From positions 1 to 64,000 of the forward strand of contig DUNO01000068.1 in NCBI GenBank assembly GCA_012839295.1: a stretch of 64,000 nucleotides of DNA. The letters are read 5' to 3'. Positions 1 through 64,000 of the stretch are shown here, piece after piece (position 1 is the stretch's first letter; each line of letters begins with the position of its first letter). The notes under the pieces are model-generated. The model had not been told where the DNA came from, ran no database searches, and saw only the letters and a program-made list of their open reading frames with translations. Both the position numbers and the translations under genes were made by a program. The stretch comes from Clostridiales bacterium (lineage in GTDB: Bacteria > Bacillota > Clostridia > Lachnospirales > Lachnospiraceae).

Positions 1-118
1 AATATAAGTTATGAGAAGTTGCCTTTTAACTTCTCATAAAAGGCGCTGTATTTGCGCCGTGCAAAGTGTGCCCCATGGCACACGGATTATAGGAAGCTGT
101 ATTTGCTTCCTATAATAT
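1..118 (-). repeat. Multi-hairpin intergenic repeat, copy 1
   Basis: Four short hairpins follow one another: arms at 9-20/28-39 (around GAGAAGTT), 42-46/54-58 (GGCGC), 66-72/77-83 (GTGTGCC) and 88-97/105-115 (AGGAAGC). The last overlaps the final codons and stop of aroB. The same order of hairpins, with shared blocks such as CATAAAAGGCGC and TTTGCGCCGTGCA, recurs at 43005-43096. It lies just downstream of aroB, so it may end or protect that transcript, but there is no strong T-run and I do not call it a terminator. Confidence 0.75.
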
Positions 119-1195
119 AGTCTGGATAGCTTCTATCATCTCATCCTTTGAAACAGAAGGGTCAATGACCGCGTCGCCAATGGCTCCAAGCAGGATAAAA
201 CGGATTTTATCGGAATCCATCTTCTTATCCGATCTGGTAACCTCATATACCTCTTCCGCAGATAAGCCGGAGGCATGGACCGGCTGCTTGAACTGCCCAA
301 GGGTGGCCAGGATATCCTGGTATTCCTCCTGGGTTATGTTACCCCGTTTCATGGACATATACGCCGCAGCAGCCATGCCAATACATACACATTCTCCATG
401 CAGCAGCTGGAAGTCCATCAGCTTCTCAACGGAATGGCCAATGGTATGTCCGAAATTCAGCAGGGCACGTTCCCCTTGTTCCTTCGGATCCTTTTCCACG
501 ACGGCACCTTTGATCTGGCAGCTATGATAAACCATCTCCTGCAGTGTTTCATAATCCTTTTGGTGGATCTTCCCGGAATGCTCCTTCAGCCAGCTGTAAT
601 ACTCCAGGTCTTTAATCAAGCCATGCTTGATAATCTCAGCCATACCGGAAAGGAATTCCCTCTCAGGCAGGGAATCTAAGGTGGCCAAATTCATATATAC
701 CAGGCTTGGCTGGTGGAAGGCACCTACCATATTCTTATAGGCCTTATAATCAACGCCTGTCTTGCCTCCAATACTGGAATCCACCATGGAAAGGAGCGTG
801 GTAGGAACCTGGATAAAACGGATCCCGCGCAGGTAGGTTGACGCCACAAAGCCAGTGAGGTCACCTACAACCCCGCCGCCTAAGGCGATTAATACATCCT
901 TGCGGTCAAAACCGTCAATAATTAACTGTTCATAGCATTGGCTGACGGTATCCAGGTTTTTGCTCTGTTCACCCGCCGGAAAGGTATGGATCTGTATGGA
1001 CCTGGCAAAGGGAGCCAACAGCTGGAATAGCTCGTTAGCATAATGCTTCCCCGCATTGCTGTCTGTAATAATCATAAATCTTCTGTCAAGCATTCCAAGG
1101 GCTTCAATCTCCAGTGGAAGCTTTTTAAAATCCGGCTCCAGAAGAATCTCATATGCCGGCTTATCTTCATAGCTTACAGAAAGTCTGTTATTCAT
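110..1195 (-). CDS. aroB: 3-dehydroquinate synthase
   Basis: Converts DAHP to 3-dehydroquinate, the second step of the shikimate pathway, in the cytoplasm. The 361-residue length is normal. The nucleotide-binding motif GGGVVGD is at residues 106-112 and the substrate-site stretch PTTLLSMVDSSIGGKTG at 131-147. The expected zinc ligands are present as E187, H250 (NFGHTIGH) and H266 (LLHGE). The chosen ATG has no Shine-Dalgarno of its own; it overlaps the end of a 15-codon upstream ORF with a strong AAGGAGG, so translation is probably coupled. No other shikimate gene is adjacent. The function is secure. Confidence 0.97.
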   Translation of the reverse strand: MNNRLSVSYEDKPAYEILLEPDFKKLPLEIEALGMLDRRFMIITDSNAGKHYANELFQLLAPFARSIQIHTFPAGEQSKNLDTVSQCYEQLIIDGFDRKDVLIALGGGVVGDLTGFVASTYLRGIRFIQVPTTLLSMVDSSIGGKTGVDYKAYKNMVGAFHQPSLVYMNLATLDSLPEREFLSGMAEIIKHGLIKDLEYYSWLKEHSGKIHQKDYETLQEMVYHSCQIKGAVVEKDPKEQGERALLNFGHTIGHSVEKLMDFQLLHGECVCIGMAAAAYMSMKRGNITQEEYQDILATLGQFKQPVHASGLSAEEVYEVTRSDKKMDSDKIRFILLGAIGDAVIDPSVSKDEMIEAIQTIL

Positions 1196-1235
1196 AAAAA
1201 ATGCACAACCGCATCAAAACATGAGACGAGGTCAT
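1188..1235 (-). CDS. Possible aroB leader peptide (uORF)
   Basis: A 15-codon reading frame (MTSSHVLMRLCIFYE) begins at 1235, five bases after a perfect AAGGAGG, and its TAA overlaps the aroB ATG (ATGAATAA). It is the only well-placed ribosome-binding site before aroB, which argues that ribosomes enter aroB by termination-reinitiation. Phe and Tyr codons lie near its end and aroB feeds aromatic amino acid synthesis. Attenuation is possible, but two codons are weak evidence and no terminator/antiterminator pair is evident. Confidence 0.45.
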   Translation of the reverse strand: MTSSHVLMRLCIFYE

Positions 1236-1335
1236 GCCATCCTCCTTATCTATTTATCTTTTATAGTGGAATATATAAATTGTATGGTCCAGACCCTAAG
1301 TCTGTAGCCGAATTATTGCTGTATCAAAGATTTCC

Positions 1336-2106
1336 TTAAATATATAATAAAATCTTTACCGAATACCTGCCCTTCTTCGTCTGGTAAGAGGTGCCTGTAT
1401 AAATGAACTTTCCCATACCCCGGACAGAAACCACATCATTTTCCTTTAGGGTATAGCTGTTGGATAAAACCAATTTACCGCCCACATATACCTTGCCGCC
1501 TTCAATCAATCCGCTCAAGCTGCTTCTTGAGCCGTTAAAGGCTACGGAGAGGATACTGTCCAGCCGGACTGAGGATACGGTGCCGGTGATTTCCTTAAAG
1601 CTTGGTTTATAATCGAATTCCGTCCGGTCAATCAGCTGTGCCTTCACTACAGTGTGCTTAATTTTATACAGCTGCTCTGCGATAAATTCACTAATTCCGG
1701 AATGGGCAAACAGGTAGCCCTCATTATCCGTAATCAGGATGTCACCGATCTTACTGCGGTCCAGGCCAAGATTTAAGACTGCCCCTAGAAAATCACGGTG
1801 GTTTAAGCTGTCGCTGAACCTCTGGTTGCTGGGAACGATCTTAATACAGGAAATGGGATAATCAACCTCATCCTCAGAAAGCATGTCGTTACCACAAAAG
1901 CAAAGTATTTTCCTCTCAGCTTCCTTAAAACCACCGAAAGTAAAATACTTTATCCTTGGCAATTCATTTTTTAGATTCATCCAGATATTCTGTTCATTCA
2001 GGTTTAAAAAATCAGAAAAGATGCAGATATTTCTTGTATGGGCCATATTAGCCTGGTCAAGGAGCCGTTTACGGAAAAGCTGCTCATCCTTATCTAAATG
2101 CATCAT
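1336..2106 (-). CDS. ylmH: YlmH family S4-domain RNA-binding protein
   Basis: This 256-residue protein matches the YlmH family encoded in the sepF division cluster of Gram-positive bacteria. The C-terminal part, about residues 180-245, is an S4 RNA-binding domain (LDSILSVAFNGSRSSLSGLI, then GKVYVGG and VVSVRG). YlmH homologues bind ribosomes and have been linked to rescue of stalled translation; the sequence alone shows only RNA binding. The gene begins 3 bp after the sepF stop, consistent with translational coupling in the HlyD-like/yggS/sepF/ylmH operon. The nearest Shine-Dalgarno-like AAGG lies within the sepF tail. Confidence 0.9.
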   Translation of the reverse strand: MMHLDKDEQLFRKRLLDQANMAHTRNICIFSDFLNLNEQNIWMNLKNELPRIKYFTFGGFKEAERKILCFCGNDMLSEDEVDYPISCIKIVPSNQRFSDSLNHRDFLGAVLNLGLDRSKIGDILITDNEGYLFAHSGISEFIAEQLYKIKHTVVKAQLIDRTEFDYKPSFKEITGTVSSVRLDSILSVAFNGSRSSLSGLIEGGKVYVGGKLVLSNSYTLKENDVVSVRGMGKFIYTGTSYQTKKGRYSVKILLYI

Positions 2107-2109
2107 GGT

Positions 2110-2685
2110 CTAAAACCTTGACTGCAATGTCGGCGGCTCAAAGCTGCTCGACTGGATTAAATCAGAATAATCGCCGGAAATATCTACGGTATCCGGTGAT
2201 ACGATAAAAATACAGTTGGATATCCGGTGCAGCTTGCCATTAATAGCATAAACGGAGCCTGAGATAAAATCCATCGTTCTCTGTGCCAGCTTATCATCAA
2301 AGCCTTCCAGATTAATGACGATGGCTCTTCCGGTCAGCAGCATATCACAAATTTCCTGGGAGTCTTCAAATGTGGTCGGTTTCATGATACAAACTTCAAG
2401 ACCTTTTGCAGTGGTACGGATCGGCACCACTTTATTGGATGAGGTTCTTTCCATTCTGGTTACCACCTTTTCATTTTTGAAGTCGCTTGTCTTTTGTGAG
2501 GACTGGGCTGCGAAGGCTTGCTTTGCCTGAGCCTCCTCATAACGGTCCATTTTTTGTTCCTTCTTCTCGAAACGCTTCGACCGCTTTTCTTCCTTTTCTA
2601 ATTCATCCTGTACGTAATCATCATATTCTTCATCATCTTCTGTTAATTTCATGGTGCTCAGAAAATTCTTAATAAGATTTGCCAT
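2110..2685 (-). CDS. sepF: Cell division protein SepF
   Basis: SepF bundles FtsZ filaments and tethers them to the membrane in Gram-positive bacteria. The 191-residue protein has the family layout: a short amphipathic N-terminus (MANLIKNFLSTMKL) as membrane anchor, an acidic then Lys/Arg-rich linker at about residues 15-75, and the globular C-terminal SepF domain from about residue 100 (IMKPTTFEDSQEICDMLL, RTMDFISGSVYAING). An AGGAG lies 9 bases before the ATG. It sits between yggS and ylmH as in many Firmicutes. Confidence 0.95.
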   Translation of the reverse strand: MANLIKNFLSTMKLTEDDEEYDDYVQDELEKEEKRSKRFEKKEQKMDRYEEAQAKQAFAAQSSQKTSDFKNEKVVTRMERTSSNKVVPIRTTAKGLEVCIMKPTTFEDSQEICDMLLTGRAIVINLEGFDDKLAQRTMDFISGSVYAINGKLHRISNCIFIVSPDTVDISGDYSDLIQSSSFEPPTLQSRF

Positions 2686-2718
2686 TACTCTGTTCTCCTA
2701 TCTCTTTTTGGGCACCCT

Positions 2719-3498
2719 CTAAAGCTTCCCGAGTGTGCTCTTGTTGCTATAATCACGTTCCCCAAAAATGCCTGTCCCAATCCGAACCATTGTTGCGCCT
2801 TCTTCAATTGCTACTTCAAAATCTCCCGTCATACCCATGGACAGAACATTAAAATGCTCCAAATAGCTTTCCGGACCAGCTTCCGCTTCATTTAATAAAA
2901 TGGTTCCATTACCAATATTATCAATGTTTTTTGATTTTATGTCAACATATAATTGCCGCAATTTCTTAAAATACTCCCTATTTTTCTCGGGATTTTCCAC
3001 AAATGGTGCTACCGTCATAAGACCCCTGGGACGGATATGGGTCAAAGGTCTTATTTCCTGGAGAAATGGCAGGACCTCCTCCGGAGCAACCCCATATTTC
3101 GTATCCTCACCTGCAATATTTACCTCAACCAGGATATCACAAATAAGTCCCCTTTTTGCAGCCTCCTCTTCGATTTGCTCCGCCAGGCGGATGGAATCAA
3201 CGGAATGGATCAACGCCGCCTTATCAACAATATACTTGACCTTATTCCTCTGCAAATGCCCAATGAGATGCCACTGTACTCCCGTAAACCCTTCATTAAG
3301 CTCCTCATACTTCTGCTTCAGCTCCTGGACCTTATTCTCACCAAAATGCCTCATTCCCAAAGAATAGGCCTCCAAAAGCGCCTCATTCGGCTTCGTCTTA
3401 CTAACCGCAATTAAGGTAACCTCACTCCTGTCCCTACCAGCCCTCTCACAAGCTGCCTGAATCCGCTGTTCTATCTGATCAATATTATTCTTCATCAT
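2719..3498 (-). CDS. yggS: YggS/PROSC family PLP-binding protein
   Basis: This pyridoxal-5'-phosphate-binding protein works in PLP homeostasis and has an alanine-racemase-like single barrel. The PLP lysine is K34 in AVSKTKP. GENKVQE, WHLIGHLQRNK, VNIAGEDTKYG and the C-terminal LSMGMTGDFE and VRIGTGIFG are all family signatures. I place the start at 3498 (259 residues), or the adjacent ATG at 3495, because AGGAGAG lies 6 bases upstream. A longer frame to 3576 only overlaps the HlyD-like gene. The position before sepF is the usual Gram-positive arrangement (ylmE). Confidence 0.93.
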   Translation of the reverse strand: MMKNNIDQIEQRIQAACERAGRDRSEVTLIAVSKTKPNEALLEAYSLGMRHFGENKVQELKQKYEELNEGFTGVQWHLIGHLQRNKVKYIVDKAALIHSVDSIRLAEQIEEEAAKRGLICDILVEVNIAGEDTKYGVAPEEVLPFLQEIRPLTHIRPRGLMTVAPFVENPEKNREYFKKLRQLYVDIKSKNIDNIGNGTILLNEAEAGPESYLEHFNVLSMGMTGDFEVAIEEGATMVRIGTGIFGERDYSNKSTLGKL

Positions 3499-3520
3499 AA
3501 TTATCTCTCCTATATCAATC

Positions 3521-4906
3521 TCAATAAATAATCGCCTGCTCAATCGCGTTAGACCCATCAAGGGCAATCTGGTCATAGGCAGCTAGGCCGCCCGTCGTAC
3601 TGTCGCTGACGATACAGTACTCCTCATCCTGATAGAGTATCTCTACCCTTTTAAATACGGCATAGCCCTGGTTAACATTATATACACCAAGTAATTTTCC
3701 CGTCTTGGACAGCGTATATTCACTGGAAGCGTTCGGCAGCTGAAGGACAGTGCCTGCATCAAATAAGGAGGTATCTATGTACTTATAAGCACCATCATCA
3801 TAATAAGTATCCGTCTTCACGAAGGGATAGGTAATATCCCCGTTCTTGGAATACTGCTTTTGAATGACACCCTCGTCCTGGCTGTTGGCCCCCAAGCAGA
3901 AATATTCCCTCGGCACTAAGTAACAGTCCTTCTCCACTAAAGCGCTGACCGGTATCTTTAAGCCCTCCACTGAGTTGAAATCCAGCTTCACCTCCAAGAA
4001 CCTGTCCTCTAAGTAATTGGTCATATACTTGTCCATCGTTAATACCGCATAATAATCGGAGGCCCCTGTGATAAAGGACAGATCCGCGGTCATCTTAAAT
4101 TCATCCTCAAGCACTGTGAATTTTATCTTTGTGGATTCACTGATGGAATCATACTGGCTTTTCGTCAAAGGCAGGACAAGGTTCCAGGTATCAGAGGTAA
4201 TGAGCTTGTATACCGGGCTGTCCTTTGTCAGCATCTCCGTAGTGCGCAGGTTCGTCCTCTTATAATTCTCCCTGTTAAACAGATCCTCCGTAACTGTTTC
4301 AGGGGTAATAGCCTCATAGGAATCCATGTGGTAGGAGATAATGCCGCTTTCCGGGCTTTTTACCATGTTCAAGGCAACGGCTGAGCCTAAGCTGTCCTTA
4401 AGTGCTCCGCCTTCATTGATTACCGTGGTATTCAGTAAATCCAGGGCCGTACTCTGGGTAGCTTCCTTAAAGCCGTAGACACCTGAAAAGTCCGAGTCGG
4501 AGTACTTCTCCCGGAAGGTCCGGATATCATGCTTGATTTTTGCATTATCCCTGTCCGTAATACTCACCTGCAGGTCATTGCTCTCCAGAACATTATAAAT
4601 CTGCCCGTTCGCATCGGCGCAGTACACGGAGCTGTTCTTTGCGACCTTGGCTCCCTCCCTTTGAAAATAGGAGATGTAACCGGCTGACTTAGAATAAACA
4701 AGCTTTTCCTGACGTAAAATAATTCCTGTAATTTTATTATCAACTGCAGTTGTGCCCTCATGTACCTCATAGATGGACAACTGCTCTTTTGTTAAATAAA
4801 TGTACACATTGATTGCTACATATAAAAATAAGATCAAAAACACAATGATACCGATATTAATACCCCTGCGTTTTTTAAATTTAACAACCTTGTTTTGATT
4901 GCCCAA
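3521..4906 (-). CDS. HlyD-like membrane fusion protein of the sepF operon
   Basis: This 461-residue protein has a basic N-terminus (KFKKRRG), one membrane helix at about residues 16-37 and a large extracytoplasmic region. A short barrel-sandwich-like segment follows the helix (TTAVDNKITGIILRQEKLVYSKSAGYISYF, split here by family as 55-85). It resembles HlyD/RND adaptor-like proteins found beside sepF in clostridia, but no ABC or RND partner is adjacent, so an export role is unproven. The start is a TTG at 4906 with AGGGGG 7 bases upstream. The stop lies 22 bases before the yggS start. Confidence 0.65.
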   Translation of the reverse strand: MGNQNKVVKFKKRRGINIGIIVFLILFLYVAINVYIYLTKEQLSIYEVHEGTTAVDNKITGIILRQEKLVYSKSAGYISYFQREGAKVAKNSSVYCADANGQIYNVLESNDLQVSITDRDNAKIKHDIRTFREKYSDSDFSGVYGFKEATQSTALDLLNTTVINEGGALKDSLGSAVALNMVKSPESGIISYHMDSYEAITPETVTEDLFNRENYKRTNLRTTEMLTKDSPVYKLITSDTWNLVLPLTKSQYDSISESTKIKFTVLEDEFKMTADLSFITGASDYYAVLTMDKYMTNYLEDRFLEVKLDFNSVEGLKIPVSALVEKDCYLVPREYFCLGANSQDEGVIQKQYSKNGDITYPFVKTDTYYDDGAYKYIDTSLFDAGTVLQLPNASSEYTLSKTGKLLGVYNVNQGYAVFKRVEILYQDEEYCIVSDSTTGGLAAYDQIALDGSNAIEQAIIY

Positions 4907-4944
4907 GCTTTCGCCCCCTATGTTTCTTCTCGATATTCTTTCTT

Positions 4945-4973
4945 ATTATACTTAGTTTCTCAGTATTTTTAAA
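4945..4973 (-). promoter_or_regulatory. Candidate sigma-A promoter for the HlyD/yggS/sepF/ylmH operon
   Basis: On the minus strand a perfect -10 TATAAT (4950-4945) lies 17 bp downstream of a weak -35 TTTAAA (4973-4968), about 40 bp before the TTG start. The rest of the 297-bp gap 4907-5203 is AT-rich. A 70-codon minus-strand frame in it has no supporting features. No convincing plus-strand promoter for the DUF378 gene could be fixed, though a TATAAT occurs near 5149. Confidence 0.5.
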
Positions 4974-5203
4974 CCCTTTTTTTAATTTCTTTACCAGATA
5001 TGCATAATACTTGAAATAATAGCCTGGAATCCCACTCTTTCTCACCGGCTCATGCATAATCACCGAAAAAATGGGCATTATAAAAAAGAGCAATATCCCT
5101 TTTCATTATTTTTTTGTCATGAAAAGAGAATAAGGTAATTTTAGCCATATATAATTATTACATTTTCCAAAAGGAAATGCAAAGGGCAAGAAGGAGGGTT
5201 TTC

Positions 5204-5401
5204 ATGAAAACATTAGACTATATTGCTTTGATATTAGTCGTAATTGGAGCCGTAAACTGGGGCTTAATCGGATTTTTTGACTTTGATCTTGTGAGAGCAA
5301 TTTTTGGTAATATGACATTAGTTTCTCGCATCATTTATTCTGTAGTCGGAATCGCGGGCTTATATGCATTAAGCTACTTCGGCCGCTTAAGAAATGATTA
5401 A
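5204..5401 (+). CDS. DUF378 family small membrane protein
   Basis: The only clear plus-strand gene in the window. It encodes 65 residues with two membrane helices (about 5-26 and 40-58) and the DUF378 hallmark IGAVNWGLIGFFDFDLV between them. The family is common in Firmicutes and its function is unknown. The start at 5204 is chosen because AAGGAGG lies 6 bases upstream; a frame start 27 bp earlier has no ribosome-binding site. The gene stands alone, with a hairpin terminator straight after the stop, so it is probably monocistronic and diverges from the HlyD-like operon. Confidence 0.88.
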   Translation: MKTLDYIALILVVIGAVNWGLIGFFDFDLVRAIFGNMTLVSRIIYSVVGIAGLYALSYFGRLRND

Positions 5402-5404
5402 TAG

Positions 5405-5434
5405 AAGGGGAGCGCCCGCAAGGGCGCTCCTTTC
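5405..5434 (+). terminator. Terminator after the DUF378 gene
   Basis: A perfect 9-bp GC-rich stem (GGAGCGCCC at 5409-5417 and GGGCGCTCC at 5422-5430) with a GCAA tetraloop is followed by TTT and begins 8 bases after the stop. The T-tract is short but the stem is very stable. Confidence 0.75.
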
Positions 5435-5476
5435 ACAATGTACCCTGGGGCACACGTCTATTCATAAAGGTATCCG

Positions 5477-5896
5477 TTACAAAGATACAACAACATTCTT
5501 TTTCATATAATCAGGAAGATCCTCATAATTCCTGGAGATACTTAGAATCAGGTCAACCTTGAACTGCTCCGAAATCTTCTCTAACTTTGAATACACCGTA
5601 TCAAAATTATTCTCATTAATATTCGCAATTTTAAGGAAACTATCTAGAAAAACCGCTTGTAGATCATGATCACCCGAAATAATACCACAGATAAAACCGA
5701 TAAACTCACTATCATTCTCAATGAAATAATCCCGTACGTTTTCCAGCCGAATCTTATTACTCAGCTCGTACATATGCTTGTTGCTTTTGTCAAGATAAAC
5801 AATGCTTCCTTTTGCAGCTCTCACTTCAGTGTTGGCTTTGTCGATAAGGATCTTTGTCTTTCCCTTACCCTTCTCACCTGAAATTATCTGTATCAT
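5477..5896 (-). CDS. Small P-loop NTPase-like protein of unknown function
   Basis: The 139-residue protein opens with a strand and a Walker A motif, GEKGKGKT at residues 7-14. A second hydrophobic strand appears near residues 110-118 (FKVDLILSISR) and a possible Walker-B-like AVFLDSF near 80-86. It is much shorter than AAA+ or ABC proteins and has no signature motif. Similar small proteins are seen in clostridial genomes, sometimes annotated as PilT-like; I do not claim that role. It has AGGAGG before the start and its own candidate promoter, and is not obviously in an operon. Confidence 0.6.
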   Translation of the reverse strand: MIQIISGEKGKGKTKILIDKANTEVRAAKGSIVYLDKSNKHMYELSNKIRLENVRDYFIENDSEFIGFICGIISGDHDLQAVFLDSFLKIANINENNFDTVYSKLEKISEQFKVDLILSISRNYEDLPDYMKKNVVVSL

Positions 5897-5994
5897 TGTA
5901 ATCTCCTCCTTATGATGGGCGCAACATAAGTTGTGCGGTACCAGATATTAAATTTTTTGAAAATTATAGGTTAAAACTATAATTTATAGATAAT

Positions 5995-6023
5995 ATTATA
6001 GTACAAATACAACTGAAAAACAA
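5995..6023 (-). promoter_or_regulatory. Candidate promoter for the small P-loop gene
   Basis: Minus strand -35 TTGTTT (6023-6018), a 17-bp spacer and -10 TATAAT (6000-5995). The leader that follows holds an AT-rich inverted repeat (5961-5985) and a short hairpin at 5919-5936 before the AGGAGG. Confidence 0.5.
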
Positions 6024-6064
6024 CTAAAAAATTCTTTATTTCTGTGAATTTAATAGTTGTTTTT
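6016..6064 (-). terminator. Candidate terminator after mgsA
   Basis: An 11-bp AT-rich inverted repeat (arms 6054-6064 and 6016-6026, core ACAACTA/TAGTTGT) ends in a run of T on the minus strand, 14 bp past the mgsA stop. The loop is long (27 nt), so confidence is moderate. It overlaps the -35 of the next promoter. Confidence 0.5.
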
Positions 6065-6077
6065 TTTAGATTTAAAT

Positions 6078-6476
6078 TCAAGTTTTAAACAATTCACGCC
6101 AATCCAAATCACCACGGTCCAAAGCCTTAATAAGCAGCTCCGCGGTAGCAAGATTCGTTGCTAAGGGTATGTTGTGCTTGTCACAAAGCTGGAATATATT
6201 ATTTACATCCGGCTCATGGGATTTCGGGGAAATTGGGTCGCGCAGGTAAATCACCAGGTCAATCTGGTTATGCTCAATCTGTGAGCCCAGCTGCTGCTCT
6301 CCTCCCAAATGTCCTGCCAAAAACTTATGGACACTAAGGTTAGTAACTTCCTCAATTAAACGACCGGTGGTACCGGTGGCATATAAACTGTGTTTGCTTA
6401 AAATCCCGCGGTATGCAATACAAAAATTTTGCATTAATTTCTTTTTTGCATCATGTGCAATCATGCCGATATTCAT
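6078..6476 (-). CDS. mgsA: Methylglyoxal synthase
   Basis: Converts dihydroxyacetone phosphate to methylglyoxal and phosphate, a bypass of lower glycolysis. The 132-residue protein carries family motifs in order: IGMIAHDAKK at the N-terminus, ATGTTGRLI (phosphate binding), GHLGGEQQLGSQI and the catalytic-Asp segment IYLRDPISPKSHEPDV. The start at 6476 is set by GGAGG five bases upstream; a longer frame to 6509 lacks a site. It is the last gene of the mre/min/rodA cluster, as in other clostridia, with 55 bp between it and rodA. Confidence 0.95.
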   Translation of the reverse strand: MNIGMIAHDAKKKLMQNFCIAYRGILSKHSLYATGTTGRLIEEVTNLSVHKFLAGHLGGEQQLGSQIEHNQIDLVIYLRDPISPKSHEPDVNNIFQLCDKHNIPLATNLATAELLIKALDRGDLDWRELFKT

Positions 6477-6531
6477 GTTAACCTCCCTTCCGCCGCTTGT
6501 TACGGCCATGTAAGTTTCAAATTTTAAATCT

Positions 6532-7650
6532 CTAACTTCTTCCTCTTTTTGGCTGCAATCTAATATTTAAAATTAATCCAACCGCTAACATTCCACTGAT
6601 CAGGGAACTCAGTCCCGAGCTTAAGAAGGGCAGGGGGACTCCGGTATTTGGTAAGAATTTAGTAGCAACACCAATGTTTACAAATACCTGGAACATAAAC
6701 ATGGAGGCTATCCCGACGGAAATCAACATTCCCATATAGTCAGGAGCTTTTCTTGCAGTTGCCAGGCAGATATATATTATTATACCATATAAAGCCAGGA
6801 TAAAACAGCATCCAATAAAACCAAATTCTTCCCCGGCAACGGAAAAGATAAAATCACTTTCCGATATGGGAATTGAATCATAGTTACGCTTATCGGTACC
6901 ATCAAATATCTTGCCGTATAATTGCCCGGAGCCTATTGACAGCTCAGAGTTATCCTGCTGGTACATCGTTTCAGGATATTCCTCCGGATTCAGGATGGAT
7001 AAAACCCTTCCCTGCTGGTAATCATTGAGCAAAACCTGATAATCCTGCTGGATATACCAAAATAGCCCCAGGAAGGCAGGGATCCCGATGATGAGCACCG
7101 GCAATATGATCTTCCAGCTTAAACCAGCTGCAAATATCATCATGCAAAAAATAAAAAGTATGATCATGCATGTAGACAGATTCGGCTGATCCTGAATAAA
7201 ATAAATTGGAATTGCTACCGAGATAAAGGATAAACCGATCAAAAGGAAGTTATTGATCTTCGACCGGAATATCGAAAAAACTGTGGCTAAAAATAAAATC
7301 AATATGATCTTCGACAGCTCGGAAGGCTGGAACTGTATCGGGCCGATCATTACCCAGCGCTGGGCATGGTTGATTGTCCTTCCGAACAGTTTAACCATCA
7401 CAAGCAGTACTATACCAATGATATATAGTATAATATAAAAATTGCAGATAAAATGATAATCTATCAGGGATAGAACTAAAACAATCATAATTCCGCCAGC
7501 AATGCCGACCAAGTGCTTTAAAAAGAGGTTCTCGCCCTCTGCCTGGACTTGTTTGATCAAAAATGCGCCTATTAAGCCTAGGATAATAACTATGATAAGC
7601 AAGGTTATATTATATCGTTTGAAGTCATATCGTTTTAATTTTGATAACAT
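6532..7650 (-). CDS. rodA: Rod-shape SEDS glycosyltransferase RodA
   Basis: SEDS-family peptidoglycan polymerase that works with class B PBPs during cell elongation. The 372-residue protein has about ten membrane helices, the large extracytoplasmic loop with GSGQLYGK and the family's C-terminal PLPFLSSGLSSLISGM motif. It follows minE by 11 bp and precedes mgsA. The PBP2 it most likely partners is encoded upstream in the same cluster. FtsW and SpoVE are relatives, but the mre/min context favours RodA. Confidence 0.92.
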   Translation of the reverse strand: MLSKLKRYDFKRYNITLLIIVIILGLIGAFLIKQVQAEGENLFLKHLVGIAGGIMIVLVLSLIDYHFICNFYIILYIIGIVLLVMVKLFGRTINHAQRWVMIGPIQFQPSELSKIILILFLATVFSIFRSKINNFLLIGLSFISVAIPIYFIQDQPNLSTCMIILFIFCMMIFAAGLSWKIILPVLIIGIPAFLGLFWYIQQDYQVLLNDYQQGRVLSILNPEEYPETMYQQDNSELSIGSGQLYGKIFDGTDKRNYDSIPISESDFIFSVAGEEFGFIGCCFILALYGIIIYICLATARKAPDYMGMLISVGIASMFMFQVFVNIGVATKFLPNTGVPLPFLSSGLSSLISGMLAVGLILNIRLQPKRGRS

Positions 7651-7661
7651 CCTGTCATTCC

Positions 7662-7937
7662 TTATTTTTTAGAAGACTTTAAGTCCTTGATGGGGATATT
7701 AGCAAACAAAGCAGGTACGGTACCGTTATTTGTTTCAGAATCCATCTGGGTAATCTTGATGTCAAGTCCATCTAAATCAATCTCAATGTATTTTGATATT
7801 ACGGCAATAATATCATTCTTAATTTGCTCCATAATCTCAGGTGAGCAGCCGGCACGGTCAGAGACCAGGACTAGCTTTAAACGGTCCTTAGCAATGCTGC
7901 TCGTTCCCTTTTTCTTAAAAAAATCTGCAAAACCCAT
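7662..7937 (-). CDS. minE: Cell division topological specificity factor MinE
   Basis: MinE stimulates the MinD ATPase and confines the MinCD inhibitor to the poles. The 91-residue length is typical. RLKLVLVSDRAGCSPEIMEQI at about residues 19-39 forms the MinD-contact region, preceded by an amphipathic start (MGFADFFKK). The C-terminal part provides the dimerisation domain (IEIDLDGLDIKITQ). The start has AGGAGG 7 bases upstream. It lies directly after minD, completing a minCDE operon. Confidence 0.93.
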   Translation of the reverse strand: MGFADFFKKKGTSSIAKDRLKLVLVSDRAGCSPEIMEQIKNDIIAVISKYIEIDLDGLDIKITQMDSETNNGTVPALFANIPIKDLKSSKK

Positions 7938-7948
7938 TACGCTACCTC

Positions 7949-8740
7949 CTAGCTTCTCTTGCGTTTACCAAACAGTTTCTCGAAAAAACCTGCCTTTTCC
8001 TCTAGATCCATGAAGGGTACTTCCTCTCCGACAATCCTTTTACAGATATTCATATATGCCCTGCCGGCTAGGGATTCAGAACCTACCAAAGGTTCACCCT
8101 GGTTTGTGGAGATAACGATATTTTCATCATCAGGGACTACACCAATTAAGTCAACAGCTAAAATTTCACAGACATCCTCACTTGACATCATATCCCCGCG
8201 TCTCACCATATCCATGCGGATGCGGTTAACAATCAGGTGGGTCTGCGTCATTTCATTTGCTTCCAATAATCCAATAATCCGGTCAGCGTCCCTGACTGCT
8301 GAAACCTCCGGAGTAGTGACAACTAATGCCCTGTCCGCACCGGCAATGGCATTCTTAAAGCCTTGCTCTATACCTGCTGGGCAGTCCATTAATATGTAAT
8401 CAAATTCATCTCTTAGCTCATCAGCCAGCTTTTTCATCTGTTCCGGGGTGACGGAAGTTTTATCCCTTGTCTGGGCGGATGGTAAGAGGTATAGATTTGG
8501 ATAGCGCTTATCCTTAATTAAGGCATTTCGGATGCGGCAGGTGCCCTCAATTACATCGACCAGGTTATATACGATCCTGTTCTCCAAACCCATAACCACA
8601 TCTAAATTTCTTAAGCCTATATCCGTGTCAATTAAAACCACTTTCTTGTCCAGCATTGCTAAGCCGGTACCTACATTAGCGGTTGTTGTTGTTTTTCCAA
8701 CACCGCCTTTTCCTGATGTTACAACAATTACTTCACCCAT
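7949..8740 (-). CDS. minD: Septum site-determining ATPase MinD
   Basis: Membrane-associated ATPase that recruits MinC and blocks FtsZ assembly away from mid-cell. The 263-residue protein has the deviant Walker A GKGGVGKT (10-17), the IDTDIGLRNLD switch region, a DCPAGIEQGF motif, and a C-terminal amphipathic membrane-targeting helix (GFFEKLFGKRKR). All match the family. The nearest Shine-Dalgarno is a GGAGG 12 bases upstream. It lies between minC and minE. Confidence 0.96.
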   Translation of the reverse strand: MGEVIVVTSGKGGVGKTTTTANVGTGLAMLDKKVVLIDTDIGLRNLDVVMGLENRIVYNLVDVIEGTCRIRNALIKDKRYPNLYLLPSAQTRDKTSVTPEQMKKLADELRDEFDYILMDCPAGIEQGFKNAIAGADRALVVTTPEVSAVRDADRIIGLLEANEMTQTHLIVNRIRMDMVRRGDMMSSEDVCEILAVDLIGVVPDDENIVISTNQGEPLVGSESLAGRAYMNICKRIVGEEVPFMDLEEKAGFFEKLFGKRKRS

Positions 8741-8823
8741 TGTTATCTAATCCTCCTGATCTTTAGGGGGATTTCTCCTCCTGGTTTTAGGAGATCTCTC
8801 CTCCTATTTATGAATAATCCGGT

Positions 8824-9489
8824 TTATAAACGGATATCATTCAATATGCTTTTGTTCAAAGGCTCAATGTAGATATTCTCACCTTCCAGGAAGGCGATCT
8901 TAGCTTCCTTTACCTCTTCCTTTACCGGTTTATCGGGAGCCCTTGCAATCATATCAGCGATACGGATCTGGGTCGGGCTCATGTCAAGAGCCACCACAAA
9001 GGCATTGGTGTTCCCTGAGGCCCCTGCAAAGGCGTTTCCCTTTAATGCTCCCAGCACAATAATATTTCCCTTGGATACGACACTGGCCCCATGGTTTACG
9101 TCACCTATGATGATGACACTGGTTTCAAAGGACAGGGATGCACCGGAACGCAGGATTCCTTTGTAAAACTGTCCCGTATTATTCGATAATTCCATGAGCT
9201 TTTGTTCCACGGTTTTTTTGAACGTCTCTTCTGTTGCAGGATCATTTTCCATCACGCAGACAATATGCATCTCCGTATTTTCCGCGATAATATCAAGAAT
9301 CTCCTGCTGGTGTTCATTTGTCAGCTTACGCCCTTCGAAGCTGATGGCCATTTTCGCATTATCAAAAAATTTGCTGGATTCCCTGAATTTTTCTGCAACC
9401 AGTTGCTTCAATTCCTCAAAAGGTACATCGGGACTTAATACGACAATGATGCCATATTTATTACCTTTTATCATAACTGAATTATTCAT
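8824..9489 (-). CDS. minC: Septum site-determining protein MinC
   Basis: FtsZ-assembly inhibitor of the Min system. The 221-residue protein has an N-terminal FtsZ-binding domain (about 1-100) and a C-terminal beta-helix domain (about 115-210) with the repeating glycine pattern GASLSFETSVIIIGDVNHGASV, GNIIVLGALKGNAFAG. The start has AAGGAG 7 bases upstream. The gene is first of the minCDE trio and follows the PBP2 gene by 82 bp. Confidence 0.94.
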   Translation of the reverse strand: MNNSVMIKGNKYGIIVVLSPDVPFEELKQLVAEKFRESSKFFDNAKMAISFEGRKLTNEHQQEILDIIAENTEMHIVCVMENDPATEETFKKTVEQKLMELSNNTGQFYKGILRSGASLSFETSVIIIGDVNHGASVVSKGNIIVLGALKGNAFAGASGNTNAFVVALDMSPTQIRIADMIARAPDKPVKEEVKEAKIAFLEGENIYIEPLNKSILNDIRL

Positions 9490-9571
9490 TGCTAAACTCC
9501 TTCCCGGTTAAACTTCCCGGATTTATTGATAATAATAAGACGTTCTTCCTTAGGGTTTATTCCAAGGCTGC

Positions 9572-12406
9572 CTATTCTAAAGCGCCGCCCTTTGAACCGG
9601 TTTCAGCTTCCCCGTTTAACAGGGTCTGTGCATCAGCTTTGCCAAAATACAGGGAATAGATGTCCTTACAGAGATCCGCTGCATTATGGGAGGTATAGCC
9701 ATTCGCAATAACTACAGTTGCGGAAATCTGCGGCGCCTCATAGGGTGCAAAGGAAACAAACAAAGCGTTGTTAGCATGTGTCGTGCTAATCTGTGAGGTT
9801 CCTGTCTTACCGGCAATTTTGACATCAAAATTGGAGAAGTCCGTATATACGGAGCCCCCATAGGCATTGGCTACGGAGTACATGCCATCCCAGACTGCAT
9901 CCCAGGTAGAGCTGCTTACATTTGTCAGGTCATGGTCTACCGTCGCACTGTTGTCAAGGATTACAGTCCCGTCCTTATCCTTAATCTTATCAAGCAGGGT
10001 AAGATTATAGCAGGTTCCACGGTTTGCCAGGGTTGTAACGTACCTTGACAGCTGGGCAGGCGTATAGTCGCCGGAGCCCTGTCCAATTGAAGAACGGACT
10101 GCGTCTAAGGTGGAAAACCGGGGACTTAGCTCGTCTAATTCCACTCCTGAGGTTTCATTTAGCCCAAACAGCGTGGCATATTTTTCAAGCTTTGATAATC
10201 CCAGGTTCGAATTATATTTGCCGGTACCGTCAATGCTGAGGCGCCAGCCCATTTCATAGAAGAAATAGTTACAGGATACCTTCAGGGCATCAACAATATT
10301 CACGGAGCCATGGGAACCGGGATAAATATGACACTTTGCCGGTCGGTCAATCTTATCAAATATACCCAGGTCAAGTATTTTTTCGGAAGGCGAGGTTACA
10401 CCCTCTTCCAAGGCTGCCACTGCCGTCACCATCTTAAAGGTGGAGCCGGGGGCAATCCTGGTGGATACTGCACGGTTCAGCAAAGGATAGGAACCGTCGT
10501 TTAATAGCCGGTTAAAATACTTGGAATCAATCTTGTTGGCAAATAAATTGTTATCATAGCTGGGATAAGTTACCATGGCTAACACATCCCCTGTATTCGG
10601 ATCCGTAAGAATGACGGATCCGCTGCAGGGCTCAAGGGCAAGCATTCCGGGAGTGATATCCAGCTGCCTGATCTTATCCGTGATGAATTTATAAGCGGAT
10701 ATACTTCCATTTTTTAGGCGGTCAATATCACTTTCATTATATTCTAACACATCTTGGTCAAATAATAAAAGACAAATTTCAGTTCCTGATAATTTATATG
10801 AAAAAATTAGATTACGGTAGATCATTTTTTGAAATTTATTGTCTTCTTTTAGCAGGTTCTTGGTATAATCAATTAATTTCTGGTATAGTTCCTCCGCACT
10901 ATAATATTCACTGCCGATGCCCAGGACTGATAAATTAATCCAGTTGTTTGCCAGGGCACTTTGGAGGAAGGAACTTAAGCTGATGTCATTATTAGTATAG
11001 GAGTGGTAGGCTCCATCATTTTCCGGGATGCTATCCTTTAACAGGATTTTCTTTTCAAGCAGCACACTGTAGAAATAATCAAGGAAGTCCTTCATATCCC
11101 CCGCCTTATCGTTGGTGGTCGTGCTGTCTAAGGCTAATATCTCATTGTATTTTCTATCGATATCCTTTAATGCGGTATCATATTTCACCTTTGTGGACTG
11201 TTCAAGGGAGGTGGCATCCGGGGCATCAAAGGCATTGACATCGATAATGTTATTATTAATCAACGCGTTATATACTTCATAGACCGGGATCGTGATCTCA
11301 CTGGCATTTGTCCCCTTGCTTCCATAGCTCATGGTAGGTACGATGCAAGAAAGCAGGATATCTGTAATCTCCTTTTCCAAAAGGAGGTACACATTCTTCT
11401 GGAGGTTAGCATCTATCGTTAAATAAAGGTCACTACCGGCGATTGGATCCGTGGTCTGCTTAACTTCCGTAACCCTTCCGCTTGAGCTGATAGTTACGGT
11501 TTCAACCCCCTTCGTCCCGGACAGGTATTCCTCGTAGACCTTTTCCAGGCCGGATTTTCCGAGTACGTCCGTGGTATTGTAGCCCTTATCCTCATATTTT
11601 TCTAATTCATCCGCACTGATTAGCCCCGTATAGCCCAGGATATGGGAAAAATACAGGCTGTCTTCATAAATCCTGCTGGCCTGCTGCTGTACGTCAACTC
11701 CTTGAAGCTCCGCACGGTTTTCCTTAATGGCTGCTACGGTACGGTCGCTTACTTCGGAGGCAATGGTAACCTGGAGGTACTTTGGATAGTTACAGAACAG
11801 GGCAAAGCGTATGCTCATGATCTTTAAGGCTTCTTCGTCAGAATAATCATCCGAGATGCCGAACATACGGGTGACACCGCTATTCGTACCTTTTTTCAAA
11901 AACTCAAAGACTTCCCCTGCGGTAGCATTACGCTGCTCCTCCGTAAGGGCGCCGTCTTCCAGCACGTAAGCATAAGCATTCTTTAAGAACCTGGTCAGGG
12001 AATTTCCCTGTACGGTGAACTCAAATCCACCCTCAGCATTTAATTTGATATAAAATTCTGTATCAAGGGTATCCCCGTTTTTCTCAATCAGCTTTACCAG
12101 CCTGTCCAGGATGGAATTATATTCCTCATTGGAAACAGAGATATCCTCCATGACAACGGAGTAGGATAATTTATTGGTAGCCAGCAATACGCCTTTCCTG
12201 TCGTAGATATTGCCCCGGGTACTTTTGATATCCCTCTGCTTTGCGGATTTCGCCTCGCTTTTTACGGATATTTCCGGGCCCTCCACAATTTGCAATACAA
12301 AAAGACGGTTAACGATTATACCAAATAAAACAAGGTAAATAAGGGTAACCGGGAACAGCCTTGATTTAGCAAGCTTTTTAAAATAATCTAAGAATACATC
12401 AAGCAA
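9572..12406 (-). CDS. mrdA: Penicillin-binding protein 2, elongation transpeptidase
   Basis: Class B PBP of the elongasome; cross-links peptidoglycan outside the membrane. It has an N-terminal membrane helix at about residues 15-36 and a pedestal domain. The transpeptidase motifs are S655-TFK, S711-CN and K867-TG. At 944 residues it is clearly longer than the usual 600-750. The excess lies at about 345-590, between TIDANLQ and CSGSVILTDPNTGDVLAM, a Lys/Asp/Ser-rich insert I cannot match to a domain. The start is TTG at 12406 with GAGGAGG 7 bases upstream. It sits between mreD and minC. Confidence 0.93.
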   Translation of the reverse strand: MLDVFLDYFKKLAKSRLFPVTLIYLVLFGIIVNRLFVLQIVEGPEISVKSEAKSAKQRDIKSTRGNIYDRKGVLLATNKLSYSVVMEDISVSNEEYNSILDRLVKLIEKNGDTLDTEFYIKLNAEGGFEFTVQGNSLTRFLKNAYAYVLEDGALTEEQRNATAGEVFEFLKKGTNSGVTRMFGISDDYSDEEALKIMSIRFALFCNYPKYLQVTIASEVSDRTVAAIKENRAELQGVDVQQQASRIYEDSLYFSHILGYTGLISADELEKYEDKGYNTTDVLGKSGLEKVYEEYLSGTKGVETVTISSSGRVTEVKQTTDPIAGSDLYLTIDANLQKNVYLLLEKEITDILLSCIVPTMSYGSKGTNASEITIPVYEVYNALINNNIIDVNAFDAPDATSLEQSTKVKYDTALKDIDRKYNEILALDSTTTNDKAGDMKDFLDYFYSVLLEKKILLKDSIPENDGAYHSYTNNDISLSSFLQSALANNWINLSVLGIGSEYYSAEELYQKLIDYTKNLLKEDNKFQKMIYRNLIFSYKLSGTEICLLLFDQDVLEYNESDIDRLKNGSISAYKFITDKIRQLDITPGMLALEPCSGSVILTDPNTGDVLAMVTYPSYDNNLFANKIDSKYFNRLLNDGSYPLLNRAVSTRIAPGSTFKMVTAVAALEEGVTSPSEKILDLGIFDKIDRPAKCHIYPGSHGSVNIVDALKVSCNYFFYEMGWRLSIDGTGKYNSNLGLSKLEKYATLFGLNETSGVELDELSPRFSTLDAVRSSIGQGSGDYTPAQLSRYVTTLANRGTCYNLTLLDKIKDKDGTVILDNSATVDHDLTNVSSSTWDAVWDGMYSVANAYGGSVYTDFSNFDVKIAGKTGTSQISTTHANNALFVSFAPYEAPQISATVVIANGYTSHNAADLCKDIYSLYFGKADAQTLLNGEAETGSKGGALE

Positions 12407-12408
12407 GT

Positions 12409-12918
12409 CTATACCTCCTCATCCTGACTTCGCTCCAAGCGGCTGTTAATCGTATGTAACAGCTTATATAAGAGAACTGAGACAGCAACCGTATATATTA
12501 CCTCCGGCAGGATAATCCGCCTTAAGTAAAAGAGTAAATCCAGTCTGCCCCGCAGTAAAAATTCAAATACGTAATAGAAAAAGCCATAGAGAAAATCACA
12601 TACTGCAATGATCCCAATCGGCAGGGTGTAATCATCCTTTGAATAAAAGCGGTGGGTCATGCCTGCCAGATATCCGATGATCAGATGGAGTAAGGCATAC
12701 AATCCGATAATATAGCTGGCATACATCAGGTCGACCAATAAGCCGCTGGCCAGCCCCAGCATCATTCCCGGGGTCCGGCCCCGCATATGTCCCGTAGCCA
12801 CAACAAGAATCAGGAGCAGGTTGGGCATAATATCAGCCAATGCAATATAATGGAACATTGCACTTTGTATCAAAAAGCATATGATGATTTCTATTATATA
12901 TACAATCAGTCTTCTCAC
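12409..12918 (-). CDS. mreD: Rod shape-determining protein MreD
   Basis: Membrane component of the elongasome. The 169-residue protein is almost wholly hydrophobic, with five or so membrane helices and the family stretch MRGRTPGMMLGLASGLLVDLMY. The start appears to be GTG at 12918 with an AGG 7 bases upstream. It lies 2 bp from the PBP2 start and 18 bp after mreC, so mreB-mreC-mreD-PBP2 reads as one operon. Confidence 0.9.
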   Translation of the reverse strand: MRRLIVYIIEIIICFLIQSAMFHYIALADIMPNLLLILVVATGHMRGRTPGMMLGLASGLLVDLMYASYIIGLYALLHLIIGYLAGMTHRFYSKDDYTLPIGIIAVCDFLYGFFYYVFEFLLRGRLDLLFYLRRIILPEVIYTVAVSVLLYKLLHTINSRLERSQDEEV

Positions 12919-12936
12919 AACAATACCTACTTTATG

Positions 12937-13803
12937 TTAGTCTGCAGGAGCTTCATCCAGCATGGGCTCCTTTAACTCCGTAATAATGAGTACTTCCTCT
13001 AAACGCTCAAAATCAACGACAGGTGTCAGATAAGCGGTCTTGGTCATGTTGCTGGGATCAAGCTCGATATCGCTCACATACCCGATGGTAATTCCCTCCA
13101 GGAAATTCGGGCTGATATGTGAGGTAACAATCTCATCACCGTCATTTACATCGGGATCCTTGCTGATAAGCTCTACCCGGATCTTGCCTTCGTCCATCAG
13201 CTTTAAGTCACCCTGCACGATACAGGTATCGGAGGTTTTAATAAACATACCGCTGACATTGCTGTTATCATCAATGATGGCCCTCACACGTGAATAATTG
13301 TAATAAACATCCGTGATAATTCCGGCAAGGCCGTTTCCGGCAAGGACATTCATGTTCTTTTGCATTCCGTCCCGCTCGCCCTTATCAATTGTAAAGACAT
13401 TATACCAGTTATTAGAATCCTTGCTTATGACCCTGGCAGCAACCTTAGGGAAATCCGCATATTTTTGGTCCAGGTCATAAAGCTTCCTGAGCTCATCCAA
13501 TTCATATTTATCCTGCAGCAGCATCCGGTTCTGGTAGGACAAAAGATCCACCTGATCCCTTAACTGCGTATTCTCCTGCTGAAGTTCACCGATCCGTTTA
13601 AAATGGTCCAGCTTTTCGGTGATATAGCTTCCCACCGTATTGATCCCCCGCTGCATCGGAGTGATAACCGACCCCACTGCGTCTTTCACCGGCGACAGCT
13701 GTTCACCGAACCGGAAGGAGATGATTATCAGGCCGATACATAGAATGATGCAGGTGATAAGGATATATTTCGGATTAAAATTTATCTTTGCCCTTCGTCT
13801 CAT
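12937..13803 (-). CDS. mreC: Rod shape-determining protein MreC
   Basis: Bitopic elongasome scaffold that links MreB with PBP2 outside the membrane. The 288-residue protein has an N-terminal membrane helix at about residues 14-31, a coiled coil at about 65-110 (ELQQENTQLRDQVDLLSYQNRML) split here by heptads, and a beta-barrel region from about 120 (VIDDNSNVSGMF, NFLEGITIGYV). GGAG lies 7 bases before the ATG. It is followed by mreD. Confidence 0.94.
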   Translation of the reverse strand: MRRRAKINFNPKYILITCIILCIGLIIISFRFGEQLSPVKDAVGSVITPMQRGINTVGSYITEKLDHFKRIGELQQENTQLRDQVDLLSYQNRMLLQDKYELDELRKLYDLDQKYADFPKVAARVISKDSNNWYNVFTIDKGERDGMQKNMNVLAGNGLAGIITDVYYNYSRVRAIIDDNSNVSGMFIKTSDTCIVQGDLKLMDEGKIRVELISKDPDVNDGDEIVTSHISPNFLEGITIGYVSDIELDPSNMTKTAYLTPVVDFERLEEVLIITELKEPMLDEAPAD

Positions 13804-13849
13804 TGAAAGTCTCCATTTAATTTATTCCATTTATTAAAGTCCGCCCGGT

Positions 13850-14875
13850 TTAAATAAGTGTTTTGGGACGTAAGGTATCCGCCAGGGTAGCAAGCCCCGG
13901 ATCCTCCAATATTTTACCAAGGCCGTTAACGACCGTATTGGCAGGATCCGTGCAGATATTAATCTTCAAATCAGTTTCTTTGCGCATCAGCTCATCAAGT
14001 GCGAAGATGCCTGCCGATCCGCCTGTGATATAGATTCCGCTGTCTATGATGTCGGAGGAAATCTCCGGCGGGGTACGCTCTAAGATAATCCTGATCGCAT
14101 CAATAATGGAATACATATATTCTGAAATTGCTTCATAAACATCGTTTGAATTGACCTCCATCAGGACGGGAAGCCCGCTGACCACATCACGGCCATAGAC
14201 CTTGACTGCCGCCTCTACGGAGGTAATGGCGCTTGCCAGCTTCTTTTTGATGTTCTCTGCCGTCTTATCGCCAATGTAGAGGTTGTATTTTCTCTTCACC
14301 ATGCTTTTAATGGCTTCATCCAGACGGTTACCGCCCACCGGGATTAATTTGCTGAGTACGATACCGCCCAGGGAAAGTATGGATACCTCGGTAGTGTCTG
14401 CACCAATGTTCACAACCATTACGCCACGTGCGGTCATGACATCAAGACCTACTCCCACTGCATCCGCAATCGGTTTTTCCACGATCTTAATACGCCCTAC
14501 CTTTAAGCTGGAGCTGGCAATCAGGTCATAGAAGGAACGGCGCTCCACCTCAGTAATATCTGTCGGCGTTGCCACAATATAGTCCGCCGCTGAGGAGCCG
14601 AAGTGCTTTGGTCCGTTGATGGTGCCCATAAAATGCGTCAGGAGCGCCGTCATGTTCGCAACATCTGCAATAACCCCGTTCTTCACCGGATAGGATACGT
14701 TTATATTTGCAGGGGCTTTTTCATACATCTCAAAGGCGTCATTACCGGCGGCAATGATATTTTTACGGTTTGAGATAGCCACGATGTTACGCTCATCTAA
14801 AACGATGCCCTGCCCCTTTTTATATATTTTGATTGTGCTTGTACCAAAATCTATTCCGAATGCTTTTGAAGCCAT
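13850..14875 (-). CDS. mreB: Actin-like cell-shape protein MreB/Mbl
   Basis: Actin-fold ATPase forming membrane-bound filaments that direct sidewall synthesis. The 341-residue protein has the phosphate-1 motif GIDFGTSTIKIY at residues 7-18, a phosphate-2 loop MVVNIGADTTEVSIL and an adenosine motif YITGGSAGIFALDEL. The GTS in place of the usual GTA/GTAN is slightly divergent, and together with the sequence it may place this nearer Mbl/MreBH-type paralogues. It leads mreBCD. The start has AGGAGG 11 bases upstream. Confidence 0.93.
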   Translation of the reverse strand: MASKAFGIDFGTSTIKIYKKGQGIVLDERNIVAISNRKNIIAAGNDAFEMYEKAPANINVSYPVKNGVIADVANMTALLTHFMGTINGPKHFGSSAADYIVATPTDITEVERRSFYDLIASSSLKVGRIKIVEKPIADAVGVGLDVMTARGVMVVNIGADTTEVSILSLGGIVLSKLIPVGGNRLDEAIKSMVKRKYNLYIGDKTAENIKKKLASAITSVEAAVKVYGRDVVSGLPVLMEVNSNDVYEAISEYMYSIIDAIRIILERTPPEISSDIIDSGIYITGGSAGIFALDELMRKETDLKINICTDPANTVVNGLGKILEDPGLATLADTLRPKTLI

Positions 14876-14892
14876 ATCGTCCGTTACCTCCT

Positions 14893-14975
14893 GTTATTCG
14901 TGTATCAACCGGCAGTTTGCGCCGGTTATCTGCGGAATTGTAATTCGAAAATTACAATTTCCGTTCGTGTAATAA
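14893..14975 (-). repeat. Hairpin pair upstream of mreB
   Basis: Two hairpins lie in the mreB leader: AACCGGC/GCCGGTT around 14908-14928 and an AT-rich stem GGAATTGTAA/TTACAATTTCC around 14934-14963. Each is associated with a nearby copy of ACACGAA on the minus strand. The GCGCAAA-type loop resembles loops of the multi-hairpin repeat at 1-118. No promoter is clear within it. Confidence 0.5.
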
Positions 14976-15000
14976 AGTTCCAATGCCTGCCAAAGGAAGG

Positions 15001-15699
15001 CTAAAACAACCCCTGCTCCCTTAAGCTGATATATCTATTATCCCCAATAATGATATGGTCCATAAGCAGGATGCCCATTAAATTTCCAGCTTCCCAAAGC
15101 CTTTTGGTTATCCTTATGTCCTCTGCACTGGGTGATGGATCTCCGCTTGGATGGTTATGGAGAAGGATGATATTGACCGCTTCATATTTTACGGCATTCA
15201 CATAGATCTCCCTTATGGGCACGAGGGAGGTATTAATTGTCCCCTCTGATACTATGATGTCCTTGATTAACCTGTTTTTTGAATCCAGCATAAGAAGCTT
15301 GACGATCTCCCTGGTTAAATGCCTCATATCCTGCATGTAATAATCCGCCACGCTTTGTGGTGTAATTAATCTTAAGCTATCCTGCCGCAGCTGCTTTGAC
15401 ATACGCCGGGTGATTTCTGTCAGGCACAGAAGCTCAATTGCTTTTACCCTGCCCACGCCCTTTATCTGGGTCAGCTCCTTTAGGGTTAAGTAGTTAAGTC
15501 CCTTTAAACCAGGGTAGGCAGTGGAATAATTTAATATATTCACTGCCAGGTCAATTACTCTTTGACTTTTTGTTCCTGTCCGGAGGATGACTGCCAATAG
15601 CTCAGCATCTGATAGGGCAGCGGCCCCATATCTTTCGCATTTCTCATAGGGACGTTCGGATTCAGGTAATTCCTTTACTGTTAAATAACGATTAACCAT
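15001..15699 (-). CDS. radC: RadC family JAB/MPN protein
   Basis: The 232-residue protein has helix-hairpin-helix motifs at about residues 45-90 (LTLKELTQIKGVGRVKAIELL). A C-terminal JAB1/MPN metalloprotease-like domain carries HNHPSGDPSPSAED and an upstream Glu. Despite the name, a role in DNA repair is not established for this family. The start at 15699 is chosen for the GGAGG 7 bases upstream. It precedes the mre cluster, the same position as in Bacillus and many clostridia. Confidence 0.92.
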   Translation of the reverse strand: MVNRYLTVKELPESERPYEKCERYGAAALSDAELLAVILRTGTKSQRVIDLAVNILNYSTAYPGLKGLNYLTLKELTQIKGVGRVKAIELLCLTEITRRMSKQLRQDSLRLITPQSVADYYMQDMRHLTREIVKLLMLDSKNRLIKDIIVSEGTINTSLVPIREIYVNAVKYEAVNIILLHNHPSGDPSPSAEDIRITKRLWEAGNLMGILLMDHIIIGDNRYISLREQGLF

Positions 15700-15783
15700 A
15701 TATCTGCCTCCTTCTTCGCCTCTCTCCAGGGGAATCATTCGGCAAAACTAAAAACAGGGTTTATAAACAAGTCATAAGCAGAC

Positions 15784-16071
15784 TCATATTTTCCGGTAAA
15801 TCAATATAGCTGCAGCCACACCCAGGATACTGCCAACAGTCACCTTAACGCGCAGCCCAAAATTAATCACCAGGACTCCCAGGATATCCAGGGTTACGAT
15901 ACTTGTCCCCTTCGTGTCACCAATGGAAAAATGAAAGCCATAATTAAGCCAGTGCAGGAAATCAATGCCCTTCACCAGATAACCGAGAAAGCTGCCAAGG
16001 ACAATTCCAAGCAGGATAAAAAGAAATAATGTCCAACCGTTTTTATTAAATACCTTTGCTGTTCTGGCCAT
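15784..16071 (-). CDS. DUF4321 small membrane protein
   Basis: The 95-residue protein has two or three membrane helices (about 13-33, 60-75 and 78-92) with the DUF4321 pattern LFILLGIVLGSFLGYLV near the N-terminus and FGLRVKVTVGSILGVAAA near the end. Its function is unknown. A gene of this kind just before radC and mreB is typical of clostridia, which hints at an envelope role. GGAGG precedes the start. Confidence 0.8.
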   Translation of the reverse strand: MARTAKVFNKNGWTLFLFILLGIVLGSFLGYLVKGIDFLHWLNYGFHFSIGDTKGTSIVTLDILGVLVINFGLRVKVTVGSILGVAAAILIYRKI

Positions 16072-16189
16072 CTTAAGCTACCTCCATTTGCAACAATGCC
16101 TTTTTATTTCCATATCATAATCAAATTACATTTTATCACAAGAACGGGAATTTGTATACGTTAAACTGATTTTTATTCCATAGGAAATA

Positions 16190-16212
16190 CCGCCCCTGTT
16201 AACCAGGGGCGG
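16190..16212 (-). terminator. Terminator-like hairpin after the methionine gamma-lyase-like gene
   Basis: A perfect 9-bp GC-rich stem (CCGCCCCTG/CAGGGGCGG, loop TTAAC) lies 4 bp after the stop. The following minus-strand sequence, TATTTCC, is only partly U-rich, so termination may be incomplete. Confidence 0.6.
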
Positions 16213-16215
16213 GAA

Positions 16216-17505
16216 TTAAAGCTGCAGGATGCCTTCCTCATATAGCTTTTGGAGGGAGTTAAGGATACCGAATTTGGCATGGTACCAGGTAAGCCCGCCC
16301 TGGAAAAATACAGTATAGGGAGGTTTAACCGGGGCGTCGGCGGATAATTCGATGGAGGAGCCCTGGACGAAGGCTCCTGCTGCCATGATCACATCACACT
16401 GGTAGCCGGGCATTGCCCATGGTTCAGGCACCACATAGCTGTCCACCGGCGCGGCGGCCTGGATGCCGCGGCAAAAGGCAATGACTGCCTCCGGTGAATT
16501 CAAGGTAAGGGCCTGTATGATATCATAGCGCTCCTCCGCCGCATTTGGATGCACGCTGTAGCCGAGGGGCTCATATATATTCGCCGCATAGATAGCTCCC
16601 TTCAGGGCTCCCGCCACTACGGTCGGTGCGAGGAAAAGCCCCTGGAATAAGGAAGGGGTGATACCCAGGGTTGCTCCAACTTCCTTTCCAAGGCCAGGTG
16701 CGGTCAGACGGTATGCGGCATTTTCCACATACTCTGCTTTACCGGCGATATAGCCTCCAATGGGTGCCAGCCCGCCTCCCGGGTTTTTAATCAGGGAACC
16801 CACACATAGGTCTGCACCGACCTCCGTCGGCTCCATTATTTCAACAAACTCGCCGTAGCAATTGTCCACCATGCAGATGATGTCCGGCTTTTGCTCCTTC
16901 AGGAACCCGACCAGCTCCCCGATCCGCTCCACGGATAAGGTGGGGCGGCTGGCATAGCCCTTCGAGCGCTGGATCGCGGCAAGCTTGGTCTTTGGACCTA
17001 CGGCCGCCTTGATTCCCTCCCAGTCAAAGCCTCCGTCCGGCAACAGGTCCACCTGGGAGTAGGTAATACCAAACTCCGCCAGGGAGCCCTTCGATGGCGT
17101 GATGCCGATTACCCCCTCCAGGGTATCATAAGGCTTTCCAACGGGGGAGAGGATCTCATCCCCAGGCCTTAAGTTCCCGGATAAGGCAACGGTGAGGGCA
17201 TGGGTGCCGCTGATTAGCTGGGGCCTTACAAGCGCATCCTCCGCCCTGAATACGGCAGCATATACCTGTTCCAGGGTATCCCTTCCCATGTCATTATAGC
17301 CATAGCCGGTGGTTGCGGCAAAATGGATATCGCTCAGACGGTTGTCCTGCATTGCCTTTAATACCTTCAATTGGTTAAATTCCGCTATTTCATCGATCCT
17401 TTGGAAACGGGTCCGCAGGTTCTGTTCTATCCCAGCTCCATATGAGATGACCTTAGGATCCAAGCCAAGTCCCTGGTAAGCCTGATTTATATTTGTGTTA
17501 TCCAA
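16216..17505 (-). CDS. Methionine gamma-lyase family PLP protein (YnbB type)
   Basis: PLP-dependent protein of the Cys/Met-metabolism fold, often named aluminium-resistance protein; its substrate is not established. The 429-residue length is normal. The PLP lysine segment is GSLIKNPGGGLAPIGGYIAG, with TGYGYNDMGRDTLE and RPQLISGTHAL as other family motifs. The start is TTG at 17505, with GGG 8 bases upstream supplied by an R1 repeat. It follows miaA as in Bacillus, but hfq, which commonly lies between the two, is absent. Confidence 0.88.
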   Translation of the reverse strand: MDNTNINQAYQGLGLDPKVISYGAGIEQNLRTRFQRIDEIAEFNQLKVLKAMQDNRLSDIHFAATTGYGYNDMGRDTLEQVYAAVFRAEDALVRPQLISGTHALTVALSGNLRPGDEILSPVGKPYDTLEGVIGITPSKGSLAEFGITYSQVDLLPDGGFDWEGIKAAVGPKTKLAAIQRSKGYASRPTLSVERIGELVGFLKEQKPDIICMVDNCYGEFVEIMEPTEVGADLCVGSLIKNPGGGLAPIGGYIAGKAEYVENAAYRLTAPGLGKEVGATLGITPSLFQGLFLAPTVVAGALKGAIYAANIYEPLGYSVHPNAAEERYDIIQALTLNSPEAVIAFCRGIQAAAPVDSYVVPEPWAMPGYQCDVIMAAGAFVQGSSIELSADAPVKPPYTVFFQGGLTWYHAKFGILNSLQKLYEEGILQL

Positions 17506-17563
17506 TTTCTACACCCGTGCCTTTCACTTTTTGATGACCTATCCCAAAAGTGAATAGGCCTTA
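17506..17563 (-). repeat. R1 leader repeat, copy a (upstream of the YnbB-type gene)
   Basis: On the minus strand GGCCTATTCAC pairs imperfectly with GGATAGGTC, followed by AAAGTGAAAGGCACGGGT and then the TTG start 8 bases after GGG. The same layout occurs before trmD (39472-39526) and the blaI-like gene (45752-45796). Just upstream lies a separate perfect 9-bp hairpin, GTTTGAAAG/CTTTCAAAC, at 17571-17595. Confidence 0.75.
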
Positions 17564-17612
17564 ATAAATAGTTTGAAAGTGAATTGCTTTCAAACTTCCG
17601 AAGAACTTCTCT

Positions 17613-18551
17613 TCACATTTTTTCCTCCAGTATCCTTAACAGCTCCCTTAGCAGCTCATCCTCTGATTTAAACCCGTCCTTATGGATCCAGGTCACTTCC
17701 TTTTCCCGCTTAAACCAGGTGATCTGCCGCTTTGCGAAATGCCTTGTATCACGTTTTAATAGTTCTATTGCTGTCTCCAGGGAATATTCACCCTCGAGGA
17801 ACGCGAGGATTTCCTTATAGCCTAAGCCCTGCATGGAAACCATATCCCTGGTGCAGCCCCTGGCCGCCAAAGCCTTCACTTCCTCCACAAGGCCATCCCT
17901 TATCATCTGGTCCACCCGCTGGTTAATCGTCTCGTATAGCTTTGCCCGTTCCTTATTCAGGACAAAATAGCAGAAACGGTAGGGTGATTCCCTCCTTCTC
18001 TGCTCCTCATTATGCTCCGAGATCCTGTCGCCGGTCAGCCTGATATATTCCAGGGCACGGATTACCCGCTTGCTGTTGTTAGGGTGGATCTGCGCGGCAC
18101 TTTCCGGGTCAGCTAAGGCAAGCATGCCATGTAAATGCTCCGGGCCTTTTTCCCGGGCCAGCTGCTCCAGATAGCTGCGGTAGGTGGTGTCAGTTTCATT
18201 TTCAGTAAAATTAATATCGTAAAGGACCGCCTGGATGTAGAAGCCGGTTCCACCAACCAGCAAAGGGATTTTATTCCTTGCGTAGATTTCCTCCATATAG
18301 GCTTTTGCCAGCTGTTTGAACCTGACGACGTTGAATTCCTCCTCCGGCTCCAGCTCATCAATGAGATAATGGGGTACCCCTTCCATCTCCGACGGCTTGA
18401 TCTTGGCAGTACCGATATCCATATGCTTGTAAACCTGCATGGAATCCGCAGATATAATCTCCCCTCCCACCGCCTTCGCTAACGCAATAGAAAGGGCTGT
18501 TTTCCCGACAGAAGTGGGACCGGTCAATATAATTAATGGCTGTTTCTCCAT
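17613..18551 (-). CDS. miaA: tRNA dimethylallyltransferase MiaA
   Basis: Adds the dimethylallyl group to A37 of tRNAs reading UNN codons. The protein has 312 residues from the chosen start. Walker A is GPTSVGKT at 11-18, followed by the family motifs DSMQVYKHMDIGTAK, PHYLIDELEP, GGTGFYIQAVL and the C-terminal RQITWFKRE. I start it at 18551 (AAAGGA 7 bases upstream) rather than five codons earlier. It lies downstream of mutS-mutL, as is usual in clostridia. Confidence 0.96.
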   Translation of the reverse strand: MEKQPLIILTGPTSVGKTALSIALAKAVGGEIISADSMQVYKHMDIGTAKIKPSEMEGVPHYLIDELEPEEEFNVVRFKQLAKAYMEEIYARNKIPLLVGGTGFYIQAVLYDINFTENETDTTYRSYLEQLAREKGPEHLHGMLALADPESAAQIHPNNSKRVIRALEYIRLTGDRISEHNEEQRRRESPYRFCYFVLNKERAKLYETINQRVDQMIRDGLVEEVKALAARGCTRDMVSMQGLGYKEILAFLEGEYSLETAIELLKRDTRHFAKRQITWFKREKEVTWIHKDGFKSEDELLRELLRILEEKM

Positions 18552-18598
18552 GTATATTCCTTTCAAACTATAAGATTCTTTCTTAAACTAACACGATT

Positions 18599-18750
18599 CA
18601 CCTGGCACAAGCCCTTCTAAAGCTAACGCGATGAATCTGAGTGCATATATCTTCGCATGGTGCAGACCGGGCTTCCCATGATTGCCTGCAATTGGGAATC
18701 ATGGGAAGTTAAAGGCAAGCCAGGTGAAGATATATGCACTCAGATTCATC
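18599..18750. repeat. Large inverted repeat between mutL and miaA
   Basis: Two perfect 25-bp arms (18630-18654 and 18726-18750, beginning GATGAATCTGAG) enclose a second perfect 12-bp inverted repeat (CTTCCCATGATT at 18672-18683, its complement at 18697-18708). CACCTGGC at 18599-18606 is complementary to GCCAGGTG at 18719-18726, which would cross the main stem. There is no ORF inside. It could be a MITE-like element or a structured RNA; it has no terminal T-run. Confidence 0.85.
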
Positions 18751-18783
18751 CCACAACCTAAATCCCGCCCATTTACTCCCGAA

Positions 18784-20895
18784 TCATAAAATCCTCTTAA
18801 ACTTCCGTTCCAGCTCGTATTGGCTCATGGATACAATGACAGGTCTTCCGTGAGGGCAATGATAGGGATTTTCCAGGGTTAAGAGCTCATTAATCAAAGC
18901 AGTCGCTTCCTCAAAGGAAAATGCATGGTTTGCCTTGACCGCCGCCTTACAGGAAAGGGATGCGGCCCGCTCCAGGATAGAGACGGAAGCCAGGCTGCCG
19001 CCGGTAGCTTCATCTCCCAGGGCATCAATAAATTCCAGCAAAAGCTCCTTTTCTGAAATACTGAAGAGATCTGCCGGCACCGCCCGGACGGAATATTCCT
19101 TCCCTCCAAAGTGCTCAAATTCATAGCCAATGCTACTTAGCACCGCTTCATGCTTATGTAGTATCTCCTGCTCCTTCAGGGTCAGGGACAATACAATGGG
19201 GGGAAGGAGCTGCTGGGAGGAAAAGGTCTTTTCCCGGGAAGCCCTCATCAGCTTTTCATAGAGCACCTTTTCATGGGCTGCATGCTGGTCTATGATATAT
19301 AATTCCTTTTTGTACTCCACCAGCCAATAGGTAGAGAAAACCTGGCCGATAATCCGGTGCTCCCTGGCGGCCTGCTCCGATAAAAAGGGAGCGTTTTCCT
19401 GCGTGGTTTCTTCTGAAAAAAGCTTCAGCTGCTCAGCCTTTTCACTACCCACATCCATCGGTTGCTGCAGGGGCTCCAGCTTATTATTTGCCCCATCCCC
19501 TGATTTATATTCCTCTTTGTGAGCCTCTTTATATTCTCCAAAGGACTGATGGCTCCCGGCAGGGGCTCCTGAACCGTTTTTATCTGCGCCTGATGCGGGG
19601 GCAGCCATATTACCAGGCGTGCTCCCATAAGCCTCCTGCATCGTTCTATGGTTGTCGAAGGCTCCTTTCCCAGCGCCTGCCAGCGCCTCGGATAAGGGGC
19701 TGGCAGGATTGATCAGGGGTTTTGTCGCGGTAATGTAATCCGTGGGCTTTTCTGCAACCTTGTGGGGCGTATATGCCCCCTCCTTCCGGTCGGGATAATG
19801 GTAGGCCAAGGAATTTCTCCTGTTTTGCTCAAAGGGCTCCGGCATACCTGCCGTAACCGGCTTCTTTTCCTCCGGCTGCGGTGTCAGGGCGACCTTTGGG
19901 ATCATCTCTTTTCCAAGCAGCGCATTCCTGATCAGGTTATAGGTGAGCTGATAGATGGCCTCCCCATTGTTCAATCGGATCTCCAGCTTCTGGGGATGGA
20001 CATTTACATCAATGTGGGAGGGGTCAATCTCAAAATAAATTGAGGTAAAGGGATATTTATGCTGCATCAGGAAGGGCTTATAGGCCTCTTCGATTGCTTT
20101 TGTGATGATATTGCTCTTAATATACCTTCCGTTAATGAAATAATTTTCAAAGTTGCGGTTACCCCGGGTAATGGTCGGCTTACCGATAAAGCCGGTTACC
20201 TTTACGTCCTCCGTATCCAGCTCCACCGGGAGCAGCTCCCTGGAAATGTCCCTGCCGTAAATACTGTACAGGATGTCACGGGTGCTGTTATTGCCGGAGG
20301 ACTGGAGCTTTACCTGGTTGTTGGCAATGAATTTAAAGGCCACGTTTGGGTGGGAAACGATGAGGCGCTCCATCAGGTCACTGATGTAATTTGCCTCCGT
20401 CATGGCTGATTTTAAAAACTTTCTCCTGGCCGGGGTATTGTAGAAAATATTTCGCACTATAATTGTAGTACCGGCCGGTGAACCGATTTCCTCAAAGGTC
20501 TTTTCCTCACCGCCTTCAATGATATAACGGAAGCCGTTTAACGCAGTCGGCGTTTTTGTAATTAATTCTACCTGCGCAACAGCGGAAATGCTTGATAGTG
20601 CCTCACCGCGGAAGCCCAGGCTGGTTACGCTGAGCAGGTCCTGGGCTGAACGGATCTTACTGGTAGCATGGCGCAGAAAGGCCAAGGGGACGTCCTCCTT
20701 GGCGATTCCGCAGCCATTATCCGTAATACGTATAAAGCTTAGACCCCCCTCTTTTATCTCAGCCGTAATTGCCGTCGCCCCGGCATCCACCGCATTTTCA
20801 ATAAGCTCCTTTACTACTGCACTGGGGCGCTCCACTACTTCACCCGCCGCTATTTGGTTGATCGTAGATTCATCAAGTACCTGAATAAGTGACAT
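18784..20895 (-). CDS. mutL: DNA mismatch repair protein MutL
   Basis: Couples MutS recognition to strand incision. The 703-residue protein has an N-terminal GHKL ATPase (ELIENAVDAGAT, ITDNGCGI, SLGFRGEALSSI), a disordered Pro/Gly/Ser-rich linker at about 335-485, and a C-terminal dimerisation domain. That domain holds the endonuclease motif D536-QHAAHEKVLYE and a zinc-site ending HCPHGRP. It should therefore be the nicking type found in bacteria without MutH. The start has GGAGG upstream; it follows mutS by 90 bp. Confidence 0.97.
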   Translation of the reverse strand: MSLIQVLDESTINQIAAGEVVERPSAVVKELIENAVDAGATAITAEIKEGGLSFIRITDNGCGIAKEDVPLAFLRHATSKIRSAQDLLSVTSLGFRGEALSSISAVAQVELITKTPTALNGFRYIIEGGEEKTFEEIGSPAGTTIIVRNIFYNTPARRKFLKSAMTEANYISDLMERLIVSHPNVAFKFIANNQVKLQSSGNNSTRDILYSIYGRDISRELLPVELDTEDVKVTGFIGKPTITRGNRNFENYFINGRYIKSNIITKAIEEAYKPFLMQHKYPFTSIYFEIDPSHIDVNVHPQKLEIRLNNGEAIYQLTYNLIRNALLGKEMIPKVALTPQPEEKKPVTAGMPEPFEQNRRNSLAYHYPDRKEGAYTPHKVAEKPTDYITATKPLINPASPLSEALAGAGKGAFDNHRTMQEAYGSTPGNMAAPASGADKNGSGAPAGSHQSFGEYKEAHKEEYKSGDGANNKLEPLQQPMDVGSEKAEQLKLFSEETTQENAPFLSEQAAREHRIIGQVFSTYWLVEYKKELYIIDQHAAHEKVLYEKLMRASREKTFSSQQLLPPIVLSLTLKEQEILHKHEAVLSSIGYEFEHFGGKEYSVRAVPADLFSISEKELLLEFIDALGDEATGGSLASVSILERAASLSCKAAVKANHAFSFEEATALINELLTLENPYHCPHGRPVIVSMSQYELERKFKRIL

Positions 20896-20916
20896 TAGCT
20901 ACCTCCTAACTTTCCC

Positions 20917-20992
20917 AAAGGAGAGAATTTTGCCCTATGGCAATGTGATTTTGCACCCAGTGAACCGGCAGATTGGCATCGGTTCCTATATT
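20917..20992 (-). repeat. Short hairpin string between mutS and mutL
   Basis: Small inverted repeats follow one another: TTGCC-CTAT-GGCAA at about 20930-20943, then GAACCG...CGGTTC at about 20961-20984. Their size and arrangement resemble the arrays at 1-118 and 14893-14975. The mutL ribosome-binding site lies just downstream. Confidence 0.45.
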
Positions 20993-23700
20993 CTATCTTT
21001 AATCCTTCGTTGTAATTGATATAATTTATTCATGGCATCAATCGGTGTCAGTCTCGCGATATCCAGGTCACGCAGCTCGGTGATGACATCCTCATTGCCC
21101 AACATGGAGAATAAGGAAATTTGGCTGGTATCCTTTGGCTTTTTACCCTTTTTTGTATCCGGGGCTGCCAGCTTCATGGTTTCCAGCAAGGCATCAAAGG
21201 ATAGTTCCTCCTGGACAAAGCCTTCCTGTGCCGGAGCCTCCTCCGGATGGGAAAGGTTCTTGGTCTTTAGGGCTAAATCATTTCCCGTAAGCTCCACGAC
21301 GATTTCTGAGGCACGCCTGAGCACGCTGTTTGGTACACCGGCCAGCTTTGCCACCTGGATACCGTAGCTCTTATCGGCACCGCCCTTTACGATCTTACGC
21401 AGGAATACGATATCCTCCCCCTGCTCCTTCACCGCGATGCAATAATTATTGACACCCTCCAGCCGGCCTTCCAGCTCCGTCAATTCGTGGTAATGGGTAG
21501 CAAACAAGGTTTTGGCACCCAGGATCTGGATATTGCTGATATGCTCCACTACCGCCCAGGCAATGCTGAGGCCGTCAAAGGTACTGGTTCCCCGGCCTAT
21601 TTCATCCAGGATTAACAGGCTGTTTTTAGTCGCATTCCGCAGGATATTGGCAACCTCCGTCATTTCTACCATGAAGGTACTCTGCCCGCTGGCAAGGTCA
21701 TCGGAGGCTCCCACACGGGTAAAGATGCGGTCCACGATACTAATTTCAGCAGAATCTGCCGGAACAAAGCTTCCGATCTGGGCAAGCAGCACGATTAACG
21801 CTGTCTGCCTCATATAGGTGGACTTACCGGCCATATTGGGTCCCGTGATGATGGAAACACGGTTTTGCCGGTTGTCCAGCAGGGTATCGTTTGCCACGAA
21901 CATATCGTGGGAGATCATGCGCTCCACAACCGGATGGCGTCCATTTTTGATCTGGATGGAGCCGCTGGTATTCATGGACGGGCGGATATAGTTATTCTGC
22001 TCGGCAACCAGGGCCAGGGAAGCGAATACATCAATCCTGGCAATTGCCTTTGCCGTTCTCTGGATCCGCTTCACCTCCAGGGAGATCCGGTCACGGAGCT
22101 CGGCAAACAGGTCGTACTCCAGCGAAAAGAGCTTATCCTCGGCTCCCAGGATGATATCCTCTAATTCCTTTAATTCCGCCGTGGTATAACGCTCCGCATT
22201 GGCCAGGGTCTGTTTGCGGATCCAATTTTCCGGAACCAGGTTCTGGTAGGAATTCGTCACCTCCAGGTAATAACCAAAGACACGGTTGTAGCGGATGCGC
22301 AGGTTCTTGATTCCCGTCGCCTCACGTTCCTTTGTCTCCAGCTCCATCAGCCAGTCCTTGCCCTCCGTCTTTGCCATGCGCAGGCGGTCAACCTCTTCGT
22401 TATAGCCGGTTTTAATGATGCCGCCTTCCTTTACGTTAATCGGTGGTTCCTCAGTAATTGCATCCGCGATTAACTGGGCGATATCCTCTAAAGGATCCAG
22501 TTCCTCATAAATCTCCTTTAAAAGCCGTGAATCAAACTCCTTCATTAAGAATTTGATATGGGGCAGCATGGACAGGGAGGAGCTGAAGGCGACCAGATCC
22601 CTCGGGTTAGCGCTTTTATAGCTGATCTTACTCATCAGGCGTTCCAGGTCGTAGATGGGACCTAAGTATTCCCGGATTTCCTCCCTGGAAATCATATTAT
22701 CCTTCAGCCCGGCAACCGCTTCATGGCGCTGGGTGATCATATCAAAGTCAATCAGGGGCTGCTCGATATAGCTGCGGAGCAGCCTGGCACCCATGGCGGT
22801 CTTGGTCTTGTCCAAAACCCAGAGCAGGGAACCCCGCTTGCTCTTTTCCCGGATTGTCTCCGTCAGCTCCAGGTTACGTACTGTGGAGCTGTCCAGCAGC
22901 ATGAATTTTTCATAGGTGTAGGGGGTCAGACGGGTTATATGGGACAGGGAATTCTTCTGGGTCTCCCTTAAAAACTGCATAATGCAGCCCGCCGCGATTA
23001 CGCCGATGGTATAATCCTTTAAGCCAAGCCCGTCAACGGTTCCCACATTAAAATGCTCTTTTAAAGCCCTAACACATAACTCATCATCAAAATACCAGGG
23101 CTCTAAAGGCGATAATGCCAGATTTCCTATACTCTTAATCGTCTCGATATTGACGCCGGATACGAAAAAGGTATCATTACAAATGATTTCGGAAGGGGAC
23201 CATTTATAGATTTCATCCATTAATTTGCGTTCCGTGTCAACCTCAGTAACATAATAATCGCCTGTGGTGACATCCACAATGGAGACACCATAGGCATTGG
23301 TGGTATGTACGATGGCCATCAGATAATTGTTCTTTGTTTCATCTAAGACCTGTGTATTTAAATTGGTACCCGGAGTGACGATCCGGATTACCTCCCTTTT
23401 TACGATTCCTTTGGATGCCTTTGGATCCTCTACCTGCTCACAGATGGCAACCCGGTAACCACGGCCGACTAATTTGCTCAAATAATTGTCTACCGCATGA
23501 TAGGGGATGCCGCACATGGGAGCCCGTTCCTCCTGCCCCACATTTTTTCCGGTTAAAACGATCTCCAGTTCCTTCGAGCAGATGGTCGCGTCCTCGTAGA
23601 ACATTTCATAGAAATCACCTAAACGATAGAATAAGATACAGTCCTTATATTGCTCCTTAATCTGCATATATTGCTGCATCAGTGGTGTTAACCCTGCCAT
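20986..23700 (-). CDS. mutS: DNA mismatch repair protein MutS
   Basis: Recognises base mismatches and small loops. The 904-residue protein is full length. The N-terminal mismatch-binding domain carries GDFYEMF (Phe-x-Glu) at about 27-33; connector, lever and clamp domains follow. The C-terminal ATPase has GPNMAGKS ending at K626-S627, then DEIGRGTSTFDGLSIAWA and a helix-turn-helix end. An AAAGGA ribosome site precedes the ATG. It is first of mutS-mutL-miaA, with a candidate promoter at 23827-23854. Confidence 0.97.
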   Translation of the reverse strand: MAGLTPLMQQYMQIKEQYKDCILFYRLGDFYEMFYEDATICSKELEIVLTGKNVGQEERAPMCGIPYHAVDNYLSKLVGRGYRVAICEQVEDPKASKGIVKREVIRIVTPGTNLNTQVLDETKNNYLMAIVHTTNAYGVSIVDVTTGDYYVTEVDTERKLMDEIYKWSPSEIICNDTFFVSGVNIETIKSIGNLALSPLEPWYFDDELCVRALKEHFNVGTVDGLGLKDYTIGVIAAGCIMQFLRETQKNSLSHITRLTPYTYEKFMLLDSSTVRNLELTETIREKSKRGSLLWVLDKTKTAMGARLLRSYIEQPLIDFDMITQRHEAVAGLKDNMISREEIREYLGPIYDLERLMSKISYKSANPRDLVAFSSSLSMLPHIKFLMKEFDSRLLKEIYEELDPLEDIAQLIADAITEEPPINVKEGGIIKTGYNEEVDRLRMAKTEGKDWLMELETKEREATGIKNLRIRYNRVFGYYLEVTNSYQNLVPENWIRKQTLANAERYTTAELKELEDIILGAEDKLFSLEYDLFAELRDRISLEVKRIQRTAKAIARIDVFASLALVAEQNNYIRPSMNTSGSIQIKNGRHPVVERMISHDMFVANDTLLDNRQNRVSIITGPNMAGKSTYMRQTALIVLLAQIGSFVPADSAEISIVDRIFTRVGASDDLASGQSTFMVEMTEVANILRNATKNSLLILDEIGRGTSTFDGLSIAWAVVEHISNIQILGAKTLFATHYHELTELEGRLEGVNNYCIAVKEQGEDIVFLRKIVKGGADKSYGIQVAKLAGVPNSVLRRASEIVVELTGNDLALKTKNLSHPEEAPAQEGFVQEELSFDALLETMKLAAPDTKKGKKPKDTSQISLFSMLGNEDVITELRDLDIARLTPIDAMNKLYQLQRRIKDRI

Positions 23701-23728
23701 GGTGAAATTTCCTTTCCTTTGTATTCAG

Positions 23729-23787
23729 ATTATGTCCCTGCCCCACATATAGTATAAAGCCCCACAAAATAATGGCATGGACCTGGT
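23729..23787 (-). repeat. R2 leader repeat, decayed copy c (upstream of mutS)
   Basis: The minus strand reads ACCAGGTCCATGCC, then ACTATATGTGGGGCAGGGACATAAT, split here from about 23787 to 23729. It aligns with the R2 copies at 51142-51213 and 35534-35603, and the CCATGCC/GGCAGGG ends can still pair with one mismatch. Unlike the other copies it stops about 30 bp short of the start codon, and mutS uses a separate AAAGGA. Confidence 0.55.
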
Positions 23788-23826
23788 TCTTACAGTACGA
23801 ATTCCTATCAATTTAAAACCATTACA

Positions 23827-23854
23827 ATTATACCATATCGATGATCAATTGCAA
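23827..23854 (-). promoter_or_regulatory. Candidate sigma-A promoter for mutS-mutL
   Basis: Minus strand TTGCAA (23854-23849), a 16-bp spacer and a perfect TATAAT (23832-23827), about 125 bp before the mutS ATG and immediately after the rnhA stop. Confidence 0.5.
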
Positions 23855-23865
23855 TGGCTTCGCTT

Positions 23866-24339
23866 TTATAAAACGACATCCTCCGCCAAATCATCCCCGT
23901 CGGCGGCCGTTGTCGCCAGCAGGTCACAGCGTTCGTTCATAGGGTGCCCGTTATGGCCCCTCACCCATTCAAAGGTTACATTATGGGGCTCCATCGCCTT
24001 TAAAAGCCGTTTCCAGAGGTCCACGTTCTTAACAGGCTCATTCTTCCCCCTCTTCCATCCTTTTTTAATCCAGCCCTCCAGCCAATGCTCATTGAAGGCC
24101 TTTACCAGGTATTGGGAGTCCGAATAAAGGATTACGTTGCAGGGCTTTGTCAGAGCTTCCAGCCCGACGATTGCCGCCATCAGCTCCATCCGGTTATTGG
24201 TGGTCTTTTTATAACCGGCGCTGTATTCCCTTTCATGGGTAACCCCCTTGGGGTCAACATATACAAGGATTGCCCCATAGCCTCCCGGGCCATCCGGATT
24301 TCCCCTTGCTGCCCCATCCGTATATAATTTAACGTCCAT
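23866..24339 (-). CDS. rnhA: Ribonuclease HI
   Basis: Degrades RNA in RNA-DNA hybrids. The 157-residue protein shows the four acidic catalytic positions in context: D8 in [11 protein letters not shown], the Glu of NRMELMAAI, the Asp of [11 protein letters not shown] and the last Asp in NERCDLLA. The handle region [16 protein letters not shown] is also present, which indicates a bacterial RNase HI rather than an archaeal-type one. GGGAGG precedes the start. RNase HII is encoded separately at 35.7-36.5 kb. Confidence 0.95.
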
Positions 24340-24448
24340 GACTGACCTCCCTTCTTCTTATGAGCACTCCTTATGGAATCTTCCTATGGGACATAGCTAT
24401 AACAGCCATATCCCAATTGTAATGGGGACTAATTAAGACCCAATCGGC

Positions 24449-26263
24449 CTACTCAATCCGGCCCCATTCACCGGTCTGTAAAAACTTCTCGGCAGAGATT
24501 TCCGCCGCCTCAGTGATTTGCTTTGGGAACTTCAGCATGTCAAGGAGCTTTATGGCATTCTTGGACACTGCTTTTCCCCCATATAGCTTGTAATCAAACA
24601 GCACTGCATTATCCTCAATTCTTTCCTGGAAATGATAATTGGAATAATAGTTCTCCAGGATCTGTGTGAGCTCGATATCATGGGTAGCCGCGAATACCAG
24701 GGCATTCCTGCCGGCGATATCTGCCAGGATCCTTGAAGAGGCAGCAATACGCTCCAGCGTATTGGTTCCCCTTAAGACCTCATCGATAAAGCACAGCACC
24801 GGAATATCCTCATTGATTACGTCCAGGATCCGTTTCAGGGATTTGATCTCCACCATATAATAGCTTTCCTTGCTGAAAATATTATCCCTGAGGGCCATGG
24901 AGGAATAAATAAAGAAATAGCTGGCTTCATAGCTCCGGCTCGTGGAGGTGTATATGGTCTGTGCTAAGATGGCGTTGATGGCCAGGGTCTTAATAAAGGT
25001 AGATTTACCGGAAGCATTGGAGCCGGTGATGAGCACGCTCCGGTTTTCCCTGATGGAATTTGGTACAGGCTCCGCAATCAGGGGGTGGTACAGCGCCTCC
25101 GCTGCAAGCTGCGGCTTTTCATCCCTAAGTCCGCGCTGTTGCGTGGACTTTTGTTCAGACCCGGGTGTAGGCTTTGGTTCATTCCCGGGCGTAAGCTCTG
25201 TTTCCTGCTTGAGTGTGGACCTTGCTTCGCGCTCAGGCATGGATTTTGCTTCATACTTAGACGTGGTTTTTAACATAGGCTCACAGTAATAAGGCAACAG
25301 CTCCCGGAAGGATGCGGCAGCGGTCATGCTGTCGAGAAACCCGATATTTGCATAAATCCGGTTTAAGGTAGGCCGGTTCGCCTTAAAAAACGCAAGCAGC
25401 TGGTTATACCTAATTAAATCAATATGGGTCAGCATACGCACATAATCAAACAGCGCATCAAAGAAGCTGCCGGAGGGCTGCTTTGGAGTAACCCAGGAGG
25501 ATCCCTTCTGGAAGGTCTTGAAGGCCTCACAGTCTTTTGTCAGGCTGTCCGTGTAAGCTTTAAGCGCCGGGATATCCATGTTGCAGATGGCCTTTGTACT
25601 ATCCAGCAGCCGGCAGATATAGGCGACCAGCATAAAATAATTTTCTATCTGTGCCTTCTCTTTATAATATTGGATGATGTTGTTGACTATCATAGCGAGG
25701 GTCAGTATCCCGCCGGCAGGGGGATAGATAAAGATAATCCCGATGGAGGCCAGCAGGCCAAGTATCATCAGGTAATGGGGTAAATTACTCTTTACCTCCC
25801 TTTCACCTAAGCGGTTAATGTATTCGTATACGGAAATAACCGTCTGCTTCCCTACGGGATATAACTTCATCTGAACCTGGAGCCTCTCCTCCTCCTGTTC
25901 CTGGAAGAACTTTATCAGGCGGTTCCGTTCCGCCAGCTCCTCTCCCGAAAGGCTGGGCTTTCTTAAAAGGGCATAGAGGTACTCTTCGCCAATGGAGGTC
26001 TGGGTATTGTTCATCAGCATAAAAATTTCATCCATATCCAGGTCATTCCAGGTGATGTCATCCACATCAGACCTGTTATTACGGACGGATAAATAGTAGG
26101 TTTTCAAGGATTCAAACTTTTCCGCAGTATACTCCTGTGCCGGAACGTCCCCCCACTGTTCCTTTATTTTAGCCAGATGTATTTTCTTTAAGGCTTTTTC
26201 CTGATAAATACTATATATGATAAAAACAATGATAACGGCAAAACCAGCAACTAGAAATTCCAT
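24449..26263 (-). CDS. Membrane-anchored MutS-family ATPase of unknown role
   Basis: The 604-residue protein has an N-terminal membrane helix (about 4-20), a further hydrophobic pair near 170-210 and a C-terminal MutS ATPase domain (GSNASGKS with K420, SLKRILDVI, CFIDEVLRGTNTLERIAAS). It lacks the mismatch-recognition and Smr domains, so it is neither MutS1 nor MutS2; such proteins are common in clostridia without a known job. I start it at 26263 because GGAG lies 6 bases upstream. An 8-residue tandem repeat sits just before the ATPase domain (25141-25260). Confidence 0.82.
   Translation of the reverse strand: MEFLVAGFAVIIVFIIYSIYQEKALKKIHLAKIKEQWGDVPAQEYTAEKFESLKTYYLSVRNNRSDVDDITWNDLDMDEIFMLMNNTQTSIGEEYLYALLRKPSLSGEELAERNRLIKFFQEQEEERLQVQMKLYPVGKQTVISVYEYINRLGEREVKSNLPHYLMILGLLASIGIIFIYPPAGGILTLAMIVNNIIQYYKEKAQIENYFMLVAYICRLLDSTKAICNMDIPALKAYTDSLTKDCEAFKTFQKGSSWVTPKQPSGSFFDALFDYVRMLTHIDLIRYNQLLAFFKANRPTLNRIYANIGFLDSMTAAASFRELLPYYCEPMLKTTSKYEAKSMPEREARSTLKQETELTPGNEPKPTPGSEQKSTQQRGLRDEKPQLAAEALYHPLIAEPVPNSIRENRSVLITGSNASGKSTFIKTLAINAILAQTIYTSTSRSYEASYFFIYSSMALRDNIFSKESYYMVEIKSLKRILDVINEDIPVLCFIDEVLRGTNTLERIAASSRILADIAGRNALVFAATHDIELTQILENYYSNYHFQERIEDNAVLFDYKLYGGKAVSKNAIKLLDMLKFPKQITEAAEISAEKFLQTGEWGRIE
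25141..25260 (-). repeat. 24-bp coding tandem repeat in the MutS-like gene
   Basis: Five consecutive 24-bp units (boundaries 25164, 25188, 25212, 25236, 25260), with a partial sixth, encode degenerate 8-residue repeats such as KSMPEREA, RSTLKQET, ELTPGNEP and KPTPGSEQ. The units diverge in both bases and residues but the period is exact. Confidence 0.9.
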
Positions 26264-26364
26264 AAAATTCTCCATTCTTGCGCACGTTCTTTAGGCATAA
26301 CAGGGTTGTGGCACGCAAGCACAAGCCTACAGGTGGATTAGTTTTTATTTTCCGTCATTCCGTA

Positions 26365-26393
26365 ATTATAAATTTTCGCCCATTTCTTGTCAA
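26365..26393 (-). promoter_or_regulatory. Consensus sigma-A promoter for the MutS-like gene
   Basis: Perfect -35 TTGACA (26393-26388), a 17-bp spacer and perfect -10 TATAAT (26370-26365), about 100 bp before the start at 26263. Confidence 0.88.
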
Positions 26394-26440
26394 CCCGGTT
26401 ATGGGAAATCGATGGAATTCTGAGAAATTTAATCATTATA

Positions 26441-26472
26441 AAAAGGTTGAATCCTAGGTGATCCAACCTTTT
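26441..26472 (-). terminator. Terminator after the NlpC/P60 gene
   Basis: A perfect 9-bp stem (AAAAGGTTG/CAACCTTTT) with a 14-nt loop, followed by TTTTTATAA on the minus strand, 72 bp after the stop. The flanking A/T runs would allow it to work in either direction. Confidence 0.8.
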
Positions 26473-26543
26473 CATATAATCATTTCATTTAGATGATAAT
26501 TTTTTAGGTGATAATTCCAGTCATGAATTCCATATTGGAAGCT

Positions 26544-27635
26544 TTAATTGCTGATATACCTTACGCATTTTACCGGTGTCCTGTAGTACATATTGGAAAT
26601 CTTGATGCCATCCCTTTTATTGCTGGCATGGATTACCTGACCATTACCAATGTACATTGCAACATGGTTGATATAGCTGGAGCTTCCGTAGAAGATCAGG
26701 TCTCCCGGCCTTAGGTCTGAAGCAGAGATGGAAGATCCGCCCCTTGCCTGTTCCCTCGAGGTACGGCTGATATAGTAACCGAATTTTGCATAGATAGCCC
26801 TTACAAATCCGGAACAATCAACACCGTTACTTAAAGAAGTACCACCCCATACATATCTGCCGCCAAGGTATTCCTTTGCTTTGTTCACAATATCCATACG
26901 GGTCTGTGATACACCGGAGCCATATTGGATCTCCTGTATTGATAGGGCGCGGACCAGTTCATAGGATAAATCCACGAAGTCCCTAACAACATAACCTACG
27001 GAGCCTTCCTCCGTATCACTGTCCAGGCTGACCTTGACCCATACCTTATATTGGTCATCATCCGTAACTACTTTGGAGTCTAATACAAGTAATTCCTCGC
27101 CCTTTGCGATGATATCAATCTTAGAGGCTTCCGTTGACGCTTCCGACCTTACATTCAGCCCGTCCGTATTAGCGGTGGCTATATAGAAGCCGACTTCCTT
27201 AGCTAGTGCGGTAGCTGCTGCTCCCTTAATCAGATAATCGTTTTTCACATAACCCTTCAGGGTTCCTGAGGCCGTCTTGGCAATAATCTCAGTCCATCCG
27301 TTGTCAGTAACGGAAAGCACCTCGCAGCCGCCATTCTTCGGCAGCTTACCGATAATCTTATAGTCCTCACCGGCGCCGGAGCGGATGCACAGGTTCGTGT
27401 CAACATCTGCGATAGCAATATCATTGAAGCCAGGGATCGGAATATCCTCTAAGGTCAAGCTCATTGTAGTCGCCGTAGCTGTACTGGAAACTAAACTGGA
27501 AGAGATGCTGTCCTTATCATACACATAACCTGCGACAGCTTCTTCATAAGCCGCCATTGCTGTTTTGGGAGCTGCTGTGAAAAATAGTGTTCCTGCGAAA
27601 CAAGCCAATGAAAGCTTTAGAAGTTTTCTGATCAT
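26544..27635 (-). CDS. Secreted SH3 / NlpC-P60 cell-wall hydrolase
   Basis: A 363-residue exported peptidoglycan endopeptidase. It has a signal peptide (KLLKLSLACFAGTLFFTAA, cleavage near AMA-AY), two SH3-type wall-binding repeats (about 75-140 and 150-215, each with LNVRS/NLCIRSG motifs) and a C-terminal NlpC/P60 domain with catalytic Cys in VDCSGFVRAIY and His in HVAMYIGNGQVIHAS. GGAGG precedes the ATG. It is monocistronic, with a perfect promoter and a WalR-like site in its leader. Confidence 0.94.
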   Translation of the reverse strand: MIRKLLKLSLACFAGTLFFTAAPKTAMAAYEEAVAGYVYDKDSISSSLVSSTATATTMSLTLEDIPIPGFNDIAIADVDTNLCIRSGAGEDYKIIGKLPKNGGCEVLSVTDNGWTEIIAKTASGTLKGYVKNDYLIKGAAATALAKEVGFYIATANTDGLNVRSEASTEASKIDIIAKGEELLVLDSKVVTDDDQYKVWVKVSLDSDTEEGSVGYVVRDFVDLSYELVRALSIQEIQYGSGVSQTRMDIVNKAKEYLGGRYVWGGTSLSNGVDCSGFVRAIYAKFGYYISRTSREQARGGSSISASDLRPGDLIFYGSSSYINHVAMYIGNGQVIHASNKRDGIKISNMYYRTPVKCVRYISN

Positions 27636-27722
27636 GGATTGCGTCCTCCAAATGTTTTCTTCTTATTCTCTATCTTTTGTGGATGCTATGTAATAAGCAA
27701 GGATACGAAATATTTAAACAAT

Positions 27723-27739
27723 TGTTACGTAATTGTTAA
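27723..27739 (+). promoter_or_regulatory. Candidate WalR (YycF) binding site
   Basis: TGTTAC-N5-TGTTAA fits the published WalR consensus TGTWAH-N5-TGTWAH exactly. It lies about 10-25 bp downstream of the predicted transcription start of a cell-wall hydrolase gene, on the opposite strand. WalR governs such hydrolases in Bacillus; a site downstream of the start would suggest repression. No walR gene is in the window. Confidence 0.45.
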
Positions 27740-27754
27740 AAATATTACATACAG

Positions 27755-27783
27755 ATTATAGCAAACCATATAGAATTTGTCAA
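27755..27783 (-). promoter_or_regulatory. Consensus sigma-A promoter for the NlpC/P60 gene
   Basis: Perfect TTGACA (27783-27778), a 17-bp spacer and perfect TATAAT (27760-27755), giving a leader of about 110 nt. Confidence 0.9.
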
Positions 27784-27831
27784 CTATGTGTCAAACTTAT
27801 TTTAAAACTTAGTCATTCTTAACAAATATGG

Positions 27832-27878
27832 GAAAAAAAGGCCACCTAAACACGGAAATCCCGCATTTTTGGTGGCTT
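27832..27878 (-). terminator. Terminator after spoIVA
   Basis: Stem GCCACC/GGTGGC (27871-27876 and 27841-27846) with further pairing of the loop (AAATGCGGGA/TTCCGTGTTT), followed by CTTTTTTT on the minus strand, 27 bp past the spoIVA stop. Confidence 0.85.
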
Positions 27879-27904
27879 TACATGCAATGATTGCTACGCT
27901 TTTA

Positions 27905-29383
27905 TTAAATGATGATACAGATCAGTCCACCATTGCTTTCGTTGATAATTCTCTGCATGGTTTCCTGAAGCTTCAGCTGACTCTCATCGGTCAATTTATT
28001 TATTTTCGTATTAATTCCGTCGTCTACAAGCTGGCGGATTGTTTTTCCAAAGATGTTTGTCTCCCAAATCCCCTCCGGATTTTCAGTAGCATTTGCTTTT
28101 ATGTAATTCATTAAATCATTGGCCTGCTCCTGGGAGCCGACAATCGGCGCAACCTCCGTAATGATATCCGCCTTGATCATATGGATTGACGGTGCGGTGG
28201 CTTTTATTTTGACACCATATTTATTTCCGTGCCTCATAACCTCAGGCTCTTCGATCCTGACCTCATCCCTCAGCGGCGATACAACACCGTAGCCCTTGCT
28301 GCGGACCTGGTCCGTGGCCATGGATACCTTTTCGTATTCCGCCTTCTTTGCTGCAAGCTCCCGGAGGGTAGAAATCAGCTGGTACTCCCCGGTAATGGGA
28401 ACACCGATCAAATCGCTGAGGATCTTATAATAGTACATATCATCAAATTCTACGTCCACGCTGACGGTGCCGTTTTGCATATCCACCTGGTCGATCTTAA
28501 ACCTCCGCACATAATTGCTGTCCGTAGTGCAGTTGGAGGGTTTGGCATCCTTGACCTCCGTGATTCTGCTAAAAAGCTCCCTAACGGCTTCAATCAGGTC
28601 CACCTTCAGCCAGTGGTCATGGGGAAGCATCTCAGCCCATTTTGGCATGTAAAAATCCATCTCCGTAATAGGAAATACGGATACCAGGGTCTCCATGATT
28701 CTGGTGATATCGTCCTTTTTCAGCTGCTCCGCATTCACCGGGACTACGGGAACCTCATACTCCATCCCCAGCTCCTCTGCCATCCTGACGGTTTCATTGG
28801 AGTAGGGCTTGCTGGAGTTCAGCAGAACAATAAAGGGTTTTCCCAGGTGCTTCAGCTCCGCAATGGTTCTTTCCTCCGGAGCCCGGTAATTATCCCTCGG
28901 CAGCTCGCCAAAGCTCCCGTCCGTCGTAACGACGATCCCGATGGTCGAGTGGTCATTGATAACCTTTTTCGTCCCGATTTCCGCTGCCTGGGTAAAGGGA
29001 ACCTCATAGTCCAGCCAAGGGGTTTTTACCATTCTTTCATGCTGGTTTTCGATATGACCGGCAGCTCCGTCTACCATATATCCAACACAGTCGATCAAAC
29101 GGATTTTTACCTTGGATTCATCATTAAATGCGATTTCGGCAGCTTCCTTTGGTATGAATTTAGGCTCGGTAGTCATGATCGTCCTACCGGCCGCTGATTG
29201 GGGCAACTCATCAATTGCCCGTTCCTTGCTATGGACATCTTCAATATTCGGAATTACCAAAAGGTCCATAAACCTTTTAATAAAGGTGGACTTTCCAGTT
29301 CTAACCGGGCCAACTACACCTATGTATATTTCACCGCCTGTCCTAGCCTGAATATCATTATAAACATCAAACTGCCCTAACAT
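27905..29383 (-). CDS. spoIVA: Stage IV sporulation protein A
   Basis: ATPase that polymerises on the forespore outer membrane to form the coat basement layer. The 492-residue length is normal. Walker A is GPVRTGKS at 25-32, with RLIDCVGYMVDGAAGH and NSSKPYS as TRAFAC GTPase-derived motifs; the acidic middle and the C-terminal membrane-binding end (NESNGGLICIII) are intact. It shows that the organism belongs to an endospore-forming lineage. GGAGG lies 7 bases upstream. A weak sigma-E-like promoter is noted separately. Confidence 0.97.
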   Translation of the reverse strand: MLGQFDVYNDIQARTGGEIYIGVVGPVRTGKSTFIKRFMDLLVIPNIEDVHSKERAIDELPQSAAGRTIMTTEPKFIPKEAAEIAFNDESKVKIRLIDCVGYMVDGAAGHIENQHERMVKTPWLDYEVPFTQAAEIGTKKVINDHSTIGIVVTTDGSFGELPRDNYRAPEERTIAELKHLGKPFIVLLNSSKPYSNETVRMAEELGMEYEVPVVPVNAEQLKKDDITRIMETLVSVFPITEMDFYMPKWAEMLPHDHWLKVDLIEAVRELFSRITEVKDAKPSNCTTDSNYVRRFKIDQVDMQNGTVSVDVEFDDMYYYKILSDLIGVPITGEYQLISTLRELAAKKAEYEKVSMATDQVRSKGYGVVSPLRDEVRIEEPEVMRHGNKYGVKIKATAPSIHMIKADIITEVAPIVGSQEQANDLMNYIKANATENPEGIWETNIFGKTIRQLVDDGINTKINKLTDESQLKLQETMQRIINESNGGLICIII

Positions 29384-29410
29384 ATGCCAACCTCCTTGTG
29401 GTTATAGTTA

Positions 29411-29441
29411 AGCATATGCAGTTGGTTTTAATTCTATGAAT
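29411..29441 (-). promoter_or_regulatory. Possible sigma-E promoter of spoIVA
   Basis: Minus strand ATTCATAG (29441-29434), a 15-bp spacer and CATATGCT (29418-29411). The match is partial; it is suggested mainly because spoIVA is a known sigma-E gene and no sigma-A promoter is seen. Confidence 0.3.
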
Positions 29442-29535
29442 CAAGTTGTATCAGGAAAATGAATATATTTTTTCGCCGCTTATCACCATTCTTCCTGTTT
29501 TTTTGACCTCAAAAAGGATTGGTTTCCATTGATGA

Positions 29536-29751
29536 TCATTGATCCGCATCTGAAGCATCCAAAAGCTTGGGTGCAGTTTTAGCATTCTTATCCTTGCTTT
29601 CGCATAATTCCTTCTGGGTCAGATAAGTCGCCAGGGTATCCCCTAGCTGCGTAAAGGCTGCCGCCATAATCGTGAGGTCCTCCTCCGGGCAGCATTTGAT
29701 AAGGCCGCAGGCTATGGCCGTTATCGTCATAATTAATTCACAATCATTCAT
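29536..29751 (-). CDS. Small hypothetical protein before spoIVA
   Basis: A 71-residue protein, mostly helical. Its N-terminal half has small and hydrophobic residues with two Cys (MTITAIACGLIKCCPEEDLTI), and a polar tail (ESKDKNAKTAPKLLDASDADQ) follows. Similar short proteins with a CGLIKC-like motif occur in clostridia (I associate it loosely with the DUF6774 group) and have no known function. The ribosome-binding site is weak (ATGGAATAGC before the ATG). It sits between suhB and spoIVA with gaps on both sides of about 140-150 bp, so it may be transcribed alone. Confidence 0.6.
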   Translation of the reverse strand: MNDCELIMTITAIACGLIKCCPEEDLTIMAAAFTQLGDTLATYLTQKELCESKDKNAKTAPKLLDASDADQ

Positions 29752-29890
29752 GCTATTCCATACCTCTAACCCACAAACCTTAATAAACCTTAATAATCCA
29801 TAAAAATTCCTGAAAAAAGGTCTACTGATGGCAAATGGGCGCCGCTGGATTGATAATTATTATATTATATGCAGCAATTATGCCTGGGAG

Positions 29891-30655
29891 CTAAAATAAT
29901 TCAAAATACTGCTGGATGGAAGCCTTGTTTCCCGCCAGGACGGAAACCGGCCGGTCAAAGGACAGCGCCCTTCCCTCCATAGTACTAATCCTGCCTCCCG
30001 CTTCCGTAAGAACCAGCGAGGCCGCAGCATAATCCCAAGGGGACAAAAGCAGCTCATAATACAAAACAATACGCCCGGCAGCCACATAGCAGATATCCAG
30101 GGCCGCAGAACCGCTCCTTCTCAGATCCAGAGCCTTATCATAAACCGACCGGGCAATCCGAAAGGTTTCATCTGCCTTCTCACGGTAATATGGAGCCGTA
30201 CCAAAGGCAACAACACCATCTTCCAACCGGGTATCCCTGATCCGCAACGGTCTTCCATTCAAAAAAGCCCCCTTACCCTTCTCAGCAGTAAATAATTCTT
30301 CTAAATAGGGATTATAAACCACCCCCAGTATAATCTCCCCCCGCAGCATCAAAGCCACTGAAATACAACTATGCCTATAATCAAAAATAAAGTTCGTCGT
30401 ACCGTCAATGGGATCAATAATAAAGCAATAACCATCATTAATCCGGTCATCCCTCCCATCATCCTCTTCCCCAATAAATCCAGCCTGGGGAAGCACTCCG
30501 GAAAGCTCACGGTATAAAAATTCCTGAACCTCAACATCATACTTTGTCACAAAATTAGCCTGCCCCTGCTTACTCTCCACATGCTCCTGAATATGCCGCG
30601 CCTTCAAAATAATATCTCCAGCATCCTTCACAACCTTAACAATATTATCAAGCAT
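29891..30655 (-). CDS. suhB: Inositol monophosphatase family protein
   Basis: A Mg-dependent phosphatase of the IMPase/FBPase fold. The 254-residue protein carries the metal-site motifs GEEDDG, DPIDGTTNFIFDY and WDYAAASLVLTEAGG. The substrate could be inositol phosphate, a nucleotide phosphate or another sugar phosphate; sequence alone does not decide. AAGGAGG lies 7 bases before the ATG. It follows gpsA after a 144-bp gap, so co-transcription with the phospholipid genes is uncertain. Confidence 0.9.
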   Translation of the reverse strand: MLDNIVKVVKDAGDIILKARHIQEHVESKQGQANFVTKYDVEVQEFLYRELSGVLPQAGFIGEEDDGRDDRINDGYCFIIDPIDGTTNFIFDYRHSCISVALMLRGEIILGVVYNPYLEELFTAEKGKGAFLNGRPLRIRDTRLEDGVVAFGTAPYYREKADETFRIARSVYDKALDLRRSGSAALDICYVAAGRIVLYYELLLSPWDYAAASLVLTEAGGRISTMEGRALSFDRPVSVLAGNKASIQQYFELF

Positions 30656-30799
30656 CCGTCATCCTCCTTATCGTCTCTGTAAAAAAACATATCCCGCCAT
30701 CCCCCTAAAATCTTAATCCGGCAATTAAAAATGACCCCTCCAAAACCTCATGACAGTCAGAGTGATCATTTTCATAGTTATTATCATCAGTTATAAAGC

Positions 30800-31810
30800 T
30801 CAATCCCATTCCAGGGTTTTATATTCTCTTTTCTTATCCCTGTTCAGCAGATCCTCCAGCGCATCCCTGGCAGTCTTACCTTCAAAAAGCACCTTATTAA
30901 TCTGTTCAACGATAGGCATTTCCACGCCATGCTGGTGCGCAAGGGAAAGAGCCGCCTTTGCGGAATTCACACCCTCCACCACCTGGTTTACCTGCTTCAT
31001 AGCCTCTTCCATGGTCTTTCCCTGCCCCATGAGGTAGCCCGCATTCCAGTTACGGCTGTGCTTACTGGTACAGGTTACAAAGAGGTCCCCGAAGCCTGAC
31101 AGACCGGCAAAGGTTTCGATCTTGCCTCCCATTATCATGCCGAGGCGGCTGATTTCCGCCATTCCCCTTGTCATCAGGGCTGCCTTCGTATTATCACCAT
31201 AGCCCAGGCCGTCCACAATTCCGGCAGCTAAGGCAATTACATTCTTCAGCGAACCGCCAAGCTCAATGCCTATGATGTCCGGGCTGGTATAGACACGGAA
31301 TACATCCGTCATAAATACATCCTGAATAAAATGGGCTGTCTCCATCGTATCCGCACCAACAACGATGGTGGTCGGAACCCCGCGGCTTACTTCCTCCGCA
31401 TGGCTGGGTCCGGATAAAACAGCAATGTCCGCCTGTGGAATCTCTTCCTTAAGAACCTCGGACAGGGTATGCAGGGTACCGTCTTCAATTCCCTTGGATA
31501 CATTAACGATGATCTGCCCTTCCCTGACATAGGGGCTTGCAAGCTGTGCCGTTGACCTGATATAGGGGGATGCCACTGCCATCACAAGGATATCCCTATC
31601 CCTGCAGGCCTCTTCCAAATCAAGAGTGACTGCAACCTTATCCGGCAGCTCCGCTCCCGGAAGGTTCCTCATGTTCTTCCTGTTTTCCTGTAAGGCCTTT
31701 GCTTCATTTTCAATTTTAGTCCAAATGGTTACATTATGCCCTTTTCCAGCAAGCACGATTGCGAGGGCGCAGCCCCAGGTTCCGGCTCCTAGTATACTTA
31801 CCTTACTCAT
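30800..31810 (-). CDS. gpsA: Glycerol-3-phosphate dehydrogenase [NAD(P)+]
   Basis: Makes sn-glycerol 3-phosphate from dihydroxyacetone phosphate for phospholipid synthesis. The 336-residue protein has the N-terminal dinucleotide motif GAGTWGCA (8-15), SGPSHAEEV, the ELGGSLKNVIALAAG catalytic segment with its Lys, and the C-terminal GFGDLFVTC. AAAGGAGG precedes the start. It follows plsY, which uses its product to make lysophosphatidate, and der. Confidence 0.97.
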   Translation of the reverse strand: MSKVSILGAGTWGCALAIVLAGKGHNVTIWTKIENEAKALQENRKNMRNLPGAELPDKVAVTLDLEEACRDRDILVMAVASPYIRSTAQLASPYVREGQIIVNVSKGIEDGTLHTLSEVLKEEIPQADIAVLSGPSHAEEVSRGVPTTIVVGADTMETAHFIQDVFMTDVFRVYTSPDIIGIELGGSLKNVIALAAGIVDGLGYGDNTKAALMTRGMAEISRLGMIMGGKIETFAGLSGFGDLFVTCTSKHSRNWNAGYLMGQGKTMEEAMKQVNQVVEGVNSAKAALSLAHQHGVEMPIVEQINKVLFEGKTARDALEDLLNRDKKREYKTLEWD

Positions 31811-31872
31811 TAGCTCCTCCTTTACGATCTTACCATTTTAGGGTCAAAGCTGCATTTCCTTCAACCCAAGTC

Positions 31873-32490
31873 TTAGATCTTAACTTTTTGTCCAATTTTA
31901 TTTTCTGTCCCATTCATTAATCTCTTAATATTTGAACCGTGTTTAATAAATGCCAAAACCATAAATACCAATGACAGGATTAGCATATGTAGGTTACCCT
32001 GGTACCGGATCAGGATCCATACAGGGAAGAATACTGCGACAAACAGGGAACCAAGGGAAACATAACGCGTAACAGCAACAATAAGTACAAATAAGGGCAG
32101 CGCAAAGGGAACGATTAAAAGATCAAAGGCCATCATCACTCCGCCGGTGGCCGCGATTCCTTTTCCGCCCTTGAATTTTAGCCAGGCAGGATAGTTATGG
32201 CCCAGCACTACGCCCAGTCCCGTATATAAGCTTAACAGCTGGGCAATATCAGTATTTGCAAAAAACACAAAACGAACCAGCAGCATGGGGATCACTGCCT
32301 TGAAGGCATCTCCCAGCAGGGTGACTGCGCCTGCCTTTGCCCCAAGGGTCCGGAGCGCATTTGTAGTGCCGATGTTGCCGCTTCCATATTTGCGGATATC
32401 CACCTTCTTCATCCTGCCGATCAAGTAGCCTGTTGAAAAACAACCGAAAATATATCCAAAAACCAAACAGAAAATGATTTTAAGAACCAT
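31873..32490 (-). CDS. plsY: Glycerol-3-phosphate acyltransferase PlsY
   Basis: Integral membrane enzyme that transfers the acyl group from acyl phosphate to glycerol 3-phosphate. The 205-residue protein has five membrane helices and the PlsY motifs SGNIGTTNALRTLG, GHNYPAWLKFKGGKG and GATGG-like loops. It partners PlsX, encoded at the other end of this window, which supplies acyl phosphate. The start overlaps the der stop region by a single base step, consistent with coupling. Confidence 0.96.
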   Translation of the reverse strand: MVLKIIFCLVFGYIFGCFSTGYLIGRMKKVDIRKYGSGNIGTTNALRTLGAKAGAVTLLGDAFKAVIPMLLVRFVFFANTDIAQLLSLYTGLGVVLGHNYPAWLKFKGGKGIAATGGVMMAFDLLIVPFALPLFVLIVAVTRYVSLGSLFVAVFFPVWILIRYQGNLHMLILSLVFMVLAFIKHGSNIKRLMNGTENKIGQKVKI

Positions 32491-33816
32491 TTATGAGTTC
32501 TCCTTCCGCTCCCTGATAATAAATTTTAATGGTGTCCCGGAGAAGCCAAAGGCTTCACGGATTTTATTTTCAATATATCTGGTGTAGGAATAATGCATTA
32601 ATTCCTTGTCATTTACGAAAATAACAAAGGTAGGCGGCTTAACGGACACCTGGGTAATATAATACAGCCTCAGCCGTTTTCCCTTATCCGAAGGTGGCTG
32701 CTGGAGTGCAACGGCCTCCATCAGGATTTCGTTGAGCACACCGGTGGCAATGCGGAGGTTCTGGTTCTGGATGACCACCTCAACTGCCTCGAATAAACGG
32801 TGCATCCTCTGCCCTGTCTCGGCAGAGATGAAGATAATCTCCGCATAAGGCATAAAGGACAGGATACTCTTAATGTTTGCCGTATATTCCTTTACTGTAT
32901 TATTGTTCTTCTCGACCAGGTCCCATTTATTAACCACGATTACCATGCCTTTTCCACGGTCATGGGCGATTCCTGCTATCTTTGCATCCTGCTCCGTAAC
33001 GCCCTCCGTCGCATCGATAACCAGGACCGTCACATCGGCACGCTCCACCGCCGTTACGGTACGGATGATGGAGAAGCGCTCCAGCTCCTCCTTGATCTTG
33101 CTCTTTCTGCGCAGTCCGGCCGTGTCGATCAGGACGTATTCCTTGCCGTTGCGGCGGATCGGTGTATCAATTGCATCCCTGGTGGTGCCCGCAATGTTCG
33201 ATACAATTACACGGGTCTCCCCGACCAGCTTGTTGACGATGGAGGATTTGCCCACATTTGGCTTGCCCACAATGGCAATCCTGGGACGCTCGTCCGTAGA
33301 TTCCTCCGTATTTCCAGAGGTAAAATGGCTGACTACCTCATCTAACAGCTCTCCAAAGCCCAGCTTACCGCTGCCGGAAATGGGAAATGGCTCCCCGATG
33401 CCCAGATTATAAAATTCATATACATCGGGCATGAACTTTTCAAAATTGTCCACCTTATTTACTGCTAAAACGACGGGCTTGCCGGAGCGCCTCAGCATAT
33501 CTGCAACCTTGGAATCTGCGTCCACCAGACCCTGTCTTACATCCACAAGGAATATAATGACATCAGCCGTATCAATTGCGATCTGGGCCTGTTCCCTCAT
33601 ATAGGACAGCATCATATCCTTGCTGTCCGGTTCAATACCACCGGTATCGATCATTGTAAATTGTGTATTAAGCCAGGTAACATCGGCATATATTCTGTCT
33701 CTGGTAACACCGGGATAATCCTTGACAATAGAGATTCTCTCTCCTGCCAGGGCATTAAACAGGGTGGACTTACCAACATTCGGTCTGCCGACGATGGCTA
33801 CGATTGGTCTGCTCAT
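32491..33816 (-). CDS. der: Ribosome-associated GTPase Der (EngA)
   Basis: Double GTPase needed for 50S subunit assembly. The 441-residue protein has the first G-domain from residue 8 (GRPNVGKS, DTGGIE, NKVD) and the second from about 180 (GKPNVGKS, DTAGLRRK, NKWD), then a KH-like C-terminal domain. GGAGG precedes the ATG. It begins the der-plsY-gpsA unit behind a good promoter. Confidence 0.97.
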   Translation of the reverse strand: MSRPIVAIVGRPNVGKSTLFNALAGERISIVKDYPGVTRDRIYADVTWLNTQFTMIDTGGIEPDSKDMMLSYMREQAQIAIDTADVIIFLVDVRQGLVDADSKVADMLRRSGKPVVLAVNKVDNFEKFMPDVYEFYNLGIGEPFPISGSGKLGFGELLDEVVSHFTSGNTEESTDERPRIAIVGKPNVGKSSIVNKLVGETRVIVSNIAGTTRDAIDTPIRRNGKEYVLIDTAGLRRKSKIKEELERFSIIRTVTAVERADVTVLVIDATEGVTEQDAKIAGIAHDRGKGMVIVVNKWDLVEKNNNTVKEYTANIKSILSFMPYAEIIFISAETGQRMHRLFEAVEVVIQNQNLRIATGVLNEILMEAVALQQPPSDKGKRLRLYYITQVSVKPPTFVIFVNDKELMHYSYTRYIENKIREAFGFSGTPLKFIIRERKENS

Positions 33817-33898
33817 TTATCTATAACCTCCAAGATGCGCGGCTGTATTTTTAAAGCGTACGCATTAATATTTCTTCCAAAGAAAGACTTTCCATCTG

Positions 33899-33927
33899 AT
33901 TGTACAATACAGATATTAGTTTGTAAA
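33899..33927 (-). promoter_or_regulatory. Sigma-A promoter for der-plsY-gpsA
   Basis: Minus strand TTTACA (33927-33922), a 17-bp spacer and TACAAT (33904-33899), one mismatch in each hexamer, about 80 bp before the der start. Confidence 0.75.
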
Positions 33928-33983
33928 GACTTTTCCATATCCTTAAACGGCCGTGAACTTCCCTCTTAACAGCCGGCGCCTCC

Positions 33984-34850
33984 TTATTCCGCTATGGTCA
34001 GGAAGGCTCCTAAATTTCCTCTCTTCCCCTGGGTCTTTCTATGGGAAAATAAGAGCTCGCTGTTGCAGGCGGTACATACCCCGGATATATGTATATGATC
34101 AGGGGATAGGCCGGCCTCCAGGAATACCTCCCTATTTGCTGACCATAGGTCACATAGGTATTTTCCATCGCCTTTATGGGTCAGGATCCCTGATTTTTCG
34201 TGTCCAGGAAAGGCTTTTTTAAATTCTTCCGCCACCTCTTCCGAAATTTCATAGCATTTCCTGCATATGGAGGGTCCTATGACTGCAATCAGATCCGAGG
34301 GATGGCTGCCAAAGTTTTTTTGCAGCTCTTCTACCGTTACCTTACCGATCTTTAGCACTGTTCCGCGCCAGCCTGAGTGGGACAGGCCAATGGCTTTCTT
34401 CACCGGATCCACCAGGTAAAGGGGAACACAGTCCGCATATTTGGTCACCAGGGTAATGCCCGGACGGTTTGTAACCAGCCCGTCGATTTCATCATAATCC
34501 CGGGGGACGAAGAGCCCTTTGCCATAATCTCTTTCCTCCACCAGCCGGATATTTGTCTTGTGTACCTGCAGGGATATGACCACTTTATTCACGTCAAAGC
34601 CGATGCTGTCCGCCATCCGGCGGTAATTTTCTTCTATATTGGCAGGGTCATCTAAGTAGGGGCTTGTTTCACTTCCGAAGTTCATGGTCGAAAACATGCC
34701 CTCACTCACACCGCCAAGCCTTGTAGAAAACCCATGCTTTATAAAAGGAAGGTCAGAAAGCACGGGAAAGGTGATAAAGGGTACTTCCATATCCAAATCC
34801 AACTGTGCTGCGTCACTATTTTTAAATATCATATCAGATAACCCTTTCAT
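33984..34850 (-). CDS. pgeF: Peptidoglycan editing factor PgeF (YfiH/DUF152)
   Basis: Family member of the copper-oxidase-like/PgeF group, which removes non-canonical residues from peptidoglycan precursors; older names are polyphenol oxidase or laccase domain protein. The 288-residue protein has the zinc or metal-site pattern TKYADCVPLYLVDP, GLSHSGWRGTVLKIG and SICRKCYEI. The start is ambiguous: 34850 (AGGAT five bases upstream) is preferred over 34832 (AAAGGG ten bases upstream). It follows yraN by 18 bp. Confidence 0.88.
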   Translation of the reverse strand: MKGLSDMIFKNSDAAQLDLDMEVPFITFPVLSDLPFIKHGFSTRLGGVSEGMFSTMNFGSETSPYLDDPANIEENYRRMADSIGFDVNKVVISLQVHKTNIRLVEERDYGKGLFVPRDYDEIDGLVTNRPGITLVTKYADCVPLYLVDPVKKAIGLSHSGWRGTVLKIGKVTVEELQKNFGSHPSDLIAVIGPSICRKCYEISEEVAEEFKKAFPGHEKSGILTHKGDGKYLCDLWSANREVFLEAGLSPDHIHISGVCTACNSELLFSHRKTQGKRGNLGAFLTIAE

Positions 34851-34868
34851 TAGATATCCTATCAAATA

Positions 34869-35219
34869 TTATACCCCATCAAATGCAGCTTTTATTAAAG
34901 AAATCTCCTTATCCAGGATTACAATAGCATCAAAGCGGCATGGCGTGTTTTGCGAAATCCTGTGTAAAAGCATGTAAGCCTGCGCTGTACGGGTGATCCG
35001 GCGTATCTTATTATAGTTTATCGCCTCTGCCGGAAAGCCATTGGCGGTACTGGAGCGGTATTTGACCTCAATAAAGCAAAGGTAACCGCCTTCTCTTGCA
35101 ATCAAATCAATCTCACCCTGCTTGCAGCGGAAATTACGCTCCAGCAGCTGGTAGCCGTTTTTAACCAGGAAATCAGCTGCCTTTTGTTCGAAACTTGCCC
35201 CAACCTCTCTTTTATTCAT
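34869..35219 (-). CDS. yraN: UPF0102 nuclease-like protein YraN
   Basis: The 116-residue protein has the UPF0102 Holliday-resolvase-like fold motifs: GASFEQKAADFLVKNGYQLLERNFR, EIDLIAREGGYLCFIEVKYR (acidic and Lys active-site positions) and the C-terminal CRFDAIVI. Its biological role is not settled. The ATG overlaps the stop of the preceding FlhB-like gene (ATGA), which shows tight coupling in the rnhB cluster. Confidence 0.93.
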   Translation of the reverse strand: MNKREVGASFEQKAADFLVKNGYQLLERNFRCKQGEIDLIAREGGYLCFIEVKYRSSTANGFPAEAINYNKIRRITRTAQAYMLLHRISQNTPCRFDAIVILDKEISLIKAAFDGV

Positions 35220-35533
35220 TTGATCACCCTGTTCTTGATGTTATCCATCTTATCTACAAAGAGAAGGACCTCCGCCACTACCTCATACAATTCTGGAGGT
35301 ATCATATCGCCTATCTCTATTTTGGACAGGGAGCTGGCCAGCTTCTCATCCCTGTGCAGGGGGATATCCTGTTCCTTTGCCCGTTCAATAATCCTGTCAG
35401 CGAGGAAGCCCTTGCCGGAGGCGATGACCTTCGGGGCAGCATCCTCCGGATCGTAGGAAAGCGCTACAGCGGTTTTTGATTTCTCTTGATTGTTATTCTT
35501 ATCGTTACTCTTATATTGGTTCTTATCATCCAT
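35216..35533 (-). CDS. Orphan FlhB C-terminal domain protein (YlqH type)
   Basis: The 105-residue protein matches only the cytoplasmic C-terminal domain of the flagellar export protein FlhB: VALSYDPEDAAPKVIASGKG, AKEQDIPLHRDEKLASSL and IPPELYEVVAEVLLFV. The autocleavage NPTH motif and the membrane domain are missing. Such stand-alone copies (YlqH) occur beside rnhB and rbgA in Bacillus and clostridia, and their role is unknown. The start at 35533 abuts an R2 repeat; GGG lies 7 bases upstream. Confidence 0.87.
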   Translation of the reverse strand: MDDKNQYKSNDKNNNQEKSKTAVALSYDPEDAAPKVIASGKGFLADRIIERAKEQDIPLHRDEKLASSLSKIEIGDMIPPELYEVVAEVLLFVDKMDNIKNRVIK

Positions 35534-35603
35534 AGTTATGCCCATGCATTTACTACATAAATTGCCGCGAAAGTGCTTGCATGGATCCGGTCCCCCCCTT
35601 CGT
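35534..35603 (-). repeat. R2 leader repeat, copy a (upstream of the FlhB-like gene)
   Basis: The minus strand reads ACGAAGGGGGGGACCGGATC, then CATGCAAGCAC, and ends GCATGGGCATAACT next to the ATG. The CCATGC and GCATGG parts can pair. Copy b at 51142-51213 shares the block from ACGAAGG to CCATGC almost exactly. Confidence 0.8.
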
Positions 35604-35676
35604 CTGGCATTTTTATTTCAACCTTCCCGGCATGCTGCCGTAGGCAGCACAAACATAATCAGGCCATCTCCCGCTG

Positions 35677-36462
35677 TTATATGAAATTTGTAATAAAGCT
35701 CATTCTATGTATCGGGGTCGGCCCCAGCTTTTTAAGCGCCTCAATATGCTTTGCTGAGCCATAGCCTTTATTGCTTGCAAAGTCATAGCCGGGAAATACC
35801 CTGTCATATGCTATCATCATGCGGTCCCTTGTTACCTTCGCTAAAATACTGGCAGCCGCAATTGAAATGCTTTGGGCATCCCCCTTAATGATGGGCACCT
35901 GTTTTATGTCAACGCCTGGGATTGTTACTGCATCATTCAGCAATATATCCGGCTTGACGGACAGGTTTCCAATGGCCTTGCGCATTGCTTCATAGGTTGC
36001 CTGAAGGATGTTCATCTCATCAATCTGGTTCGGGGGAACGCTTCCAACGCCATAAGCAACCGCCTCCCGGATGATCTCATCATACAGCTCCTCCCTTTTC
36101 TTTTCCGACAGCTGCTTGGAATCATTTATGTACAGGATATTGCAGTCCTTTGGCAAAATGACGGCAGCCGCAACTACCGGGCCTGAAAAGGGACCCCTTC
36201 CTACCTCGTCAATTCCGCAGATGTACTGGTAATCACTGTACTTATTCTCATATTTTCTCATTTCGGCAAGGCGTTCCATCTCCTTTTGGAGTGTCCATAT
36301 CTTATTGCGGTATTGGTTGCAGATGGTAATCACCCCGCTTCTTTCATCCTCCTTGTATTTCGTGAGCAGGGAGGGGATATCTTCATCCTTTGCCTGCATG
36401 AATTCTAATTTTACTTCTGCAATTTTCTTTGGTGCAGCAGGTTCTTTTCTTTTTTCATCCAT
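35677..36462 (-). CDS. rnhB: Ribonuclease HII
   Basis: Removes ribonucleotides misinserted in DNA. The protein has 261 residues from the chosen start. An N-terminal extension of about 80 residues, as in Bacillus RNase HII, precedes the catalytic core with CGIDEVGRGPFSGPVVAAAV, NDSKQLSEKKRE, DAVTIPGV and FASNKGYGSAKHIEAL. AGGAG lies 8 bases before the ATG at 36462. It lies between rbgA and the FlhB-like gene. Confidence 0.95.
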   Translation of the reverse strand: MDEKRKEPAAPKKIAEVKLEFMQAKDEDIPSLLTKYKEDERSGVITICNQYRNKIWTLQKEMERLAEMRKYENKYSDYQYICGIDEVGRGPFSGPVVAAAVILPKDCNILYINDSKQLSEKKREELYDEIIREAVAYGVGSVPPNQIDEMNILQATYEAMRKAIGNLSVKPDILLNDAVTIPGVDIKQVPIIKGDAQSISIAAASILAKVTRDRMMIAYDRVFPGYDFASNKGYGSAKHIEALKKLGPTPIHRMSFITNFI

Positions 36463-36503
36463 TGTAGCTTCTCCTATCAGCTCTCCTGTCATATGGGACT
36501 GCC

Positions 36504-37415
36504 TTAAATCCTGGCATCAGCCTCTCCCGTTTGACTAATCTCCTTTTCCTCCGCCGGCATATCTGGAAATTCCAGCGTGATATTCCCCAGCTTCGTACTT
36601 CTAAAATCATCGATCAGGAAGGCTGCCGCACGGTCAATGTCCGGCATTCCGCCTTTTAGCAGGCAGGAACGCTTCACTGCAATTGCCTGCAACAATTCCA
36701 TAGCCTCCCTTTGGTCTTCCACTTTAGTTGTCTCCACTCCATAGCGGTTTATCAGGACCTGCGGATAATACTTGCCAAGGATCAGGATCAGCTCCAGGGC
36801 CATATTGGTGGTATCAATAATATTATCGTTGATGGAGCCGATCAATGCAAGCCTCAGCCCGACTAATTGATCCTCAAATTTTGGCCATAGGATACCCGGG
36901 GTATCCAGCAGCTCCGTAAATTTATTTAAACGGATCCATTGCTTTCCCTTCGTAACACCCGGCTTGTTGCCTGTTTTTGTGGAAGCCTTCCCCACAAAGC
37001 TATTGATGAAGGTGGACTTTCCCACATTCGGGATACCCACAATCATTGCCCGGACCGGTCTGTTTAGGATTCCCCTGCGCCTGTCCCGTTCGATTTTAGC
37101 CTGGCAGGCTTTATTTACTATTTCCTGAACCTGCTTTACGCCTGCCCCGCTTTTTGAATTTACAAGCGCAACGTAATAGCCACGGCTTTCAAAATACTCC
37201 TTCCAGGCATTGTTATATCTTTGGTCTGCCATATCGGATTTATTTAAAAGGATGACCCTTGATTTATTTTTTGCTAATGCATCAATATCAGGATTTTTAC
37301 TGGAATGGGGAATCCGTGCATCGACCAGCTCGATTACCACATCAATCAGCTTCATATCCTCCTGCATCATTTTTTTTGCTTTGGCCATATGGCCGGGGTA
37401 CCATTGAAAATGCAT
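36504..37415 (-). CDS. rbgA: Ribosome biogenesis GTPase RbgA (YlqF)
   Basis: Needed for late 50S assembly. The 303-residue protein shows the circularly permuted GTPase order: VELVDARIPHSSKNPD, the NKSD motif (G4), then GIPNVGKS (G1), NKPGVTKGKQW (G2) and DTPGILWPKF (G3), with a C-terminal RNA-binding domain. The N-terminal FQWYPGHMAKAKK is diagnostic. GGAG precedes the start; lepB lies 10 bp upstream. Confidence 0.97.
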   Translation of the reverse strand: MHFQWYPGHMAKAKKMMQEDMKLIDVVIELVDARIPHSSKNPDIDALAKNKSRVILLNKSDMADQRYNNAWKEYFESRGYYVALVNSKSGAGVKQVQEIVNKACQAKIERDRRRGILNRPVRAMIVGIPNVGKSTFINSFVGKASTKTGNKPGVTKGKQWIRLNKFTELLDTPGILWPKFEDQLVGLRLALIGSINDNIIDTTNMALELILILGKYYPQVLINRYGVETTKVEDQREAMELLQAIAVKRSCLLKGGMPDIDRAAAFLIDDFRSTKLGNITLEFPDMPAEEKEISQTGEADARI

Positions 37416-37425
37416 AATACTCTCC

Positions 37426-38061
37426 TTATTCCTCTTCCGGGAGAGGCTCCTCTTTCTTCAGATTCAGCTTATTAATAAAATTAAAGGGCTTTAGCCGTAT
37501 AAAGGCCTTTCCGATAATTTCTTCCCTGCGGATCGTCCCTACACTGGCGAATCTGCTGTCCTCGCTGTTGTTACGATTATCCCCAAGAACAAAATATTCA
37601 TTCTCCTCGAGGGTAATTTCCTCATCAGCCAGGCCGTAATTATTCATCACATCGGCATTGATGATGTCTTCCGTCACTTCCCCATTGATGTATATTTTGC
37701 CGTCTTCTATCTGAAGCTTCTCACCGGGCAGCCCGATAATCCGCTTAATGTCATAATAACTATGCTCCTTGCCGCTCTGCTTAAATACAACCACATCAAA
37801 CCGCCTCGGATCTGTGATACGGTAGGTCAGCTTATTTATGATGATCTCATCCCCGTCATTTAGGGTAGCCTCCATGGAAACTCCTACCATCGCTGTTTTT
37901 TCGAGGGCATAATATATGATGAAATATGCCAGGAAGATAACCGCTGCAATTTGAAGACCCCAAACCAATATTTCCTTCAGAACCTTTTTCCGAAAGGATC
38001 TCTTCCCTTCCTGATCAAAATCAAATTCCACTCTTTTCGCCAATTTCTTCCCTTCCTTCAT
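37426..38061 (-). CDS. lepB: Signal peptidase I
   Basis: Membrane serine protease that releases secreted proteins. The 211-residue protein has a cytoplasmic N-terminus, one membrane helix (about 31-50), catalytic S62 and catalytic K106 (YYDIKRIIGLPGE), then GDNRNNSEDSR. Around the serine the usual SMxPTL reads SMEATL, an unusual Pro to Ala change. The ATG at 38061 has no Shine-Dalgarno; a TTG six codons later (38043) has AGGAAGGG and could be the true start. Two alternative hairpins lie just upstream. Confidence 0.93.
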   Translation of the reverse strand: MKEGKKLAKRVEFDFDQEGKRSFRKKVLKEILVWGLQIAAVIFLAYFIIYYALEKTAMVGVSMEATLNDGDEIIINKLTYRITDPRRFDVVVFKQSGKEHSYYDIKRIIGLPGEKLQIEDGKIYINGEVTEDIINADVMNNYGLADEEITLEENEYFVLGDNRNNSEDSRFASVGTIRREEIIGKAFIRLKPFNFINKLNLKKEEPLPEEE

Positions 38062-38074
38062 CTTTTTGATCGAA

Positions 38075-38112
38075 GCAGCCTTTTATGGGAAATGAAAGGG
38101 CTGCTTCCCATA
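38075..38112 (-). promoter_or_regulatory. Two mutually exclusive hairpins before lepB
   Basis: TATGGGAA (38112-38105) pairs with TTCCCATA (38091-38084). The segment between them, GCAGCCCTTT (38104-38095), pairs with AAAGGCTGC (38083-38075). The 8-bp and 9-bp stems interleave with almost no loop, so a pseudoknot is unlikely and they should exclude each other. The second ends 13 nt before the lepB ATG. Confidence 0.6.
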
Positions 38113-38130
38113 GCCTAACAATTAACATGT

Positions 38131-38164
38131 TAAAAAAGGGACAATCGCTTAAGTATTGTCCCTT
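38131..38164 (-). terminator. Terminator after rplS
   Basis: A perfect 10-bp stem (AAGGGACAAT/ATTGTCCCTT) with a 9-nt loop, followed by TTTT on the minus strand, 7 bp after the stop. It probably lowers expression of lepB and later genes relative to rplS. Confidence 0.88.
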
Positions 38165-38171
38165 CGTTGTA

Positions 38172-38519
38172 CTATCTGATTACTTCTTTAACCTTAGCTC
38201 TCTTACCTACTCTGCCGCGTAAGTAGAACAGCTTAGCTCTTCTTACCTTACCGCGTCTTATGACTTCGATATTTTCAATACTAGGACTATGAAGCGGCCA
38301 AGTCTTTTCTACACCGATTCCGTTGGAATTCTTTCTAACGGTAAAGGTTTCCCTTGAGCCACCGTTCTGTCTTTTCAGTACGGTACCTTCAAATACCTGG
38401 ATTCTTTCACGGTTACCCTCTTTTACTTTAGCGTAAACCTTAACAGTATCGCCTACGTTAAAGCTTGTTACCTGAGCCTTTAACTGCTCAGCTTCAATAC
38501 TTCTAATAATATCGTTCAT
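38172..38519 (-). CDS. rplS: 50S ribosomal protein L19
   Basis: Ribosomal protein at the 30S/50S interface. The 115-residue protein has the family motifs [22 protein letters not shown] (split by family), [21 protein letters not shown] and the C-terminal [19 protein letters not shown]. The start at 38519 has GGAGG 7 bases upstream; six extra codons upstream are not supported. It has its own promoter and is followed by a strong terminator. Confidence 0.97.
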
Positions 38520-38607
38520 TTTGTGACCTCCATTCATATTTAGATGTTCTTGACACGACTCGGCAATTTACCATGCATCAGAGGACCATCCTATCTCACA
38601 ACAACTT

Positions 38608-38636
38608 ACTTTAACATAAGGTACCGTAGAATGCAA
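38608..38636 (-). promoter_or_regulatory. Candidate promoter and leader of rplS
   Basis: Minus strand TTGCAT (38636-38631), a 17-bp spacer and an extended -10, TGT-TAAAGT (core 38613-38608). The leader of about 80 nt includes a small hairpin (AGGATGGTCCT) and occupies the place where L19 leader motifs are found in other Firmicutes. I cannot confirm that motif by eye. Confidence 0.55.
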
Positions 38637-38649
38637 GTACTTTTTATAA

Positions 38650-39471
38650 TTAATAAACATCATAATTCTTTTGGAAAATAAGTTTTGTAAGGAACTCCCC
38701 TTCCTCCTCCGTCAAGTCAGCTTTTTCCAGAAGGTCAGGGCGGCGTTCATAGGTCCTTAGGATGGATTGCTCCCGCCTCCAGGCATCAATATTTGCATGG
38801 TGCCCGGACAAAAGCACCTCAGGTACCCTCTTTCCCATAAATACCTCAGGCCTTGTATATTGGGGATATTCTAATAAATTTCCATGCAGGGATTCGAACT
38901 CGGAGGATACTTCATTATTTAGTACCCCCGGTACCAATCTGGAAATGGCGTCGATCATGACCATGGCCGGAAGCTCTCCGCCGGTGAGGACATAGTCCCC
39001 GATGGATATATTATCGGTAACAATCATATCGAGGACACGTTCATCGATCCCCTCATAATGCCCGCACAGGAAGATCAGATCCTCCTCCTGGGCCAGCTCC
39101 CCGGCCAGGTTTTGGTTAAAGATACTGCCCTGGGGCGTTACGTAAATTACCCTGGGCTTTTTGTAAGAAGCATGCCCTTCTTCTGGAAGTCCATCTTCTC
39201 CAGCTTCTTTTTGGATTATATTTTCCTTTGAGATTTTTATGTGGTTAGCCAGATATCCATAAGCCTTGTAGACCGGTTCAGCCTGAATTACCATCCCGGC
39301 ACCTCCGCCGTAGGGATAGTCGTCCACCCGCTTGTGCTTATCCTCACTAAAATCCCTGATATTTACCGTATTAACTGAGATCAGTCCCTTATCGATGGCT
39401 CTTCCCGTGATACTTGTATTCAGTCCCTGCTGGATCATTTCCGGAAAGAGTGTCAGTACATGAAAATTCAT
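38650..39471 (-). CDS. trmD: tRNA (guanine-N1)-methyltransferase
   Basis: Makes m1G37 in tRNAs, which prevents +1 frameshifting; a knotted SPOUT enzyme. The protein has 273 residues. Motifs are [23 protein letters not shown], the AdoMet knot ([27 protein letters not shown]) and [10 protein letters not shown] segment of about 25 residues near 83-108 ([19 protein letters not shown] and following) is longer than usual. The start abuts an R1 repeat, with GGG 7 bases upstream. It lies between rimM and rplS. Confidence 0.96.
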
Positions 39472-39526
39472 AGTTATACCCGTGCCTTTCACCTTTGATG
39501 GCCTATTCAAAAAGTGAATAGGCCTT
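39472..39526 (-). repeat. R1 leader repeat, copy b (upstream of trmD)
   Basis: The cleanest R1 copy: a perfect 10-bp hairpin GGCCTATTCA/TGAATAGGCC (39524-39515 and 39509-39500), then ATCAAAGGTGAAAGGCACGG and GTATAACT directly before the trmD ATG. The GGG sits 7 bases from the start codon and is the only Shine-Dalgarno-like sequence there. Confidence 0.85.
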
Positions 39527-39531
39527 ATCTG

Positions 39532-40140
39532 CTATCTTAAGCCATTTAATAAATGTACTGTAATTTTTTTATGCTCAGCATCCACGTCCAGGATACATTC
39601 TTTAATAGAAGGAATTAACAGCTCTTTTCCCTCCCCTGTTTTAACGACATAGACATCATTCGCCCCAGTTGCAAGGATTTCAGCCAGGGAGCCCAGGGTT
39701 TCGCCCTCATCCGTGATTACCTCGGAACCAATCAGGTCATAGATGAAATACTCTCCCTCTTCCAGCTTGACCGCATTTTCCCTGTCCACAAGCAGATCCC
39801 TTCCGCGGTATTTTTCTGCATCATTAATATCGTCAATCCCTTTGAATTTTAAAATAACCATCTGCTTAAAGAATTTAACCCCCTCAATTTCTAAGGAAAG
39901 GAATTCATTTCCCTTTGGAATAAGTTCGTCTCCCTTGGGAATGGGTCCATTTTCTTTCAAAAGCCCATTTTCTTGTGACACAGGCCTCTTTCCCTGTGGA
40001 TGCAGATTTTTCCCTGTATCCAGGAATACGGTCTTTAATTCCTTAAAACGGTTTACATCATCCGTGGTCGGAAATACCTTTACCTCGCCCTTGATTCCAT
40101 GAGTGCTTGAAATCACTCCTACCCGCAAATAATTGTCCAT
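39532..40140 (-). CDS. rimM: 16S rRNA processing factor RimM
   Basis: Assists maturation of the 30S head with S19. The protein has 202 residues. The N-terminal beta-barrel ([20 protein letters not shown]) and the PRC-barrel C-terminal domain ([30 protein letters not shown]) are intact. Between them at about 38-72 sits a low-complexity insert with imperfect 7-residue repeats ([14 protein letters not shown]) absent from typical RimM proteins. The start is 40140 (TGGAG seven bases upstream). It lies between khpA and trmD. Confidence 0.93.
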
Positions 40141-40227
40141 ACAAATCTCCATTCTGTAATCATGTTAAATCTATCTTCTCAGTCCTTACCCTGTTATATT
40201 CCATCCCTGTAAAAAACCCTTCCAGAT

Positions 40228-40294
40228 GAAAAAAGAAGCTCTCTACTATGCCATTAGGAAAATACATTCTCATGGGACATAACAGACAGCTTCC
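40228..40294 (-). terminator. Candidate terminator between khpA and rimM
   Basis: Minus strand GGAAGCT (to 40288) pairs with AGCTTC (40240-40235), followed directly by TTTTTT. The long loop can fold further (CCCATGAGAA/TTTTCCTAATGG). Just upstream, CTGCAAAG-TTTC-CTTTACAG (40320-40301) resembles the dyad of the ylxM promoter. Confidence 0.6.
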
Positions 40295-40330
40295 TTGATC
40301 CTGTAAAGGAAACTTTGCAGTTGCATTTAC

Positions 40331-40561
40331 TTATTGTAAAATCTCAACTATTACCTTTTTATCATCCTTTGTTGCGGCTGCTTTAACAACGGTACGAATG
40401 GATTTTGCAATACGGCCTTGTTTGCCGATTACTTTCCCCATATCCTCAGAAGCGACTTTTAATTCCACAACAATTGCCTTATCGGTTTCCTTTTCCGTAA
40501 CTACAACCTCATCGGGATGATCAACGAGTGATTTAGCGATTACTTCGACTAATTCCTTCAT
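40331..40561 (-). CDS. khpA: KH-domain RNA-binding protein KhpA
   Basis: Small RNA-binding protein (YlqC) that partners KhpB/Jag in Gram-positives. The 76-residue protein has a single KH domain with the GxxG-type loop IGKQGRIAKSIRTVVKAAA. I start it at 40561 because GGAGG lies 8 bases upstream; the ATG two codons earlier is too close. It lies directly after rpsP with a 15-21 bp gap, its standard position. Confidence 0.94.
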   Translation of the reverse strand: MKELVEVIAKSLVDHPDEVVVTEKETDKAIVVELKVASEDMGKVIGKQGRIAKSIRTVVKAAATKDDKKVIVEILQ

Positions 40562-40582
40562 TCTCATTACCTCCGATATTTA

Positions 40583-40825
40583 TTATAGAATACCAGCGTT
40601 CTTGAAGATTTTACCTACAGTATCTGTTGGCTGTGCACCATTTGCTAACCACTTCTTTGCAGCTTCTGCATTTACGTTGAAAGCACTCGGATCCTTAGTC
40701 GGATCATAGGTACCGATTTCCTCAATAAATCTACCATCTCTTGGTGTTCTGGAATCAGATACAACGATTCTATAGAAAGGAGCCTTTTTCTGTCCCATTC
40801 TCTTTAACCTAATCTTTACTGCCAT
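40583..40825 (-). CDS. rpsP: 30S ribosomal protein S16
   Basis: Small-subunit assembly protein. The 80-residue protein shows the family features [20 protein letters not shown] (N-terminal 20 residues), [21 protein letters not shown] and the C-terminal [17 protein letters not shown] lies 8 bases before the ATG. It follows ffh by about 150 bp and leads rpsP-khpA. I saw no clear terminator or promoter in the gap, which holds only AT-rich sequence. Confidence 0.97.
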
Positions 40826-40976
40826 TTTAAATTCACCTCCTTAAATATTTAATACACATTTATTATTAAAAACAAGCAACCCTATCATTACATGCAAAAT
40901 TCTTTGCGGTAATTTTATTGGTTAACCTATTCTAATACCGAGTGACATGCTCCGGGGCTTTTGCGGTTTAGACCCT

Positions 40977-42329
40977 TTAAAATCCAAAGGGCATACGGAA
41001 TTTTCCCATGCCTCCGCGTTTTCCTTTACCGCCCATCATACCGGAAAATTGCTTCATCATTTTTTTCGATTGTTCAAATTGCTTCACCAGCGCATTTACC
41101 TCGCTGATATCCACACCGGCTCCGGCGGCAATCCTCTTCTTACGGGACGGATTTAAGATGTCCGGGTTGGAACGTTCCGCCTTTGTCATGGAATAAATGA
41201 TTGCCTCGGGCTTCGACAAAGCATCCTCATCAATTTCTACATCCTTAAGCTGCTTATTCATACCTGGCAGCATGCTGAGCATATCGCCTAAGCCGCCCAT
41301 CTTTTTCACCTGCTGCATCTGTTCCAGGAAATCGTTAAAGTCAAACTCAGCCTTTTTCAGCTTGCGTTCCATTTCCCTGGCCTTTGTTTCATCAAATTCA
41401 GCCTGCGCCTTATCAATTAAAGTCAGGATGTCTCCCATTCCAAGGATACGGGAGGCCATACGGTCCGGATAGAACTGCTCCAGGTCTGTCAGCTTCTCTC
41501 CCATACCTGCATATAATATGGGCCTTCCGGTCACGGCACGGATGGATAAGGCCGCACCACCCCTGGTATCGCCGTCCAGCTTTGTCAAAATGACACCGTC
41601 AATGGACAGCTTCTCATTAAACATCTCGGATACATTGACTGCATCCTGGCCTGTCATTGCATCAACCACCAAAATAGTCTGATGCACCGTAAGGTTATTC
41701 TTAATCTCCTGCAGCTCCTCCATCATCGCTTCATCGATATGGAGCCGTCCTGCAGTATCGAGGATTACTACGTTAAAGCTGTTTTTCTCAGCATGCTCCA
41801 GGGCTGCCTTTGCAATATTAAGGGGTTTATGCTTATCACCCATTGCAAATACTGGAACACCCTGCTTATCACCGTTGATTTTCAACTGGTCGATTGCCGC
41901 AGGCCTGTAGATGTCACAGGCTACCAGCAAAGGCCGTCTGCCCTTGGATTTTAGCTTGCCCGCCAGCTTTGCAACCGTGGTGGTCTTACCGGCACCTTGA
42001 AGGCCGCACATCATAACCAGGGTTATTTCATTGCTTGGCTTTAACTGGAGCTCGACAGTCTCCTCACCAAGTAATTTGACCATCTCTTCGTTAACAATCT
42101 TGATAACCATCTGGCCGGGAGTTAAGCTGTTAAGCACATCCTGTCCAACGGCACGCTCCTGGATTGTATTTATGAAATTTTTAACCACCTTGAAGTTAAC
42201 GTCGGCTTCCAACAATGCCATCTTAACTTCTTTTAACGCCACCTTAACATCAGCCTCGGAAAGTCTTCCCTTCCCTTTCAGGTTTTTGAATATGTTCTGC
42301 AGCTTATCGGATAAATTTTCAAATGCCAT
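40977..42329 (-). CDS. ffh: Signal recognition particle protein Ffh
   Basis: GTPase that binds signal sequences and SRP RNA and docks on FtsY. The 450-residue protein has an N domain, a G domain with GLQGAGKTT, DTAGRLHIDE and TKLDGDTRGGAALS, and a C-terminal Met-rich M domain (LEQMQQVKKMGGLGDMLSMLP, MMKQFSGMMGG). AAAGGAG precedes the start. It lies downstream of ylxM, as in most Firmicutes. Confidence 0.97.
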   Translation of the reverse strand: MAFENLSDKLQNIFKNLKGKGRLSEADVKVALKEVKMALLEADVNFKVVKNFINTIQERAVGQDVLNSLTPGQMVIKIVNEEMVKLLGEETVELQLKPSNEITLVMMCGLQGAGKTTTVAKLAGKLKSKGRRPLLVACDIYRPAAIDQLKINGDKQGVPVFAMGDKHKPLNIAKAALEHAEKNSFNVVILDTAGRLHIDEAMMEELQEIKNNLTVHQTILVVDAMTGQDAVNVSEMFNEKLSIDGVILTKLDGDTRGGAALSIRAVTGRPILYAGMGEKLTDLEQFYPDRMASRILGMGDILTLIDKAQAEFDETKAREMERKLKKAEFDFNDFLEQMQQVKKMGGLGDMLSMLPGMNKQLKDVEIDEDALSKPEAIIYSMTKAERSNPDILNPSRKKRIAAGAGVDISEVNALVKQFEQSKKMMKQFSGMMGGKGKRGGMGKFRMPFGF

Positions 42330-42429
42330 GTAAATCTCCTTTCCATCACCCGGGGTGATTTACCTCTTCCAGAAAAGGATCGCTGTCTTTTCTTAAATGA
42401 AATACTGTCACATTAATATCTATTAGAAT

Positions 42430-42540
42430 ACGTTCTTATTTGTAATTCCGTTAATATATCTTCTTTAATAATTGCTTTAATTGATGTCTTTAATTAAGGT
42501 GTTAATACATTTTCTTTATAATTCCTTTAATATGTCTTCT
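42430..42540 (-). repeat. Degenerate 25-bp tandem repeat at the ylxM 3' end
   Basis: On the minus strand the last ylxM codons (GAAGACATATTAAAGGAATT) are followed by three further units of 25-28 bp. They start GAAAATGTATTAA, GACATCAATTAAAG and GAAGATATATTAACGGAATT; the last is nearly the same as the first. The array fills most of the ylxM-ffh gap. Confidence 0.6.
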
Positions 42541-42917
42541 GCCAAGCTTGTAATAGTGCCCAGCTGCTTCCAAGTCATGGCCGTCTCCTCCGGGGCTTTA
42601 TCCCTTGAATTTGAGATATCCGCAACAATTTCTTTCATATGGGCCACTTTATCTTTGATGGTCTGGAACTTCTTCATCAAACCAAGCTTTGCCTCATAGC
42701 CCTTCAGCTCCAGGGTACAACGCCTCACAATATCGTAAACGCCCTGCCTGCTGATTCCCTGCTCCGTGGCTATTTCACTCAAGGATAAGTCGTTCAATAC
42801 ATAATCCTCAAAGATCCGCTTTTTATGATCGCTTAATAACTCACCATAGAAATCATATAAAATGGATTGTAATACAATTTCCTCCAGCTTATCAAGCTGT
42901 GCTTCGTTCTGCTTCAC
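42516..42917 (-). CDS. ylxM: SRP-associated helix-turn-helix protein YlxM
   Basis: UPF0122 protein that accompanies ffh in Gram-positives and modulates SRP. The 133-residue protein has a sigma-70 region-4-like helix-turn-helix: YVLNDLSLSEIATEQGISRQ, then GVYDIVRRC (about 30-60). The C-terminal helix has an extra polar stretch. The reading frame runs 17 codons further upstream, but those codons fall inside a perfect dyad over the promoter. I take GTG at 42917, with AGGTGG 8 bases upstream, as the start. Confidence 0.88.
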   Translation of the reverse strand: MKQNEAQLDKLEEIVLQSILYDFYGELLSDHKKRIFEDYVLNDLSLSEIATEQGISRQGVYDIVRRCTLELKGYEAKLGLMKKFQTIKDKVAHMKEIVADISNSRDKAPEETAMTWKQLGTITSLAEDILKEL

Positions 42918-42925
42918 AAAAACCA

Positions 42926-42956
42926 CCACCTGTAAAGGAATTTTCTTTACAGGTGG
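42926..42956. promoter_or_regulatory. Perfect 12-bp dyad over the ylxM-ffh transcription start
   Basis: CCACCTGTAAAG (42926-42937) and CTTTACAGGTGG (42945-42956) are exact inverted repeats with a 7-bp spacer. The -10 element (42963-42958) puts the start of transcription near 42951, inside the dyad, so a DNA operator is more likely than an RNA hairpin. On the minus strand the 3' arm also carries the AGGTGG ribosome-binding sequence. Confidence 0.75.
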
Positions 42957-42957
42957 T

Positions 42958-42986
42958 AGTATACCCAATTATATGAATCTTGTCAA
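42958..42986 (-). promoter_or_regulatory. Sigma-A promoter for ylxM-ffh
   Basis: Perfect -35 TTGACA (42986-42981), a 17-bp spacer and -10 TATACT (42963-42958), about 40 bp before the GTG start. Confidence 0.85.
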
Positions 42987-43004
42987 GCATAATCTTGATA
43001 TAAA

Positions 43005-43096
43005 GTTATGAGAAGTTGCACTTTACTTCTCATAAAAGGCGCCGCATTTGCGCCGTGCATCCCGATTATAGAAAGATGTACTTTCTTTTTATAATA
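43005..43096 (-). repeat. Multi-hairpin intergenic repeat, copy 2
   Basis: Same order as copy 1 at 1-118: hairpins around GAGAAGTT/ACTTCTC, GGCGC/GCGCC and GAAAG/CTTTC, with identical blocks CATAAAAGGCGC and TTTGCGCCGTGCA. The GTGTGCC hairpin of copy 1 is missing. It lies between the M56 protease gene and the ylxM promoter. Confidence 0.75.
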
Positions 43097-43097
43097 T

Positions 43098-43162
43098 GAA
43101 TGTCACTTTTATTGATACTAAGGTCAGGATTATTAATATAAAGGTCACCTTTCTATTGATAT
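43098..43162 (-). repeat. Degenerate tandem repeat after the M56 gene
   Basis: Three degenerate units of 20-23 bp built on AATGTCACTTTTATTGATA, AGGTCAGGATTATTAATA and AAGGTCACCTTTCTATTGAT fill the space between the hairpin repeat and the stop codon at 43182. Confidence 0.5.
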
Positions 43163-43181
43163 GGAAATCAATTTTCCTATC

Positions 43182-45395
43182 TTAATGTCCAAAGCCTTCT
43201 ATCTTCCACCCTGTCTGAGGTGATTCATAAACCATGCTGCAATCCCAAAACTGCTCCCCGTTGTTCATGGTTTGTTCCTTCTCATATTGAAGGTCCACAT
43301 AGACCCGGAAGGTTTTGGTGTCCTTATCCGGTTCTCCGACTGGTTCAACCTTTGACAGCTTTGCGGATTTCAGGTTAAAATTTGATTTTGTTGACCCCAT
43401 AACGGCATTTATAAAAGGCAGTTCGACCCCTTCATTGAATAGCTCCTCATCCCTCATATTGACGGATAAATTATCAAGCAGGGTTTTCTTCGACATACAG
43501 TATTTTGCAGTCACGGAATCTTCTTTATCCAAAGCCCTGAAATATTCTTCAATAATCTGTTCCGGCTCCAGCAAAGACAGTTTTTCTTCTTCAGCGCCCC
43601 TCTTGACTTTGTCCGCAAGCCAGCCATTAACGGTCTGTCCTGTCACTTCCTCAAAGCTGTTTCCTTTCAGGCTGCAGGCGTTAAAGGTACTGTGCCTCCC
43701 GGCACTGATGAAGGCTCCGATAATTTTACCTCCGCTTTTTACGGCAATTCCCCTGCAGTCCTGGATCGGATAAAACTTCTGGGGCAAGCTCTCATGGACT
43801 TTATAAATTTCAATGTCAAGGTCGGCGGTATTGGAATATGGGCTCATGTCAAGGCCGATATCCTTTGATAGCTCATTGTGATAGGCAAAATAATATGGAT
43901 TTGGTTGAAAGTCGGACAGGGTATTGATGTCGCCCAGCTTATTTTTCATCCCATTTATCTGGTAATCAAGGGTCCATCCATAGGCTTTGAACAATGCTGC
44001 GGCATCCCTGCCTGCTATGTCGAAGGTAATATCCGCATGCTCTAATAGTGAATCAACATAGCGTGCGAAATCTGTCCCTATGTCGGAAAGGCCGCCGTCT
44101 CTTCCGATATAGGCCTTCTCATAGAGAGTATCATAGTAAAGCTGGCAGCTGTATCCGCCGGTCCTATTTGACACTTCAATCTGGTACTGGTTCGTATGAT
44201 TGTTTTCCAGGTCATCCTTATAATCGGAGGCTTTGCTTTCCCTTATGCTCCTGTCAATGTATGACACTGCCTGGAGATCGGTTGTTTCAAAGATATCTGA
44301 GGATGCAAAGCCTTTATTTCCGGAAAGAAGTGAAATTTTTACTGTATCGTATTCTGTGGTATAAGCAGCTTCCGGGGTTACGGAAGAATCGGATGCCTCC
44401 CAAATTGGCGTATCACTTTGGCTGCCCGGGATATTTTGGTCAGCAGGGGTTATTTCTGTCTGTCTGCTGATGATAAGCACGAGGCTGACCGTGGCGACAA
44501 TTATGATCGCCATAACGCTTACCCAGAATCTGGGCTTTTTATAATGCAGCACATTTTTCACTCTTTCTTTTACGCCTGTTTCACCAAAGGCGAGGGGGCT
44601 TAGCAATCCGCTTCTCTTGACCGACAGCGCCAGCAGGGAGCTGGCATAATCACTCCGGACGTCAGAGGCATAGCCCTTCATGACGCTCTCATCCGCGGAT
44701 AACTCCATGTCCTTTACCATAAGCCCATAGGAAAGCCATACAAGGGGATTAAACCAATGCAGGGCTGTGACCAAAAAGGCCAGGGGCTTTATCAGATGAT
44801 CGCGGCGTCTGATATGGGCTTGCTCATGGGCCACGACATACTCCAGCTCATTTTCACCCAGCCCTGTAGGGACGTAGATCCTGATGCGGATAAAGCCCAG
44901 CACGAAGGGGGTTTTGATCAGATCCGTTTCATAAATATTGTCTTTGATACGGATCGCGGTCATGATCCGTCTTTTTAAATGCAGATAACTGATAATCCCA
45001 TAGAGCAGGAGCACAAGAACGCCAGCCAGCCAAAGTACGGCTCCAAGCTCCAGCAGGATTTGGATGGGATTTACGCTGCTTACGGGATTAACCGGAGGCA
45101 GGGAGGTTTCAATGGCGTTATTTACAGTCCTGTCAATGGCCGGAACCCCGCTGTTTATGGAGGGCTGTCCGGAATATACAATATCCTGGGGTATGGTCTG
45201 GGGCTGCACGGGAACGGCGCTTACCGGCAGTTGGATCGTAAAGGGGCAGATGAGGCGGAAAAACACCACAGCCCAAAGGGCGTAGGAATATATTTTCGGA
45301 GCCTTTTTAAGAGCCAGGCGGATCACTATGACGATCAGGGCAACATAGCCTGCGCTAATGCTCATATTTAGAATCTCAATAAACCATTTGCTCAT
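43182..45395 (-). CDS. M56 (BlaR1-like) membrane metalloprotease with a novel sensor region
   Basis: A 737-residue sensor-protease. Four N-terminal helices and a fifth near 290-312 flank the zinc-protease motif HEQAH (190-194) with the downstream DMELSADE glutamate. The outside region (about 320-737) is not a penicillin-binding domain: it has no SxxK/KTG set. Its last 130 residues (EQIIEEYFRALDKED onward) look like an NTF2-like or DUF4829-type domain. Its ATG overlaps the stop of the BlaI-type gene. The ligand and target are unknown; resistance to beta-lactams should not be assumed. Confidence 0.85.
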   Translation of the reverse strand: MSKWFIEILNMSISAGYVALIVIVIRLALKKAPKIYSYALWAVVFFRLICPFTIQLPVSAVPVQPQTIPQDIVYSGQPSINSGVPAIDRTVNNAIETSLPPVNPVSSVNPIQILLELGAVLWLAGVLVLLLYGIISYLHLKRRIMTAIRIKDNIYETDLIKTPFVLGFIRIRIYVPTGLGENELEYVVAHEQAHIRRRDHLIKPLAFLVTALHWFNPLVWLSYGLMVKDMELSADESVMKGYASDVRSDYASSLLALSVKRSGLLSPLAFGETGVKERVKNVLHYKKPRFWVSVMAIIIVATVSLVLIISRQTEITPADQNIPGSQSDTPIWEASDSSVTPEAAYTTEYDTVKISLLSGNKGFASSDIFETTDLQAVSYIDRSIRESKASDYKDDLENNHTNQYQIEVSNRTGGYSCQLYYDTLYEKAYIGRDGGLSDIGTDFARYVDSLLEHADITFDIAGRDAAALFKAYGWTLDYQINGMKNKLGDINTLSDFQPNPYYFAYHNELSKDIGLDMSPYSNTADLDIEIYKVHESLPQKFYPIQDCRGIAVKSGGKIIGAFISAGRHSTFNACSLKGNSFEEVTGQTVNGWLADKVKRGAEEEKLSLLEPEQIIEEYFRALDKEDSVTAKYCMSKKTLLDNLSVNMRDEELFNEGVELPFINAVMGSTKSNFNLKSAKLSKVEPVGEPDKDTKTFRVYVDLQYEKEQTMNNGEQFWDCSMVYESPQTGWKIEGFGH

Positions 45396-45751
45396 TTTGC
45401 CGCCTCCTCAATCATTTTCTTGATTTGTTCCGCCTCACTTTGTGTGAGCCTCTTGTTTTGTAAAAATGCAGCCACAAAGGAGGGCAATGAATTATCAAAA
45501 GCCTTTTCCAGCAGCTGCTCGCTCTCGTATCTTTGTACCTGGATGCGTTTGACAAGAGAAGTCACGACGGCATTTTCGTTCTTTAACACACCCCGCTCTG
45601 ACAGACGTTTAATAACCGAGTAGGTGGTGGATTTCTTCCAGCCAAATTCGCTTTGGCACAGCCTGACCAGCTCTGTCGAGTTGACCGGTTCTTTTTCCCA
45701 GACAATGGACATAAAGCGGTATTCGGCGTCAAATATTTTTAAGCTCTCCAT
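45392..45751 (-). CDS. BlaI/MecI/CopY family repressor
   Basis: Winged-helix repressor, normally cleaved when its partner M56 protease is activated. The protein has 119 residues. The DNA-binding domain is FRFMSIVWEKEPVNSTEL-like (about 8-70, with KKSTTYSVIKRLSERGVL) and the C-terminal dimerisation region contains the usual cleavage zone. The start at 45751 has AGGGG 7 bases upstream, supplied by an R1 repeat. A perfect 16-bp dyad at 45797-45838 is the obvious operator candidate. Confidence 0.92.
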   Translation of the reverse strand: MESLKIFDAEYRFMSIVWEKEPVNSTELVRLCQSEFGWKKSTTYSVIKRLSERGVLKNENAVVTSLVKRIQVQRYESEQLLEKAFDNSLPSFVAAFLQNKRLTQSEAEQIKKMIEEAAK

Positions 45752-45796
45752 TTTGATACCCCTGCCTTTCAATTTTTTTGGTGCCCTATTCTAAAA
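45752..45796 (-). repeat. R1 leader repeat, copy c (upstream of the blaI-like gene)
   Basis: The minus strand reads TTTTAGAATAGGGCACC, a run of A, then TTGAAAGGCAGGGGTATCAA and the ATG. It aligns with the 3' half of the copies before trmD and the YnbB-type gene. The upstream arm of the R1 hairpin is replaced here by the 16-bp dyad. Confidence 0.7.
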
Positions 45797-45838
45797 GTCG
45801 AATGCGTTAGACCTTATTATAAGTCTAACGCATTCGAC
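45797..45838. promoter_or_regulatory. Perfect 16-bp dyad between the ABC operon and the blaI-like gene
   Basis: GTCGAATGCGTTAGAC and its exact complement are separated by CTTATTATAA. Each arm is itself nearly symmetric (GTC...GAC). It could be a BlaI-family operator. It also begins 25 bp after the ABC operon's last stop and is followed on the minus strand by TTTTAGAA, so it could serve as that operon's terminator. Both are possible. Confidence 0.75.
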
Positions 45839-45863
45839 CTGCATTTGTCAAGAAGGAAGTTTA

Positions 45864-46640
45864 TCAAGACCCTGTGGATTTATAATGCCTCATTCCAACC
45901 CTCCATAGCAGGTAGCTGGGCAGCAGGAACAGGCAGCCCAGGACGGGAAGGAGCATGTACCACTGCCGGTCCGTCCTGCCGGTAAGGTACAGGAAGGGAT
46001 AGTACTGGAATAATGTATATGGAACCAGATAGGTACAAAAGCGGAATACGCCTTTTCCATAGACGTCCAGAGGATATTTTCCATATTCCCTTGCCCCGTC
46101 GGTTAATATATTCATAAACTCCAAGCCCTCTATCGTAAAAAAGCAGATGCTTGCATAGATCAGGAACAGGCAGCCAAAAACCACGCTTCCGCCCAGCACC
46201 ATCAGCAGCAATGTGACCGTCCTTTTCATATCCCATTGGACATCGGATTTTGTGATTCCATAGGCAAACATAACGAGAGCCTGGAGCATCCTCCCGATCC
46301 GGGTAAATTCCAGCTTTCCCGAAACCACCTGGAAAATACAGCTGCGCGGCCTAAGGAGCATACGGTCGAATTCACAATTACTGATTGTGCCTGCAAACAT
46401 ATCAAAGCCCCTCATGAACATCTCGGCAATGGAATAAGACATTAATATTATCCCGTAACACAGGACCACGTCACTAAGGCCGTATCCCTTCACCTCGTGA
46501 AAACGCTGGAGCAGGAAAAGAACTCCCAGAAACACATTAAAGGAAACCAGAAACTGTCCAATTGTCGTAAACAGGAAGGATAGCTTATACTGCATGGCTA
46601 TCTTTAAATGCATCACAAAAAACTTGAAATATAATCTCAT
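45864..46640 (-). CDS. ABC-2 exporter permease (PF06182 type), second subunit
   Basis: The 258-residue membrane protein has six predicted helices. Its sequence (LKIAMQYKLSFLFTTIGQFL near the start, SIAEMFMRGFDMFAG in the middle) is typical of the ABC-2 PF06182 permeases that act in pairs. The substrate is unknown; relatives move lipids, antibiotics or other hydrophobic compounds. GGAGG precedes the start, 10 bp after the first permease. Confidence 0.85.
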   Translation of the reverse strand: MRLYFKFFVMHLKIAMQYKLSFLFTTIGQFLVSFNVFLGVLFLLQRFHEVKGYGLSDVVLCYGIILMSYSIAEMFMRGFDMFAGTISNCEFDRMLLRPRSCIFQVVSGKLEFTRIGRMLQALVMFAYGITKSDVQWDMKRTVTLLLMVLGGSVVFGCLFLIYASICFFTIEGLEFMNILTDGAREYGKYPLDVYGKGVFRFCTYLVPYTLFQYYPFLYLTGRTDRQWYMLLPVLGCLFLLPSYLLWRVGMRHYKSTGS

Positions 46641-46650
46641 ACTACCTCCC

Positions 46651-47481
46651 TTATCCGCCTTGTATGACTACCCGCTTTAAAGCGGCAGCCGTCAGCCTTT
46701 TGCCAAGCCATACCAGGGCTATATACCAGAACAGCTGCAGTCCTGCCCTTGTATAGATTTCCATCCCGCTGATATCCCCCGAGTAGATCCTAAAAGGGAC
46801 GTTCTGCATGGAAGCAAAGGGAAGCAGCTCTATAAGCTGCCTGAACCCCTCCGGTAAAAAAGGCAGGGGAACCACGGAACCGGATAAAAATTCTACCATT
46901 GATATGGCAACCATCCTGATGCCCACCGGTGAATAGGTATAAAATGTGGCAATGTACACCAGCATACAAAAAGCCACTACAACCAGGAAGCCAAGGAGGC
47001 CTGTAATAAGAAACCATAATCCGGCCTTTGGGCTTGCCGGCAATCTCATCCCATAGGGTGCAGGTAAAAAGGCGGCAACAATAAGGATGGGCAAACATCG
47101 GAGGACCGCTTTTGATAACCGATTTGCCATACTTCTAAAAAACCACATAACATAGAGGTCTGTGGGTCTGCATAATTCATACGCAATCCCGCCGTCCGTG
47201 ATGGTATGGAAGATATCATTTTCTAAAAACCAGGTCATGAACAAGGCCAGTAATGCCTGCTGCAGCCAGATATAGGAGGACAGCGCCTCCCTTGTCATAG
47301 GAAAGGCTCCTGGATTCACCTCATAAAATGCCCGGAATACCAATATCTCCATGAACCCCCAGGCAAACTGTGTAATGACTCCCGCAAAGGCAGCCGCCCT
47401 GTATTGTAATCCGGCCAGAAAACGCATCCGAAAGAAGGACATGTATTTCTGGTACCGGAAAATACCGTTTATCTTGCCCAT
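46651..47481 (-). CDS. ABC-2 exporter permease (PF06182 type), first subunit
   Basis: The 276-residue membrane protein has six helices and family features such as RYQKYMSFFRMRFLAGLQYR near the start, GGIAYELCRPTDLYVMWFFR and the C-terminal LVWLGKRLTAAALKRV. It is a paralogue-like partner of the next gene. The start at 47481 is chosen because AAAGGAG lies 7 bases upstream; a longer frame overlaps the ATPase gene. It forms an exporter with the ATPase and the second permease. Confidence 0.85.
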   Translation of the reverse strand: MGKINGIFRYQKYMSFFRMRFLAGLQYRAAAFAGVITQFAWGFMEILVFRAFYEVNPGAFPMTREALSSYIWLQQALLALFMTWFLENDIFHTITDGGIAYELCRPTDLYVMWFFRSMANRLSKAVLRCLPILIVAAFLPAPYGMRLPASPKAGLWFLITGLLGFLVVVAFCMLVYIATFYTYSPVGIRMVAISMVEFLSGSVVPLPFLPEGFRQLIELLPFASMQNVPFRIYSGDISGMEIYTRAGLQLFWYIALVWLGKRLTAAALKRVVIQGG

Positions 47482-47527
47482 ATAATCTCTCCTTTCTAAG
47501 GATAATGAACAAAACTTAATACCACCC

Positions 47528-48502
47528 TCAAATCTGATACTGTTGGTATAAATTAGCCACAATCTTATCTATGGATGCACTTTCTACGGAGAGATCCCTG
47601 ACCTCTACCTGGCTGGATATATGGGCAATCGCATCCGATACGCCCAGCTTGTCCGGATTGATCTCAAAGGACGCAATCTGGTTGCTGGAGGAGCAAAGCT
47701 CCATCCCGTCACAGGGTATAATGTGCTTTCCCCTATATTCCACTGTCAGTTTCTTAGTGGCGGAAAAGCGCTTTCGGATATGCTCCAGACTGCCATCCAT
47801 CAGGATTTTTCCTTTTCCGATCAGGATAATCCGCTTTGTCAGGGTCTCAATATCCTGCATATCATGGGTGGTCAGTATGACGGTTGTCTTATGCTTCCGG
47901 TTCTGTTCCAGGATAAAATCCCTTACTGCGATTTTGGAAACCGCATCAAGGCCTATGGTGGGCTCATCAAGGAATAATATCTTCGGACTGTGAAGCAGGG
48001 AGGCTGCTATCTCGCAACGCATCCTCTGCCCGAGGGAAAGCTGCCTGGCGGGTGTCCTGACCAGCTCCTCAAGCTTAAGTAAGGTAACCAGCTCCTCCAG
48101 GTTACTGTCATAAAGCCTCCTGGGAACCCGGTAGATATCCCTAAGAAGCTCAAAGGAATCAATTACCGGGACATCCCACCAGAGCTGTGACCTCTGTCCG
48201 AATACAACCCCGATTTCATTTACATGTGCTGTTCTTTCCTTCCATGGGATCCGCCCATTGATGCTGCAGGTTCCACGGTCAGGTGTCAGTATTCCGCTTA
48301 ACACCTTGATCGTGCTGCTCTTACCCGCGCCATTGGGACCGATATACCCGACCATCTCCCCATCCTCAATCCGAAAGGAGATATCATCGAGGGCTTTGAT
48401 GCATTCATACTGCCTGTGAAAAAGCGCCTTGAATGCTTCAGAAAATCCGGCACCTCGCCGGCTGACCTGAAAGGTCTTTGAGATGTGTTGGACCTCAATC
48501 AT
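47528..48502 (-). CDS. ABC exporter ATPase
   Basis: The 324-residue ATPase has Walker A GPNGAGKS (55-62), the Q-loop VFGQRSQLWWD, signature LSLGQRMRCEIA, Walker B ILFLDEPTIGLD and the H-loop TTHDMQD. The C-terminal extension of about 90 residues is typical of ATPases paired with PF06182 permeases. The start at 48502 has AGGAGG 7 bases upstream. It is the first gene of the three-gene exporter operon. Confidence 0.93.
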   Translation of the reverse strand: MIEVQHISKTFQVSRRGAGFSEAFKALFHRQYECIKALDDISFRIEDGEMVGYIGPNGAGKSSTIKVLSGILTPDRGTCSINGRIPWKERTAHVNEIGVVFGQRSQLWWDVPVIDSFELLRDIYRVPRRLYDSNLEELVTLLKLEELVRTPARQLSLGQRMRCEIAASLLHSPKILFLDEPTIGLDAVSKIAVRDFILEQNRKHKTTVILTTHDMQDIETLTKRIILIGKGKILMDGSLEHIRKRFSATKKLTVEYRGKHIIPCDGMELCSSSNQIASFEINPDKLGVSDAIAHISSQVEVRDLSVESASIDKIVANLYQQYQI

Positions 48503-48565
48503 ATGAATTTCCTCCTGGTAGTAATATTTTTTCAAATATCTTGCCAAGCGACGGCGTACCGCTAT

Positions 48566-48646
48566 GGGTACACTTTTTTCCTTGGATTTTGCCAAGAAAA
48601 CCCGTGGTAAATATTTACGCTGTTCCAGCGGAAATATAGTGTACCC
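48566..48646. repeat. MITE-like inverted-repeat element before the ABC operon
   Basis: Terminal inverted repeats GGGTACACT (48566-48574) and AGTGTACCC (48638-48646), extended by imperfect TTTTTCC/GGAAATA, enclose 63 bp. That interior contains two smaller hairpins (CTTGG/CCAAG and GCTG-TTCC-AGC). No ORF is inside. Size and layout suggest a MITE remnant or a structured leader. Confidence 0.55.
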
Positions 48647-48680
48647 CTTTTTGTATGAATAGTCAATCTGAAAATCTGAA

Positions 48681-48726
48681 ATAAGGGCTTCAGAAATGCC
48701 ATACCTGGCATCCCTGAAGCCCTTAT
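48681..48726 (-). terminator. Terminator after oadA
   Basis: A long stem (ATAAGGGCTTCAG/CTGAAGCCCTTAT, 13 bp perfect) with inner pairing ATGCC/GGCAT, 32 bp past the oadA stop. The minus-strand tail is TTCAG, so the T-run is weak, but the stem is very stable. Confidence 0.75.
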
Positions 48727-48757
48727 AAATAATCTGATTATTCTTTTTTATCGGTGC

Positions 48758-50170
48758 TTATACCGGATAAGCCTTGTTTTCTTTGTCAGCAGCCGTCACA
48801 TCAACGCCAGTCTGCTGAGCCTGGCGGTATTTGAAGAAATCAATTGCCACCTGAGGGAACAATGCATAGGACAGTACATCCTCATCCTGCTGCTTCCACT
48901 GGGTGATCTCCGCCTCGATCTTATGAAGCTCGGGCTCCAGTAAATCTGCGGGACGGCAGGTAATCGGCTCTTTGTCTCCGATAACCTTTTTCTGGACCTC
49001 TTTATTAAAGGGCTTTACTGTCTGGCCATATTCACCGGCAAGCAAGGCCTTTGTTTCCTTGGTTACCATCTTATAGCGCTCTCCTGCCAATACATTCAAG
49101 ACAGCCTGTGTACCTACGATCTGGCTGGACGGAGTAACTAACGGCGGCTCACCGAAATCCTTACGAACCCTGGGAACTTCCTTTAATACCTCGTAGTACT
49201 TATCCTCCTGCTTTGCTTCCTTTAGCTGGGATACGAGGTTGGATAACATGCCGCCTGGTACCTGGTACAGCAGCGTCTTAATATCAACACCCATAACCTT
49301 AGGATTCAGCAGTCCGCTTTCCAATGCCTTGTCACGGATCGGACGGAAATAATCTGCGATCTCTGCCAGAAGGTTCTGGTCATAGCCGGTATCATACGGA
49401 GTACCCTTAAAGGTCTCAACCATAACCTCTGTTGCAGGCTGGCTGGTACCCATGGCAAAGGGTGACATAGCCGTATCGATAATATCACAGCCCGCTTCTA
49501 CGGATTTTAAGTATGTCATGCCGCCCACACCGCTGGTGTAATGGGTATGCATATCAATGGGAATGCTCACGGCACCCTTTAAAGCACTGACCAGCTTAGT
49601 AGCCTCAAAGGGAACCAGCAGACCTGCCATATCCTTAATACAGATAGAGGAAGCCCCCATCTCTTCAATCCTCTTAGCCATGGATATATAATAATCTTCT
49701 GTATACGCATCACCAAGGGTATAGGAAATAGCGATCTGAGCATGGCCCTTTTCCTTATTGGTAGCCTTTACTGCGCATTCCAGGTTACGGATATCATTTA
49801 ACGCATCAAAGATACGGATGATATCAATACCATTTGCAATTGATTTCTGGACAAAATACTCAACTACATCGTCCGCATAATGACGGTAGCCGAGGATGTT
49901 CTGCCCACGGAATAACATCTGCAGTTTGGTGTTCTTAAAGCTTTTTCTGAATTTTCTTAATCTTTCCCAAGGATCTTCCTTCAGGAAACGTAAGGATGCG
50001 TCAAAGGTTGCGCCACCCCAACACTCTACGGCATGATATCCTACTTTATCCATTGTCTCAAGAATAGGAAGCATCTCTTCCGTTGTCATTCTTGTTGCAA
50101 TCAGGGATTGGTGGGCATCACGTAATATGGTTTCGGTTATCTTAACCGGTCTTTTTACTTGTTCTGCCAT
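48758..50170 (-). CDS. oadA: Oxaloacetate decarboxylase alpha / transcarboxylase 5S-type subunit
   Basis: Carboxyltransferase that moves CO2 between oxaloacetate (or pyruvate) and biotin. The 470-residue protein has the TIM barrel with metal-site D18 in RDAHQS, the carboxylated-lysine motif SSICIKDMAG and the metal-binding His pair in DMHTHYTSG, then the conserved C-terminal domain. Unlike full OadA it has no biotin domain; that is the next separate gene. AGGAGG precedes the ATG. Whether it runs as decarboxylase or transcarboxylase depends on its partners. Confidence 0.9.
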   Translation of the reverse strand: MAEQVKRPVKITETILRDAHQSLIATRMTTEEMLPILETMDKVGYHAVECWGGATFDASLRFLKEDPWERLRKFRKSFKNTKLQMLFRGQNILGYRHYADDVVEYFVQKSIANGIDIIRIFDALNDIRNLECAVKATNKEKGHAQIAISYTLGDAYTEDYYISMAKRIEEMGASSICIKDMAGLLVPFEATKLVSALKGAVSIPIDMHTHYTSGVGGMTYLKSVEAGCDIIDTAMSPFAMGTSQPATEVMVETFKGTPYDTGYDQNLLAEIADYFRPIRDKALESGLLNPKVMGVDIKTLLYQVPGGMLSNLVSQLKEAKQEDKYYEVLKEVPRVRKDFGEPPLVTPSSQIVGTQAVLNVLAGERYKMVTKETKALLAGEYGQTVKPFNKEVQKKVIGDKEPITCRPADLLEPELHKIEAEITQWKQQDEDVLSYALFPQVAIDFFKYRQAQQTGVDVTAADKENKAYPV

Positions 50171-50198
50171 TACTCTACCTCCTGTGAGCTGAAAGTTA

Positions 50199-50600
50199 CT
50201 AGTTTAATGTAGCAAGTAAGGCACCCGCATCAACAGATTGCCCTGCTGTAACATTGATGCTTGCTACGGTACCGTCCTGGGGAGCAACAATTTCATTTTC
50301 CATCTTCATCGCTTCCAGAATCAGGATGACATCACCCTTCTTTAAGGTCTGTCCGATCGAAGCCTTTACGGATACGATCTTTCCAGGCATAGGGGAGCTT
50401 ACCTTAAAGCTTCCTTCTGCGCCGCCTGCTGCTGGAGCCGGTGCGGCTTCTTTTTTCTCAGCAGCTGGTGCGGGGGCTGCAGGAGCTGGCGCGGGAGCCG
50501 CTGCCCTTGGAGCCGGTGCGGCAGCAGGAGCTGCTGCAACTCCCTCTTCTACGGATACATTATAGGTATTACCATTCACTGTAATTGTATAATATTTCAT
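50199..50600 (-). CDS. Biotin carboxyl carrier protein (1.3S-type)
   Basis: The 133-residue protein carries biotin between the two carboxyltransferase sites. It has a short N-terminal segment, an Ala/Pro/Glu-rich flexible linker at about 25-62 and a biotinyl domain with the modified lysine K99 in EAMKMENE. The linker is typical of transcarboxylase 1.3S and glutaconyl/methylmalonyl-CoA decarboxylase gamma subunits. AGGAGG lies 9 bases upstream. It lies 28 bp before oadA. Confidence 0.94.
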   Translation of the reverse strand: MKYYTITVNGNTYNVSVEEGVAAAPAAAPAPRAAAPAPAPAAPAPAAEKKEAAPAPAAGGAEGSFKVSSPMPGKIVSVKASIGQTLKKGDVILILEAMKMENEIVAPQDGTVASINVTAGQSVDAGALLATLN

Positions 50601-50636
50601 TTATGAAATCCTCCTTATTTAATATGCATTAAGATG

Positions 50637-50769
50637 CATTTTGCGCTCAGGTGCATTATGCACTGGGTACATCTTGCACGGAGTGCGTTGCACCCTCCGG
50701 TGCTGTCTTCACGCAGGATGAAGCCCGCCCCGGAACAAATTGTGGGCAAGCTGCCTGCTTTCACAATAG
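50637..50769 (-). repeat. Hairpin array between the OadG-like and biotin carrier genes
   Basis: At least five small inverted repeats follow in about 130 bp: ATGCAT-TAAG-ATGCAT (from 50624), GTGCA-TTA-TGCAC, GCAC-GGA-GTGC, GCAC-CCTCCG-GTGC, CTTC...GAAG and ATTGTG...CACAAT. The repeated TGCAC/GTGCA word suggests expansion of one hairpin. It lies inside an operon, so it could stabilise or separate parts of the message. Confidence 0.55.
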
Positions 50770-51141
50770 TTATGCATTCATCCATTTCTTATTGTTCACT
50801 CTGCGGATGGAGCGTACCACAAATCCATCCTTCGGAACGGCATCACCCATCGAGGCATAGATTGCTGCCGTGATAACCGCCACCAGCTCACAATCACTGG
50901 CTAATTCCACTTCTTCACTTTTTTCAATCTGGGCAATCGTATTGGCTACGGCATTGCTCGCGGGAGACGGTGCTTCCGTGGGATCATCCTTTAAATTTGG
51001 CTTGATATTAACAAAATAGGTGATTAACATCAATAAAACTACGACTGCTAAAACTACAACTGCACCAAACAATGTATTTAAAGTAATATAACTGCTTAAA
51101 CCACCTGAGAGCATTGCTTGGCTGACTAATATGCTTCCCAT
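50770..51141 (-). CDS. OadG-like sodium pump decarboxylase gamma subunit
   Basis: The 123-residue protein has one strong membrane helix (about 27-48, AVVVLAVVVLLMLITYFVN), a polar linker (NLKDDPTEAPSPASNAVAN) and a C-terminal cytosolic part (ELVAVITAAIYASMG) as in OadG proteins. OadG anchors the alpha subunit to the membrane pump OadB, but no oadB is in this locus. The start at 51141 abuts an R2 repeat. It lies between the carboxyltransferase and biotin carrier genes. Confidence 0.82.
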   Translation of the reverse strand: MGSILVSQAMLSGGLSSYITLNTLFGAVVVLAVVVLLMLITYFVNIKPNLKDDPTEAPSPASNAVANTIAQIEKSEEVELASDCELVAVITAAIYASMGDAVPKDGFVVRSIRRVNNKKWMNA

Positions 51142-51213
51142 AATTATGTCCATGCCCTTCATACAGCACAAATTTCTATAAAGGTGCTAGCATGGATCCG
51201 GTCCCCCCTTCGT
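51142..51213 (-). repeat. R2 leader repeat, copy b (upstream of the OadG-like gene)
   Basis: The minus strand begins ACGAAGGGGGGACCGGATCC, continues ATGCTAGCACC and ends GGGCATGGACATAATT at the ATG. CCATGC pairs with GCATGG and, inside it, AGCAC pairs with GTGCT. The first 20 bp are nearly identical to copy a at 35603-35534. Confidence 0.8.
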
Positions 51214-51248
51214 TCATTAATTTTATTTTTTCCAACTTGTCACCTCAT

Positions 51249-52685
51249 TTATATGGTGCCATGCTTTTTTGCAGGGCGGGTCTCTCGTTTAGTGAAAAGC
51301 ATTTCAAAGGTATAAATCAAATGCTTACGGACAGAATCAGGCTCGATAATGCTGTCTACATAACCGCGTCTTGCTGCTGCTTCCGCGCTGGACTGGAGGG
51401 CTGCATATTCTGCCGCTTTCTCCTTTTGGACTTCTAATGCCTCTCCCTCATACATGATCTGGGCGGCAAGTGTGGAATCCATCATACCGATCTGGGCGCT
51501 TGGCAGGGCAAATACCATATCCGCGCCTATGTGCTTGGAGTTCATGGTAACATAAGCTGTGCCGAAGGCCTTTCCAATGATTACGTTTACTTTAGGAACC
51601 GTTGCATTTGCGAAGGCATAGGTCAATTTTGCAGAAGCAATGGCAATGCCCTTCTCCTCCTCAACAGTCGCTTTATAACCGTTCACGTTGGTAAGTGTTA
51701 CTACCGGGATGCCAAAGGCATCGCAGATCCTTACAAAGCTCTCTGCCTTATAGCAGCCTGCTGTTGTCAGGGTGCCGTCAAACCGCTCTGTTACTTTACC
51801 GGCGTCGTCGGCAATTTCGCTGCGGTTAGCAACCGCACCGATGGTCATGCCATTTAAACGGATGAAGCCGGTCACCATTTCCTTGGCATAGCCAGCCTTG
51901 ATTTCGAAGAAATAGTTGTTATCGGATATATCTATTAAAGCTTTTTTTGAATCATTTACTTCTGCCTGCAGCCCAGGAAGCAGCCTGTTTAAATCATCCG
52001 TGCACTCATCAAAGGAAGCATCATCCTCATTATTGGAAGGTAAAATTGTAATTAAATTGCGGATCTGGTTAAGTACATCAGCTTCATCCCCGCCTACATA
52101 ATCTACCACACCTGCTTTCCCTTGAAATGCAGCCTGTGCCGTATCACATTTTTCTTTTCTGTTACCTGTTAAAGCGTTTGGAGAATTAACAAATAATTTC
52201 GCATCTTTTCCTTCCATAAAAGAAAAATCACTTAAAGATGCCAAAACCGCCAGACCACCTCCGCAGTTTCCAAAGATTGCAGTAATCTGAGGTATCACAC
52301 CGGAAGCCAGGGTTGATTTTAAATAAACCTCCCCAAAGCCGTTTAAAGCATCGGTTGCCTCCTGCAGCCTAAGACCTGTAGAGTCAATCAGCCCAATGAC
52401 AGGAGCACCTACCTTAAGTGCCAAATCATAAATATTCGCTATTTTCTTAGCATGCATTTCACCGATGGAACCGCCCATTGAGGCTGCATCCTGACTGTAT
52501 ACATAAACAAGATTGCCATCAATTACACCGTAACCAGTTATAACGCCGTCAGCAGGTGTGTCCTTCTGCTGTAAATTAAAGTCTGTACTTCTTTTGGTAA
52601 CGAAAGCGCCGACTTCTACAAAGCTATTGTCGTCAAGCAAAGAAATAATTCTTTCTCTCGCTGACAGTTGTGCCGTACTGCTCAT
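51249..52685 (-). CDS. Acyl-CoA carboxyltransferase subunit (12S / MmdA type)
   Basis: Carboxyltransferase of the propionyl-/methylmalonyl-CoA family. The 478-residue protein has two crotonase-like halves: YVYSQDAASMGGSIGEMHAKK and the GGGLAVLASLSDF oxyanion region in the first, and NVNGYKATVEEEKGIAIAS with YVTMNSKHIGADMVFALPSA in the second. It is some 30-40 residues shorter than typical MmdA/PccB. GGAGG lies 7 bases upstream. It is the first gene of the carboxyltransferase operon; its acyl-CoA substrate cannot be read from sequence. Confidence 0.88.
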   Translation of the reverse strand: MSSTAQLSARERIISLLDDNSFVEVGAFVTKRSTDFNLQQKDTPADGVITGYGVIDGNLVYVYSQDAASMGGSIGEMHAKKIANIYDLALKVGAPVIGLIDSTGLRLQEATDALNGFGEVYLKSTLASGVIPQITAIFGNCGGGLAVLASLSDFSFMEGKDAKLFVNSPNALTGNRKEKCDTAQAAFQGKAGVVDYVGGDEADVLNQIRNLITILPSNNEDDASFDECTDDLNRLLPGLQAEVNDSKKALIDISDNNYFFEIKAGYAKEMVTGFIRLNGMTIGAVANRSEIADDAGKVTERFDGTLTTAGCYKAESFVRICDAFGIPVVTLTNVNGYKATVEEEKGIAIASAKLTYAFANATVPKVNVIIGKAFGTAYVTMNSKHIGADMVFALPSAQIGMMDSTLAAQIMYEGEALEVQKEKAAEYAALQSSAEAAARRGYVDSIIEPDSVRKHLIYTFEMLFTKRETRPAKKHGTI

Positions 52686-52865
52686 TTTCAGCCCTCCATT
52701 TTTTCAATTCTTGGCAAATGAAACTGCTTGCTGTCTCATTTGTAGTAAACTTAATCAATTCTCTGCCAATTTTAATTGTATATTATTTAACAGCAAAAGG
52801 CAAGGACAAAATCATTATAATGGAACATTATGTCAACTAGTTTAAAAGTTTTATATCAATTTATT

Positions 52866-52924
52866 CAAAAAAGACAAGTGAACAGGGAGCTTTGCCTGCT
52901 TATCACAAAACTCTTTGTTCACTT
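52866..52924 (-). terminator. Terminator after recA-recX
   Basis: A 9-bp stem AAGTGAACA/TGTTCACTT (52924-52916 and 52884-52876) with an inner GAG...CTC pairing is followed by GTCTTTTTTG on the minus strand, 40 bp past the recX stop. The upstream arm lies in a two-unit 23-bp direct repeat (52907-52929 and 52930-52952). Further right, 52686-52860 is AT-rich, with TTGACA and TATAAT hexamers near 52815-52835 that are too close together (11 bp) to form one promoter. Confidence 0.75.
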
Positions 52925-52963
52925 GCTACAAAATTCTTTATTCATTTATTACAAAAGGGTTAA

Positions 52964-53581
52964 CTACAACTCCTGGTTAAGTACCTGTTTAATTTTACCA
53001 ATGTCGAAGCCTTTCCGGTAAAGGGAGGCAATCAGCTTCTGCCTCGCCCCGTAATCCATATCCCCAGGGGACTTAACCTTCTTTGCGACCGCTTTTTTGA
53101 TGGCGGTTATTTCAGGATCCTCCTGGTCATCTGCATCGTATTCTTCAGAAAGTGCGAGCTCAATCAGCTTGGGGTCAACACCTTTTTGCTTTAATTCCAT
53201 TTTAATGACCAGCTTACTTTTTGTGCTCTTCCTGGTACGGACATAGGCGGATGCCAGACGTCCATCATTCAGATACCCATAACCATCCACATAACGGATT
53301 GCCCGTTCAACAATATCCTGGGAATAGCCTGCGGCAGACAGCCTGTCCCTGAGCTCCAGCTCCGTGCGGTCCATAAATTTCAAGAGGGATAACGCTTTTT
53401 GCTTCGCCCTGGGCAGGATGATGTCTTCCAGCACTGCCTCATAAAAGGAGTCCGGCACCTCTCCCCCTTCCACCAATTTCAATTGCTGGACTTCCCTGGG
53501 GGACAGGAAGAATGCGTATTCACCGTCCAAATAGATATGTATCTTATTCTTATGGGATGCATCTACTCGTGTAATGACCAT
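52964..53581 (-). CDS. recX: Regulatory protein RecX
   Basis: Modulates RecA filaments. The 205-residue protein is built from three-helix RecX repeats: RAKQKALSLLKFMDRTELEL, DIVERAIRYVDGYGYLNDGR and YGARQKLIASLYRKGFDIGK. The N-terminal domain DASHKNKIHIYLDGEYAFFL is that of clostridial RecX. It starts 10 bp after the recA stop with a weak ribosome site, so it is read from the recA transcript. Confidence 0.93.
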   Translation of the reverse strand: MVITRVDASHKNKIHIYLDGEYAFFLSPREVQQLKLVEGGEVPDSFYEAVLEDIILPRAKQKALSLLKFMDRTELELRDRLSAAGYSQDIVERAIRYVDGYGYLNDGRLASAYVRTRKSTKSKLVIKMELKQKGVDPKLIELALSEEYDADDQEDPEITAIKKAVAKKVKSPGDMDYGARQKLIASLYRKGFDIGKIKQVLNQEL

Positions 53582-53591
53582 AATATCCGGC

Positions 53592-54617
53592 TTACTCTAA
53601 AGCTTCTGCCGGTTCTTTTGCCTGGCTGAGGCCGTATTTCTCCCGGACCTTTTCTTCAATCTCCTGGAATATGCCGGGATTCTCCATCAGATACTGCTTT
53701 GCATTCTCCCTGCCCTGGCCAATCTTTGCATCATTGTAAGCATACCAGGCACCGCTCTTTATTACGATATTGCTGTCGGCAGCCAGATCCAGGACATCGC
53801 CTTCCCTTGAGATACCCTTACCGAACATAATGTCAAATTCCGCTTCCTTGAAGGGAGGCGCAATCTTATTCTTAACTACCTTAATCCTGGTCCTGTTACC
53901 CACTACTTCACCGCCCTGCTTTAAGGCTTCAATTCTTCTTACATCCAGACGGATGGAGGAATAGAACTTTAATGCCCGTCCACCTGTAGTCGTCTCAGGA
54001 TTACCAAACATAACACCAACCTTTTCACGGAGCTGGTTGATAAACACGACGATACAGTTGGACTTGCTGATAACTGCAGTCAGCTTTCTTAAAGCCTGGG
54101 ACATGAGCCTTGCCTGAAGTCCTACATGGGAATCACCCATCTCTCCGTCGATCTCTGCCTTCGGAACCAGGGCTGCAACAGAGTCCACGATGATAATATC
54201 CACCGCACCGGAACGGACCATTGTTTCCGTAATCTCTAATGCCTGCTCACCATTATCCGGCTGTGAAATATACAGGTTATCGATGTCAACACCGATATTC
54301 TTGGCATAAACAGGATCAAGTGCATGCTCCGCATCAATGAAGCCTGCAATCCCGCCCCTCTTTTGCACCTCGGCTACCATGTGCAGTGCCACGGTGGTCT
54401 TACCGCTGGATTCCGGTCCGTATACCTCGATGATCCTTCCCTTCGGCACCCCGCCTAAACCAAGTGCGATATCCAAACTAATTGAGCCTGTAGGGATTGT
54501 CTCAATATTCATATTGGAGCTATTCTCCCCCAGCTTCATAATGGAGCCCTTACCATATTGCTTCTCAATCTGCGCTAAAGCAGATTCCAACGCTCTGATC
54601 TTATCATCCTTAGCCAT
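53592..54617 (-). CDS. recA: Recombinase RecA
   Basis: Strand-exchange ATPase and SOS co-protease. The 341-residue protein has Walker A GPESSGKT at 67-74, [16 protein letters not shown] (Walker B), VIFINQ-type loop [20 protein letters not shown] (L2) and the C-terminal acidic end. The ATG at 54617 has GGGAG 7 bases upstream; a TTG two codons earlier is not needed. It lies behind a consensus promoter with a LexA box, followed by recX. Confidence 0.98.
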
Positions 54618-54719
54618 ATCCAATCTCCCTTTTTTAGCTTTTTAAAGCTCTGCTTTTTTAATATTTTCTGGATTTTAAAAGCTTCTTTTCAATTCTAACA
54701 TCCTGGAGCTTCCAAACAC

Positions 54720-54731
54720 GAACTTATGTTC
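54720..54731 (-). promoter_or_regulatory. LexA (SOS) box of recA
   Basis: GAAC-TTAT-GTTC matches the Gram-positive LexA/DinR core GAAC-N4-GTTC, including the flanking C (CGAAC). It lies 9 bp downstream of the -10, overlapping the transcription start, where bound LexA would block initiation. Confidence 0.85.
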
Positions 54732-54739
54732 TTTTCTAC

Positions 54740-54768
54740 ATATTAACGTATTTCCGGGGTAATGTCAA
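54740..54768 (-). promoter_or_regulatory. Main sigma-A promoter of recA
   Basis: Perfect TTGACA (54768-54763), a 17-bp spacer and TAATAT (54745-54740), about 115 bp before the recA ATG. Confidence 0.9.
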
Positions 54769-54938
54769 TAAGAACAATCAACTAATATCAATACTTTAAT
54801 CAAACCCACTTCAACGCGGACCTGTTAAAGAAACCTCTGATGATCCTGCCAAAAATTGTATTGTGCCTTGAATTTGCGGATTGTTAAAGCTTGAATCCAG
54901 ATGATTTTTAAAGAATAACAGAATATAAAGATACTTCT

Positions 54939-54967
54939 ATTATAGCAATCTCCCCATATTCTGTAAA
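54939..54967 (-). promoter_or_regulatory. Second strong promoter upstream of recA
   Basis: TTTACA (54967-54962), an exact 17-bp spacer and perfect TATAAT (54944-54939). It would start a transcript near 54932, 315 bp before recA. Within the 408-bp gap 54618-55025 I see no supported ORF between this promoter and the recA promoter. It may make a long SOS-independent recA leader or a small RNA. Confidence 0.7.
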
Positions 54968-55025
54968 CTCCCGATGCCAAGTAATAATCACGAAATTTTA
55001 ACATTTTTTTATGTAAAAACACGGA

Positions 55026-56243
55026 CTAATACAGCTTGCTCGGCATGCACAGCTTAGGATTATAGCCATGGTCCGTCAGGGCCTGTACTATCTCCTTTTT
55101 GTGCTCATGGCCAAAGGTTTCCATTGTAATCGTCAATTCCACCGCTGAATTCCGGTTGATACTGACAAACTGGTTATGGTCCAGGCGGATTACATTTCCC
55201 TGGTGCTTTGCAATGATAGAGGCAACATTTACCAGCTCACCGGGACGATCTGGAAGAAGGACGGATACGGTAAAGACACGCCCTCTTTGGATCAGGCCAT
55301 GCTGGACCACGGAGGAGACCGTAATAATATCCATATTGCCGCCGCTTAAGATGGAGACCACCTTTTTGTCCTTGCATTTCAGGTGCTTTAGTGCAGCTAT
55401 GGTAAGCAGGCCGGAGTTTTCCACCACCATTTTATGGTTCTCCATAATATCCAGGAAGTTTACGATTAATTCGGAATCCTCTACCGTAATGATATCATCC
55501 ACATATTGCTGGATATATGGGAATACCACATCTCCCGGTGTTTTTACCGCAGTACCGTCCGCGATGGTATCCACCTTGGGAAGGGTAAGAACCTTCCCTG
55601 CCTTTATGGATGCCTGCATACAGGCCGCTCCGGCAGGCTCAACGCCGATTACCTTAACATTGGGGTTCAGCATCTTTGCCAGGGTTGCCACACCGGCAAG
55701 CAGGCCGCCCCCGCCAACGGGAGCAAGGATAATGTCCACCGTCGGCAGATCCTTAAAGATCTCCATGGCAATGGTGCCCTGGCCCGTTGCTATGATCTCG
55801 TCATTAAATGGATGGATGAAGGTATACCCCTGCTGTTCGGCTAGCTGGAGCGCATACTGGCAAGCCTCATCATATACATTCCCATATAGAATTACCTCTG
55901 CACCATAGCTCTTGGTTCTGTTCACCTTAATTAAGGGTGTCGTGGAAGGCATCACAATAATCGCCTTCGCCTGGTAGAGCTTCGCTGCATAGGCAACTCC
56001 CTGTGCATGGTTACCGGCAGAAGCGGTAATCAGCCCCCGCTCCCGCTCTTCGGCCGTCAGGGTACTGATCTTATAATAAGCACCCCGGACCTTATAGGCA
56101 CCGGTATATTGCATATTTTCAGGCTTCAAATATACCTTGTTCCCTGACTGCTCCGAAAAATATTCACTGTAAACCAGGTCAGTCCGGTTAATAACCTTTT
56201 TGACCGCTTCCGTAGCTTCCTCAAACTTATCTAATGTCATCAT
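55026..56243 (-). CDS. ilvA: Threonine ammonia-lyase
   Basis: PLP enzyme that deaminates threonine to 2-oxobutyrate. The 405-residue protein has the PLP lysine in TGAYKVRGAYYK, SAGNHAQGVAYAA, GGGGLLAG (phosphate cup) and a single C-terminal ACT domain from about 325 (FTVSVLLPDRPGELVNVASI). The single ACT domain fits either the short biosynthetic or the catabolic type; no ilv operon is adjacent. The start at 56243 has GGAGG 7 bases upstream. It seems to be transcribed alone. Confidence 0.92.
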   Translation of the reverse strand: MMTLDKFEEATEAVKKVINRTDLVYSEYFSEQSGNKVYLKPENMQYTGAYKVRGAYYKISTLTAEERERGLITASAGNHAQGVAYAAKLYQAKAIIVMPSTTPLIKVNRTKSYGAEVILYGNVYDEACQYALQLAEQQGYTFIHPFNDEIIATGQGTIAMEIFKDLPTVDIILAPVGGGGLLAGVATLAKMLNPNVKVIGVEPAGAACMQASIKAGKVLTLPKVDTIADGTAVKTPGDVVFPYIQQYVDDIITVEDSELIVNFLDIMENHKMVVENSGLLTIAALKHLKCKDKKVVSILSGGNMDIITVSSVVQHGLIQRGRVFTVSVLLPDRPGELVNVASIIAKHQGNVIRLDHNQFVSINRNSAVELTITMETFGHEHKKEIVQALTDHGYNPKLCMPSKLY

Positions 56244-56326
56244 GGTACTACCTCCATCCACGCTCCAATTGTGACAGGCAATCGAATACGTTTTCTTTTT
56301 ATTTTGCTGTTCCCTAGTGGACTATA

Positions 56327-57259
56327 TTAATTCACGTTTGTCTGGAACAGGGCATCTACGAACTCCTGTGCATGGAACCTTTGCAGGTCATCTATTTTTT
56401 CCCCGATGCCGATATATTTTACCGGGATACCAAGCTCAGCCTGGATTGCAATTGCAATACCTCCCTTGGCGGTTCCGTCAAGCTTTGTTAATACGATACC
56501 TGTAATATCTGCCACTTCACTGAATTCCCTTGCCTGGACCAGCGCGTTCTGTCCCGTTGTACCATCCAGTACCACCAGGGTTTCACGGTAAGCCTCCGGG
56601 TACTCCCGCTCAATTACGCGGTTAATTTTCCTCAGCTCCTCCATAAGATTCTTCTTATTGTGCAGACGCCCTGCGGTATCACATAACAGGACATCCACAT
56701 TGCGGGCCTTGGCAGCCGTAACCGCGTCATAAATGACGGCGGCAGGATCTGAGCCTTCCTTCTGGGCTATGATCTCCACATTTGCCCGGTGGGCCCATTC
56801 TGTCAGCTGTTCAATGGCGGCTGCGCGGAAGGTATCTGCCGCCGCAACCATCACCTTTTTTCCCTGGTCCTTCATCTGGCCTGCGAGCTTGCCTACGGAG
56901 GTGGTTTTACCCACACCATTTACCCCGATTAAAAGTACGACTGATTTTCTGTTCTCGAAGTCGTAAGCATCGTCCTTAAGCTCCATCTGTTCCTTCATGC
57001 TGTTCATCAGCAGTACGCGGCATTCCCCTGGCTCCTTGATTTTGTTTTCCTTTACTTTTCCCCTTAAATCCTCGATGATTGCGGTTGTAGTATTGATTCC
57101 GATATCAGCCATGATGAGGATTTCTTCCAATTCCTCGTAAAAATCATCGTCTATGCTGGAAAAGCCGCTAAAGATTGCATCAATTCCATGCGCAATATTG
57201 TCTCTGGTCTTTGTAAGACCCTGGACTAACCGTCCAAAAAAACCTGGTTTATCTCCCAT
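56327..57259 (-). CDS. ftsY: Signal recognition particle receptor FtsY
   Basis: SRP receptor GTPase. The 310-residue protein has the N domain ([19 protein letters not shown]) and the G domain with [31 protein letters not shown] and [14 protein letters not shown]. The long acidic A domain of enterobacterial FtsY is absent, as in Firmicutes. The start at 57259 is set by GGAGG four bases upstream. It follows smc in the classical rnc-smc-ftsY order, with Ffh encoded 14 kb away. Confidence 0.97.
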
Positions 57260-57406
57260 ATAACCTCCATCTTTGAGCACACCCAAAACCATCTTGTACA
57301 AGGACCTTAACTTTTCTACCAGAAAACCATCCCACAAATTTGTATACAAAAGGTTTCAGGAAATACTCTACGCTATTTTAATCTAATGACCTGCAACACC
57401 GCAGGA

Positions 57407-60400
57407 TTATTTATCAAGTTCATTCTCAATCAGGTTGACCGATACAAGGGTGGATATCCCCTTTTCCTGCATTGTGATACCATATAAAATATCCGCTGCA
57501 GCCATCGTACCCCTGCGGTGGGTGATAATAATAAACTGTGTATCCTTAGTCAGTTTATGTAAATATTTTGCGAACCGGTTTACGTTGGAATCATCCAGCG
57601 CCGCCTCAATCTCATCTAAAAGACAGAAGGGGGAAGGCTTCAGGTTCTGGATGGCGAACAACAGGGATATGGCAGTAAGGGCCTTCTCCCCGCCGGACAG
57701 CTGCATCATATTCTGCAGCTTTTTACCTGGGGGCTGTGCATTGATCCGGATTCCGGCCTCCAGGATGTCCTCGCTTTCCGTTAATTCCAGGTCAGCCTTT
57801 CCGCCGCCAAAGAGCTCCTTAAAGACAACATCAAACTGCTGGTTAATGGCTTTGAATTCTTGCGCAAACCGGATCCTCATCTCCGTATCCAGCTCATCGA
57901 TAATCTGCAGCAGCGCTTCCTCCGCCTTGATTAAATCCTCTCTCTGGACATGGAGGAATTCATACCGCTCCGATAAATTCTTAAAATCCTCGATGGCATT
58001 GACATTAACATCCCCAAGCTCCTTAATCCTCAGCTTGATTTCACCGACCAGCTTCTTCGCCTGGGGCAGGCTTATCTCTTCCTCCACCGGATATTCCAGG
58101 GCAGAAGAATAGGTCAGCTCGTACTCCTCCCACATGTAATTGATCTGCTGGTCCCCTTGCTCGTTTAATTTTTCCCTCTGCCCGTTCAGGCGGTAGCATT
58201 CCTTATCCAGCTCGTTCATCAGGGCGGATAATTCCTCCCGCTTTGCAAAGAAGTTCTTATGACCTGTATTGATCCTCTCTTTTTCCTCCGTGCTTTCCTT
58301 CAGCTTAAGCTCTAAAGCCTCAATGGCACTCTGGTATTCCTGGATCCTCTCCTGAGTAAGCCCAATCTCCTTCTCCTTATCGGATACGATTTGCCCGGCT
58401 TTTTCGATATCCTTCCCCAGGGTGGCCTGCTCCTCATATAAGCGCTCAATCTCTCTTTTGACGCGTCTTATATTTTCCAGCATAAACTGGTTGTTCTGTT
58501 CCAGGGTGGAAAGCTCCAGCTTTAGGCCCGAGGATTTTTCGTTAGCCTCCTGTTCCTTTGCCCGCTCCTGCTCCAGCAGCCTGTTAAGCTCCTCGATTTT
58601 TTCCTCGATTCCCTTATTGCGCTGTATGTTTTCTGAAAGAGCCTCCTCCAGCCTGCCTAAATTGTCTTTTAAATCCTTTGCCTGAAGTTCAATTGCCTGG
58701 AGCTCTTTGACATATTCCTGGTAAACGGCCTCTGATTCAGCTTTTTTTGCCATTTCCTGCTCCAGGTTCATCCTGGCTGTATTCTGTTCCAGGAATCTTT
58801 CCTGCAGACCTGCCTTAAGCTCCTCCAGGCTACGCCGCAGATCAGCCTTTATTACCTTGTATTCCTCTCTTTTTTCCTGTAACTCCAGGCTTTTTTTCTG
58901 GAGGGCAGCAATGCTTGCTTCCATTTCTTCGATTTCACGCCGCCTGCCCAGCAGGTTGCTTGTGTTCTTGTAGGCACCGCCGGAGATGGAGCCGCCGGGT
59001 GACAAAAGCTCACCCTCCAGGGTTACGAGCCTTAGGCTATAGTTATATTTTTTTGCAATCAGCGTTGCATTATCCATATTATCTACTACAATAATTCTGC
59101 CAAGTAAATAACTGGTTAATGCATCGAATTTTTTATCCGTTTCTACCAGGCTGCTGGCAACCCCGAGCACTCCCTTTTCTTTAAGGACCTTGTCATTTTG
59201 GAGCCCCTGTCCCGCCGATATATTGGTCAGGGGCAGGAAGGTAGCCCTGCCGAATTTATTTTGCTTCAGGTAAGTGATTAAATTCTTTGCTGTGGCCTCA
59301 TCCTCGGTAACGATGTTTTGTATGGTACCTCCGAGGGCGGTTTCAATGGCTGTCTCGTAAGTCTTTTTTACCTTTATGATATCTGCTACGACACCGATAA
59401 TACCAGGCATGGCAGGCTTACGCTCCATTACCTTCTTGATGCTGATGCCATAACCCTCATAACGCTCCGTCAGGTTCATTAAGGACTCAAGCCTTGAGCT
59501 TTCGCCAAGGTACCTGGCATGTACCTCATTGTATTCCACGCCCAAGAGGTCAATCTTTGTCTGGGTATCCAGGATGGACTGTTCTAACTGGGCGTTCTCC
59601 TTACTTCTTGCCTCTATCTCCTCTGAAACCTTTTTCAGGCTCTCCTGACAGGCCAGAATGGATTCTTCATACAGGCATTCCTCGCTTTTATTTTTCAGGA
59701 TCCGTTGGTTTAAATCCGCCTTCCGGATCGTATTTTGCTCCAGCATTGTCTCATAACGCTGCATGTTGCCCTTAATGCCGGAATTGATATTTAAATGCTC
59801 AAAGATATTATTGTTGCATTCTTCGATTTCCCTGCTGTAGCCTATAATGGCTTCCTTGATCCGGTTCGCTTCCTTCAGGGCGCCGGTGAGGATGTCGTCC
59901 ATACCGGCGATTTTCTCATCAATGGCCGCCTTTTCAGAAAGGTAGCGGCCTTCCTCCTCTTTTTTGGCCTCCAGCTCGGCATCAGCGCTCTTAATGCGGT
60001 TCTTAATATAGTCATCATTTTGCCGGACCGAGGTAATCTGCTCCTTTAATACCTTAATCTCACCCTCCGCCTTCTCCTTGGCAAGCTTTAACCCGCTTAA
60101 GGCGGTGCGGTCCTCTTCCATGGCCCGGTCGCATTCCTCCAGCTCCTTCTCAAGGCGCAGATACTCTTCCTTCGTATTTTCATATTCTGTTTTCGTCCGT
60201 TCATAATCCGAGGTGGCAATCGACAGCTTTTCCTCCAGCTGCTCCTTTGAAACGCGGATCCTTTCATATTCCTTTAGGAATTGGTTTACCTCAAGGCTCT
60301 TTAACTCTTCCTTTAATTTCAGGTATACCTTGGCAACCTCCGACTGCTTTTCCAGTGGGGCCAGCTGCTTCTCTATCTCCTTTAAAATATCCGTGATCCG

Positions 60401-60967
60401 GGACAGGTTCTGCTTTTCCTCCTCAAGGTTCTTTTCCGCTGAATTTTTCCTGCGCTTGAACTTTACAATACCGGCAGCCTCGTCAAAGAGCTCCCGGCGG
60501 TCTTCCGGCTTACCGCTTAATATCTTATCAATCTGGCCTTGTCCGATAATGGAGTACCCTTCCTTACCGATACCCGTATCCAAAAACAGCTCGTAGACAT
60601 CCTTTAGGCGGCAGGAGGAGCCATTGATCAAATACTCACTTTCACCGGAACGGTACACCCGCCTGGCAACAGTAACCTCGTCATATTCAATCGGAAGCTT
60701 ATGGTCCGAATTGTCCATGGTCAGGGCAACATAGGCATATCCTAAGGGCTTGCGGGCCTCTGTCCCGGAGAAAATAACATCCTCCATCCTGGCACCGCGC
60801 AGCTGCTTCGCGCTCTGCTCCCCCAGTACCCAGCGTACCGCATCTGCCACATTGCTTTTTCCGCTGCCGTTAGGTCCTACAATGCCGGTAATTCCATCAT
60901 GGAATTCCAATACGATTTTATTTGCAAAAGACTTAAAGCCGTGGACTTCAATACTTTTAAGATACAT
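57407..60967 (-). CDS. smc: Chromosome partition protein Smc
   Basis: Condensin ATPase. The 1186-residue protein has an N-terminal Walker A GPNGSGKSN (32-40), long coiled coils (about 170-500 and 680-1010), a hinge at about 515-665 (GIIGVVADIIKV, GGTIQNIVTED, GGSISGGAYKN) and a C-terminal head with signature LSGGEKALTAISLLFA and Walker B PFCLLDEIEAALDDSN. It overlaps no neighbour; rnc is 46 bp upstream, ftsY downstream. GGGAG precedes the start. Confidence 0.98.
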   Translation of the reverse strand: MYLKSIEVHGFKSFANKIVLEFHDGITGIVGPNGSGKSNVADAVRWVLGEQSAKQLRGARMEDVIFSGTEARKPLGYAYVALTMDNSDHKLPIEYDEVTVARRVYRSGESEYLINGSSCRLKDVYELFLDTGIGKEGYSIIGQGQIDKILSGKPEDRRELFDEAAGIVKFKRRKNSAEKNLEEEKQNLSRITDILKEIEKQLAPLEKQSEVAKVYLKLKEELKSLEVNQFLKEYERIRVSKEQLEEKLSIATSDYERTKTEYENTKEEYLRLEKELEECDRAMEEDRTALSGLKLAKEKAEGEIKVLKEQITSVRQNDDYIKNRIKSADAELEAKKEEEGRYLSEKAAIDEKIAGMDDILTGALKEANRIKEAIIGYSREIEECNNNIFEHLNINSGIKGNMQRYETMLEQNTIRKADLNQRILKNKSEECLYEESILACQESLKKVSEEIEARSKENAQLEQSILDTQTKIDLLGVEYNEVHARYLGESSRLESLMNLTERYEGYGISIKKVMERKPAMPGIIGVVADIIKVKKTYETAIETALGGTIQNIVTEDEATAKNLITYLKQNKFGRATFLPLTNISAGQGLQNDKVLKEKGVLGVASSLVETDKKFDALTSYLLGRIIVVDNMDNATLIAKKYNYSLRLVTLEGELLSPGGSISGGAYKNTSNLLGRRREIEEMEASIAALQKKSLELQEKREEYKVIKADLRRSLEELKAGLQERFLEQNTARMNLEQEMAKKAESEAVYQEYVKELQAIELQAKDLKDNLGRLEEALSENIQRNKGIEEKIEELNRLLEQERAKEQEANEKSSGLKLELSTLEQNNQFMLENIRRVKREIERLYEEQATLGKDIEKAGQIVSDKEKEIGLTQERIQEYQSAIEALELKLKESTEEKERINTGHKNFFAKREELSALMNELDKECYRLNGQREKLNEQGDQQINYMWEEYELTYSSALEYPVEEEISLPQAKKLVGEIKLRIKELGDVNVNAIEDFKNLSERYEFLHVQREDLIKAEEALLQIIDELDTEMRIRFAQEFKAINQQFDVVFKELFGGGKADLELTESEDILEAGIRINAQPPGKKLQNMMQLSGGEKALTAISLLFAIQNLKPSPFCLLDEIEAALDDSNVNRFAKYLHKLTKDTQFIIITHRRGTMAAADILYGITMQEKGISTLVSVNLIENELDK

Positions 60968-61013
60968 TCATCGTCTCCCATCTACTAACTTCTATTTACG
61001 TAACCGTAAGAAT

Positions 61014-61724
61014 TTATAAATTATCCTGCAGTTTCAGGATTGCCTGGTTTGCAGCCTCCTGCTCCGCTGCTTTTTTAGTCCTTCCGGTTCCGTAACCAAT
61101 CTCATCATTCCCGATACATACGGCAACCCGGAAGGTCTTATTGTGATCCGGACCTTCCTCTGAAATCAGCTTATAACGGAGCTTTTGCTTGTTGTTATCG
61201 TTCTGGATGATCTCCTGTAAGATAGTCTTGCTATCGAAAAAGAGGTTCTTACCCTTTAAATCGGCCAATATAAAGCCTTTAATAAACTCTTTTGCATTAG
61301 TAAAACCACCGTCCAGATAGATTGCCCCGATTACGGCCTCCAGGGCGTCGGAGAGTATGGAATTGCGGTTTCTTCCGCCAGAAATATCCTCTCCCTTTCC
61401 AAGCAATAAAAACTGCCCAATATTCAAATCCCTCGCGCATGAAGACAGGGTCTGTTCACATACAATGCTGGCACGCAGCTTTGTCAGATCCCCTTCCGAC
61501 AGCTCCAGATACTCCTGGTAAACATATTCACTGGTAACAAGCTCCAACACCGCATCCCCTAAAAATTCAAGGCGTTCATTATTCTTTTCCTTCTCCAGCC
61601 TCATCTCATTGGCATAAGAACTATGGGTTAAAGCATGCAACAAAATGTCCGGATCCGAAAAGCGGTACTTTATCCTTTCCTCCAGCATAACCAGCTTATC
61701 CTCATTCCTTTTACGTCCCTTCAC
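61014..61724 (-). CDS. rnc: Ribonuclease III
   Basis: Double-stranded RNA endonuclease that processes rRNA and mRNA. The 236-residue protein has the catalytic domain with NERLEFLGDAVLELV (signature helix) and the second acidic site DALEAVIGAIYLDGG. The C-terminal dsRNA-binding domain is at about 163-234 (YGTGRTKKAAEQEAANQAI). The start is a GTG at 61724; the GGGAGG is about 12 bases upstream, rather far. It lies before smc. Confidence 0.96.
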   Translation of the reverse strand: MKGRKRNEDKLVMLEERIKYRFSDPDILLHALTHSSYANEMRLEKEKNNERLEFLGDAVLELVTSEYVYQEYLELSEGDLTKLRASIVCEQTLSSCARDLNIGQFLLLGKGEDISGGRNRNSILSDALEAVIGAIYLDGGFTNAKEFIKGFILADLKGKNLFFDSKTILQEIIQNDNNKQKLRYKLISEEGPDHNKTFRVAVCIGNDEIGYGTGRTKKAAEQEAANQAILKLQDNL

Positions 61725-61777
61725 AGCCTGTCCAACCTCCCTTCTACTTCCATATATTTATGGTCAAAGCTTTATAT

Positions 61778-61820
61778 ATGAAAAGCCCCTGGATAAGGCA
61801 AGCCTTATTCACAGGGCTCT
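61778..61820 (-). terminator. Candidate terminator between acpP and rnc
   Basis: A long imperfect stem (AGCCCTGTGAATAAGGC with GCCTTATCCAGGGGCT, TT loop) is followed by TTTTC on the minus strand, about 55 bp before rnc. It may separate plsX-acpP expression from rnc-smc-ftsY. Confidence 0.7.
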
Positions 61821-61958
61821 ACATATGTTCCTATATTGTCCTTCCTGTTAAGCGGAAGCAGCAATATCAATGATTCCTACTTACATCATGCCTTTTCCCC
61901 TGCCGCAGCTACAGCCCGGGCAGTAATTATGTTCAGCAACCAGGTTACGTCCAGAAGC

Positions 61959-62189
61959 CTAGTTAATCGCATTCTTGATCTGTTCAATAGCATCCGCTAC
62001 CGTAACGATATTCTCAGCCTCTTCATTGGCGATTTCGATATCAAATTCTTCTTCGATTCCCATGATAATCTGGAATACGTCCAGGGAATCTGCGCCCAGG
62101 TCATCCACAAAAGTGGTTTCCATTGTGATCTCGTCTTCGTCTACATTCAATACTTCGCTGATGATTTTTACTAATTTTTCAAATTCCAT
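61959..62189 (-). CDS. acpP: Acyl carrier protein
   Basis: Carries growing fatty acids on a phosphopantetheine arm. The 76-residue protein has the modification site S35 in ADSLDVFQI and the usual acidic four-helix pattern. AAGGGG precedes the start. The stop is TAG. Beyond it, in the same frame, 25 further codons end in HNYCPGCSCGRGKG-like sequence before a TAA at 61881-61883; this is noted as a finding and not annotated as coding. It follows plsX by 17 bp. Confidence 0.97.
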   Translation of the reverse strand: MEFEKLVKIISEVLNVDEDEITMETTFVDDLGADSLDVFQIIMGIEEEFDIEIANEEAENIVTVADAIEQIKNAIN

Positions 62190-62206
62190 GATAATTTACC
62201 CCTTCA

Positions 62207-63223
62207 TTATATTATTTGTTCGGTGTTTAGATTTTTTTTGATTTTATCATTAATATGCTGTTCTGTAAATGTAACACATTGAAGAATGGAGTTACGCACT
62301 TCTGTACTTTTTGCATTACCGTGTGTTTTCACAACCAGTCCATTTAATCCCAGCAGGGGAGCGCCGCCATACCGTGAGGCATCAAAGTCCTTTAAGGTTT
62401 CCTTGAGCGCCGGTTTAGCAAGCAATGCACCGATTTTGCTTCTTGTTGTACTCATCATTCCTTCTTTTATCTTCTGCACCAAAGCGCCGCCCAAGCCTTC
62501 ATAAAGCTTTAGGATGACATTTCCAACAAAGGCCTCGCACACGATCACGTCTGCCCCGCCATTAGGAATCTCCCTGGCTTCAATGCTTCCGATAAAATTA
62601 ATGTCGCTACAATTTTTCAACAGCGGGAAAGTCTCTTTTACCAATTGATTTCCCTTTTCTTCTTCCGCGCCGATGTTGACAATCGCTACGCGGGGATTTT
62701 TAATACCAATGACATTTTCCATATAAATGGAGCCCATTTTAGCAAATTGAACCAAATGGGAAGATCTTGCATCCACATTTGCGCCACAGTCAACTAATAA
62801 GGAGACGCCGGTCATTGTAGGAATCAGGGGCGCCAGCGGCGGTCTTTCCACACCGCTAATCCTGCCCACAATTAATTGTCCGCCAGCAAGTACTGCCCCG
62901 GTGCTTCCAGCTGATACGAAAGCATCCGCTTCGCCCTTCTTCACCATGGTAAGGGCAGCTACAATGGATGAATCCTTCTTACGGCGGATTGCCATAACCG
63001 GTGCTTCGTTGTTTGTAATTATTTCCGGAGCATGAAGGATCTCAATTCGTTCCTTGTCATAAGTATACTCACTTAGTCCCTTCCCAATGACAGTTTCATC
63101 ACCGGCCAAGACTACTTTTATCTCTTTCTTCTCGCCTACTGCAAGAACCGCTCCTTTGATAATCTCAGCCGGTGCATTATCTCCGCCCATTGCATCTACT
63201 ACGACAGTTATCCTACTTGGCAT
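62207..63223 (-). CDS. plsX: Phosphate acyltransferase PlsX
   Basis: Makes acyl phosphate from acyl-ACP for PlsY. The 338-residue protein has the family stretches VVVDAMGGDNAPAEIIKGA, SAGSTGAVLAGGQLIVGR and the C-terminal YGGAPLLGLNGLVVKTHG. The start at 63223 has GGAGG five bases upstream. It is followed by acpP. rpmF, which often precedes plsX, is not present in the 220 bp upstream. Confidence 0.96.
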   Translation of the reverse strand: MPSRITVVVDAMGGDNAPAEIIKGAVLAVGEKKEIKVVLAGDETVIGKGLSEYTYDKERIEILHAPEIITNNEAPVMAIRRKKDSSIVAALTMVKKGEADAFVSAGSTGAVLAGGQLIVGRISGVERPPLAPLIPTMTGVSLLVDCGANVDARSSHLVQFAKMGSIYMENVIGIKNPRVAIVNIGAEEEKGNQLVKETFPLLKNCSDINFIGSIEAREIPNGGADVIVCEAFVGNVILKLYEGLGGALVQKIKEGMMSTTRSKIGALLAKPALKETLKDFDASRYGGAPLLGLNGLVVKTHGNAKSTEVRNSILQCVTFTEQHINDKIKKNLNTEQII

Positions 63224-63330
63224 AGTGCCCTCCATTCCACTGTTAGTCCAAAATGCTGTACCTATACTCCCCCCTCTAAACGGAGTTTCGTATAAAAGTA
63301 TTTTTTTAGCAGGTTGCTAATCTATAAAAC

Positions 63331-63359
63331 AATATACTCGATATTATACTAAAAATCAA
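63331..63359 (-). promoter_or_regulatory. Candidate promoter for plsX-acpP
   Basis: Minus strand TTGATT (63359-63354), a 17-bp spacer and TATATT (63336-63331). An overlapping TATAAT sits in the spacer. The leader of about 100 nt contains TAGCA-ACC-TGCTA. I see no FapR-type operator. Confidence 0.5.
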
Positions 63360-63383
63360 CCACATTTTTGAAAATGTAAACAG

Positions 63384-63432
63384 AAAAAAGATGCCGCCAA
63401 AATGATAGATTTTATCACCATTCTGCGGCATC
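63384..63432 (-). terminator. Terminator after cheR
   Basis: Stem GATGCCGC/GCGGCATC (63432-63425 and 63397-63390) with a 27-nt loop, followed by TTTTTT on the minus strand, 15 bp past the cheR stop. Confidence 0.88.
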
Positions 63433-63446
63433 CTCGGATTATCTCG

Positions 63447-64000
63447 TCATACCTTTTTGTAAAAGAAGGATTTAAAATTTCCAAAGCCAATCTGCTGGGC
63501 CTGGATAATCTGTTCAGTACTGCCTACAAACAAAAGTCCGTCTTTTTTCAAAGCCTTGTGAAAATCGGAATAAATTTTATTCTTTGCCTCATCCGTAAAA
63601 TAAATCAAAACATTTCTGCATACAATCATATCACAATTGGCAGGATAGGGATCCTTTAACAGGTCATGCTGCTTGAACTCAACACAGTGCTTCACCTGAT
63701 CCGTTATCTGGTAGGTTTTATCATTCACCTTGATAAAATACTTATCCACAAACTCCTGCGGCAATGCTTTTAAACTTTTGACATTATAAAAGCCTGCTTT
63801 CGCTTTTTCCATGACCGTCCTGTCAATATCCGTGGCGGTAATTTTAATACGGCTCATAGGTACAAATTTCGATAAAAGCATGGCTAAGGAATAGGGCTCA
63901 TCCCCGGTGGAGCAGGCTGCGCTCCACACCTTTAAATCCTTGCCGAAATGCTCCAGCAAATAAGGAAAGACTTCCTTTTCAAGCAAAACCCACTGTTCCG
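63447..64000 (-). CDS. cheR: CheR chemotaxis methyltransferase, partial
   Basis: Methylates glutamates on chemoreceptors with AdoMet. The C-terminal 184 or so residues are present; the frame stays open to the right edge (EQWVLLEKEVFPYLLEHFGK is the first part seen), so the N-terminal helical domain lies outside. Motifs are VWSAACSTGDEPYSLAMLL (AdoMet site), ITATDIDRTVMEKAKAG, CDMIVCRNVLIYF and the end LLFVGSTEQI. It suggests a chemotactic, motile organism. Confidence 0.95.
   Translation of the reverse strand, partial: EQWVLLEKEVFPYLLEHFGKDLKVWSAACSTGDEPYSLAMLLSKFVPMSRIKITATDIDRTVMEKAKAGFYNVKSLKALPQEFVDKYFIKVNDKTYQITDQVKHCVEFKQHDLLKDPYPANCDMIVCRNVLIYFTDEAKNKIYSDFHKALKKDGLLFVGSTEQIIQAQQIGFGNFKSFFYKKV

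Follow-up and report, generated by a model that had tools for sequence, protein, structure and literature searches.

What kind of leader stands directly before genes as different as trmD, a YnbB-type gene and a blaI-like gene? The question is raised by the stretch of 64,000 nucleotides analysed here (hereafter the window). An earlier note, made from its sequence alone, described upstream of these three genes a hairpin or its 3' half, followed by ATCA, a further shared sequence and the start codon, and took this for a mobile or duplicated leader that appears to supply the ribosome-binding region. All three sites read as described. We consider it likely, for the reasons given below, that they belong to a family of mobile elements, about 88 bp long and apparently non-autonomous, which settle at translation starts. 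The features concerned are:

16216..17505, minus strand: YnbB-type gene, PF06838 Met_gamma_lyase, start TTG (family search).
17510..17597, minus strand: full-length element of type A, AAGTTTG ... GGGTGTA, before the YnbB-type (PF06838) gene (covariance-model match C80:17504-17598, E 7.8e-15).
17513..17527, minus strand: GTGAAAGGCACGGGT, the Shine-Dalgarno (SD) region of the YnbB-type copy (sequence).
17570..17596, minus strand: hairpin 1, AGTTTGAAAG-CAATTCA-CTTTCAAACT, 10 bp, weakly terminator-like (folding; stem conserved in alignment A1).
38650..39471, minus strand: trmD, PF01746 (family search).
39475..39526, minus strand: 5'-truncated element (hairpin 2 and SD) before trmD (covariance-model match C80:39469-39554, E 7.4e-6).
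39478..39492, minus strand: GTGAAAGGCACGGGT, the SD region of the trmD copy (sequence).
39500..39524, minus strand: hairpin 2, GGCCTATTC-ACTTTTT-GAATAGGCC, open form, with GAAAGG mostly free in the trmD copy (predicted fold).
45392..45751, minus strand: blaI-like repressor gene, PF03965 (family search).
45755..45791, minus strand: diverged right half of the element, GAATAGGGCACCAAAAAAATTGAAAGGCAGGGGTATC, before the blaI-like gene (sequence; absent from the matches of model R1).

The trmD leader reads GGCCTATTC-ACTTTTT-GAATAGGCC-ATCAAAG-GTGAAAGGCACGGGT-ATAACT-ATG. At the YnbB-type locus an extra upstream hairpin and the full element precede GTGAAAGGCACGGGT-GTAGAAA-TTG, and the blaI-like leader consists of the diverged right half alone, TTGAAAGGCAGGGGT-ATCAAA-ATG. 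This last copy was missed by covariance model R1 at E<=0.01 and is thus the weakest of the three. (Directly upstream of it, at 45796-45837, lies a perfect 16-bp inverted repeat, GTCGAATGCGTTAGAC/GTCTAACGCATTCGAC, followed by TTTT and terminator-like by eye.) With up to three mismatches GTGAAAGGCACGGGT has five matches in the window against 1.42 expected, a number reached by none of 100 shuffles; a looser 13-mer with up to two mismatches is less striking (12 matches against 6.91 expected, with 3 of 100 shuffles equally high).

Further copies, without which the mobile-leader reading would fall, are numerous in the window's own genome (G000; 6.36 Mb in 82 contigs, a draft assembly). The 13-base core GAAAGGCASGGGT occurs there 46 times exactly, against twice for the reversed control. 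Model R1 at E<=0.01, with at most 124 candidates scored per genome, yields 71 matches in G000, 27 in the sister Herbinix MAG G029, 12 in G026, 3 in G032, 2 in G024 and 1 in G025, and zero copies in the other 28 of the 34 genus genomes. Among 397 genomes of the family, GAAAGGCACGGGTN6ATG is found only in G000 (33 sites), G377 (4) and G140 (1, without hairpins). A search of 250 family genomes with R1 at E<=0.001 added one copy apiece in G206 and G296; the filters were stricter here and recover just 16 copies from G000. The distant copies L400 and L401 belong to other genera. In a named genome collection, which may leave out records of the window's own genome, a pattern of 20 fixed bases matched 11 stretches, all in two Herbinix MAGs (L_E1_T20_B_bin.8 and STD2_240). 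Plasmid and phage collections gave no element match, and the single IMG/VR match is a chance one inside a long ORF, so that a phage or plasmid vehicle was rejected.

The earlier note saw a leader with one hairpin. That hairpin (hairpin 2) is present, but the complete element measures about 88 nt and has two, one near each end; the 5' hairpin (GTTTGAAAG-N7-CTTTCAAAC) had escaped notice. In type A (alignment A1, 39 copies) the element reads AAGTTTGAAAGAAAGTCACTTTCAAAC-TATTTATTAA-GGCCTATTC-ACTTTTT-GAATAGGTC-ATCAAAAAGT-GAAAGGCACGGGTRTA, after which come three bases specific to the gene and the ATG. Its end is SD-like (GAAAGG...GGGU), with the first base 19 nt before ATG. Type B differs from type A at many positions (GGTTGAAAA...TTTTCAACC; loop AATTTTTT with AAAAAATT) and keeps both hairpins. 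A third form with a 25-nt loop that has its own hairpin is common in G029 and occurs once in G000 (L304); in G029 this loop replaces the T-rich one at L051, L060, L062, L079, L081, L082 and L088, and L036 and L088 are the same orthologous site with different loop types in the two species. Several copies are truncated at the 5' side with the 3' end intact (trmD, L035, L038, L042, L024, L086). The copy at L040 (around 1921, minus strand) has an inverted right end fused to it (CCCGTGCCTTTCAC...GTGAAAGGCACGGG), which gives a long palindrome. No terminal inverted repeats were found in alignment A1, where the left end AAGTTTGAAAG does not match the reverse complement of the right end, TAYACCCGTGCC. 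A promoter inside the element was considered and rejected, as no sigma-70-like site was predicted in the two copies scanned. Hairpin 1 scores as terminator-like.

How closely are the copies tied to start codons? In G000, ATG lies exactly 6 nt past GGGT in 33 of the 43 GAAAGGCACGGGT sites, where chance would give about 0.7 (43/64), and in 35 of all 46 cores (hand count). We then scored 88 distinct copies (55 from G000, 33 from other genomes) with at least 11 of 13 core bases and at least 12 of 17 bases of the right arm: the start lies at +6 in 70, at +5 in 4, at +7 in 3, at +8 and +9 in one each and at +11 in 2, while the remaining copies have another start codon (2), no start (4) or are cut (1). 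Since core and model searches include bases near the ATG, places were also selected by the left half alone (pattern TTTCAAACTATTTATTAAGGC, at most 3 mismatches, within the collected sequences). This gave 65 places, among them L401, which had entered via the model search; 12 are cut by contig ends and one is a chance match without core. In the 52 scorable places ATG is at +6 in 46, at +7 and +9 in one each, and an alternative start or none is seen in two each. The link between 3' ends and gene starts, as proposed in the earlier note, therefore holds in both selections. Among the 73 copies with sufficient flanking sequence, the nearest upstream ORF runs in the same direction in 51 and is divergent in 16; 6 have neither within 400 nt.

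Such a pattern might be left by untargeted insertion, with copies landing at any position and being lost unless they happen to lie just ahead of a start codon. Copies in coding DNA would indeed be lost, and 67 of the 88 copies head an ORF that has at least 40 aa or runs open to the contig end. Under this scheme, however, copies inserted further upstream than the native SD, or placed between convergent genes, should persist no less well, and full copies at other spacings are rare (6 of 52, two of these with TTG starts). The 21 copies without such an ORF, a point against the mobile-leader reading, comprise 5 that lack a start codon in range, one of these being cut at a contig end, and 16 with a very short ORF. 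Most copies that head no gene still have their ATG at +6. Because the ATG is in the same place even there, landing appears to be targeted, with SD and ATG read at the DNA or mRNA level, and we consider untargeted insertion unlikely.

Insertion itself can be read from empty sites. Orthologues were located through chimeric protein queries and a TrmD query, after which the start regions were compared. The trmD start in G029 reads ...TTGGAGAAAACT-ATG, with the element absent, and the empty YnbB-type site in the same genome reads ...GGAGGATGAACAAAA-TTG. Other filled and empty sites (with el for the element) include L020, AAAAAGGAGAAGGG[el]ATT-ATG against AAAAAGGAGAAGGAAATT-ATG; L021, AAATGGAGGAA[el]AGT-ATG against AAATGGAGGAAAGAT-ATG; and L001, GGAAAGGAGCAATG[el]AAC-ATG against GGAAAGGAGTCATGAAGC-ATG. 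L057 shows the opposite direction, G029 being filled and G000 empty. These differences were observed between species; no polymorphism within a population was seen.

For the junctions, 19 of 20 chosen filled/empty pairs were available (L038 dropped out), and the left end could be defined in 14. By eye, 12 of them show a native SD on the left flank (exceptions L036 and L081; with a mismatch in L027 and L028). When the element is excised, 3 nt are kept and the joined flanks are compared with the empty site, the length agrees within 1 nt in 8 of 14 pairs (L001, L014, L020, L021, L027, L028, L057, L079). Six pairs are less clean: L013, L056 and L060 are off by 2, L004 is longer by 2, and L036 and L081 align badly. 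A target duplication is absent from the 8 clean pairs and ambiguous in L004 and L019. Given the usual shortfall of 1 nt, the A at -4 may be native, which puts the landing point 3 or 4 nt before ATG. The pairs show insertion between the native SD and the ATG, with the final 3-4 nt ahead of the ATG still those of the gene, and the cleanest of them show neither a target-site duplication nor a loss of more than one base. SD-like sequence is also frequent over the left flanks in general: of 46 copies, 22 have an SD-like 5-mer, from a set chosen after some flanks had been seen, in the 18 nt adjoining the left end, whereas 12.5% of random 18-mers contain one, and predicted anti-SD binding of <= -7 kcal/mol is reached by 52% of the 46 left flanks against 8.7% of random ones. 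The mobile or duplicated leader of the earlier note is thus supported, the empty sites showing insertion, and the case was understated there: the element lands at a fixed point 3-4 nt before ATG and leaves upstream the gene's own SD, which the note had not seen.

Could the copies instead be ribosome-binding sites that converged without common descent? Hairpinless starts of the type GAAAGG-N-A-N-GG are common at trmD in the genus, where they make up 12 of the 24 readable trmD starts of other members (L092-L120; hand count), and in G029 cysD, argR and a ParA-like gene also have native hairpinless starts of the GAAAGG type. Because such starts occur natively, the 13-mer alone is no proof of insertion. 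Against convergence, the unpaired linker and both hairpins are near-identical base for base in the 39 type A copies, and empty sites exist. Convergence is refuted for full-length copies and has next to no probability as a general account; hairpinless cores such as that of cysD fall outside this refutation.

The genes that follow the element are of many kinds. Family searches of 30 downstream proteins matched 26 and left 4 without a match. Among the matches are FliG, an acyl-CoA dehydrogenase, a relative of the diol-dehydratase small subunit, AtpF, RNase E/G, Era, ArgR, mannonate dehydratase, phosphoglycerate kinase (PGK), TrmD, the PF06838 enzyme, the BlaI-like protein, QueH, UDP-galactopyranose mutase and a response regulator; a HypA-like protein and an FtsE-like ATPase are below the family cut-off. 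No coherent regulon is apparent among the 30 proteins searched.

How would such genes tolerate the insertion? An element inserting between native SD and start codon, 3-4 nt before ATG, should by the separation of the two alone silence the gene. The ribosome would then use the SD brought in by the element, so that expression would continue and even usually essential genes could bear the insertion, and the stranded native SD would decay. The earlier view that the leader supplies the ribosome-binding region stands as far as the SD-like end of the element is concerned; that the ribosome uses this SD is what we infer. With the 16S tail that we take to be that of Firmicutes (a 16S search in 7 genomes gave 0 matches, so the pairing is that with the assumed tail), GAAAGGCACGGGT is predicted to pair in two blocks around a 3-nt bulge at -10.4 kcal/mol, as compared to -12.2 for AGGAGG; 11% of shuffled cores match or beat the former value. 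Since native hairpinless starts share the GAAAGG-type motif (trmD; cysD and argR in G029), its working as an SD is supported. An altered anti-SD was considered too, but 288 of 349 ORFs in 464 kb of G000 have an ordinary SD under a lenient rule, which argues against it.

The predicted folds suggest that this SD may be switchable. In canonical copies GCCU.UUCACUUUUUGA pairs with UCAAAAAGUGAAAGGC, which buries the SD and competes with hairpin 2. In 65 of 78 scorable copies the minimum-energy fold pairs at least 4 of the 6 bases of GAAAGG, and the median opening cost is 4.1 kcal/mol; the trmD copy is predicted to fold open. The burying helix is re-coded between lineages, as UUCAC/GUGAA (type A), UUCAA/UUGAA (type B), UUCUA/UAGAA (L321), UUCUUG/CGAGAA (L328) and UUCCC..CUUGGG/CCCAAG..GGGAA (L400), each in the minimum-energy fold; for UUCUCG/CGAGAA in L322 complementarity is seen by eye and the best fold is another. 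A pseudoknot between the loop of hairpin 2 and the stretch before GAAAGG was dropped: the two show complementarity in most copies of types A and B, yet this pairing is explained by the nested helix that buries the SD and is the minimum-energy fold of canonical copies. In the main subfamily, rather than in general, the SD is probably regulated by hairpin 2 (open) against the longer helix that buries GAAAGGC (closed).

It might hence be argued that the element is a regulatory RNA first, a two-state leader comparable to a riboswitch or thermometer, whose copies are kept for placing genes under one control. The mostly paired GAAAGG and the re-coded helix speak for this, as does the pairing of hairpins 1 and 2 in 93.9% and 96.3% of alignment cells; in alignment A1 both the paired cells and the covariation score are higher than in any of 500 shuffles. 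In hairpin 1, two pairs are changed on both sides (7 sequences each, types A and B), though these changes may be one event, and overall there is no excess of pairs changed on both sides (3 against a shuffled mean of 3.4) or of further pair types (20 against 22.2). Further points against are the missing regulon, the burying helix that does not form in L304, L082 (25-nt loop), L324, L329, L345 and L348, the missing GAAAGG of L401 and the zero matches to Rfam (Rfam 15) in the window at gathering score. The hairpins could equally be single-stranded DNA ends, and if movement required them as DNA the signature would be no different. A leader that is regulatory in the first place seems to us doubtful, though worth keeping in view.

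What, then, moves the element? Absence of target duplication in clean pairs and a hairpin near each end recall the palindromic repeats mobilised by IS200/IS605 or RAYT proteins (HUH enzymes, no target duplication, terminal hairpins). PF01797 (Y1/HUH) matches number 3 in G029, 1 in G026 and 4 in G377, but 0 in the draft assembly of G000, the genome richest in copies, and they are present in copy-free relatives (6 in G004, 3 in G002, 1 each in G001 and G003, 0 in G005). This count has to be read with the state of the draft in mind: by hand count, 25 of 164 contig ends in G000 fall inside a copy or no more than 120 nt from one, which is what near-identical repeats should cause, and since contigs break at copies the assembly could lack a mobilising gene that is itself repeated. 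The left flanks vary, with no constant tetranucleotide or short target found by eye. A classic element of this kind is improbable in our view. An autonomous relative with a gene between the ends was also sought at 25 loci, most of them right ends without hairpins or orphan copies, and none of the ORFs upstream appeared recombinase-like by eye.

More is suggested by a second repeat family in G000, GGTTGAAAGAA ... GACCGGGTYCATGCCGGCACTTTCATGGCGATTTGTGCAGTGAAGGGCATGGACAT, in which ATG lies 4 nt past ACAT in 4 of 4 copies seen (L006, L016, L140 at 14038 on the minus strand, and L233). In L006 and L016 it sits between the core of the first family and the start codon; in L233 the ATG that follows is not the start of the gene. 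Its ends are similar to those of the first family, its interior GACCGGGTYCATGCCGGCACTTTCATGGCGATTTGTGCAGTGAAGGGCATGGACAT is different and its landing point is the same. L401, from another genus, has an unrelated hairpin between a retained left hairpin and GCACGGGTATA-N3-ATG. As both share similar ends and differ inside, the ends (the left hairpin starting GKTTGAAAGAA and the right GGCAYGGRYATA) may be what one mobilising machinery recognises. Copies truncated at the 5' side with intact 3' ends fit reverse transcription from the 3' end, although selection for the SD would give the same. As a speculation, and one that we advance with considerable reserve, the machinery might read SD plus AUG, perhaps on mRNA or the ribosome with subsequent reverse transcription, and so place a ribosome-binding site that is portable and switchable 3-4 nt ahead of the start codon; several families with similar ends would share this machinery.

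If the mobile-element reading is right, the ribosome-binding sites of dozens of genes, some of them usually essential, have been replaced by one mobile leader, which would offer a route to rapid genome-wide rewiring of translation. The element would spare its host by carrying the very signal that it displaces and may serve as a natural portable SD switch, and the fixed landing beside ATG raises the question of what recognises the site.

With respect to known systems, MITE-like sequences typically carry terminal inverted repeats and target duplications. The present element is short and dispersed like these (about 88 nt, 71 model matches in G000), whereas it has no inverted termini, no duplication was found and its landing before ATG is fixed. 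By these defining features it is not a MITE, nor is it supported as an IS200/605 or RAYT product. In translational riboswitch and RNA thermometer platforms two helices compete, one of which can bury the SD; unlike those, the Herbinix-like element is mobile, has no regulon and includes several variants without the burying helix. Searches of the open-licence PMC literature turned up neither this element nor any mobile element that lands between SD and ATG. With REP/REPIN sequences and their RAYT proteins, as described in the cited parts of PMC3733652 and PMC3116915, it shares palindromic units near genes and hairpin ends, and it differs in that no Y1 transposase was detected in G000 and the GTAG/CGTC tag was not seen at its ends. 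It resembles ERIC, RUP, BOX and SPRITE, as far as the cited passages characterise them (PMC2229807, PMC3049150, PMC10969869), in being short, folded, present in many copies, presumed non-autonomous and able to sit in mRNA leaders; among the same reports, pneumococcal small repeats are stated to be over-represented between convergent genes. The closest published analogue that we found, judged from the portions of PMC4679880 cited here, are the TAACTGA direct repeats of marine Beggiatoaceae, which lie mostly a few nt upstream of the start codons of unrelated genes, overlap the expected ribosome-binding site and are patchy between species, with no evident mechanism of spread named in those portions. 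These are tandem heptamers with little SD character, whereas the Herbinix-like element is a single unit of about 88 nt with two hairpins, an SD-like end and empty sites; we regard it as a variant of the small mobile sequences, set directly before the start codon.
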